From: Rhea pennata
Lineage: Eukaryota > Chordata > Aves > Rheiformes > Rheidae
Length of the DNA stretch: 64,000 nucleotides
Reading direction: 5' to 3'
NCBI RefSeq assembly: GCF_028389875.1
Contig: NC_084666.1
Location: 65,604,422-65,668,421 of the forward strand
Part shown: one piece after another, positions 1 through 64,000 of the stretch
How the letters are laid out: the number at the start of each line of letters is the position of its first letter
How positions within the stretch are numbered: the first letter of the stretch is position 1
The notes under the pieces: model-generated
The model's database searches: none
Told to the model about the DNA's origin: nothing
What the model saw: only the letters and a program-made list of their open reading frames with translations
Program-made: the position numbers and the translations under genes

Positions 1-954
1 ATGGTAAGCATGTGAGAGTTTTTTTTTTTTTTTTAAGTGCTTGCGGGGACCTCTGTTACTGTATTACATGCTGACAGCAATTAACTTAGCATTTACAATA
101 TATCTATTTTTTCCTCCTTTTCATAATTTTTAAGGAGTATCACTGGGGCACAGAGGATTAGCATTTTAGTTTGGATCAGCAGTGTGCTTTTGAAGTCAGT
201 CTCCTGATTGTCCTTGCTCTCTGTGTTCTGGTCCACTGTGTAGAGTAGTCTTGGAGCATGTGACTCCAACTCACTCTTACATAGAAGTAAACTGGAAGAT
301 GCTTTCTGAGATGCGCAATTGCATTTTAGATACAAATGCACCAGACCAGGGCTAGCCCACAACTTGGGGGGTGGCAGGGGGGAAGGTAGTGTTTGTCATT
401 TGGGACTGATAAGTGCTTAGAGCAGATGTTAGATCTTCGTAACTGTTTTGCTGTATGGGTTCCTTCCTACTGATCCACTCTGGTATTTACTATAAGTGTA
501 GCTATCATAAAGGTGTCGTCTTCCCCATTTCCCCCGCGCCCCCCCCCCCCCCCCCCAAAAAAAAAAAAAAGAAAGAGGAAAAATAGATTCAATAAACACA
601 AATCTTGAGCTAGGGATTTAACAAGTAGTCTATTTTTTCTAACTTGTAATCCTACAAGATAAATTAGCCATACCAATTTTTAGGACTATATTTCCATGTA
701 GTCCTAAACTGTTTAGATCATATTTGTAGGGGTTTGACTAGTCTATTGTCTGTCTGTCATACCTCTTCTGGTTTGGGTTTTAACTTTTCTTCTTAAAATA
801 CTGGTTAGTAGTATCACAAATACATTTTATAATTGAATAATCCTACAAAACATCTGATTTTTAGTATTGGTGACTTCAAATACAATACAAGTATGATGCC
901 CTCTTATTTTTGACTGTGCATATGACTGACTTGCATGCTTTGCTTTTTCTTGAG
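1..954. other. CENPE intron upstream of the first visible exon
   Basis: No coding exon is supported here. It contains a C18/A14 homopolymer junction at 539-570 and pyrimidine-rich DNA leading into the acceptor at 953-954. The first nine bases, ATGGTAAGC, resemble an exon end plus 5' splice site, but too little exon is present to confirm that. Confidence 0.6.
539..570. repeat. C18-A14 homopolymer junction
   Basis: Eighteen C followed directly by fourteen A, preceded by CCCCCGCG. Read on the other strand it is a T14-G18 tract. Length is likely variable and prone to assembly error. Confidence 0.9.
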
Positions 955-3900
955 ATCGTGTCTTTCACTCAAGTGACAACACTCAACAGCTTTATGAAGG
1001 TGTGGCTGTACCAATTATACAGTCAGCAGTGCAGGGATATAATGGTAAGTTTTAGAATTGTTTTTAAATCCTTTTTGTATTATATCTCATAAATCATAAG
1101 TAATATTTAATCATCTTTCCAGGCACAATTTTTGCCTATGGACAGACTGCCTCAGGGAAGACATATACAATGATGGGAAATGATGATTCTGTGGGCATTA
1201 TCCCTAAGGCAATTCAGCATGTTTTCAAACTTATTTTTGAGGTGAGTAATTCCATTAAATTGATATCTAGTGACTGAAAGTGTTGTCAATGTTTGCAAAT
1301 ATCAGAGGAAAACCTAGTTTCCTTCATAAATGCCTTTCTAGAGAAACAAACTATATGTGAGGTTATGCTACAGTTGGTTTGTGAGTCTTGCAGAGATGTC
1401 AGTAGTAACTATGATAATGGGCCTCTAATAGTTTGAATTAGATCAGTATCAGGCTTCTTGTTTAAACTTTTTTTTTTTTTTTTTTGCAAATACACTTCGA
1501 TTACAAGCATAAATAGATGATCACTCTTGATGAGTGGTAGGTAAAGTACTAGGAAGCTTCATCTGTGTCTGTATTGTTGCTTAAAACTTACCTTTAAAGA
1601 AATTAACTATATTTAAAAGACAATTTTTTAAAAGTCAGAAGAGTATGAAATTAAACTTATTTCAGTCTTTCAAAAGAATGTCTGATTGTTCACTGTTAAT
1701 AGTTCCTACAGTGCACAGATTTAGGGATAATGTAGGCCCCAATTGAAGTGGAAAAGAGTCTTTGGAGCTGTACCACCTGAGCATAGGACAATGAAGTCCT
1801 ATTTGCTGGGGGATGAAATAGTAGTTTGTGATTTGAGGATTTTAGGGAAAAGTAGGTGAAGAACTGACTTCACAAAGTGCTGCTGTGTTTAATTGATATT
1901 CAGAGTCTAGTTAGGAATAGCTGTGATCAGCATTGACCCTCAGATGTGCAGACTTGATGGTCCTTCCTAGAAAAGTACCTTCAGTTTATTTATCTGCTTT
2001 AATATAGCTGTCCTCTATGTGCAGACATACAAGAGATCCAACTGGATTTTCAATTATGTAGTATATCATCAGATTACCAGTTCTATATAACATGTGTGGG
2101 TGTGTTGTGGGGGTTTTCTTGTTTTTTGGCTTTTAGTTGGGAATACTTTTACACAACTAGTGTAGGATTTGGGCCTTAAGCATGATACTACATTGTGGAA
2201 AATAAGGAGAAGGTATAAATTAAAATAGTAATTTCCAAAGTGTGCTCTGCAGGGCACTTGCTTCTGCCTTGAGGGTATCAGTTGTGTGAAATACCTCATT
2301 GCTCCTTTGAGGTGCAGACAGCTATTAGGCTCTGTAAAAGCAACTGAAGCCAAGAAAACTTTCTGAGGTGCTATAGTCCTTGTGTAGAAGCAGTAGCAAA
2401 GTAAATCCAAGCAAGCAGAAGAGAAGACTATGTACCTAGAGAGAAAAGAATCTAGGCAGGAGGAAATTAGATTTGGAAAGGGCAGTTAAATGGGAAATCC
2501 ATTATCACTTATCTGTAGAGAAGTTACCATATTCTTACGATCTGCTAAAAGTGATATACCGCTAATAGAGCAAGAGGGAGAGAAAAAATGGAAGAAAAAG
2601 ATGTTCTGGTGATAACATCCTAATTCTTGGTAGATGCTGAAGTGCAAAGAAGATGGAGCAAAATCTGTGGAACAGTATCTGCATGTGTAATTCTGAGCTC
2701 AGAACACTTGCAATGAAAAAATGTTTGGCTTTAATCTGATTTGTTTTTTGTTTGTTTTTGCTTTTTTTTGAATTCAATCTTTAGATTCCAGACAGGGAAT
2801 TTTTGCTGAGAGTTTCTTACATGGAAATCTACAATGAAACCATTACAGATCTGCTTTGTGATATCAGGAAAAAGAAACCTCTAGGAATTCGTGAGGATGT
2901 TAATGTAAGTGGCATAAACTATGCTAAGGTAGGCTTTATTGCATCAGCTTGGGGTAAAAAATGCCTGTAGAAGCATCTGGTCTAAAACTCTTCCTTGTCA
3001 AATTACATAATTATCTTGAAAAAGCTGAAAGATACTTGATGTAGTAGGACACCAACAATGAAGTTGGGCTCACTATTATTGATTCATCTTTGCATGGAGA
3101 CTTTCGCTCTTAAAATATATCGTCTTGGACAATGTAATAACTTTGGTAGTGGGTCCCTTTGAGCTGCCTAACTAACAGAACTTCTGTAAACGTGGTATTA
3201 ATCCCCTTAGCTCAATGTGTCGAAAGATTATTTAATAATATACAAAGGAGTTGCTTTCATACCATTTCATCTTTGTATCATCTACAGAGTGGATACACTT
3301 TTCATTGCATAACCATCAAACTAGAACTACACTCAGTATAAAATCAGTAGGGAAAAAGAAATTTGTATTAATGCTATCTTCATTTTCTTTATATTAAGTT
3401 TTGTAGCTAATAATACATATTAGAACTTTTTTCTTTCAACAACCTGTATCTTACGTATTTTTGAAACTTGAAGGGTAACCAGCTCTGTAATTATGACCTT
3501 AGAAATATATTTCTCTGTAGATGTTATGGATTTCCTCAGGAAAGGGTCTGGAAGGATAATTCCCTTACTGGTTTTATATTTGGGAAACTTTCTAGATCTC
3601 TTGATACTGTTGCCTTCAGGTTATAGTGCTGACGTAGACTTTCTTAATCCTCTGTTTAGAGGGAAATACATGCAAAAAGACATTCCAGTAGTGTTGTCTC
3701 CTTTTAAGAAGGAAGTAAACTGAAATAAATGTGTGCGATAATACTTCCTAGTAATATTAACTTCTCATGCATTCAAGTGAATTTTAGAGTTTAGTAAAGT
3801 AAAAATATTACTTTTTTTTTGTTTTTCTTTTCCTCCTGTTTTAAGAGGAATACATATGTAGAAGATCTGATTGAAGAGGTGGTAGTTGCCCCGGAGCAAG

Positions 3901-4649
3901 TTATGGAATGGATCAGAAAAGGAGAAAGTAAGTTATTTAGCCAATATCAGTTGATGCTTTTAAAGAGCATTAAATCAGTCATCTCTAAAATCATAGCTGT
4001 CACCTTGAGATTATATTAAAAAATCAATGCATTTCTGATAGTTCTTTAAAACTGTTCTTGTCTATTATCTCCAATTTATCAGAATATAAACAGAATTATT
4101 CTAATACTGCTTTTTGACAGAGAACCGACATTATGGAGAAACAAAAATGAATGAACACAGCAGCCGTTCTCACACTATCTTCAGAATGGTAAAACTGTTT
4201 CATTTTGAGAGGTATTTATTATTTTCTAGCTTATCACAAAAACTTCATGGCACATTCTTCTTCTAGATCATCGAAAGCAGAGAAAGAAGTGACCCTACAA
4301 ATGCAAACTGTGACGGAGCAGTAATGGTATCTCATTTGGTAAGCAGTACTTCAAAAAGTTACTGGGTGTGCGTTTAAGTAGAGAATTTACCACTTCAGCT
4401 TGTTTGAAAAAAGAATACCATTTTATAACTACCTTATGAGTACATTTCGTTGATGATTTCTATCAGATGCTGGTTAGCTAGAAATAATACTTCCAGTTGT
4501 CAGTATGAGACACTCCTGGAGTGTTATTTAGAAGATGTTCTCCCTTTGAAAGAATTTCCAGTGTGGCTGTAGTTCTTATACAGTCTGTGCCGGACTGGAG
4601 AATGTTATGCCCTGATGCAAAGTAAGGGGTTATTGTCAAGGTGCTCTTG

Positions 4650-4691
<42 letters not shown>

Positions 4692-7600
4692 TTAAGCACA
4701 GTTTCTACTGTGATTGTTCCTGATCTACTGACAAACCAAGCAAACTAATAAAGTTCAGAGATAATGCTTCTCTGAACTGTTCCCAAATTAAGATGTTAAT
4801 GATGTTAACTATTAGATGATGCCACTACCAGAACGTATGTGGCCTACAGCTGTGATGGTCAGAAGATTTGTTTTCTAAAAGTAATCCCTACAAACACCTG
4901 TAGTAGTTTACCAGCTTATGAATTATCCTAAGTGTGGAGGGGAAGGGGGAGTTTAATCACTGATCTTCTGAGGAGTGTACCCTGGGTGCTCAGGAAAGAA
5001 TCCAGATCAACTGGAAGAATGAAATCAATATGAAAGCATTGAATCTTGTTGAAGCTGCACGAGCACTCTTATTTTAGTATCAAGAATAGCATTAAGTCAA
5101 TCACACACTAGTGAGGAGAACTACTGTTTTGGCTTGATGTGAAGATCTGAATGTAAACTCTACTCAGGTAAAAAGTGAGCAAAGTATTGCTCACTCTTCA
5201 TTTTTGTTTTTATTTTTCATAGCTGGTTATACCTGTTCTCTGTTTCACTGTTCTCTCCTCTCCTTTCTCTCTCGCCTCCCTGCTGCATCTGACTGTAGTA
5301 ATCCCTAGCAATAGGAGAGAGGTTTTCTGGCATTGGTAGGAGGACCCGCTCTTCTGTTCCTTGGTGGAGTTAATAGAGGACTTTACCCTCCTGAAATAGA
5401 AAAGCAAAATCCACCTGAATATAAAGTTCTAGTTGACTTTTACTGGAATTCAGAGTTGGGTGTTTTTTTTTTTTTCCCCCTTCTTCCTCTGGTATTTAAT
5501 TCCTTCCTTCTACTGGCCTCACAATGGCAGGGAAGGAGACATACAGCTGATACAGATTCAAGCCATAGAAAGTTAAACTTAATGCTTTTGTATTGAGAAA
5601 CAGTCTTTGCCTTTTTTTCTTTTTGAGGATAAGAGTGAATTGCACTGCAAGCTTAAAATACTCTTTGGGATATTATTAGGAGTTCTACATTCTTACACAC
5701 CTTGAAAATATTTCCTGATATGTAGGTATGAATTACTTCCGAAAATGAATGACACAGCTTTGGGCTGACTTTTTTGTTTTATAATTCAAGCATACTGGAA
5801 CTTCTGAAATGCCTTGCACAGAGAATTTAGCATTAAGAGGACTGAGAACTAAATTGCCTCAAAACTAACAAGTGAAATATTTAATGAATTTGCAGAACTT
5901 GGTAGATCTGGCAGGGAGTGAAAGAGCTAGTCAAACAGGATCTGAAGGTGAGTGAATGTCATCTTATTTGAAATGAGGCTTGGCTAGGGAACACTTCTGT
6001 AAGTTATGTCTTAAGAGATTCTAAGATATCAAGAAAGTGATATCTATGTGCTTATTAATATCTTAATCTATGTGCTGTTGGGTTACATATTAACTATATA
6101 ATATAGAACTCAAAATATAAACTCCTATGAAATAATCTCCTCTGAACTGTTGGAGGAAAGTGTATGTATTTTTTTTTTTTTTAATCTCTTCTGTTTGGTA
6201 GAAAGAGGATCTGCCTCAGGAAATACTGAAATGTTGCAAAGTACAAATTACCAGGTGGTAATATGGCTTCCTAGAGTAGTAGGACTAATAAGTTATGCAG
6301 TGGACTAATACAATGGAATAGTATCAGCTGTAGTTAAGAAATCATTAGAAGCATGTACAGACCTTTTTTATTTACATATAAAAGAAACACATAGATGATT
6401 CACTCTGGTCTGGCCAGGAGGAAACTTGATAGTCAACAATGACAACTTGAAGCTGCACAAAAATACCTGTATGACTATAAAATAATTATCTGACAAGAAC
6501 ATAAAATATATTCTCTTAAAGGAATAAATTGGCCTTAGATACCATTTACAGATTAATTGGTACTTCTAGGCATATATCATGGGCATTTGCAAAAATTTGG
6601 CAGAATCTAATATGTGTATTAAAATATCAAGTTCATATGATCCCAGTTACCTAATGAGTAAAGATAACTGATGCTCATTCATAGCAGAGGACTATCTATT
6701 ATGATGCATTTGATGCTAGTGGCTGATGGTTGTGGTGCATCATGGCAGTTAAAACTTGGCTCTTTCTTGGACAATGCTTATGGGGAATAATGTAGCACAA
6801 AATTATGACTGGTTGAAAATGTCTTTTCTTGTGTTCAATAAAAAATGCTATGTTGTATGTAGGTCTCCGACTGAAAGAAGGCTGCAATATAAACCGAAGC
6901 TTGTTCATTCTGGGTCAAGTAATCAAAAAACTTTGTGATGACCCTTCTGGGTAAGCATTTGTATTTGCATTCCTGTTTTAAGATAAGTAATTAATGAAAG
7001 AAGAAATTAAAATCCTTTACCATATCTTTTATAAAGAACTACTTCAGATGACATTTACTAGGTCAGTTTGTTACCTTTAAGAAAGATATTTACAATATTC
7101 TGTGTACAAGAATATGAATCTTTTCTTCATTGTTTCTTCTCCCCACTTTCCCATCAGTTTCATAAATTACAGAGACAGCAAGCTGACTCGAATTCTGCAG
7201 AACTCCCTGGGAGGAAATGCTAAGACAGTTATTATTTGTACAATTACTCCCGTTTCTTTTGATGAAACACTCAGTACACTTCAGGTAAAACTTCCCATGT
7301 GTTTTCAAAAATTATTCTGTCCTAAGGCCTTAAGGTAAACAGGTTGGAAGAAGCAATAAGATGGGCAGGGAATTTTTGTTCTGCAGTCGTTTGAATGTTC
7401 TGAAGGTCCTTTGTGGACTTGGGACATTAAATATGCTTTTTATCATATGTCTCTTCCCAGACCTCTTGTTGTACTAGGCTATACAGCTAAAGCTTTGTGC
7501 CAGTTGGAACAGCTTCTTTTATCACCTCGCATACAGTAGATAACTTCCTTTCCTTTTATTTTTTTCCCCTTTTCCTTGCCTTTTCCAAACAGTTAGGACT

Positions 7601-8105
7601 ACAAGTCTTTACAATTTGTTAGACAGCTCCTATAGGAAAGGAATTTAATGGAAGTATTGCTGGGTTTTTTTTTTTTTTTTAGGTAGGATTTCTTTCCTTT
7701 GATGTGCTCTCGTGCTTTTTTTTTTCCTTTTAAATTGAAATACAACTCAGTATGTTTTTGCTTAAATGTTAGGGTTCACTTCTTGTGTTGATGTGAAGCA
7801 ATCAAAACTTTCCTTTTCAAAATTAAGAATATATGAAAAATAGGCAGGCAGATATTTGCCCTTCATTAAATATTGATCTTTAAAATCCTTTTAATTCTAC
7901 TGGGAAATATGAGAGAGAATAAGTCTTTTGGTGTATTTATTCTTTAACTTTTTTTACCTCTGAGAGTGTGTGATCATTCTTCCAGTTTGCCAATACAGCC
8001 AAAAGAATGAAAAATACTCCAAAAGTCAATGAAGTACTTGATGATGATGCCCTCTTGAAGAGATATCGCAAAGAAATTCTGGATTTGAAAAAGCAGCTGG
8101 AGGAA
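955..8105 (+). CDS. CENPE: CENP-E kinesin motor domain (exons in window)
   Basis: Ten exons encode the ATP-hydrolysing, microtubule-binding head, minus its first beta strands. The P-loop GQTASGKT is at 1140-1163. The switch I motif NEHSSRSH is at 4150-4173, split from the upstream part of the head by an intron. The switch II motif DLAGSE is at 5905-5922. Other kinesin landmarks are YMEIYNE in the 2785-2904 exon and the [21 protein letters not shown] [10 protein letters not shown] in the 7158-7284 exon. The domain ends at [12 protein letters not shown] and the neck KRYRKEI-type helix in the 7986-8105 exon. All nucleotide-binding residues seen are intact, so this is a working motor and not a pseudogene. 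The introns separating these exons contain no other coding sequence that I recognise. Confidence 0.95.
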
Positions 8106-11100
8106 GTATGTCAAAATATATTAACTTTTGTATTTAGTGATGATTGCTATCTGGAACCATTTTACTTCAAACTCAAAGCAGTCAAATCTAGAGGGGCAGG
8201 AAACTATGTTTAAAACCATTTGTCATGAATCTCAAAAGTTAAAAGGTGATGCTAAGTTCAGAACAATTGATCAGGATGATCAGCCTATCTGTGTGAAAGT
8301 TAATGCTGAATGGGAGCCACTGACTGAAGTAAACTGTTTTCTTTCTGTGAGTGAAGGAATTTGGCTAAGCAATGGAAAGTTGTCATGCCCCTTAGGACAC
8401 TTGAAATATCTGTCTTTCACTTGTGGCAATATTAAAACGATGTTCACTAACTTATTATAGTGAACAATTCCAACTTAATACATACTTTTTTCCCCTCACT
8501 GATGTCTGTCTTAAGTTTTGGCACCGATCTTTCAGTTACAGCTTACCACAACTCAAACTTATGTCAGGTATAAGAAAATAAGCTTGTAAAATGGACAATA
8601 AGAACTCTGCCTTCCCCATCCACAGCAGTGTAGTCTCCCACATATTCATATTTCTCCAAAAATGTATGATAAGGAACAACCTCGCAAGTCTCTCAAATAC
8701 GTTGTAAAAGATAATGCACAAGAAAATACATGCACAGTTCTCAGTATACCGTTTTGAAGGCTTACATCTGTATAGTACTTGCAGGAAAAAAAGTAGTAAT
8801 GGGGGTAAACCTTCTTAAGGAAAAACTAATTATTTAAAGAGAGTTAAACTTGCATGTGACCCTGTGCCTTCTGTCTTCTGAGACAATAAGTGGTCAGGAA
8901 AGTACTTGTTAATTGTACAAAAGTGTTGGAATAGATATTCCAACACATGCAAACTCTGAGTTTATTTCTAGATTCTTAAACAATTGCAAGTTTGTGATTA
9001 GGTTGCCAAATAACGATTAGCTACTGAAATGGAGTTGATCTACAACAAATTAAATTTTGAAATACTGAAAATTTAGAAGACCATGTGCATTACAGCAGCT
9101 TGTGAGTTATTTGACGATTGAATCATAATGCTCTAACAGCTTAAAGGTTCCAGCACTGTAGGCTATTCATCTTGAGCTATGTTACACTTAGAATGTGGCT
9201 ATTTCTGAAATCCTTAAATTTTGAGTTTGTGGGGGTTTTTTTTAGGTTTAAAAAAACCTTTCTACCAATAAATACTTATACTCTTAACCCTTTATATAGT
9301 AAGTCTACCTATAAATTGTAGACTAAATGTCAGCTTCTTTGCTAGGGTAAAGTTTAGAGAAAGTTCCTTGACTTAAGAAGGCACACGTGTGTGTGTGTGT
9401 GTGGTTGTTGTATTTTAAAAATTAATGTTTATGTATTCTTCAGTGGTAGTTTTGTACTCCTAAAAATACCTGTTTGTCTTGTTCTTTTTATAATAGGTTT
9501 CTTCAAAGACTCAAATTCATGCAATGGAAAAAGATCAATTAGCACAGCTGTTGGAAGAAAAAAATTCTCTTCAGAAAGTACAGGAGGATAGAATACGAAA
9601 CTTAACTGAAATGCTAGTGACTTCTGCCTCATTTTCATCAAAGCAGAATGCTAAAGTAAGTTATGGGCAATTTTCAGATGCTTTTTTCCCTTATTTTTAA
9701 GGGGTTATTTTAAATATTCTCTGAGTAGGAATCAACTCACTGATGCTTTACAGTGAGTATACCGTAAAGACTCTTGCTTTCAAACTGTTGTTTTTAGTTC
9801 CATTCCAAAGAAATAGCAAAGCATCAACTAGTTGATGCTATACCAGGACGAGCAGTGAATTTGCTGCAACATTTATTCTCTATTTAGTGTTTTGATTGTA
9901 TCTTTCATCATGTCATTTTGTAAACACTATCTTCTTTTATAAGGCCAAAAGAAGAAGAAGAGTTACCTGGGCTCCTGGTAAAATAAACCAGGAGAATGTG
10001 AGCTGTTTTGAAGACTTTGAAAAACTAAGGCCAACTGAAACAAAAAAAATGAAAATGTCTCTGTCAGCATTACCAGACATGGAGGACTGTAAGTACCTGC
10101 AGGATTAAAAAAAAAAAAAAAGGGGGGGGGGCGGGGACGACTCTGCAAAATATCTTTTGAAATGGAGACTTCTTCAAAATGAGAATTAATCTTTCTTATA
10201 AAAGTCTAAATTAAAAAGGGAATGAATTTACCAATGAAATGAAAACTACATACAGCTGCCAACATGTAGTAAACTACATATAATAGAGCACATGGTTGGC
10301 ACTTCAGTAGTCAAACTGTACTGTATGTAGCCAGTCTTGAAAGCATCATCTCTAGACAATAAGGAAATTGCATTTGTCTGCCAGCGAAGAATGTTCCTGT
10401 AAGGCACAATAACATATGTATTATTATATGATTATATATGATAAGTAAGTTCTTGCCTTAAAAATAAGGTTCATTTTAGTAAAACGCATGCTTCCACTTG
10501 AATATCTCAGATGAAATAATCTGTAGCAGATTCCTGCTGGGTAACTTTGCAAGCTTTACTTAATTTCTGAAAGGGAATAAAAAGACAGTTGTCCAACAGC
10601 ACAAGTAAAAGTGAAGTTAATCAAATATCCCTGTACTTGCTTATTGAGGAAACTTTTTTTTGTATGTGTGTGTCTCAGATAATGAGCTGTTAATTAGCTA
10701 AAACCGAAGACAAGAAAAAGGTAAAAGAGCAAGGTCTATAAGCTTTCATCCTGATTCTCTCTTCTCACCCTCTATTTTTCATCAAATTTAGCAAAAGTTA
10801 CTCTTTGACAGAAGATATTTATGCAGTGTTTGTGTGGTGTATTTACTCACTCCTTGCACCCCTCCCACCTCCCCCAATGCACCCTCAAAAAAGGGAGAAG
10901 AAGGTAAATGAAACTCACTCCAGGTGAAAACAGAGAAATCATAGCTGAAAGATCAGATCAAGGTATAGAAAAATTCAAGGACTTATTGGAAGGCCAAAGG
11001 ACCAAAAGTCTGAGGATGAGAGTAACTGGACTGTAGTGCTGTTGAATTGTGTTTTTGTACAGTTTACCTCTGTTAGGTTTGTCTTTCACTATAGTGTGCT

Positions 11101-14100
11101 TATTTTAAAACTCACCTTTTTTTCAGCTATGTTTTCAGAGAATTTTGAACATGACAACCAGTGTCTAACTGTTCCTGATCAAATTTCTGAGGTAGAATGG
11201 ACTGCTGGAACCAACCAGAATTGGGTAATTGTATAATTGCATTAGACTGTCCAATAGAGTACCTGTACATTGCAGACTTCTCAGTAAGGCCAGCGTTACT
11301 CTTTTGTAAGATACTAGTATTCTTCTGCATCTCCTAAGAATTACTATAACTAGTTAGAAAGTGTGTGTCTTGATCATCTCTGAAGTTGTGGGATGTTTTG
11401 TGGGAAATGTTCTGTTAAGCTTTGGTACTTAAGCATGACTACCTTAAGGAAAGTGATAAGACATGTAAACTTTTCTGATCTTGTAGATCAGCTAACCAAA
11501 AGCATTTCTTTTTCTAGACTCAGAGAGACTTTGAAGAATCTGTACAGCTCTGTGAAACATTAGCGCTGGAAAAGGTAAGTCTGCTCAGTATTGTCCAGAG
11601 AAGACTGAAATTCAAAAAAAAACAATTCTACAGTTTTGCCACTCTTCCTTTTCAGGATATTGCTGTAAATGAGGTGAATGTCCTCCAAACTAACTTTAAT
11701 AAGCTAGTGTTGGAAAATGAACAACTGAAATCAGAAGTAGAAGAACTGAAGGAAAAACTGAAGGAAAAGATAGAAATGGATGAATTTGAAGCACTGGAAA
11801 AACAAACGCAAAAAGATCATGAGGTAAGGTGCATTGAAATAAATACAAATAGGTGAGAATTATCTATGCTCAAGTGTTTTTCTTTTCCTTCTAGAGGTTG
11901 CTCAATTTGTGTATATATAATTGGATGTTTGTTCACAAGCAGAAGGCATTACAAGCTGCATTCAACTATGAATGAATCCAGAATTTTAACAGTCTAGACT
12001 TACTCAGTGGAAACTCATTTAAATTTTGGAGAGTCTCATAATGAAGCCTCCTTAAATATTATGAATATGCATATGTGTATGTATGTGTGTGTATATTATC
12101 GGGTTTTAATCAGATTTCTGCAAGAGACCAGGTTGTTTTGATATATAAATGTAACTTTGAATTGTTTTGAAGTAGGAGTGAACTTACTAAAACCATATTT
12201 CATACTTTGGTTTACTATCTAGGAAGCATATCTTATACAAGATGCTTCAAAGAATTACTAAAAGCCAGCTATATGTGAGCATTAACTTTTAGCATTATTT
12301 AACATTATTGCTTTTAAATACTTTACTGCTGAGTTCACCACCACCACCAGTAATATCTGTGGAACACTGAAACATGCTGTTTAGTGACAAAAAGTAGGAA
12401 AAGGCAAACCTATCTATTGATAACATAAGATGTAGGAGAGGCTGACTTTAATTAAATTCAATTCACCTCCTTGTGCTTCTAGTAGAGATGTACCTGTTTG
12501 TCCAATGCTCTAATGTTGTAGTTCTCTGACTTCAGTTTATACATATGCATGACTTGGGCTGAGTTTTAGTTGCCCAAGGGCCAGACTGTGAAATAAATCT
12601 GTGCAAGAATATTTTAGGTATTGATTCAGTTGGATTTAACTCCACTTCTTTCCCGATACTGTTTTCTAGAAAGAAATGGTGCTGCTTTGTGTTGGCTACA
12701 AACTACTTGTACATTCTAGGTTAATATCTTTCCACCGTTAAACTAAGATTGTAAAGCCAAAGCTATATCCTTTCACCTTGTTATTTCAAGATACAATTTA
12801 ACAAGGTGACCTCTTACTTACTCCGTGTTCTGTACGAAGATTTATGGATTTTACATAATCTATTAGGGTTTAGCCTGTATTAAAGATTCTACATAGAAGT
12901 TCCTTCTGTTAGACTACTTGTTCTAGTTTCCTCTTCAGTTATCAAGTACCTTTTGAAGTCAATTAGCAAATCCTTACAGTTGTCCCTGAATAAATTCTGT
13001 GTACTTAATGACAGAAATGTTCTAAAGTAGTTTCTATACCTATTACAAGAATTGCCTTTTGATGTGTATCTGAGCACATTTGATACCCAAGTAGCAGGTT
13101 ATCTCTGTTTAATCTCATGATTTGAGATGACTTTGGATAGTAGTCTTAAAATTAGTGGGTTTTTTCCCTCTTCAGCTATACTTGCAACCATACAGGTGTG
13201 TGCATGTATATAATCATACATCATCACGGAAGAGATTTACTGTAAAGCCTTTATGACAAAGACCAAAAGGAAATAGTTCTTCCGTTTCTGGAAGTGCCTT
13301 TCTATATTGTGTTCCACTTGTGCATCCTTTCAGAGGGTGCCACTGAATGTGTTCACAGCTTGCATGCTTCACCTGAATTTTGACACCCTCTCACTCTTGC
13401 TAGCAAGTAGATTATATCAAAAATGTCAGCACAGGCATTGAAAAAAGCTGCTAGACTATGAGTTTTAAGTTTCATGTCTTTGATTTCTGCACAAATTACT
13501 TTAACCATGTTTGCTCGCACTTCTTGAGCTGCTGCTGATCAAAGTGTACTTGAATACTTCCTAATTACTTCCTAATTACTGGGGAGCTAAAACACAAGTT
13601 TGTATCTAATCTCTCCATTCCAAAGAATATGTAGCAGCTTGCTTTGTAGCTGTTTAATATTTATGTATAGTCTGCCAACTAATATATAGGAAAATGTAAG
13701 GTAGATCTTGCCTATTTTCATGGTGATGGCAACTGAAATCATTGGTGTGGGTGCTTTCTAACATCTTTTGCAATTTTGCTTCAATTGCTCCACAGATACA
13801 ACTAATGCATGAAATCACCAACTTAAAGAATATAGTTTCAAATGCTGAAGTGTACAATGAGGAACTTGAGGTGAGCTTGTCATGTGGACTTGTATGCAAT
13901 AAGATTGGATACTTATATGAAATGTAATGCTTGGTATGTCTGTCTTGGAGTATTCCATCTGCTATGGAAAATCTAAATTTCATTTGGCTCTGGTTCCTCT
14001 CCTCAGCCACAAAGAGGATAGTATGTCTAAACTGAGTAACGCTGATCATGTATAAAGCACTTCTGTGTTAGATTCTTAACTGTAAAACCAAAGTGGACAC

Positions 14101-17100
14101 ATGAATTTTTCTTCTACTTTTGTCTTTAAACATTTAGGCAGAAATAAAATCTAAATTGGAACAGCTGAAAGAGAAAGAGGACAAAATAAAGATGTTACAG
14201 GATCATGTGGAAGAACTACAGAAAGCAGGAGTGGAAAAAAGGAATGCATCTCTTTCAGTGGTAAACAAGTTCTGTGGCTGAGAGGCAGTGGTTTTGAGGT
14301 TTGGGAGGGGGGTAGCGGGGGATACTTGAAATTTAGACTTGCTGTAATCAGAATTTAACACCTCCCTAGCAGACATGAGGAAAATTACTGTGCAAAGCTT
14401 TTACACAAATTACTTTTTTTTAATCACTTCTGTTCCGCAGAAGTTTAACCTATACAGCAGTACTTTGCCAAGGTAAAGCTATGGGAAATGTTCTTCTGTA
14501 TCTCAGTTCTCTACTACTGCTCCTTTCAGATGGAGTAAACATACAAGTCTTCTGAAGTTTTTTACATTTAACTTTTCTCATATTTGCTTTATTTCGGCTA
14601 TTTTTTTTTCATATTGCTTTATTTTGACTACACTTTTTTTTCTGGGAGGAGTTAATACTTGTTCATCTCTTTCAGGGAGCATCTGATAAACTAATTGAGG
14701 AAATTCAACAGCTGAATAAATCACTCTTTGATAGTGAAGCTATAGCCTTAGATGCAAAGAAGGAATCTGCCTTTCTCAGAACTGAAAATCTGGAGCTGAA
14801 AGAGAAGATGGTAAATACTTATTAAATAATGCTTTTGTAGCTGTGTAAAATTTAAATGACTGCTTGCTCTCAGACTAGTGAATTAATCAGTAGCAATCAG
14901 GAAAGACAAGATTTGACAGAGCAATTGAAGCAAGCCTAGTGACTTAAGCTCTGAGTAGTATTTCTTATTCTGAGACTTGTTTTCATCTTTCTCCTAAAGA
15001 GTCTTTTTGAACAAAATAGAGACTTATCCCAAATGAGTGGGTGATTGGCTTTGTCTGCCAGCGGAGGAAAAAATAAATGAATAGTCCTTGGGGTGGGTTT
15101 GTTTGTTTATTTCTTTGTTAGGACAAAGTTCTAAGTCTGGTTTTATCAGGGAACAAAAGAGATAGCAGGAAAGGTAGTGGAATGGGGTTTATTTACTCAG
15201 AGATGTGAAGGAATACAGATAAAACAGGAAAAACAGTTACAGTCCTGACTTGAAATGTACATTTGTTAAAGCATTCTAAACAGACTGGAACTGATTTTTT
15301 TTTTTTTTTTTTTTTTTTTAATGTGGAAAAAGTCAGTTATCGAGGCCAAAGTTGTTCAGAGTGGCAACAGGAAATATGATAAACAACACTTAACTGTTGA
15401 GCAGTTAAGTTTTTATGTATGTGAATTTCATGTTTTGTTTTCTTGAAGAATGAACTCCTAGATACTCATAAGCAAATGCAAAAGGATGTTCAACTCTATC
15501 AAAGGCAAATAGAAGCAGGAAAAGCAAGTTACAAAAAAATGCAAGCTGACTTGCAGAAAGAGTTGCAGTCTGTCTTTCAAGAAAACACAAGGCTGACTTC
15601 ACTGATGGAGGGTAAAGTTCCAAAAGGTACTGTTCAGTTTGAGCTGGTGTTGCTTCTTTTCTGTGGGGGTGGGGAGAGAGGGGAGACTTCAACTCTTTCC
15701 TCAAATAACTTGGAGGATTTTTAAAAGTAAAATCTTGGAATCTCTGGTACCAATGGCATGTAACTTCTGTAATACTTAAAGTACTTGGGGAAACTGCAGT
15801 TTATGTAATATTTCTTATTATACCAAGATGGTGAAACTGTTAGGGAGAAACCCAAATCAGATGGATTTCATCCAAACAAGTGATGACCAAATTCAAACTG
15901 TCAGTTTCAGCTCCTAATTGTTGGCCATTATGAAATATACTATTCTGGACTTATATGACATTCAGAATGTCATGTTAATATACATCTACTTAATTTAAAA
16001 TTTTCTTTCATTCTTTCTCTGTTGCTTATTAATCTAAACTTGCTGATCCTCTAGATTTGTTCTCTCTTGTGGAGCTGGAAAGAAAAACAGATGATTTAAA
16101 AACAGAACTAGAAAAAGTACTGGAAGAGAACACACATCTACAAAAACAAGTAAATGAGTTGTCAGAATTGCAATCTCTGTCAAATACAGTTGAGTTACAG
16201 CAAAAAGAGGTAAACAAAAAAAAAAACCCCTTATTGTGATATTTTCCTGTATTGAGGCATGAACCTTAAAATTATCTAGAGCAAGTAATCTTTATAGGGA
16301 TTTCTTCGTGAATACTTAGCAAAATGGTTCCAAAAGTTTTTTTTATTCTTTTTCCCCTCTAGTAAATAACTAAACATTATTGTTTGCAAGCTATACACTA
16401 ACAATTCAATATTTTGATCATGATACAGATTTTATAGATATATCTAAATCTTTAATCAGGTTAGGAGTTTTATCTAATAACTCCTATCAGTTCAGTCTTG
16501 ACTCAAATGTATGAAAAGGAGATATCCAAAGAACATATAAAGAGTTCTGAATGTCTAAGAGTTTTGAAGGTTTTGGATCCTTTGAGGTTTGTCTCTTACC
16601 CTCTTTCTGAAGGATTGTTTTGTTTTTTTTGTGTTGTTGGGATTTGTTTGTTTCTCTGTACTGTGTCTCCTATGTGACCATATGAAAACATCATACAACT
16701 ATGACTAATTGTAATAGAATTAGAAAATACTTTTAATGTTGCTCTTCTATTGGCAGATTCTGGAAAAATCTGAGGAGCTCTGCTTATTAAAATTAGAAAG
16801 AGAAAAACTACTTTCTGAAGTAGCTGATAAGGAAGTTAAATTCAAATATATGACTGAAGAAATTGAAAGATCAAAAGAAGATCTAGCAGGTGCACAACTC
16901 AAGTATGTAAAATCTGATCAGGAGTATGTAGCACTTAAACAGCTCCATGAAGATCTAGAGCAAAAACATATAGCTGCATCAGAAGACAATGAACAAATGA
17001 AGTTTCAAATAGAAATTCTAGCTAAGGAAGCACAGAAGTGTAAAACAGCTTTGGATGAAGTGAAATTAGAGGTTAGTTTCATCATCTTTCTCCTTTATAT

Positions 17101-20100
17101 GTGTAGGACACAGGTCAATTTATTCATAGTGAAAGATCATTTGGAGGCGTGGTCTTAAAGATGGCCACCAGGATTCATCTGTTAGTGGATATTAATTATC
17201 CTATGCTATAGGATAAGTATGAAGTCACAGGATTATGCAGTTTAACAGTCTTTCTCCAAAGACAGACAAACTTATGTTACTCTATGTTACATGTTTTCTT
17301 CTATACTCTGTCTTAATTCTTCTTTTTCAATTCTTCTCTTTATTGTGCAAGTAAATATGCTGCTGACCTAATATCACTGAAGTCAGAGATAAAGCTTTCT
17401 TATGGTGAAAACTGGAGTCTAACTCTTCAGAATTTTCCTCTGGGCTTTAAAAGAAAAAAATAGAACAGATGATCGTTCAAACTAAGGAGAATCACTGCAT
17501 AAATTGACAACTAAAAAGTGTGTGGGGGAGGACTCTAAGAGGAAGAAATGAGAATTAAAAAGGCATTTTTTACAACCCTCTTGGCAGTGACATGGCTATC
17601 GTATTCCAGCTGTAGATTTGATTAAATTCCTAAACTTTCATGTAACAGTGCACATGAAACAGCAGGTTTTACTAAAGCTTTTGCTACTAAGGAAAAAATA
17701 TCAAAAGGTCCCACAAACCAGTGCTTAATTGATGTGGTAAGAATATAAATGGAGACTTAAAGGTGTGGGGAGGAGGGAGATGAAATTTGTATTGTTGCAA
17801 GCTAGCATTTTTTCACTCTCTCTAAGCAAGATTCTGCAAGGACAGATGTGTTATGCATCTTCCCCTGTTATAATGAAAGTGTTTTGTTTTTTCCCTTTTC
17901 AAACTAAAGCTTTCCAGCAAAATGAAAGAATTGGAAGAAATGACAGCAGAGCACATGCAGCTTCTTGGAGTAAGAGAAGATCTTATTCAGACTCAGCAGA
18001 GGTTAAATGAAATGGAGCAATTAAAAGAGCAAGAAAAGATTACAGAGTCTAGATTGGAAGACAAGGATTCAGAGATTCAGGCAGTTCTTCAGCAGCTGAG
18101 TGGATGTCAGGAAGAAATAAAGAGCCTCACCCAGGAGAAGAATTACCTAAAACAAAAAGAAGAGATTCTCCAAGCTGAGACAGACCAACTCAGAGAAGAT
18201 ATCAAGGAGACTGTTTCAATGGTAGGAATTCTACCTTAATCGAAATGGGCCATATGCTTTAAGGGGAAATATTTAAGAACATTTATAAATCATGCTGAAA
18301 GATATAGGGAGTGGAGATTTTTTTAAACTCGAGGATTGCTTACTAATGTGGTGAAACTTGTGCCTTTTCTTGTCTGTGTTTTAATGTTTCTTATTCTTTA
18401 GAATATTCTAGCACATGAAGAACTAAGAAATACACAGAGTTCTCTCAAGCAATCCCAGGACATAATTAAGAAGCTAGAGAGAAGTATTTCTGAAAAAGAA
18501 TCTCAGTTTCTGAATATTGAAGAGGCACTAGGAAAAACTATTAATGAACTTGAAATACAGGTAAGGTGTTACAAAATTTCAAAGTTGAAACAGTCCTGTT
18601 TTTCAGTGCCTCAATTCTTTGAAGGGGTCAGCAAACATAGGAGTGATTTTAGTCTTAATGTGTTTCCCAATTTTGGGGAGAGAGACCTGATCACCTTGCC
18701 ATCTCTTCCACTTGTCTTTAGGAAATTTATAAGTCTCTGGTAAAAAGTGCATCAAGCAGAAATACTGTCTGATTCAAGTCTTTACCAGTTGGTAATTTGA
18801 CTCCCTGCAGGCTTTTAAGCTGTCATGTATACTTTAATGAACCTCTGCTTAACTGGTGTTCCAAAACAGACAATTTGAGTGGTGGTATCGGACAACAAAT
18901 GGATGAAGAGGTGAGGTTTGCCTTAGGAGGAATGAGGCTAACAATTTTTAACTCTCAGTCCCAGTGAAGGGTCTAGTGCGCACAGCTGCAAATGGCAGTG
19001 GAATTCCCATCATACAGCAGAAAGCCGATTCAATGTCTTTGTGCTTGTGTACGATGGCTGGCAAGGATTGCTGAGAATGCTGCATGTTATACAATTGCTT
19101 CAGTGGTTGGAGCTCCTCTTAAAGGAGAAACTATAGCACATGCGATAGTGAAGTATATATTTGCTTAAAGTGTATCAGCTGTTAGAGCCAGTAAGTCAAC
19201 ATATATTCAGCATTTGTGTGTTTTGAAGTGGATATATGAAAATAACCAGAGACATTTCTTAACCTGAGAAGAACAAGTTGGAATGTTTTTCTAGATAAAA
19301 TCTAAACAGCGTTGCAAAATAGACTGCTAAAAGATTAGTTTAAAGGAAAATGGCAAACTAAAGACTGTTTAGGAGTTTCAGAATTTGGAGAGGGAGGTGT
19401 TTTTATTTTTTTAAAAAAAGCAGAAAAGTGAGTCAAATAGAATGCATTTGAATTTTGGTTTTGAATTGATGGAAATGCTTTTTTTTTTTGCATATTTTGT
19501 CTTTGTAGTTATCACAGAAGACTGAAGAAATAAAAACCCTCACATTGGAGAGAGACCAGCTTGCTGAAGGAAAATCTGAAAATTCTAAAAACCACGAGGA
19601 AAATGATCAGCTTCAGGTTCTAAAGGAACAAATCTTTTTCCTTACCCAAGAAAACAATTCATTGCAGAATAAACTTGACAGCTTACGTATGAAAAAGGAA
19701 GAGTACGAGGACGGCACTTTGGTAATTATTGTACTGAGACTAATGGAAAAAATGCATATTCAATCTTGAATTAAAACAATTTGCAAAACTAACTGGCAGA
19801 AAGAATCCTACTCTCTGATTAAAGACCTTTAAATAACAAAATTATTATTGTTCACTTAAAAGGTATTCCACCATTATGTTAGTTGTATATGGACAACTAA
19901 TAGTAGAATATGGCATATTTCTACTGTAAATGGAATCTTACCTTCATACATGGTAGCAGTGTTCTGAGTTCATCTGCATAGAGACACAGTTTTCTTAAAA
20001 CAATAGTTAATGGAAGTTTTTTTGGGGGGGGCGGGATCTGCATTTCAAGGTATATAATTGATTTTTTTTTAAAAAAAAAACTCTTATTTTTATTGAAAGC

Positions 20101-23100
20101 ATGTGTTAGGGGACTCCATAGCCAAGACTCTTCATAACTGGAGATGCTGATTAGGTGTCTGTGTGTGTATGTATATCAAGGCCCTACCCGCAAGCCTTAA
20201 ACTATGGCCATAAGAGTTCTATCTCTGGTAACTTGTTTGAGAAACTATCACAAGAACAGTAACCAACACATTTGGGGAGACCTTTTAAATAGATTGATTA
20301 TAAAAGTCAGAGAAGCCATGTTTTAAAGAGACTTGCATTTTTTTGAGAGTAACAAGATCTACCTGAATCCAATATATAACTAAGCTTCTTGAACTACAAG
20401 ACAAAAGCAAAATTCAGGAGTGTCCCCAAATGTGCCTGTTACTATTTTTGTCTAAATAAATTCTCTAGCTTCAAGAAAAAAGCATTCAGCAAGAAGTACT
20501 TGGCTTGAAAGAAGAGCTGAGCCAGGCACAAAGGAAGTTGCGTGAAATGGAGGAAATGAAGACCAGTGAATCCACAGAGGAACCTGAGAAGATGGGGAGA
20601 ATAGACTTTACTCCAAAACTGTGTGACTGTCAGGACATGAGCACTGTAACAGGAGGAGATGATGATCTCAAAATACAACTGAAGAATCTGCAAAATGAGA
20701 GAGATCAGCTCAGGGAAACCATACAGGAGATAAATAGCACGGTAAGAAAAATAACCTGATTCCTTTAGGACTACATCTTTTAGAAAACTTCTCTCCTAGT
20801 ATTTAAGTGTTACGTAGGCTTAATGTGCTTTAACTCTCTTATGTCCAAAGAATTCAGAGATGCAGGAGAAGTTGAGATGTGCTCATAACTCTCTCAAGCA
20901 ACATCAAGAGACTATTGCAGAGCTAAAAGGAAGTATTTCAGAGAAAGAAAGTCAACTCCTGACAGTGCAAGAGGCATTGAGGAAAACAACTGATGAACTG
21001 AAACAACAGGTTGGATGTAGCTTTTCTCGAGCAAAACAGAAGTTCTGTCAAGATTGGCGATTCATGTCCTGGGTAGATTTCATCCTAAAGGGTTCAATAA
21101 AAATGTAGTAAAGGGTACTTAAAGGCCTTTATTCTGCCCCCCCCAACTGCTTCCCAGAAGAATTCCATAAAAATATAAAGGAAGTGAAAAGATGATCAAA
21201 CTGCAATTTGAATCACAATTATAATTGCAAGTTACAAGTCAGGTTGAAGGTTGAAATATTTGACATCACTGCCTCAATATATTTTTGAAGTCTTAAACTT
21301 TTAATATTTTACATGATTGATAGTATGTTATCTTTCAGCTATGTAACTGAAAATATTCTAGCAACTAAAAAACAACATGGTTCTCTTTAATTTGCTGCAT
21401 TATTATAAGTTATAAGTTTGTCTGTGACTACTTTTTATTATTCTGGCCTTTAGAACATTAATACTTGTTTGAATGAAGCCTGTTTGCCTGTTTCTGTGAG
21501 TTTATAATGAGCTATAGGTTTTCATGTAAATGAATGGGTGTACCAATGAGACAGAAGCATTGGAATTTGACTAAGCTTCAGCAAACTGGTCACATCCTTC
21601 TTGGTTTGTTTAACAGAAAACATCTCATTCATTTAACTTTATATGTAATGATGATGATGTAATTATCTGTAGATATAGACAGTGTTTGAAAAATATCCAA
21701 TAACACTTCCTCAAATCAAAACTTAATTTGGAGAAAATGATAGCTTTCTAATTTATTTTGGGGGCTGAAGTAGCTCAACTGGGCGAGTATTAGACTGAAG
21801 ATCTAAAGGTCCCTGGTTCAGGCCCGAGTTTCAGCAAGGGGGGTCCTTGTTGCTCCTTCTCTGGAGATATTCAAAGCCCGTCTGGCTGCAACCCTGTCTA
21901 ACATGCTCTAGGTGACCCTTCTTGAGCAGGGGTGTTGGACTAGATGATCTGCAGAGGTCCCTTCCAACCTTACTAATTCTGTGATATGTTTCATTGTTGC
22001 TATCATTATGAAGTTATTTCTACCTATGCTATAGATGATTCATGATATTAATGCCAATCCCTGTTTGTTCTTTCAGTTCACAGAAGTAACTGAAAACCTG
22101 GCTCGTGTTTCTTCTGAATATAGCAAGCTACTGGCAGAAAAAGAGCAAACTGAACAAACAATGAATGACCGTATTTGTCAGCAGCTTGACAAAATCACTT
22201 TGCTTAATCAAGAAAGAAATGAGCTTCAGCAAATGGTAGAGTGCTTTAAAGTAGAAAGAGATGAGTTAGAGGCCAACTTTCACGAAAGCAAAGAGAAAGT
22301 ATGTATCAAACCTCTTAAATGTTCATGCTTTAAAGCCAGGCTATGCTATTCTGAAGGTTTGTGTTTGTCTTGAAGCCTTCTGTTCGGTGTCTTCCTCTCT
22401 CCTGTTTTTAGCTGGTTTAGGATATTGGAATCTTTGGTTCTCTCTCTGCTACTCTGGGTTTAGACAACTGTTTGCCACCTACTGGACAAGTACTCTCCAA
22501 GTTTTTTTCATCTACAATAACTTTACATTTAGCACTGAATGGTAGAGGTACTTTAGGTTTATTGATATCTAGAGGCCCAAGTCTGCTACCACTACAATCC
22601 ACAATGAGCTGATGAGGAGAAAGCTAACCCAGAAAGATGGATGCTCTATCACACTTCTACATGATGTTTTATTTTCATGGCAAAGTTACAACCTCATTAT
22701 TCTAAGTGTTTGCAAGGAAAGCGTGCTTATATTGACCCAGTATTTCAGACAAACTTGACCATATATGTAGTTAACAAATCAAGTTGTCTCCAAATTAAAA
22801 GGAAGCTGTGCAAATTCTTTTAAGTAGTAAAAGCTTTCGTGCAAATTTAGTTAATGGAACCACTAGTCTCTTATGAATGTGTATAGAACATCTATTTAAA
22901 AAGTAAAATCAGCAAACCTGAGACTATCAAATCTTTGTCATCAAACTAATCTTTCATTTTAGGTGTGGACCTCCTTCATAAACAGTTAATTTAAACAAAT
23001 TCTTGTATTTTGTGATAGTTGCCACATGGGTAAGAATGTATTACAGGTTTTCGCAAATATAGTCATCCACATTATCTGTTCCTTTAATATTTCCCTTCCT

Positions 23101-25426
23101 GCAACTCTTTGCCCTCAATGTGAGTATGAATGGCAAATTTTATTTGACTATGGTGAGGGGGGGGTGTTTTGCTTGAGAGTTTTTCTTTTTTTTTTAACCT
23201 GGTAAAGGATTAAAATTTTTGAAGACTAATCTCCTTTGGAGTTCTTAAACTTGGTACAGGGAAATGACAAATGAGAATAAATTTTTTTTCAGGTAAAAGA
23301 TTGATTATCCTGATAATTCTTTCTTAGAAACTTAAATGTCTTTGCTTAACACAATACTTGATTCCTGATAACCAAAACTTAGTCATACTGATTAATCACT
23401 CATTAACACTTTCATGCAGACCATACAAACTCTGACAGAACTGGAAAATCTGCAGGAAGAACTAAAGCATCAGAAAGAGCAAACAGATTTCCAGAAAAAC
23501 ATGCTAGCAGAAAGGGAGGAGAAATTGCAAAATACTGAAGAAAAACTGACTAAAGAAATAGATGAGTTGAAAGAAAAGGCAAGTACAGTAAAATAACAAT
23601 TTTTAGAACTAACTTAAATAACCTGTGAGAATTTGCACTGTTTCTACTGTTCACATAGATGATGTCATGATGATAGAAGTTAGCAACTGTTTTCTCCTGA
23701 ATGAAGAGAAATTCTTGCTACTAGTTATGTTCATTTTATCCTTTTTTTGTTTAGATAGACAAGCTGAATCAAGAATTAAACTCCATAACAAAGGAAAGAG
23801 AGCAGCTGCTGGATGAAATGAAAGAAAAGACTGAGAGTGAAAGCAGTAAATTTCAAGAGGTGGAGAAGCAGAATAATATGTTAGCACAGGAGAGAAACCA
23901 GCTCCAGAAGATGCTGGAAGGTATCCAGGCAGAGAAAGACAAGCTGGAGGTCAAACTATATGAGAGTATTGAGAAGGTGCTTTAATCTTTAATAAAAATA
24001 TAATAGCTATGGACTAATTGTTTGAAGAATATCAGTATACTTGTCTTGTGGAACTGTATATAAAGCTGTGTGTAAATTTCTTTTGCAAATTTTATCTGGG
24101 GATGCTTTATTTAGTTGAGTTTTTTGTTTGTTTTTTAAATGAGGAACAGGAGATCACACAGGTTAAATTACTGAAACACAGCAGGCATTTTCTTATGAAC
24201 TTGATGAAATGGTATGTTTTGCAGTTGAGCTCCAAAGCTGAAGCTGAAACGGCTAATAACAGCACAGTTCAGTGACTGCTTACTAAAATGGTCAGGTAGT
24301 GTCCATTGAGCAGCAGCTCTTATTCAAGCACTTGGTAATTATTTCAACTATCTGTAGTTGATTTTAAAATCTACGATAGAAAGAGAACCTTGTTCTTGCT
24401 ACCAGCATCTTCTGGATGATCCAATGCACCTATTCTTGAGTATTCGTTTTCTTGCTGTGTAATGCCAGGTTCACTTAAAAGTCATAGGATTTAATTTAAG
24501 TCATTATAGGGCTGGTATTCCTTTGTCTAAGATATTTTAAAAGTACTGTTTGACAACAGTTCAGTTAAATTGTTTCAGATTGAAAAGCATTTAGGAATTA
24601 CTACGAAACCTCACTGAAATCACGTCTCTGCTTTGTTACTCATCCACGTAATAGGGACTGCAGAAAACAAGTCCAAGTGTGTTTGTAGAGTACTCTATTT
24701 CTTTACATCAACAAATACAAAGGATTTATGAGTATTCTGGTTGGCAGGTTTTGCTTAGTGAAAGCAAAACCTTCTCAAAGACAACTTTAATACAGTTTCC
24801 AGAAACAAAGCAGCTTGTTGGTGCTAAATATTTTGACTCCCATGCATACTGGTGTGTGCAAAACAGATTCACGTGCTAGCTTAGAACTTTATTTTGTTTT
24901 CTTTACATTGTTTTTTACTCCAGGTCCTTGAAAGAGAAAAGGAATTAAAACAAAAACAAGAGCTCTTCAACAATGAGAAGAGTAAAGCTGAAGAAAGAGA
25001 AGAACAATTGTTAAAGGTTCAGAGGCGATCAGAAATCCTAGAGGACAGCCTAACAAACAAGGTAAGGTATTTTGTTTTTTAGCTTCCTGATCTGCATTTT
25101 TATTTTCTGATGTCTTGTCACTAACGTGTTTATCTCTTGCTTAGGACAAATCCTACTACTTAAGTCTCAGAGCACCTTTTCTGTAGGTGCTATAACAAGC
25201 AGAAACATGGGCAGAGGCTTTTGCACAAGTTTCTCTAGTGCTACTATTTTCTAAACATTACTAATTTGTTTCAGCTTGGGTTATCTGCTCTATTAGAATG
25301 GACATACTGGATACAAGCAATATGATTACAGATTGCTTCAGGTTAGCAGATGCATTATTCTTCTATTCATTAGAGCAGTTGGAAGGAAAATTACATTGCC
25401 TATCTCTTATGTGAATCTTCATTTTT

Positions 25427-25466
<40 letters not shown>

Positions 25467-28400
25467 ATCTGGACATGAGATGACTACTCTTCTGTTCCTT
25501 TCTTCTTGCTGTGGTGTAGACCAAACCTGACTGAAGTAGAGCTGTATGGTCTAATGCTGCTTTTTTTTAATTATTTTCCCAAATGATTAGAACTTTTTTT
25601 TAAAACTCTTCGTGAATTTTTTTTTAACTATAGATCCACCAGTTAACTGAGACACTGAATAGTGTATCATGTGAAAAAGACCAGTTATTGGCTGAAAGAA
25701 CTAGTCATGCTTTACAACTTCAAGAACAGATCTCATCAATTAATCAAGAAAAAGATGAACTACAGAAACTTCTCCAGGATGTCAGCTCTGAGCGGGACCA
25801 GCTCAAGATAGAATTGCAAAAAAATTCTGAGATGGTTGGTATTGCAAATTGCATACCTAACATATGAATAACATCTCACCTTCTTGAGTGGTACTTAAAT
25901 ATCTGTGTGCTTATTTTAGTGCATTGAAACAAATGCCAAACTGGAATGTGCTCTGGACCAACTGCAACAGAAAAACCTGAATGACCTATCAGTTCAAGTG
26001 AACACACTTGATAATGCAGAACAGATGTATGACGACAGCCTGAAGGAAAAAAACTTAAAAATTAAGGTAAATTACTTTTCTACTTATATAAGTGTAGATG
26101 TTAAATATTTTGTCTGGAGTATCAACCTTGCTTCTGTGTGCAATGTATTAAATTGCTAGTACATCTTGCTATGATGATACAAGCTATGGGGCAGCAGTTG
26201 TTACTGTTTGGTGACTGTGCATCCTATTTTGAGAACTTGAATTGTAATTCTACATTTAGATATCTCACCTGACTTTGTTATTGTCCAGCTGAAAACAAAA
26301 GGTGATGTAAAAGTGCTCACCATTTTGCTTTTGCAAAATCACATGAACTTTCCCTCCCTTGCCCCTAATAAATTTGACTTAAGTAGCACCTTCTCTTCTC
26401 AAAATAGCTAAGTTGTGTAATTTCTCAAAGTGTTAATTTGCTGTCCTGAGTAAACCCCACTATGGATGTGAGTACCACTAACTTATCAAAAATATAAACC
26501 AAGATTTAAGGATATGTATGAAATAACATACAGCTCCCCACTGTACTGCAGTCTGCACAAATGTGTAGTAGAATCAGGGACCATGTAATACCTGCTAGAA
26601 AAGCCTAATGGCTTCTTGAATTGACACTAAAAGTTGCAGAGAGAGAGCTGAACCTATTCTGTAGCCTTGTCTTCTCCATTAGCACTTGTTTAGCTCCTTA
26701 CTGCTGATGTAGCATATAATGAGGCCCATAAACAACATCATTTAGGACTCTCAGTTGCAGTCTTCCCTTCTGAGTTGTAGCTGGGAGCTTTCCAAGTGAT
26801 TGCTGGTGTATGCACACAATAAAAAAGGATCCCATATTTATGGGAATAAATGATGGGCATTGTTTAATCTGTGGAAGTTTCTTCTGCAAAATATTGCTGA
26901 TGTCGTCATCGCCTTAATATTCAAAGGACTAGGTGCTTGTATGTGTATTGAAAGCAGACTGGATTACTGTATGAATATTACTTTTAATGTTCAAAAAGGA
27001 TATTTATCACTCCAGGGCACCAGCTAATCTAGGAAAAAACTTTCATAACAAGCAAGCTGATCTTATCTGTTATGATGTTCCTTGTGCCATTTGCTTAGGT
27101 ATCTTGTGTTAGTGCCTTTTGAATGCCAGGCAGTTACTATGTCAGCTCCAGTGTGTTTATGGGTGTGGGAGAATTAATGAATCCTGTTTGACTTACTCCA
27201 AAGATGGAGGCAGTACTGGCTAATAAGCTTACACTGACTTGCTCAGAGATGTGTAATGTAGCTTCAAATAAACAGTACTTGAACTGCAGTTTACTGAGTG
27301 CCTCCTTGATACCAGTTTCATTTCTCAGCCTGCTTATCTCTGCCTTTATGGAAGGTGAGGAGAGCTTTTATTTTTATTTTTTTTATTTTTATTCTTTTGT
27401 GAATGCACTATGAAGCCCAAAACAAGAGATGTGCATGCTCGCGCTCTCTCTCTCTTCCTCCCCCCTGCCCCTTCCCCAAAGGACTGACAGAGTAGGTCAC
27501 CTTGGACCTTGTCCTAACAACAGCCCAGCAGGAAAACTGTGGATAAGCAGCAAATTTGATCTCTCTCTCTCAGCGTATATGTCTTGATGTGGCCAGAAAA
27601 TCTAGATCACAAAAATAATTTGAGCATGTGAAACATGCTTTTCTGGAGAACTAAGAAATCCTCTGCTTTTGAACTGGCTCAGTGTTTGTTTCTGCAGCGA
27701 GTCAAAAACTGAAAACTTAGTCTAGCATCTTTTATATTGTAAAATCAACACATGCTTTAGACAGTTGTCCTGAAATCTGATGATTTGTTTTAGGTTTGTT
27801 TTAAAGCTGATCACTTTATTTCTCTCTCTCTCTGTGTATATATATATATGTGTATATATATATATGTATAGATATATGTAGTAATTATTATTATTGACTG
27901 AATGAATTTGTTTACCTTGCACTTAGGAGCTTCTTGAGAAATTTCCAAACATGGGGAAGAGATATGAATGTCTCTCTACAGTGTCTCTTAATCTAAAGAA
28001 TGAACTGAATAGTCAGAAAGCACTGATAGCTGTGATACTGACTCGGCTTTCATTGGAGCAGACTAAACAAGTCAAAAGGCTTCAAACTGAAAATGAGAAA
28101 ATAAACGGTCATCTACAGAGTTTACTGAACAAACTGAAGGTATCATCTTAATGCTGAATGTGTAGATAGCTTTATATTACATGTTTTCTACTTTTGCTTA
28201 ATCAGCTCTTTTTAATATTAAAGACAAGGATTCTTTATGCTGTAGCATAGATCTTACTGAAAGCATACCTCGTGGAAAATTGAACTGATAAACCCTTTAC
28301 AATCCTGGAAAACTGAATTTCTTAAAGTTAATCAACCTTAATTTCTGACTGTAGTCCAGCTTCTTTGCAGGGTGTTATTTCATTGACATTAGTGGGAAGG

Positions 28401-31400
28401 TAAGTTCTGTTTCTGCTCTTCACAAATAAATTTATGGGCTCCAGAACACACGTCATTGCAGGGGAAAAAAGAGAGGCATAAAACTCCTTGGAGATGTTTA
28501 TTCTGTAAAACGATTTAGTAGTCCAATGCATTTGTGGCCTTGTAGACCTTTCATTAAGGGCAGTACAGTGGAGAAATTGATTCAAAGAAACTGAGAAACT
28601 AAGTAAAAAATCCTGTTAATTTGTGCAGAAGCAATGCTGGTTTTCTCTGTTCCTTTATTTACCATGGAAGGTGGAGTTTAGCATGTTAGTTTGGTAATGA
28701 AAATACTAGGCATAGTCTTGAGAGCATAAATCAATCATCTTCATAAATATCTATTAGCTTTAAAAGTTTAACAAGCTTTCCAAAGAGCCTGACCTCTTAA
28801 CTTCAGATTTGCTGTAGTTTGTCTCTGTTATCTTTTATCTTTGGATGCCTTTCAACTTTTATGGCGGAAATGTTTAGAATTTAAGTAGTGAGCTCGGTCA
28901 GAGTAAAGCTTTACACATCAGCATGGTGGTGGTGATATTGCAAATTACACCTTTCACAACTACAGAATAGAATAAGCCTAGCAAAGAATACTTTGTTTTG
29001 CCTTTTGAAGTCTAGGTGAATAGAAGGCTCTCCAGGCATAGAGCCTTTTAGGCTTTGGGGCTTTTTAGAAGTCAACAGAAAAAGAAAATTTGCATACTCT
29101 GGAAACGTTGACCTAGCTGAATGTCATATGTGCTGTATATCAATGTCACATATGAACTTAATTTTCCTAGCCATACCTCAGTTGTCTTGGGAATCTGTGG
29201 AAACTGCTGGACTATAGAATCTGGAGTCTTACTGAGTGCAAGGTACCATTTTTGAAGCATGCTCACTGATATATCCTTTGCTCTTAAAACAGTTTCTTTT
29301 CAGTCGCGTTTGCTGTAAGAAGGGAGACTATCATACTATTGTTAACAAGTATGATATGGAATTGCTTGAGGAGAAGAGAAGACAAGATCAGCTACAGACT
29401 CAAATTCAATGTCTTAAGTCTTGTTTGAACCAGAGAGAAATACCTTCTCAAGACTCGAACATCTATGAATTGCCACAGAATTTGCACTTGAATGCAGAGG
29501 TAGTGTTTGTAACAAATTCCTTTCCAATCCTTTCCATTCCAAAACAAATGCTTTTATTTGTTCAAACCTCACTTAGAAAAAAAAATCACCAAATTCATAT
29601 CTTTATTTGTGCTACTAACTCAATAGAAGTGAAGGCTATAGTTTTTTTAAAGTGACTCAAAGTGAAATTATTATTATAAAATAATGAGACTGATATTTTA
29701 CTTGCTGTGTGAAATACTACCTGATATTAAAATGAGTTTTAATGTATGAAGTAATGTTACACTAACATACTTCCCACTGTTTGCGCCCCCTGCTGCATGC
29801 CCACAGCCACCCAATCCTGCTGCTAGGAATATAGATTGTCTTTTCATTTTCCAAGTAGGATGTAATTTAAATATAGTGAACTTTCTTGTCGCTTAGCAAA
29901 TAAAGAGTAACTAGAGGCTAAAAGAGACTTCCTGTAAATCTTAATAGCTAAGTGGCCAAAATGTATTTTTAGATGTCTTCTATTTACCAAAGCAGTTTAA
30001 ATTGACATCTTGCTTCATTTTCAAACTGCTGTTTCTTGTGTGTGTGTGTGTGTTTTTTTTTTTTTATGAAGAACATTCTGAAAGATGTATCAGAAATGGA
30101 AAGCGAACTTCTCAGCATAGAGGCAGAGTTAAAGCATGAAGAAAGTACTAGAAAAGAAACAATGCGGTTCTGGGAAGCTTGTTCAGGAACTCACTGTGAT
30201 GCAGAAGAACTTAAAGATGGGTTAAAAAAAGACAATGAAAGGCTTCTACAAGTCATTAATTTCTGGACTCCTAAAGTAAAGGTAAAAACTTAATTTCTTT
30301 CATCAGAAAATGTAGTTTGTGTAAACTGTCTAAATATCTCCACTATCTTTTTAATAAAACAAATAAAAATCTCAAAGGATCTTTAAATGTATTCTTCAAG
30401 TATTATCAGCACTTAATATCTTTTGTGCTTAGCTCTAAAAGGTAGAAATAATTAGAAAGTTCTAAAGACTTTTTTCTTCTTTCTCCTCGTGCATGCAGAC
30501 TTGGAAATTTGCTTTTGAAAGGCTTTCTGGGAAACAGCTGATGGCCTGCTTTGTGTGCGCGGTGTGGGTTTCCCTTCTCTTCTCCCCCACCCCCTTTAAT
30601 AGAATGAATCCTGAAAACTGTTGGAAATCATTATATAGTTTTGCTTAGAGAACTTTGCAGCCTGATGCAATCACTTCTACTTAAGGTTTTATGCCCACAA
30701 GATTGTCTGTTCCCTTCAAGCCAACTTCAAGATGATTAAAATAGTTTCTATAAAACCTAATTGTGCTCTATATTCTTGCCCCTCTTCTACTTTCAAAAGA
30801 TAAGTTTTCTAGAGGTGGTTCTGTCTTCATTACCTTTTTTCTTTCCCTCTTCTTGCTGCTCATCACTTTTTCCCTGGGGAGGGAAAAAAGATTAGGAAGC
30901 TTGGTTATAAAGTGCATTATAATAATTTAATTTCATATACCTTTAAAACTATCAAATGCTGCTGAAGAACAGGTTATGGGAGGGAATCCAGTACCCACTG
31001 GTTGGTTGTTGGGAACAGTCTTCCGAATTCCCAGTATAAACTTGGTCCTGGTCTGTTCGTAGTTCTTGTACTTATATTGGCCTGAAGCTTGAGGAACTCA
31101 TCTCCCTCCTTCCATGTTCTGCTTCAGTGTGGTCCAACCAAGTTCACCCATTTAAAAAAAAAAAAAAAAAAAGAGAGAGAGAGAAAGAAAAGCACAACCT
31201 TTTTCGTAAGAGTAATAGCCAGCTTTGGCTTTGGAGTTCCCCAGTGTTGACACTCTTTTCAGAAGAATGCCTTGATGCATGTATTTTTATAGTTTGAAGG
31301 CTTTAAACAGAGAAAAATCCACCAAACTTCACACTTGTGAAATGGCAGAATTATAGTGGATTCTTTTTCTTTATCTGACATGTTGGGCATATGGGCTATT

Positions 31401-34400
31401 AGAATAGTACTATGTATATCACTTTTCAAATAGTTTTGTTTATTGTGATCAATTAATATATTCTAGTAAATTCTCCAAATTAGTTTTTCCTATGCTACTC
31501 ACATTCAGAAAGTCTCTCTTGCATAGTTCCTTTATTTCTCTAATCTTGCTAATCCTTCTGCATTAAGTCAAGTAACAAGTTTGATGTCTGTTTCCTGCCT
31601 GTCTTCTCTCTTGACTCTTTCCCCTCCACTTTGGAAATAAAACCTAGATTTCACTTTATTCTGGTGATTCTATTTCTGGTAATAAGCACTTTCAATTGTG
31701 ACACAAACAGAGTTGCTTCATTTCTTTACTTGTCTTGTTCCTAGCTGGTACAAAAATGATTTCATAGTTACTAAGTGGCATTACTTAATTTCAGGTACTC
31801 CTTCAGCTTTCTTCAGAACTGGATGCCAAAACTGCTGATTATTGTAGAAGAGCTGATGCTGAACAGAAACTAAGAAAAGAGAAAACTGAGGAGTTGCTTC
31901 AGGAGCTGAACAATATTAAAGAACAACTGGCACCTGGTGCCTCTGCCAGTCTTGCGTTAGAAGAAGAAAACTATAGACTTCATAACAAATTGGAGGCTGC
32001 AGAACAAGATAAAAAGGTGCAAAATTTGTTTCAAAAAAACCCAACTCTTTTGATGCTTGACTTCAAGTTAAGGGTGCTTCAAAGTGAGAAGAAAATTAGG
32101 TTTGATAACTGTAAATCTGTGCCACATAACACTCTGGCCCAAGGTGCACTTAAGTTCTTGTAGCTGCTACTTGTACTCAAAGTAGAATTTTAAGCTGTGT
32201 TTAAGTAACTCACCTAACAGGCAATTGACTGTGTTCTATTTACAGGCAGATGTCAGTCTAGAAACCCACGTAAAATGGGGAAATTCTGAAGTATTGATTC
32301 TAATATAATATTGTGATAGTGGTGATACTTTCTTTGAATATATGGTATTCATTATGTCAGACTAGAGTAGGATTTTTTTTCTTCTCCCCCTTTCTGCTTT
32401 CCAAATCTAGGAATCTGATATCCTCTGTTAAGGAGAAGAGTGAGGGGATTAGGAGTAACTAGATTAGAACTCAAGCTGGCAACTGGATACTATAAACTTT
32501 TCCCTGTATCATTTTCTTAAATGTCACAGTTAACCTTGCTCAAAGCAGTTTATTTTTAAATAAATGAAATTCCGTGTTCCAGAGTACTAACAGATGTCAC
32601 AAAGTCAGATGGACATTTGTGTGTATGGCAAGTCTTGATTTTTAAAATTAAGATACCCTATGCTGTTACGCTGATATAACTCTTGGCATAACTTTTCATA
32701 ACTGGTTAATATTTCTCAAAAGGCTATGGAATTAAAAATCCAAAAGCTGGAAAATGTAATAAATGAAGTAGGAAAAAACGTCCAAGAGAAGGATGACAGG
32801 ATACACAAGTTACAAGAACAGATAAGAATGAAAACAGCTGCAAGTGAGCTCACTCAACTTCAGGCCACACTAAATGAGACAGAGAAGTGCCTCAGAAGTG
32901 CCTTAACAGAGAAGCAGAGTCTCCAGGTATGAGCAAAATACTTTACTCCTCACATTCTCCATTGATAAGTCCAGGAGGGAGCATACATGAGGAAAAAGGC
33001 TGTGAAAGAAACGTAACACTTGAAAGTCAATTTATTGAGCTGTACAGTGTTCTTGGAGTAATGTACTTGCCTCTCCTAGTAGAATTTCACAGCCTCTTGG
33101 ACAAAATCTGGAGCCTGCATTAACACGTTAGAAACTAAAGCTACAACTTCTACAAAATGATGCATTTCTAAAACATTCTAAGAAGGAAATACTTTAAATT
33201 TTGAAATTAAAGCATAGCTTTTTTCTTGACTTAATCTATTTGCGTGTTAGTTCAGAATTACCAGACTTACATCTGCAAGCAAGTCAAAACAAATTGCTTA
33301 AAATAGAGTTGCAAGCAAAATACCAAGAGTCCAAACGTCAGTGTCATTGCATTGCCAACTGATGTTATGGTGCTACCTGGTAATGAAACTGTGTTCTTTC
33401 TGCTTCTAATCTCGTACAGCAGAACCTAATAGGTCGTAATAATGGTACAAACCAAGCAGCTTTTAAATTCATTACTAATAAGTATCAATCCTTTCTTCAT
33501 ATTCTTCTATTTAGGCAAAATTAGATAAAGGTTCAGAGTTGTACAAAGAAGAAATTGATAACCTCAAAACGCAGTTGGTAAACTATGAAATGGAAAGAAT
33601 GAAACAATCCAACTCTTTTGATAAGAAGTAAGTTCAAGCTTTACTTTGTTACACTTTAACTGCTTAGTTCTATGTTGTGGAAAAAATTGGAAGCTAACTT
33701 CAGTTTTAGATATCCTCATTATTCTAGCAGAATTCTGAAGAAAGACTAAAAACTGTACGTCTGAGTCAGATTGACTGCCAAAATCCTTCCTCATACAGCC
33801 ACAAATAAATTCCAACCAATGCATGCTCAACTATAAGCCAAATAACTGTTCTGAGTGAAGGAAGTGAGGGGAAAGCAGTTAATAAGAGCGCTCTGCATCC
33901 CTCCCCTCCAGTGAACTGCACAGAGGATAATTTTAGTCCAGTATTTTTTCTGTGTTTCACCTAAAATCTAACTGATAACCAGATGAGATGTTTCTTTTTA
34001 CTTAAGTAACTTGGATTTGTTCCTGTTTGACAGCTCATTTGAAAATCAAACTAGCTCTCTGGCAACTTTAACTATTAAGCTGTACAAAATAGTGTTTTCT
34101 TTTCTCCCCTTCTCCCTTTCCCTGATATAGACTTGCTAATTATAAAGCTCTTGCGGAACACCAAGAAGAACAATTGAGAAAACTAAAAGAAGAACTTAGA
34201 AGAGCACAACAAGAGCAAGATGTTACAGGTAAATTCAAGATAGATATAAGGGATTCATGCTATACATTCAATTTTAAGGTTACATGGCTGAAGTTCAGAT
34301 CAAGATGCAGGCTTCTTACCTCATGTTGGTATGAGGAGGATTGAATGCTTTGGATGGTGAGATAGAAGATGAAATGATAGCTGCTTACACACTGTTAGAT

Positions 34401-36721
34401 TGATACTGTTAGAATTGCTGCAGTTTGTAAAGGTGTTTTGTTTTTGCTTGTTTAGTCTAAGAGCCCTGAAAGGTTTTGTGGCTTATGTTGTCATTTCTTC
34501 CTTGATTAATTTCACATATAAATAGCTAGTTCTATCCATAATCATGATATTAACTATTTTGACTCTAAATGGCCTTGCCTTTTAAGCTTCTGAATATCTC
34601 CCTGACAGTGTGACTATTAGTGTGCATGTGTATAATAGTGTATAATATATACTAGTAGTATTGTATACATTATAGAAAATAGTATATACTAGCAGTTGCA
34701 ATGGCACTTTTAATCCATTCAGGTTTTACTTACAAGATTATAAGAAGGAATTTTGTATAGGCATGACTAAGATTATATTGATTTGGTTTTAAGTGCTGTC
34801 CAAATAACATGTGTTTGTATAAACTATTTTCTAGTGGTCTTAGAAAAAGAAGCTCCTCGGCAATCACAAATACCCCTTACTTGTGGTGGTGGCAGTGGGA
34901 TTGTGCAAAGCACACAAATGCTTGTTTTAAAATCTGAACAAGCTAAACTACAGAAAGAAAACTTGCAGCTGAAGAAACAAAATGACCTTCTGCTAAGGTA
35001 AGTGTAAAGCTGATCAACATCATGTCAAATACTTTGGTGCTATTTAGCTATGCTTACCATAACTGTTTCTTTATAGGAAATCTATAGAGGTGAGCAACTA
35101 ATTTAAATCTAAAAGCAAGACCTAAAAGAATCCAGTGAATCTAATCTTTAAAGTTTGTGAATTGTTGCCCGTATTTATAAATCTGTCTGTGAGCTTTAAG
35201 CTGCTTTTATAACAGCTTTTTGAAAAGAGTTTATTGAAAGCGAGAAAACATACTTTGTTTAAAAGTTATGATAAAATTGTGGCATGGATATTTAGCTGTT
35301 AAATAGAAAAACAAAACAAACACAAAACCTATTATATCTCCTAGATAACTGATATTGATAAGCTAGGAGGCTTGCATTGCCATGCATGTCATATGTCATC
35401 TGAAGGTACGAGATCTGTCTTGTCTGGGTTTTTTCTTTATCTAAAGAAATTAGTTTAGATTTTTCTCCTCATTATATGTTCTTCCTTTTCCTGTTCAGTA
35501 ATGAGCTTCAGCTGAAAGAAGAACTTAGAAAATGGAAAGAAAGAGCACTAAAACTGAAAGAACGATCCTCAAGGGAAATTACTCGAGAGACAGTACCGAG
35601 GTCTCCAAGGAAAACAGTGCCATACTCTCTTAAAGAGCAAATGCCTTCTCCTTCTAAGGAATCCATTTCTCAGGAAACTGTGACTCAGGACACAAAGTCT
35701 CTACCACTGACTTGTCCAACAAATTTTTTTGATAATTCCAACTTAGGTACACTAACAGGTACATAACACAGTATTGTACTCTTAAGATTAGTAGAGAGAA
35801 AATATAAAGGATGGTCTGTGAAGGAGAGTAGGTGACCTGTACTTTCTGTATTCAAACCTGAAACTTGCATAGTGAAACAGCCATGAGAGTTATACAAACA
35901 TGCACTACGAATCCTAAATACTTAAACTGATCTTCAGGGGCTGAATGTCCAGACTTTTTCTCTGTTTTGCCACGGTGGAAATTTTGATAATTGCTTTAAA
36001 AGGTGAATAAGCAGGATGTCCTATTACTGGATAGATAATCTGGAATATTTTTCTGCTTATCTTTCTTTAAGCACAGACTTCTGGCAGAATTGATTCTCAT
36101 AGACCACTTTGTCATTTATGCAGTGTTAATGGCTAGTTAACTGATCTCTAAACTTCTTTATCAAGATCTTGGTCTTTGATGTTGAATCTGTCAATCTGCT
36201 TTCTTCCAGCTGCAATAACAGTAGTCTTGATATTTTCCTCTCCTTCAGCCCTAGTAACATCTGGGAGAAGTCTTCTAGTGCTAGTCCATGCTAGCATATG
36301 GACTATGCTAGTCCATGCTAGCATATTAAAAGTACTGCTTTCATTGTTATGCTTTATTTTAAAGACTTAGACCTGAACAGCTATGCTGAAGACTTCATCA
36401 GTTTGAGATATTAATGACAGACTGCCAGAAAGAATATAAGATTCAACTTGTTGCTGTTTCTTGTTATGACCAAGCAATAGTACAGGCTTTTCTCAGAGTA
36501 TCATGTTTCCAAGTCCTTGAGATCAGAGGCAAGCTTTGATAGCTGACATCTAAAACACTAGTCAGGATTAAATTGCTGTATTCCTACTGTTTGTGTTACT
36601 TAATGTTCTTGTTTTCTGTATAGATACACGACCTGCAGGAGTAGAGCCTACAGAGGAATACCTTAAGCATTGGTTTGGAACTTCAGAAAGAGATAAAGCC
36701 CCAGATTGTACCACCCAATAA
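955..36721 (+). CDS. CENPE: Centromere-associated protein E (kinesin-7), 5'-partial, 42 exons
   Basis: Plus-end-directed kinesin that tethers kinetochores to microtubules and moves chromosomes to the metaphase plate. Exons I place, all with AG acceptors: 955-1044, 1123-1241, 2785-2904, 3846-3927, 4121-4188, 4267-4338, 5896-5947, 6863-6950, 7158-7284, 7986-8105, 9497-9655, 9944-10088, 11127-11224, 11518-11574, 11656-11823, 13796-13870, 14138-14260, 14676-14810, 15449-15626, 16055-16209, 16757-17071, 17910-18221, 18402-18560, 19509-19721, 20469-20741, 20851-21009, 22077-22298, 23420-23578, 23755-23976, 24924-25061, 25634-25834, 25920-26066, 27927-28139, 29293-29499, 30072-30281, 31795-32016, 32723-32926, 33515-33627, 34131-34228, 34835-34997, 35499-35758, 36624-36721. 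After the two bases completing a split Asp codon they sum to 2,178 codons plus TAA, with phases consistent throughout. The first roughly 50 residues lie upstream of the window. Human CENP-E is about 2,700 residues, so this rod is shorter. Individual splice sites were read by eye. Confidence 0.95.
4652..4690. repeat. T39 homopolymer
   Basis: Uninterrupted T run in a CENPE intron; could be the antisense poly(A) of an otherwise unrecognisable retroposon. Confidence 0.9.
9383..9403. repeat. GT dinucleotide microsatellite
   Basis: CACAC followed by about eight GT units, just upstream of the acceptor of the 9497-9655 exon. Confidence 0.8.
9497..17071 (+). CDS. CENPE: CENP-E neck-proximal region and first coiled coils
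   Basis: Eleven exons follow the motor. The 9497-9655 exon continues the neck helix ([14 protein letters not shown], nearly as in human). The 9944-10088 exon carries the basic RRRRVTW patch. The 11127-11224 exon is acidic and non-helical, ending [14 protein letters not shown], which parallels the human LSEIEWNPA segment. From 11656 onwards the sequence is rich in Glu, Lys, Leu and Gln with heptad spacing, typical of a parallel two-stranded coiled coil. The human order of short conserved blocks is kept: MDEFEALE, then ISNLKNLV-like, then TLFDAETVALDAK-like, then KLTSLIDGKVPK-like. Confidence 0.92.
9959..9970 (+). other. CENPE: Conserved RVTW motif: Aurora phosphosite and PP1 docking site of CENP-E
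   Basis: Within the exon at 9944-10088 the protein reads [15 protein letters not shown]. The human counterpart AKRKRRVTW contains Thr422. Published work shows that Aurora kinases phosphorylate this Thr and that the same RVxF-type motif docks protein phosphatase 1. The basic residues before it, the Thr and the Trp are all kept here. Function in this species is inferred from conservation. Confidence 0.8.
10107..10136. repeat. A15-G10 polypurine tract
   Basis: Fifteen A followed by ten G, one C and four more G, starting about 18 bases after a CENPE 5' splice site (10089). All-purine tracts of this kind can form triplex or quadruplex structures. Confidence 0.85.
11824..13795 (+). other. CENPE intron of about 2 kb without recognisable content
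   Basis: AT-rich intron sequence. It contains a short CACCACCACCACC run near 12339 and a local duplication of TACTTCCTAAT near 13555-13580. No exon or transposon was identified. Confidence 0.55.
15295..15319. repeat. T25 homopolymer
   Basis: Uninterrupted T run in the CENPE intron before the 15449 exon. Confidence 0.9.
17910..18560 (+). repeat. CENPE rod exon cassette A-B, copy 1
   Basis: Exon A (312 nt) contains [11 protein letters not shown] and ends [13 protein letters not shown]. Exon B (159 nt, 53 residues) contains [20 protein letters not shown]. The same order and landmarks recur at 20469-21009. Confidence 0.8.
17910..26066 (+). CDS. CENPE: CENP-E coiled-coil rod made of repeated exon cassettes
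   Basis: Eleven exons (17910-26066), every one starting and ending in phase 0, encode the flexible rod between motor and kinetochore-binding tail. Exon lengths are 312, 159, 213, 273, 159, 222, 159, 222, 138, 201 and 147 nt. The two-exon unit 17910-18221 plus 18402-18560 resembles 20469-20741 plus 20851-21009. The exons 22077-22298, 23755-23976 and 25634-25834 resemble one another, as do 23420-23578 and 24924-25061. All are Glu/Lys/Gln/Leu-rich helices with recurring blocks such as SLKQ..., ISEKESQ and ERDQL. Human CENP-E carries more copies of such repeats, which fits the shorter total length here. Because all exons are in phase 0, losing or gaining one keeps the reading frame. Confidence 0.9.
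20469..21009 (+). repeat. CENPE rod exon cassette A-B, copy 2
   Basis: Exon A' (273 nt) contains [12 protein letters not shown] and ends [13 protein letters not shown]. Exon B' (159 nt, exactly the length of the first B) contains [20 protein letters not shown]. The intron between A' and B' is only 109 nt. Copy 2 is clearly related to copy 1 in both exons. Confidence 0.8.
21764..21985 (+). mobile_element. Composite retroposon: tRNA-Phe(GAA)-like head fused to a CR1 3' tail
   Basis: Positions 21764-21835 fold as a tRNA cloverleaf. The 7-bp acceptor stem pairs GCTGAAG with TTTCAGC (one G-T wobble). A box A match TAGCTCAACTGG follows. The anticodon stem TTAGA/TCTAA encloses loop CTGAAGA with anticodon GAA at 21797-21799, and a box B-like GGTTCAGGCC lies downstream. 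It closely resembles vertebrate tRNA-Phe with CpG decay. It is followed by typical CR1 3' UTR sequence (TCTCTGGAGATATTCAAAGC, then GTTGGACTAGATGATCTGCA, then GGTCCCTTCCAACCT), ending ATTCTGTGAT as CR1 elements do. The arrangement is that of a tRNA-headed SINE mobilised by CR1 machinery. It lies in a CENPE intron, in sense. Confidence 0.85.
22299..23419 (+). other. CENPE intron of about 1.1 kb without recognisable content
   Basis: No exon, RNA gene or known repeat was identified. A short G-rich run (GAGGGGGGGG-like) lies near 23155-23165. Confidence 0.5.
23579..23580 (+). other. Non-canonical GC 5' splice site of a CENPE intron
   Basis: The exon 23420-23578 ends AAG followed by GCAAGT, which is the strict consensus for GC-AG introns. 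The intron ends TTTAG at 23754 and the next exon reads on in phase 0. A GT donor at 23583 would shift the frame and hit a stop. A GT donor at 23588 (ACA followed by GTAAAA) would stay in frame and add three residues, but it is a weak match. The 159-nt length shared with other rod exons favours the GC site. Confidence 0.65.
25429..25465. repeat. T37 homopolymer
   Basis: Uninterrupted T run in the CENPE intron before the 25634 exon. Confidence 0.9.
26067..27926 (+). other. CENPE intron of about 1.9 kb
   Basis: No coding exon or transposon was recognised. A mixed CT/GT/AT microsatellite occupies 27821-27878 shortly before the acceptor of the kinetochore-domain exon at 27927. Confidence 0.55.
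27821..27878. repeat. Compound TC/TG/TA microsatellite
   Basis: About seven TC units, then TG and TA repeats. It lies within 50 bases of the 3' splice site at 27926. Confidence 0.85.
27927..33627 (+). CDS. CENPE: CENP-E kinetochore-targeting region
   Basis: Six exons (27927-28139, 29293-29499, 30072-30281, 31795-32016, 32723-32926, 33515-33627) align in order with the human segment from about residue 2100 to 2550, which includes the mapped kinetochore-binding domain. Landmarks are [19 protein letters not shown] (human YECLNRLSLDLEKEIEFQK), [10 protein letters not shown] (NKFEMDFIDE), [17 protein letters not shown] (EILKDFSESEFPSIK) and [15 protein letters not shown] (IQKENDRICQVNNFF). Helix-breaking residues are more frequent than in the rod. 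The 29293 exon start depends on the choice between two nearby AG sites; the upstream one keeps the frame. Confidence 0.9.
28140..29292 (+). other. CENPE intron with two competing 3' splice sites at its end
   Basis: The frame-keeping AG is at 29291-29292, after TCTTAAAAC, a poor pyrimidine tract. A second AG preceded by TTTCTTTTC lies 11 bases downstream at 29302-29303 but shifts the frame. Nothing else was recognised in the intron. Confidence 0.6.
30037..30065. repeat. TG repeat followed by T tract at a CENPE acceptor
   Basis: Eight or so TG units then T13, immediately followed by ATGAAG and the exon at 30072. Repeat length here forms part of the polypyrimidine tract of the 3' splice site. 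Confidence 0.8.
30282..31794 (+). other. CENPE intron of about 1.5 kb
   Basis: No exon or recognised transposon. An A19 run followed by GA repeats lies at 31154-31185. Confidence 0.55.
31154..31185. repeat. A19 run with GA repeat
   Basis: Poly(A) followed by about six GA units, which could be the remnant of a retroposon tail; no body is recognisable. Confidence 0.8.
34131..36721 (+). CDS. CENPE: CENP-E C-terminal tail with [12 protein letters not shown] block and CaaX end
   Basis: Exons 34131-34228, 34835-34997, 35499-35758 and 36624-36721. The block [12 protein letters not shown] in the 34835 exon matches the human tail essentially residue for residue. The following exon is rich in basic residues with SP/TP-like sites (PRSPRK, PSPSK), consistent with the mitotically phosphorylated, microtubule-binding tail of the human protein. 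FFDNSNLG matches human YFDNSSLG. The last exon is poorly conserved until the final residues CTTQ, which match the human farnesylation box CKTQ. Confidence 0.92.
36280..36326. repeat. Direct repeat of a self-complementary 20-mer
   Basis: The 20-mer GCTAGTCCATGCTAGCATAT occurs at 36280-36299 and 36307-36326, separated by GGACTAT. The copies and spacer also form inverted pairs (TAGTCCAT with ATGGACTA around GCTAGCAT), so hairpins or a cruciform are possible. It lies in the last CENPE intron. Confidence 0.9.
36707..36718 (+). other. CENPE: Farnesylation (CaaX) box CTTQ of CENP-E
   Basis: The last four codons before TAA read Cys-Thr-Thr-Gln. Human CENP-E ends CKTQ and is farnesylated. A terminal Gln is the typical farnesyl-transferase specificity residue. 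Lipidation is inferred, not seen. Confidence 0.8.
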
Positions 36722-37625
36722 AGGTGTTTTCTGTAAGCTGTCTCTACAGTGGCTATACAGCCAGAATCTGCATACACAGAAGACAATTGCTTCATGTTAA
36801 AAGCCATCATCCTCTTCTACAAATTGTAGAAAGAACTCTGGTAGCATGTAAATTCGTTGCTTTTTTTGGAGCTGCTGTTTCCCATGGCTGGAAAAGCTGA
36901 AATGGAAGCACATAAATGGAAAAGCAGTAATGCTGCCTGCAACCTGCTGACACTGTGGTGGTTCTACCTTGGTCATTTTTTTGGATGGCAAAGCTAGCAA
37001 AGCCTATGTACTAAACAGAAGATGGAAACGGAGATGATCCAAAATCTACTGTGAAACTTACAATCAATCTTACACTTCTCATTCTGTCATTCATAAAATA
37101 GGCCTTCTCTGGACTGTTGACTTTTGTATCTGAATGATATTGAAGTGGAAAGAATTGTTCTCATTAGTTTTTATTCCTCAGGATCTGTTTTTCTATCATG
37201 TTTTCATAAGACCATAGGAGTGGTGTTTTCACCAAAATTTTTAACCTTTATATTGGGACACTGTAACTGAAATTATTTTTCTGTTTATAGGGCACATAAT
37301 CAAGGCTTCATCTTTATTTCTTTACGATACTTCCATAGTTCTGTCAGTTATGGTGCCAAGAATAACTCTGTATTTCGCGTTATCTTTAAATGTACTTACA
37401 GTTCCTGTGCAGAGTTGGACATCTGAATTTTTTAACAATAAGTCACGGAGCTAACTGTTGACAGCTTCTCTATTCACTAGAGGAGCGAAAGCAGACTGGA
37501 TGACTTGGGCTGCAAGAAAGAATTAATATTTTACGATGCTACTTATCTGCATTGTGAGACCTATTTCATTTTGTATTTTCTGTGTATAAGATTTCTTTGA
37601 TAATAAACTTGAATGTGTTAAGTAT
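36722..37625 (+). other. CENPE 3' UTR and poly(A) signal
   Basis: About 0.9 kb after the stop with no coding sequence I recognise. A canonical AATAAA at 37602-37607 followed by a GT/T-rich stretch is the likely cleavage signal. A second AATAAA at 36717-36722 overlaps the stop codon itself. Confidence 0.65.
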
Positions 37626-37784
37626 TTAAAAATATTTTTGCTGGTCACTTCAATTTTTTGGAGTCAGGATGTTGATTAATAATCTTAATTTCATCCCTTC
37701 AATCGTAATTACAATGCTTCTTGTCAGTCTTCTCTGTAGCTGTTCCACAATAATCCCTTTCTGCAATGCTAGCTTTTGATTGAA

Positions 37785-37832
37785 ATATATATATATATAT
37801 ATATACACATATATATATATATATATATATAT
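37785..37832. repeat. AT dinucleotide microsatellite
   Basis: About 24 AT units with one ACAC interruption, 160 bases downstream of the presumed CENPE cleavage site. Confidence 0.9.
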
Positions 37833-39318
37833 GAATGTATTAAAATGTATATATTCTTTTCCCTGATCAAACATTTCCTGACAGAGGAAAGATTCTAAAT
37901 GTGAAAGGCTAAATTCCCCCCTGCCTCTCAGGTAACCAAACAGGAATCTTGTGCTCAGCCTGAGGTTCACTTCTTGAAGAATGGAATCATCATGAGATGA
38001 CCCAGCTAACAAACGCATCAAAAGCATGCCTGCTTATTTGGTAGGAATAAAGATCTATGTGGTGCTAGCTATCTCCTTATGTATTCCATTATGAGTTAGC
38101 CACAATTGTGAGCAAATGATAATACAGACATGTTCCTGAGCATTTAGCAATTAAATTTTTACCAAAATAGCTCAGGGTTTTAAGCTGTTTCCTTCTTGGA
38201 ACAGTTGCACTATGAGAATTACTCACCTGGCAGAGGTGGGTATTTTGATCTTTACCAAAGACCCAACTGTCTATTTACCTTCAACTGCTGGTAACCGCTG
38301 ATTGTCTGAACTGTTAAGAAGTTGCAAATGTCTATAGCTCTAAAAATTGGGGGGGTGTTTTGGAAAGCTTTTAAAGAAATTGCTAGCCAAAAACCCAAGG
38401 TCTAGGTTCCATTACTGAGTCTGGATTACAGGATGTTGGTTCATGCCACAGCCATAGATATGCAGGAGAAATCTTATTTCTGTAGCAGAGTGGTAAACAC
38501 AAAGCTTGCTTGTAATTTCCTTTGGTCACCAGCTTTTTTTTCATTCCCTCCACTCTAATATTAATAACAAATGACTAAAATTAAAACTGATTTTTTTTTT
38601 CTCTCCAGAAGGGAAATGAGGTATAGATCAGCCTTGTTCTTTAATACAGTTTCAAATTATTTTCTTAATTCTTGCTTAGTGGAACACTAACAGAATTAGA
38701 GATTTTTCTGGTGATGTGAGCTGAAGAACAGAAACTTAAGAGGTTAGGGACAGGAGGAGAGAAATGCTTTTAGAAACCTGGTCATTAGCTATTCAGTTAC
38801 TAGATTTACAAAGTACTGGATTTACTAGAGTTACTAGATTACAAAGCTAACAGTTTGACAGAAATACAAAATAAGTTAAATGCTACTGAACTACATTGGG
38901 GGGGTTCTTTTTTCTTCTAAACTTATCCATAGAAGTGACTCTCCTGAGTAAAATGTGTTCAACTTAAAATCAACAAGATTTCAAATTTAAGAATATTATT
39001 AGAGTGCTTTGGGTCTGATGTGAGTTCATAATTCAATTACTTCGTCCTGGAATTTCCCATTATGTTAATTCTGCTTTAACAGATGTAAGCTAAAGAGTTA
39101 GATATAAATTTGAAAAAATAAGTTGGTAAATAACCAAGTAAGAAAATGAAACTTCTCATGCAAGTATTGTCCTAGTTTGAATTTTTGAGTTTTGGTGGCC
39201 GGCATAGTTGAAAACTGCTTTGGAAAAATGCGTTCTTTTTTGAGGGAATTCTGTTGACTTGTTGAATTCCTTAGAGGGAGCTGACAGATAATGCTAGTAA
39301 TCTTTTCTTTTTTTCTTT

Positions 39319-39374
39319 CCCCCCCCCCCTTCCCTCCCCCTTCCCCCTTCCCCCCCCCACCCCCCCCCCCCACC
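39319..39374. repeat. C-rich polypyrimidine tract
   Basis: Four or more C runs of 5 to 11 bases separated by T, TT or A. On the - strand these are G runs spaced closely enough to form a G-quadruplex in principle. Confidence 0.85.
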
Positions 39375-40849
39375 ATGCAGGAGAAATCTCTTTTAAAATC
39401 TTGAGTCTCACTAGATGGCAGCATCTCAACGTTTCTAAAGGAAATTGTGCTGGTGCATAGAAATAAAAGTTTAAGTTGAACTACAAATCCCAACAAGCAC
39501 AGCAAAAAAGCAGAAAACTTCCTTTTGTACAAAGGTCGATAAGCATAGCAAGTTGTTTGAGGTCTTCTGGTGAGTGACTATTACTTTCTAAATGCTTAAT
39601 TCCATTAGAATCACTATGATATATGTTCAGAAAACCTGCTAGTTTGAGAAATGAAATGTATTACTAGCATATTTCACTTCCCAAGTGTGTGAAGATGGTT
39701 TGAGGAAATACTTTGGTCAGGATTTTTCCACTGAAAAGACCTATGGAACAGCAAAAAGGGTAAGGAAGAACTTTGTATGTCTTGAGTGAGCACTTTGAGG
39801 TGTGTGTGTTTTTTGTGTTTTTTTTTTTTTTTTTTTATGTATTTGGGAAGAGTTCTACTGATTTTTAACAAAAGTTTGGTATTAGAGCAGATACATTTTT
39901 GCAAAACTTAGTATGTTAAACAGTACCATCTGGTCATGTGTACAGTCTGATTTTGCCTGGTTAACCGGCTTGGTACTTTTCACGCAAAGGATATATTAAG
40001 ACAGGCCTAACCTCATATAGTCTCCCCTTAGAGACATCCTAAAAGAAATCTTTTTAATAGCCAACCTAAAAAATGATTTTAAGATTGTAGTCTCTCCCCT
40101 AATTATAAAGGTGCATCTCAGTTATTGCTTAGTGTTCTGTTTCCCCATGCAGAGTCAGCTATGGCAAAAAGCCTGCAATGAGATGTTTCAGTGTCTGAAA
40201 CACAGTATATAGCTCAGTCTGACTTTAAATCAAGTGGGATAATTTTTTTATTTCTAAATTTAAACTAAAAATTCTCTTTCCACCCTAATATAAATGTCTG
40301 ATATGTTGAATGTCAGGAAAGGCTTCCGAGAAAGCAGACAGAATTCTGTTCAAGATCAAACTGAACAATTTGGTTTCAGATGTGGGACCTGAAGTTCAAG
40401 TCACTAATCTGAGACAGCATAGATTTGAGCATCCCCAGACAATAACATTAGCTGCTAACCGAGAGGATGTTTTGGCCTGACTGACTTCTCAATGAAATAC
40501 TCAATATATTGGATTTGTGTATTTATTTTAAAACTGCATGTTCACAAGAAATCTTTTTGCACATGTAACTATATAAAGAAACTTTGCTTTGTTTATTTTT
40601 GGAAGTGTGGAAAAGGTTGCTTATGTGCTCAAACACCAGAGATTACACTCTGAATGGAATACAGTAATCTTACTTTTTAGGTAGTACTTTGAAACATCTT
40701 GTTCAATAAATTATTCCTTAAATAAGCAATAAGCCTACTGAAACTATCTTTGAATCTGAGGGAGTGAAATGATGGTGTTTGCTTATACTTGTTTATCTGA
40801 AAATGTGCCATTCAGGATTTCTTTAAACGTACCAAAACCCTTGAAAGGG

Positions 40850-41250
40850 TGTGCCTGGGCAGCAGAGATGACTGCATCTTGCCTTCTGGCTGCTACAGAT
40901 TCAGTGAGGTGGAACCTACTAGAGGAGGAAAATTACTTGCCTTGGCCAGCACTCCAAAGTTCTCCTTTTCCCCTTCCGGCTTGCTCTCAGTATGCTCAAT
41001 AGTTCCCAGAGAACAAGCAAAGTGGGAGGGACAGAGCTTCGTTCCCCACCCCCAGCCCATGCACGCCCTTGACCTATGGAGCAGGGAATCTGCAGTGCTG
41101 GGAGATTCCCAAGGAAAGTCAGAGCAGACGCAAAGGCCAGGCTGCAGAAGCAATGGAAAGAAAGATGCTTTATGGAGCCCAGGGTGGGTATTGACCCGAG
41201 TATGTTGCAGTCCAGGAAGTCAGTGCTGGGTCTGAGAGGAGGGGGAAAAA
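40850..41250 (+). promoter_or_regulatory. Candidate BDH2 promoter / 5' leader region
   Basis: This patch is visibly richer in G and C than its surroundings. It precedes the first coding exon, whose 5' side looks like a splice acceptor (TGCCTGCACAG ending at 41636), implying an upstream noncoding exon. No TATA box or exact start site can be assigned. Confidence 0.3.
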
Positions 41251-41331
41251 AAGTCTGCTTTGTAAGAACACAATGTGCAATGGAGAGGCTAGTTTACAAG
41301 CTATTTTATTTCTACTCTGCTTCATCTCAAA

Positions 41332-41355
41332 TTCATGAACCTCTCTGTTCATGAA
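41332..41355. repeat. Perfect 9-bp inverted repeat
   Basis: TTCATGAAC, a 6-base loop CTCTCT, then GTTCATGAA, followed by an A run and AATAAA at 41360-41365. It lies just upstream of BDH2; function unknown. Confidence 0.7.
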
Positions 41356-41645
41356 AAAAAATAAATTATAGTTTCTGTTATAATATAGGTTGGCTTTTGA
41401 GTTCAAACATCTTTTCATCCTTTTTTGGTTCTTACCGATTCAGACAGGGTTGCGGCAGTCCCACCTTAGAACACTGACTGACTCAGGGTCATGTTGTAAC
41501 TGGATAGGACTCCAATTTGAGAGCAGAAATGCTTGGATCATCTGGGATGATCTTGCATCAAGGATGTACTTGCATGTGTTTACCCAGGAGTGATGGTCTG
41601 TCTTTGAAGTTTCTGTGACATCTTCTGCCTGCACAGGTCAGCAAT

Positions 41646-53068
<11,423 letters not shown>

Positions 53069-53400
53069 TCGAGTCTGTCTGCAAATGGAAATTCATGCTA
53101 TGAAAGGCAAAAAATGGAGAGGATCATGTTTCTCAGTTAAGATAGTTTGCAGAGATTTAAGTCACTAACATGTCTTTCAAAACAAATTTAGTGCATTTTT
53201 AACACTTTGTAATCTTTTTCTAAATTTATCTTGCTGATATGCTTTTCCCTAAGTTGTGAAACATTGGACTAAAATATACTTAATGTGACTTCCTTCATAA
53301 GAAAGTGTTTAACCTTTAAGATACCAGTGTTCCCAGAATATTATTTAATATACACAATCTGAGTCTTGTTTTAAGCAAATCTAAATGAAAGGAATTAAAT
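53069..53400 (+). other. BDH2 3' UTR start with possible ATTAAA signal
   Basis: Noncoding sequence after the stop. The first plausible poly(A) hexamer is ATTAAA at 53394-53399. The real 3' end could be further downstream; no canonical AATAAA was found close by. Confidence 0.4.
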
Positions 53401-56200
53401 ATTACCTTTATTCCCAGCCCCTGAAGTATATGCAAGTTAAGCATTCACAATTAGATTTCCTAGTAATGTTGACAGACTATCCAGGGAAAGTAGAAAGAGA
53501 CTACTTTTAAATCAGCTGAACTGATCTTGAGCTAAGTGCAGTTTAAACAACAGAAGAAATCAGAAAAAATAGCAAATTTGAAAACTTCAAAGTTCAAATC
53601 ATTTTGTTGGCGGTAATAGCTGTCCTGGGTTAGAAAACATTAATTCTTGCAACCTGTGCTTGAAAGCACTTTGATTTCCAAATTATTAAGCATGTTCTTT
53701 CTCCTCTCTACTATTATTAGCAAAATGTTCTAGAATTGTAATAACTGTAGAAAAAGTCTGTGTGTTGAATTGTCGGAAAGAATATCTGTCCCAAATCTGA
53801 AAACACTTACAGATCCTGAATGGGAAGTGCTGGACAGTCAGGTGTGCTGTGGACATGGTGTATGGGCACATCAGACTTTCTGCACATACAGTATAAAGTC
53901 AATCTGTACATGTTCAGCTGCATTGTGCATCTGCAGTATCTGGTTTTCAGTTACCCAGTGAGGTTAGGTTGCTGGAATCTGGAAAGATGGGAGATTGTAA
54001 ATTAAAAGATAGGGCAACAGATTACTGTTAGGAACAGTAGGACTGGCCATTTTTTGTCTAAGCACCCAAAGCTTATAGACTGTTTTCATGAAGCAGAAAT
54101 AATGGAGATGACTAATTAAGACTAAAATTTGCAGCATGTAGAGAGCATGGAGAACCTCATGTACTTTCGCAATCAGCTTGAAAAAAGGAATACTTTTACT
54201 AGTACCAAAGAGGCTCTCCTAGGAAAGAGAGCGCCCAGAACTTATCATTAATGGTAAAGACAACTCCTAAAATGGTCTTGAAAGTATCACTACCGTGTCT
54301 TTTTTTTTCATGTACAGAAAAGCACTATGCAAGGGCATTACTGAAGCAGGCATGTGGGAGTAGTATTCTTGCATTTACAGGATGGATCTTCAGGAACACT
54401 TTCTATTTCCAGCATACAAGCGAAAACAGTAGATTTTACAGCTCTAGATAGAGCAAACATATATTCCTCGCCAGAAGGATGTGCTAATACTGAACAAATA
54501 TTGTCAAATCTATAGGCTGGGTGCCAGGATTAGGCCTTCTATTGCTTTATTGTCAAATACCAATGCAATTCATGCTAAAACACAAGACTAAGTTTCTCAG
54601 AAAAATGACTTTTTACCCAATAGTTTATGGGAAAAGTGTGGTTTGATGTCATCTTTGTGGCAGCACATTGGAGTGTTGATTTTTGAATCAGAAGCCTGTT
54701 GTGGTAAAGGCTCATTTTCTGAACAAAACATGGTTCCTGACCCAAAGATCTTAAGGCAATGAACAAGCTGAATTTCCACACCATTTGTTATACTAACGTA
54801 CTGTTAAAATTGACGTGAATGATATGGGATCAGTGCCTATAAATATGATTACATTAAAAAATTGCACGTAGCTCCAGTGATCTATTTTGTGAATGAAGTT
54901 GTGTGCAATTGCATATATATGAAATTGAGGGGTAAAAGGGAAGAATTAAAGGATAGATGCTGCTGAATACACTTGATCATTCATCAGAAAACCTATAGTT
55001 TTCTATATAAACCAAATACATACTAGTTTTGTGCATGTTTTTGTAACAACAACTGCTATGTTTTTAAATGATTGCTTAAGCTCTTTGATATTTATGGAGG
55101 CATTAACATAAATCATTTGATTTCCAAAGGTATGAAACATGTCTGGTCGAAATCTGACTTATTGTTTGCAAATGTTAGATTTACTTATTTGCAATTTTTA
55201 AGTGGGAAAATATAGCAGAGGTTAGATCCCTCATACTCATCAGGGGTTTAACTTTTACCTTTAATCATGACTGGAGCGTTCTGATCTTGTGTAGTTTGTT
55301 TATGGGGACTTGAGTATTTTTTCTGTTTCAATGGAGTGACTCCAGCAGCAAAGCAGGATAAAGTTGAAACAGAAATCCAGAGTTCTCTGAGGTAGATTAA
55401 AATGTTAAAAGTTCGGGCTGGCAGGACAGTGTTTCAATGTTTTCGGGGTTTAGTATGAATGCCGAAGTGCTCCTTCAGTGGCAGCTGTAGAAGGCTTACT
55501 TTGAAAAGAGAGTATCTCCCCAGTGTGGCAACACTGGGAACTTGTGTTTTCTATTTTGAAAATGTAATTCAGAATTTCAGAGAAATTTCAGTATATTTAT
55601 TACGTATTGGATTCTAATAATCAACACTTAAAAGCTCACTGATGATTGTAAATATACAAATTAGTTACTTTTTTTTTGTCAAAGCACTTTTGCAAAAAAA
55701 AAAAAAAAAAAAAAAGATACCATCTGCATTTTGCACACAGAGCACTAAAGCACAAGTAGGTTTATCAGAGATGGTCTGAGAAAATGGAAGTCAAAAAAAA
55801 TTCAAAGGATTTCAACGGAAGTTCTTGGTTCTTGTCCCTTGCCTTGAAAAGCGGTACTTTTCACAGATGTGTCAACAGCTAAAAATCTGGAGGGTGTTCA
55901 AAGGTCTAGAGTTTTCCAGCAGATTTACTAGAATTATTAGATTACTCTGCTCCTTAATGCTCTTGGGACCTCTAAAATCCCTGCTCTGTTTTTTTGGAGC
56001 TGTCTGACTCACTTTCTTCTCCCTCCACCCTAGTGGTAATACAAAAGGGAGGTTTTTGACTTCTCAGGTTTTAAGTGAATCTTTTTTCTTTTAGGGGGAG
56101 GGTGTGGAGGAGGAACTTCCCTAGTTCACAGTCCTTCTGGAAAATTTTGCCTGATCAAAAAACAGCTTTAATTTTTCTTAAATAGATTGCCAGTCGGTCC
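53400..56200. other. Intergenic region between BDH2 and SLC9B2
   Basis: No gene recognised. It contains an A22 run at 55694-55715. GC content rises from about 56200 onwards into the SLC9B2 promoter. Confidence 0.5.
55694..55715. repeat. A22 homopolymer
   Basis: Uninterrupted A run in intergenic DNA; no retroposon body recognised beside it. Confidence 0.9.
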
Positions 56201-56229
56201 TGTAATCCCAGTAGGAACAAAGGAGCACC

Positions 56230-56880
56230 ATGCTGCATGTGAATCTGCTTCCTCACGCACCCAGGCCAGCTTGCGGCGTGCAGCTGAGACACAAGCTCTG
56301 TCTTGTCCCCTCACGCGCCCTTACGGATGAGGGAAATGCCCTTTGCTCATTTCTGAGCAGTAGAAATATGTTGATAGAAGCACCACAAACATGCAACTGT
56401 TTTTATTCAGATCCTAGTGCTTCCCCCACCCCACTGCCTATACTGCTGTCTGCCAGGGAGGGACTTTTCATAGCGCAAAGAGAAGATGGCATGTGGGAAG
56501 CCTTTCAGATCCTCCCAAGCCTGAGGTTTCTGCTGCCTGGTCCAGCGAGGCTGCGCCTTTGGAGGAGGGCCTGTGGCAGCAACAGCAGGGGAGGAGGAGC
56601 CGGAGCTGGCAAAGAGCTGTTCCTGCTTACAGCCAGCAGATTATCATCTCCTCATCCCCGCGCCGAGGCGCTGGCCATGCTGGAGGGGCTGCCCAGGGAC
56701 CTGCTCTCTCTCTGTGACCCCTGCCGTTCCCCAGGTAGGTCCTCTGCATCTCTCCCCTCCGTCTTGCGACATCTCCATCCCCTGTGGCTGGAGGCAGCGG
56801 GGGGGGGTAACGTTGGGGACTGCTTGCTGGCCCTGCAGGCAGGAAGCTAGCAGGGCGGGGGACGGAGCTTGCATCAGGGC
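56230..56880 (+). promoter_or_regulatory. GC- and CpG-rich promoter and first exon of SLC9B2
   Basis: The GC content of this stretch is far above its flanks and CpG is retained (for example CCCGCGCCGAGGCGC at 56657-56671). It sits upstream of the first SLC9B2 coding exon. A strong 5' splice site, CCCCAG followed by GTAGGT, ends a putative leader exon at 56734. The transcription start cannot be placed from sequence alone. The long open frames across this block lack protein-like character and are probably a side effect of high GC. Confidence 0.6.
56677..56734 (+). other. Possible upstream ORF in SLC9B2 leader exon
   Basis: GCCATGC at 56674-56680 begins an open frame of 19 codons to the splice donor. 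If spliced directly to the acceptor at 60126, it continues G-L-P-Q-W and stops at TGA 60141-60143, overlapping the SLC9B2 ATG at 60137. Confidence 0.4.
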
Positions 56881-58757
56881 TAGCTTGCGTCTTTTTGTGG
56901 ATGATGCATGTTCTGGGTTGTTTTTTTCCCTTTTACCTAGTCACCTGCCACATGTACCGCCATGTTTTTTCTATTCTGAATGCCTGTTGTTCTGGTGGTG
57001 GTTGTGGTATTTTATTTATATTCCTTTCTGTGCTGTCTGTGTGGGCAGAGCAGAAGTGTTGGCAGTCACCAGGGCAATAGAGCTAATGACACAGGCACGC
57101 ACACGCTGCGCCTGTCACTCATCCTGGAGATCTGCTCTGCCTCGCTTTTCTACTTCCTCCAAATTAAAACCAAGTAAAATGAGGAGATCTAGCTTTAAAA
57201 ACCTATAATGAAAACCCTTCTAATTTCAAAAAAAGGAAAGTGTATTTTATAAGGTTCTATTAAAATAAGTCTGTTACTGGTTTGTTTCCAAGATACAGGC
57301 CTTAACTCTGTGGTATGAATTCTGCTCCGTGATTTCTTAATCTCTCTTGATTTCCGTTTGCACATGGGACTGAAGTTTTAAAACTAAATAAATAAATACG
57401 TAAAAAACCTGGCCTGAGCGCGTGCTTGTGAGCTAAGTACTCCCTTTGGTCTAATCGATCCAGCTAGCTGTTGCTGAAAAGTAACAGCACGGAGAACCTG
57501 CAAGGTCGAGGCCTCTGTGCAGAACGGAGAAGGACAGCGCACACAGTAGCAGACTCTCTCCCTCCCATGTTGAAACCATCCCCAGTAAACCGAAGCAGGA
57601 AATCCAGTCTCCTTGCTCAGTTTCTTTCCTTCCCTTTATACATACCCTGTTAGCAGTGCATGCAGGAGCTGGAGTTGTTGTGAGGAGGGCCCCTGTTCCT
57701 GAGAAGCATTAACCTAGTCATGTCAGCAAAAACATGGCCTGAAGAGTTGGGACATCCTTCAAGCAAAGCTAGATGCAGACTGTCATCATCTTCTGGTCTC
57801 CTCCGCCTCCAGAATTACAAAATTAAGAGCTAGTTCCCTGATGTAAAAGTAAACAGTAAAAGAATCGGTGTACAGGAGGAGGGAGAAACTAGGTTGCTCT
57901 CTAACCCAGAACACTGATATCTACAATTCTAGCTAGTAGATTGGCGTTCGTGGATTCCTGGCCACAGTGAAAAGACTGCACTAGCAAAATCTTGAACAAT
58001 CCTGTGAGGAAAAACAAAGATGATTATTTCACTGCAGAATTTTGAGACTGAAACTGTTTGATTCCACAAACAGTAATTAAAACATGGAAAAATAATTAAA
58101 TTTGAATGAATTAACAACTTAAACGTGAAAGAAAGTAAAACTATTGTATTAGAGCTACAGGCAAATAGTTTCAACATGTTCTGTGTTCTTTCTCTGTGCC
58201 TTAGCCTTATCTCAAACCAGTTTCGTATCAGAGCAACTCAGAAACACCCAGATCTTACAATAAATCCTGTCTTTGTTATTGGTGTCAATCCATCCTAGAT
58301 ATCACTTATATCTTTATAAACTGAAAGGTTGATAATTGTGAGAACTGGCTCTCTGACTTACTTCCAGTAATCTGAGAAGGAATGAATTTCTTGGCTCGAA
58401 GTTCTGGCTCAAATTGAGTGGTGCTTTTTATGGCCAGAATAATGTACTAGACTAAAAAGCAAAACAAAACTTTGTTGTGATAGAGATGAACACTAGCAAG
58501 GCTTGTCTTCAGATATGTGTATGCAACCCTTAGTGATTCAGACTTGTCAAAATACAGTAAATATTCTCTCATTTAGACACTCTTCATTTTATTCCACTGA
58601 TATATCTCTTTCTTGCATCATGTGACAAAAAGAGGACCTATTTGATTAAAGAGTAAGTACAATGACAACTACCCACATGAACTTGGAGCTTTCTTTCCCA
58701 CTCCCCAAGAGGTTTCTCCACAGGATATGAGCAACAAAGAAGAGCCCTTGGCCATAG

Positions 58758-58932
58758 CATCATAGAATCAGTAAGGCTGAAAGGGACCTCTGGAGATCTT
58801 CTAGTCCAACCTCCCTGCTCAGCAGGATCACCTAGAGCATGGTAGACAGGGTTGCAGCCAGGTGGGCCTCAAGTATCTCCAGAAAAGGAGACTCCACAGC
58901 CTCTCTGGGCAACCTGTGCCAGTGCTCTTAGC
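58758..58932 (-). mobile_element. CR1 LINE 3' fragment, antisense
   Basis: Begins CATCATAGAATCAGTAAGGC, the reverse complement of a CR1 3' terminus. It continues GGGACCTCTGGAGATCTTCT, then CCAACCTCCCTGCTCAGCAG, then CAACCTGTGCCAGTGCTCTT. It is well preserved compared with the 44.8-kb copy, so likely younger. Confidence 0.92.
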
Positions 58933-59694
58933 CTTACCTGAATACAGAGTGCGAATTGTACTTACTAAATGGATGCAACGTTTGACTTATGACGGGGATC
59001 AAAGGCATCTCAGCCAAGTACATTGAGCATCTGAGAAAGAGGCAGTGTACCACTTCTGTGATAGGTGACTCTCAAATGGTAAAACACTGACTTTTGTTCC
59101 TGGCTGTAAGGAAATTCGCTCAGTGAACACTGGACTCTGTCAGTGGTACCCCTGATACTCCTCCAGCTGAAAGGTTTGAGGGTTTTTTTGCATTTTTTTA
59201 AAAAAATACTCTGACAATAAGCACCAGGTTTCTTTTCAATGATCAGTGTGCTTTAAAAGCACGGAGAGAATTTTCTTGGGTTCACGGAAGCTCCTGGAAT
59301 TATGAGCTCTATAAATCTTGTTTGAAAGAGAATGTTCCAAGGGCAAGTTCTACTGGAACGAGCGTGAGCAGCACAGCTGGTGGCTGCCTATTCTGTGTGG
59401 TGCCAGGGAGGTGCTGGAGAGTGAAATCTCCCAAACCAAAGAAACCCTGCAGGCTGGTTTGTAGACAATTTGGTAATTAAGTAAAATGTGCAGCTCTGAT
59501 TGGCACAGTAAACCACTTGCCATTGAAGATCTTTGTTCAGACAAACATGGTTTATTTCTTAGGTATTCAGTCGATGTGTTTGTGATTAGTGATGCCTAAC
59601 AGAACTGCATTCTTGAAAAAAATCTGTGAAAATCAAGGTGGATCTGGTCAGGTTTTAGGCTAGGAAAAGAAGTCTCCCCTTGTGTCTTTGCTTT

Positions 59695-59830
59695 AGAAAA
59701 GGTACTTGTTCTTGGCCGCTGGTACTGCCCTGTTCACAGGCCCTGTGACACTTTCAGGACTAATGATCCCGCAAGGGGTGTTGACAAATGACCTTTCTAC
59801 TGTGTTGGTAGAAGGCATAGAAGGGGCAGG
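59695..59830 (+). other. Unidentified open stretch flanked by splice-like sites
   Basis: A pyrimidine-rich AG (TGTCTTTGCTTTAG) ends at 59694. The following frame is open, with a hydrophobic run (LFLAAGTALFTG), up to GGGGCAG before GTATGG at 59831. This would fit an alternative 5' exon of SLC9B2 or a decayed coding fragment. I do not recognise the peptide, and the opposite strand is also open here. Confidence 0.25.
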
Positions 59831-60136
59831 TATGGGTGCGTATAGTACAACTATACCTACTTTTGCACAGACGACCACATTTCTAAAATCTTCAGGGTTT
59901 ATTGTACTCTGTAAACTTAAGTTTTTCTAACACTTTTTGTCTTTAGTTCGTATGTGCAGTGTACACAGACATGCAAAAAAACATTACATTATATTCCAAA
60001 TTGGGCTATGAGAGTTATTTCATCGGATTTATAGGGAAGGAAGTAATACCACTGAAAAGTCTTGCCTCTGGAAAATTGTATTATTTGTTTCTCTCTAACT
60101 TTGTTATTGTTTGTTACTTTCCATAGGGTTGCCACA

Positions 60137-63100
60137 ATGGTGAAAGAGGATATCGGAAATGAGAATGAAGATTCTGAGCTGTCAGCGTATGTGAAAAATG
60201 GCATGATTCCTATGCACGAGAAAAGTAAGGTAATTACGATCTTAAAGTACAGCTTTAGTCAGAGGAATTTTTCTTCCTATATCTGTTAAAATGCTGAAGG
60301 GAGTGTAAAAAGAATTCTCCTTGTCAATGAGAAATTTCCTTGCAATTAACAGATGTTCAGTAAAAAGAAGTTTGTAGTGTGTTGGATGGTTGGAAATCAG
60401 TGGTTACAATTTCAGCTTGATTTAGAAAATTAATCAGTGTAAGTTTTATAACTAGTTATGAAAAAGAGCTAAATGGTCTTAAGTTTCTTTCTCTGCTTTA
60501 AGTTGTGCCCATCAATGTGTTTAAATTTGTTTATGCATCTCTCCCTTTCTTTTTTTTTCCATCTATTAAAACTCACAAAACAGTTTTAAACTTCCATATG
60601 GATATTTCTGGAATTGACTTCTATGGCTTTGAAAAAGATTAGTGGTAAATGCAAGTAAGAATAAATTTTTTACTAGAAAAGATACTTCAGAGTGAATATA
60701 TGATATTGACTATAGGGATCAAGTGCTATGCTGTATGTCTTTATAAGTGTGAGTAGCTGGTGACTGCTAATCACAGGATAGATAACCACATAACTGCACT
60801 GAAAGCTCACAAGATTTGATGTTCCATCCATGACAATGAGTAAGGGATGCAAATATATACATATATATATATATATATACATGAGACAGAGAAATAATGG
60901 GAAATGTGGAACTACTACTGGATGGAGGCCAAACCACAGTATAGACAAGAATTCCATAGCCATGCTATGACAACCGGCTGACATGAAGGTGAATAATTAT
61001 AAGGGAAGGTAGATGATTAACTTGTCAAAAATAAGGACCCTTAAATGAAGCAAGATACATACCCAAAAATGGTCAAAAAAATGTTTTGGCTATGAATATG
61101 GATAAGTACATGAATCAGTATAAGAGAGCAGTTTCAAGAAACCATTCTTTGAGGAAAAAACTCCGAGTGGTATTTCTCCATCTCTTAACTTACGAGTCTG
61201 AGACTTCCAGCAATGGATCACGTGAGTAATGCTTTCACTGGCCGTCTGTGCTGTTTCTTTCTTCTTTGCCTAATCAATAGTGGGTTATGTTATTTTGATT
61301 CAAAGCTTTGTAACAGAAGCTAATTAGGAGTTATGTTAAAGGTTGTCTCACTGGGATGATGTTAATGCTGTTAACTTTATTGTGGGATCAAACACAATAT
61401 TCTGGACTAAAACTCTATCAGGTTGTAGGAAATATTGACAATTATTTTAGTTCATAGAAAAGCCAACCTAAACCCAGCCTGTTAATACTGTTTTTTCATC
61501 AAATATATTGATACTATTGCTGAACAGGTGCTTTTGTGAATTGAGAAAGACAGGAGGTCTCTTGGTCACAGATAAAAAGGCAAAGACAAGTGTCCTGTGG
61601 TCTTTCATGTGCAGATCTTTGTATTGTTTAAATATATATAAATTAAAATATGAATATTATATACATATATATATTATATACATGTGTGTGCATATATACA
61701 CACATGTATATATATGTGTTTGTATAATATACACACATGCACATATATATCTTTATTTTTATATATTTATATATAAATAAACTGACCTGGCCTGCAGCAT
61801 AGCAATTGTTTAATAAATGTAGTCATCAGTAGACAATATTGACCTAGCACATCACATTTGAATGGAGGTGTCTTGTACACCACTACAAATGTATACACTG
61901 CCACTTCTGAGAGAATCTCTGTTTTAATTCAGGAAGGGCCAGCAGTGGATGCCAAAGGTCCTGATGGGAATACCCAAACAGAGGAAACCGCTCTCTTGAA
62001 TCACTGTGCTCAGCAACCTCAGGAACCGATAGCAGGGGATTCAACACCTGCAAGAAATCTGAGGCAAATATTTGCCTGTCCTCCTCAAGGTGTACTGGCC
62101 AGAATAGTGACAAACGGTATGTAAGAAAGACGCAGCACAAAATTTTTAGCTGAACTGAGAAACAGCAAAAGTAGTACTTGATTTTTCTGGGTATGATATC
62201 TGACTATTTTTCTGGAAAATAATGAAGGGAAATGGCTGTTTTACATAGCACATCTTCTTTCAACATGTTAGTAGAAGAAATATAAGCAGAATAAAGATTT
62301 CAATGTATAGCTTTTGTTCCTTCATCCTGTCTTCCGTGTTAAACATGGTAGGTTTGTCTTTGAACTGTGAATTGTTTTGATCAGAAGTAAGAGCTCCTAA
62401 TTCTTCTTGATTGCTCATTTTTGGGATGAAAGCATTGTGATTATAAACACAGTGCATTTTTGGCACACTGGATGGTCTATTATGGCATTTAGGCTACAAA
62501 TACAAGGCTTTGCAATGATACCTCACCTTCTTTTGTTTCTTAACGCTATACACCTCAGGCTTGCAAAGCCAAGAATCCCTTCTCCAAGGCACACTTCCAT
62601 TTAAGTCTTCCCTATACTGAAGGTTCACACAAAAGAATGCCTGAGTAACCAGTTATTTCTGACTTTTCCAAGCAACGGATATTTCCTGTGGGTTTGACTG
62701 CTTTCACAGCCTCTGCTCTCTCTCACTTGAGGCGCTCAGATTGGGTTTTTCTTAATCTTATTTGAGGGTAATGGATGGTAAAGGAGAGATTAGCTGACAA
62801 ATTTAGAAGCCTAAAAGTGCAATACACTTTCATGTGGTTGTGAAAAGGTGAATTTATTAGGCAGATTTTTTTGTCCTCCTTCACTCTTATGCTTGAATAT
62901 CTATGCATGTCTGTTTCCTGCAGGAACATGTTTGGAAATCTAGAAAGAGCATAATATTTTCACATTAAGAACTTCTTTTCTCTGTGTTGTACCTGTTTTG
63001 CCACGTCAAGAGAAATGTCTGTACTACCTTAGACGGCCTAGAGACAAGACCTGCTTCAGAATTCCTTTTCCCTCTCATAGATAGCTGTGTATTGTGTGAA

Positions 63101-63727
63101 CCCATCCAGCCACAGAATTATACTTAAATACTTCTAAAAACAAGGCTGGAGCCACAGTCACTAGTTTGAAGATATACCAGGTTGTACAACAACAGGTTGT
63201 TACTGCAGTTCTTAGGAAGTGGAAAAGAATTACATGAGTACAAGATACATGTTAGTGAAAGTCTTAACTGTAAGTTCAGGACCTAATAGCTGCTTTACAC
63301 TGCGGGCTCACTCAGTCTCTTTTGTTTTGTTTTCCTTTTCTGAAGCATTTTTGTATATATAAATTCAGAAGATCAGTTTAGGGAGCATTAAAGCTTAAAT
63401 ACATTGTTATGATTAAACTTGTTTTTAAGATAAGTTGTTTCATTTCTGAGATTAATGGTAGATTTTTCCTTGGTGGAAAAAACAGATATGACCTAATAGT
63501 GAACAGAGTCATCCCTGAGAGATTATTAAATACGGATATTTCTTGTCTTGTTCCAGTTGTGATCGTGGTCCTGGTTTGGGCTGTGGCTTGGTCCATCACT
63601 GGGACTGAGTGTCTCCCAGGTGGAAACCTATTTGGAATTCTGTTTCTTTATTTTTTTGCTGTCATTGGAGGTAAAATTTTTGGACTCATTAAAATACGAA
63701 CACTGCCTCCTCTTCCTGCTCTTCTTG
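60137..63727 (+). CDS. SLC9B2: Sodium/hydrogen exchanger 9B2 (NHA2), 3'-partial, first 3 coding exons
   Basis: Electroneutral or electrogenic Na+(Li+)/H+ antiporter of the CPA2 group, on plasma and organelle membranes. Coding exons: 60137-60229 (the exon starts at 60127), 61933-62116 and 63557-63727, with phases 0, 1 and 1 at their ends. The start lies in a good Kozak context, GCCACAATGG. The N-terminal about 92 residues are acidic and poorly conserved (MVKEDIGNENEDSE against human MGDEDKRITYEDSE). They lead to the conserved block FACPPQGVLARIVTN. The third exon holds the first membrane segment (VVIVVLVWAVAWSITGTE) and then ECLPGGNLFGILF and the LPPLPALLG block, as in human. About 149 of an expected 535-540 residues are in the window. 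SLC9B1 is a paralogue, but the position next to BDH2 favours SLC9B2. Confidence 0.92.
60852..60881. repeat. AT dinucleotide microsatellite
   Basis: About 13 AT units with two C interruptions, in an SLC9B2 intron. Confidence 0.85.
61625..61780. repeat. AT/GT/CA-rich low-complexity tract
   Basis: About 150 bases of alternating pyrimidine-purine (TATATA, TGTGTG, CACACA) in the SLC9B2 intron, 150 bases upstream of the 61933 exon. Such alternating DNA can adopt Z-form or cruciform structure. Confidence 0.85.
62117..63556 (+). other. SLC9B2 intron of 1.4 kb
   Basis: No coding exon, RNA gene or transposon recognised. Confidence 0.55.
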
Positions 63728-64000
63728 GTAAGATATTCTTCCTTTTTTTCTTTCTGCGTAGTTTTGTTGTTCAGACAGTCAAGTAATATCTACATTAAGA
63801 CGGGGAACATGCAAACTGCATCAGACTCAATCTCTAGCTTTTCCAAGTGATTTGTATCTCTTGGAAAAGGTGCAAAATCTCCCAACTGGCCTAGATGAAA
63901 CAGTGTGTTACGAAGGCTCTTTGAATTCCTTGAGGGCTGGAGAATTGTATACCCAGGCATTCAAAGTTTACTGTCCTTTTGATCCCCTTTACTTAAAATC
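63728..64000 (+). other. SLC9B2 intron running off the right edge
   Basis: Begins GTAAGA after the third coding exon. No further exon is visible before the window ends. Confidence 0.7.

Follow-up and report, generated by a model that had tools for sequence, protein, structure and literature searches.

Organization of the element in the window

The window analyzed here, a 64,000-nucleotide stretch of the Rhea pennata genome, contains a tRNA-derived head joined through a short linker to a tail derived from the 3' end of a CR1 retrotransposon (Table 1). ARAGORN called a single tRNA in the 64-kb window, tRNA-Phe with anticodon gaa, and Rfam matched RF00005 over the same interval (46.5 bits, E 9.4e-07), which was its sole match in the window at gathering score. 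The A box of the head, TAGCTCAACTGG, fits the form TRGYNNARNNGG, which we take to be the consensus. The tail consensus of the aligned copies described below matches a CR1 in locus L103 at 93.0% identity over 129 bp and the ordinary CR1 3' end found elsewhere in the window at 88.3% over 128 bp. The initial annotation, which had reported a nearly intact tRNA-Phe(GAA) cloverleaf, a consensus A box, and a CR1 3' tail fused to the tRNA, was therefore accurate in its description of the parts.

An exon-like coiled-coil stretch (22077-22298, plus strand) lies 91 bp downstream of the element on the same strand. A PDB search with this stretch gave weak lamin coiled-coil matches only (best E, 0.082); the stretch may resemble CENPE.

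Table 1. Positions of the parts of the window element, of a comparison CR1 end, and of related elements at other loci
Feature	Position	Strand	Basis or remark
Probable transcript start, GGGG	21760..21763	+	Sequence; adjoins tRNA position 1; putative start role
tRNA-Phe(GAA)-derived head	21764..21836	+	ARAGORN, Rfam
A box, TAGCTCAACTGG	21771..21782	+	Sequence; consensus form assumed
Anticodon GAA	21797..21799	+	ARAGORN, which places it at position 34
B box, damaged at position 58 (A to G versus family consensus)	21815..21825	+	
16-bp family-specific linker, tRNA to CR1	21837..21852	+	Common to aligned copies; CR1 similarity starts 3' of linker
CR1-derived tail with one terminal ATTCTGTG unit	about 21853..21985	+	Sequence, CR1 comparison
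33 bp absent from the short class	21854..21886	+	Alignment; consensus of 216 versus 183 positions
Ordinary CR1 3' end, for comparison only, outside the SINE	58753..58890	-	Similarity to family tail
Dimer in L034	L034 169-373	+	Asn ends at 241, Phe starts at 301
L138: tRNA-Asn, common spacer, tRNA-Leu, CR1 body	L138 32-431; C61:71772170-71772600	+	
L139 (5' to 3'): truncated tRNA-Asn, common spacer, tRNA-Ile-like unit, CR1 tail	C3:1449890-1450320	+	

Family size and dispersal

The 222-bp element was searched against the host genome (1,268,942,789 bases), and the best 40 of 4477 first-look candidates were scored. The resulting 42 matches comprised the window itself, 39 other places, and 2 short pieces, so that at least 39 further near-full-length places, with 84-91% identity, exist among the candidates scored. 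A search with 87 bp of head and junction gave 40 places from the best 40 of 890 candidates, overlapping in part with those of the longer query. The exact tRNA/linker/CR1 junction pattern matched 63 times in the genome, while its reversed control matched 0 times. The same pattern is retained in 12 of 39 copies of the 222-bp search set (window included, L043 left out), and the ratio 63/(12/39) gives a rough figure of ~205 junction-keeping copies in the genome; the total may exceed this because the 39 copies used are those closest to the window. In keeping with an element of birds, a head-junction pattern was found 0 times in IMG/VR viral contigs and 0 times in contigs of prokaryote genomes.

Sorted by coordinates, loci L001 to L077 contain 57 places that retain most of the element, and the alignment includes 54 of them. 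The remaining three (L043, L052, and L062) are real copies left out of the alignment; L052 and L062 are included in the divergence table, from which L043 is absent. The boundaries between head, linker, and tail are common to all 54 aligned copies, and the 3' ends of copies run into ATTCTRTG units. Beyond the dimer part discussed below, only three of the flank pairs compared across the 54 copies share sequence adjacent to the element, and neighboring repeats explain them.

The structure in the window is what a single template-switch insertion, placing tRNA-Phe onto CR1 cDNA, would leave, and the initial annotation had named such a one-off event as one of two possible origins. The at least 39 further near-full-length places exclude a chance join and, together with the 63 exact junctions against 0 in the control and the general lack of shared flanks, leave a one-off insertion with practically no probability. 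The other origin proposed there, an avian family of tRNA/CR1 SINEs in its own right, headed by tRNA-Phe, is supported by the dispersed copies and their common tRNA-linker-CR1 junction, and the tens of copies with one junction that were to establish such a family are reached by the exact matches alone. A tRNA-derived head, a CR1 tail with an ATTCTRTG end, and dispersed copies with one junction are also the general features of tRNA/CR1 SINEs, so the window element is at the least a good member of this known kind. We consider it very likely that the window holds a decayed member of a tRNA/CR1 SINE family whose head derives from tRNA-Phe(GAA).

The searched genome also includes a 16,749-bp mitochondrial contig (C180) with a single control region ending in CAAA repeats. 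Rhea mitogenomes are described with a duplicated control region in the accessible part of PMC7720580; C180 shows one.

Sequence decay of the head

The family consensus head agrees with the vertebrate tRNA-Phe used as reference at 67 of 73 positions, and the window head agrees with the same reference at 61 of 73. The six family-level differences include G70 to A and a compensated pair, A7 to G with T66 to C. Relative to the family consensus, the window head has eight further differences, among them C3 to T, and it has lost the A58 of the B box that the consensus keeps. Head positions 3 and 4 form a CpG in the inferred family consensus; T at position 3 (18/38 long copies) and A at position 4 (17/38) are the two products of its decay. 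In CpG columns of the aligned copies, 45-48% of cells have changed.

These data bear on the acceptor stem, where the initial annotation had pointed to a C-G pair that had become T-A on both sides. The T-A pair at 3-70 is indeed present in the window copy; its reading as one coordinated change does not hold, and a single compensatory event was rejected, because A70 is already in the family consensus and T3 is a product of CpG decay. As an old family change combined with later CpG decay, T3-A70 provides no evidence of selection on the window copy.

A working tRNA-Phe gene lying by chance beside a CR1 would be in keeping with the acceptance of the cloverleaf by both ARAGORN and Rfam, but the 12 differences from the reference tRNA-Phe in 73 positions, the damaged B box, and the genome-wide recurrence of the same junction make this reading exceedingly improbable. 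A functional tRNA-Phe gene with an intact internal promoter was likewise rejected on the differences and the B box damage. To judge from its damaged B box, the window copy is probably inert.

Length classes, age, and insertion hallmarks

Copies fall into two length classes, of ~220 bp and ~186 bp, and the shorter class is distinguished by a 33-bp deletion inside the tail. The 54-copy alignment contains 38 long and 16 shorter copies, the latter comprising 14 of the true short class, with the 33-bp deletion, and 2 truncated copies (L046 and L054); because a long copy served as the query, this alignment is enriched in long copies. Among 20 of the 63 exact-junction places, which form a less biased set, there were 17 short copies, 1 long copy (L134), and 2 copies with broken tails (L119 and L132). 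An association test on the 54-copy alignment, restricted to sites with the minor base in at least five copies, revealed no clear subfamily beyond the long, short, and dimeric forms; three site pairs reached p < 0.002, two of which involve the variable 3' end.

Non-CpG divergence from the consensus was 5.1% for long copies without the tRNA-Asn unit described below (n = 38), 5.5% for short-type copies from the junction pattern (n = 19), 4.2% for short copies found by similarity (n = 16), and 6.2% for dimers (n = 4), with 4.9% for the window copy. At an avian neutral rate of 1-2 changes per site per billion years, this divergence gives, as a rough figure, a family age of some tens of millions of years.

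At least three G residues ending at tRNA position 1 are present in 18 of 46 monomers, and 20 of the 46 have none; such a run is the trace that a Pol III start at that position would leave. Flanking duplications, proposed at the outset as a check on insertion, are scarcely evident. None is visible at the window copy, and there is one clear target-site duplication, of 12 bp, at L050. Flanks share at least 6 bases in 13 of 49 copies, close to the 9.5 expected from shuffled pairing. A hairpin is predicted in the tail (z = -0.71 versus shuffles), and neither the tail nor the consensus head (z = -0.39) nor the window head (z = -0.66) folds better than shuffled sequences.

Dimers and modular tRNA-Asn chimeras

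Four of the 54 aligned copies (L022, L034, L038, and L041) have in common ~140 bp of extra 5' sequence, 78-83% alike, and their outer 5' and 3' flanks do not match one another. The extra part consists of a tRNA-Asn unit followed by a spacer, which in L034 measures 59 bp, about 52 of them up to TTTT. In L034 and L038 the unit was called as tRNA-Asn(gtt) by ARAGORN; Rfam placed a tRNA at the Asn-unit position in L034, L038, and L041; the assignment in L022, uncalled by both programs, rests on similarity. Comparison of the Asn unit with the whole of loci L001 to L117, the three copies outside the alignment among them, found no fifth dimer, and the unit was present in 0 of the 20 exact-junction copies examined.

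The genome was also searched with a query covering Asn, spacer, and part of Phe, and the best 40 of 1084 candidates were scored. Among these, at least six dimers match the whole Asn-spacer-Phe query (the four above, L142, and L143), and Asn plus spacer alone match at 34 places, of which 32 are on contig C140 (7.78 Mb) and 2 elsewhere. The Asn-Phe junction is identical in four of the six dimers and has one changed base in the other two, and the six Phe dimers probably have a single origin.

The sequences of four of the 34 Asn-plus-spacer places were examined (L138 to L141), and in two of them the Asn module precedes a different tRNA-like unit (Table 1). The tRNA-Leu of L138 was called by ARAGORN and scored 41.7 bits with Rfam, and the CR1 body that follows is 85% identical to L103. 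The unit in L139, which we take to be Ile-like, scored 26.8 bits with Rfam, below the gathering score of 29, and received no ARAGORN call. The Leu and Ile-like chimeras are represented by one copy each. At L140 and L141, both on C140, Asn and spacer are followed by sequence without a tRNA on that strand.

The Asn-plus-spacer copies of C140 are strewn over 4.4 Mb, and sequence downstream of the module is common to L140 and L141. Judged from these two, the C140 copies probably represent one insertion that was then multiplied, perhaps as an ampliconic repeat; W linkage of the contig is a guess.

In an alignment of ten Asn units, the common part ends with TTTT in seven, TTT in two (L139 and L140), and CCCCT in L038, and the partners diverge past the T run. 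Runs of T act as Pol III terminators.

One further combination occurs in L069, where a 5'-truncated unit, presumably tRNA-Pro-like and uncalled by ARAGORN and Rfam, is joined to a CR1 tail on the reverse strand (1236-1431). This element, seen in one copy, precedes a Phe copy of the short class by 69 bp, and its CR1 tail starts at the same tail base as that of the Phe family.

Proposed origin and acquisition of heads

The internal A and B boxes would direct RNA polymerase III to start just 5' of the head, and the CR1 reverse transcriptase would recognize the CR1-like 3' end of the resulting RNA and copy it into new sites. A template switch onto a tRNA-Phe transcript, made while a CR1 RNA was being reverse transcribed, may have given rise to the family itself, and the extra head of some copies could derive from a further switch onto a tRNA-Asn transcript with its trailer. 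Counting against this overall reading are the scarce target-site duplications, the folds no better than those of shuffled sequences, and the 20 monomers that lack a G at tRNA position 1. An Asn transcript that ended at its terminator would serve as the acceptor once the CR1 reverse transcriptase had reached the 5' end of another RNA and run off it. A switch of this kind during CR1-driven reverse transcription would explain both the several partners of the Asn module and its T-run end. There are precedents: LINE reverse transcriptases of several clades switch templates onto U6, with triple chimeras also described (accessible part of PMC4476161), and template switching has been put forward for the new head of PittSINE (PMC5729268, in the part available).

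We tentatively propose that a tRNA-Asn transcript with a ~52-nt trailer ending at its own TTTT was a repeated template-switch acceptor for the CR1 reverse transcriptase, stacked before tRNA-Phe/CR1, tRNA-Leu/CR1-body, and tRNA-Ile-like/CR1 sequences, and that one of the products was amplified as a dimeric SINE; we regard this proposal as close to evenly balanced, tilting slightly to the negative. Alternatively, the dimer of tRNA-Asn, tRNA-Phe, and CR1 may be ancestral, with monomers derived by transcription starting at the inner tRNA-Phe promoter. That order fits the one Asn-Phe junction found in all six dimers (exact in four, altered at one base in two), and by divergence (6.2%, n = 4, versus 5.1%, n = 38) the dimers are no younger than the monomers, but four dimers are too few for ordering the two forms. 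Dimers are also scarce (4 among L001 to L117, 0 of 20 exact-junction copies), and the other partners of the Asn module indicate that it can be added. We regard an ancestral dimer as unlikely. If repeated switching onto tRNA-Asn is correct, SINE heads are modular here, and the genome preserves intermediate steps of SINE birth; the Asn-headed relatives hint at how elements gain and stack tRNA heads.

Comparison with known SINEs and chimeras

Reports of CR1-mobilized SINEs are limited to some birds, for which Ottenburghs et al. 2021 is cited (PMC8665684, accessible part). A family with a tRNA-Phe head may already have been named and described, and a tRNA-gene survey across many birds may well have come upon an excess of tRNA-Phe copies. 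Nevertheless, a search of the open-access literature by title and abstract start found no avian tRNA-Phe/CR1 SINE, and we give prior description somewhat less than an even chance. The dimeric and modular forms represent a variant of which no report was found in the same literature.

The closest comparison is with TguSINE1 of passerines, reported at roughly 2000 copies (Suh et al. 2017, PMC5729268), which likewise has a tRNA head and a CR1 tail with an 8-bp ATTCTRTG repeat; an RT-binding hairpin is described in the TguSINE1 tail. TguSINE1 differs in its tRNA-Ile head and passerine host, whereas the head of the rhea family is derived from tRNA-Phe; the tails of TguSINE1 and PittSINE come from CR1-X1_Pass and are marked by four diagnostic nucleotides. 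PittSINE of Old World suboscines also combines a tRNA head with a CR1 tail, and its new head has been explained by template switching; its head is tRNA-Asp rather than tRNA-Phe, and no dimer appears in the accessible part of its description (PMC5729268). The statement in the initial annotation that passerine heads are tRNA-Ile derived thus applies to TguSINE1 but not to PittSINE. In the literature consulted, conclusions on the birth of CR1-mobilized avian SINEs are drawn from these two families, and rhea monomers, dimers, and single chimeras with a common module boundary would open the study of SINE birth and re-heading outside passerines. Insertions of the family could also act as presence/absence markers for palaeognath relationships.

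ManaSINE1, GymnSINE, BuceSINE, ManaSINE2, and MeloSINE, all mobilized by AviRTE, resemble the rhea family as lineage-specific avian SINEs with varied heads, but their tail is a bipartite AviRTE tail (PMC4844689, accessible part), whereas that of the rhea family is CR1. U6/L1 and other snRNA/LINE chimeras share with the rhea elements a small Pol III RNA placed 5' of another retrotransposed RNA, an arrangement explained by template switching (PMC4476161, in the portion available). In contrast to those chimeras, the acceptor in the rhea would be a tRNA-Asn with its trailer, and one product became a multicopy dimer.
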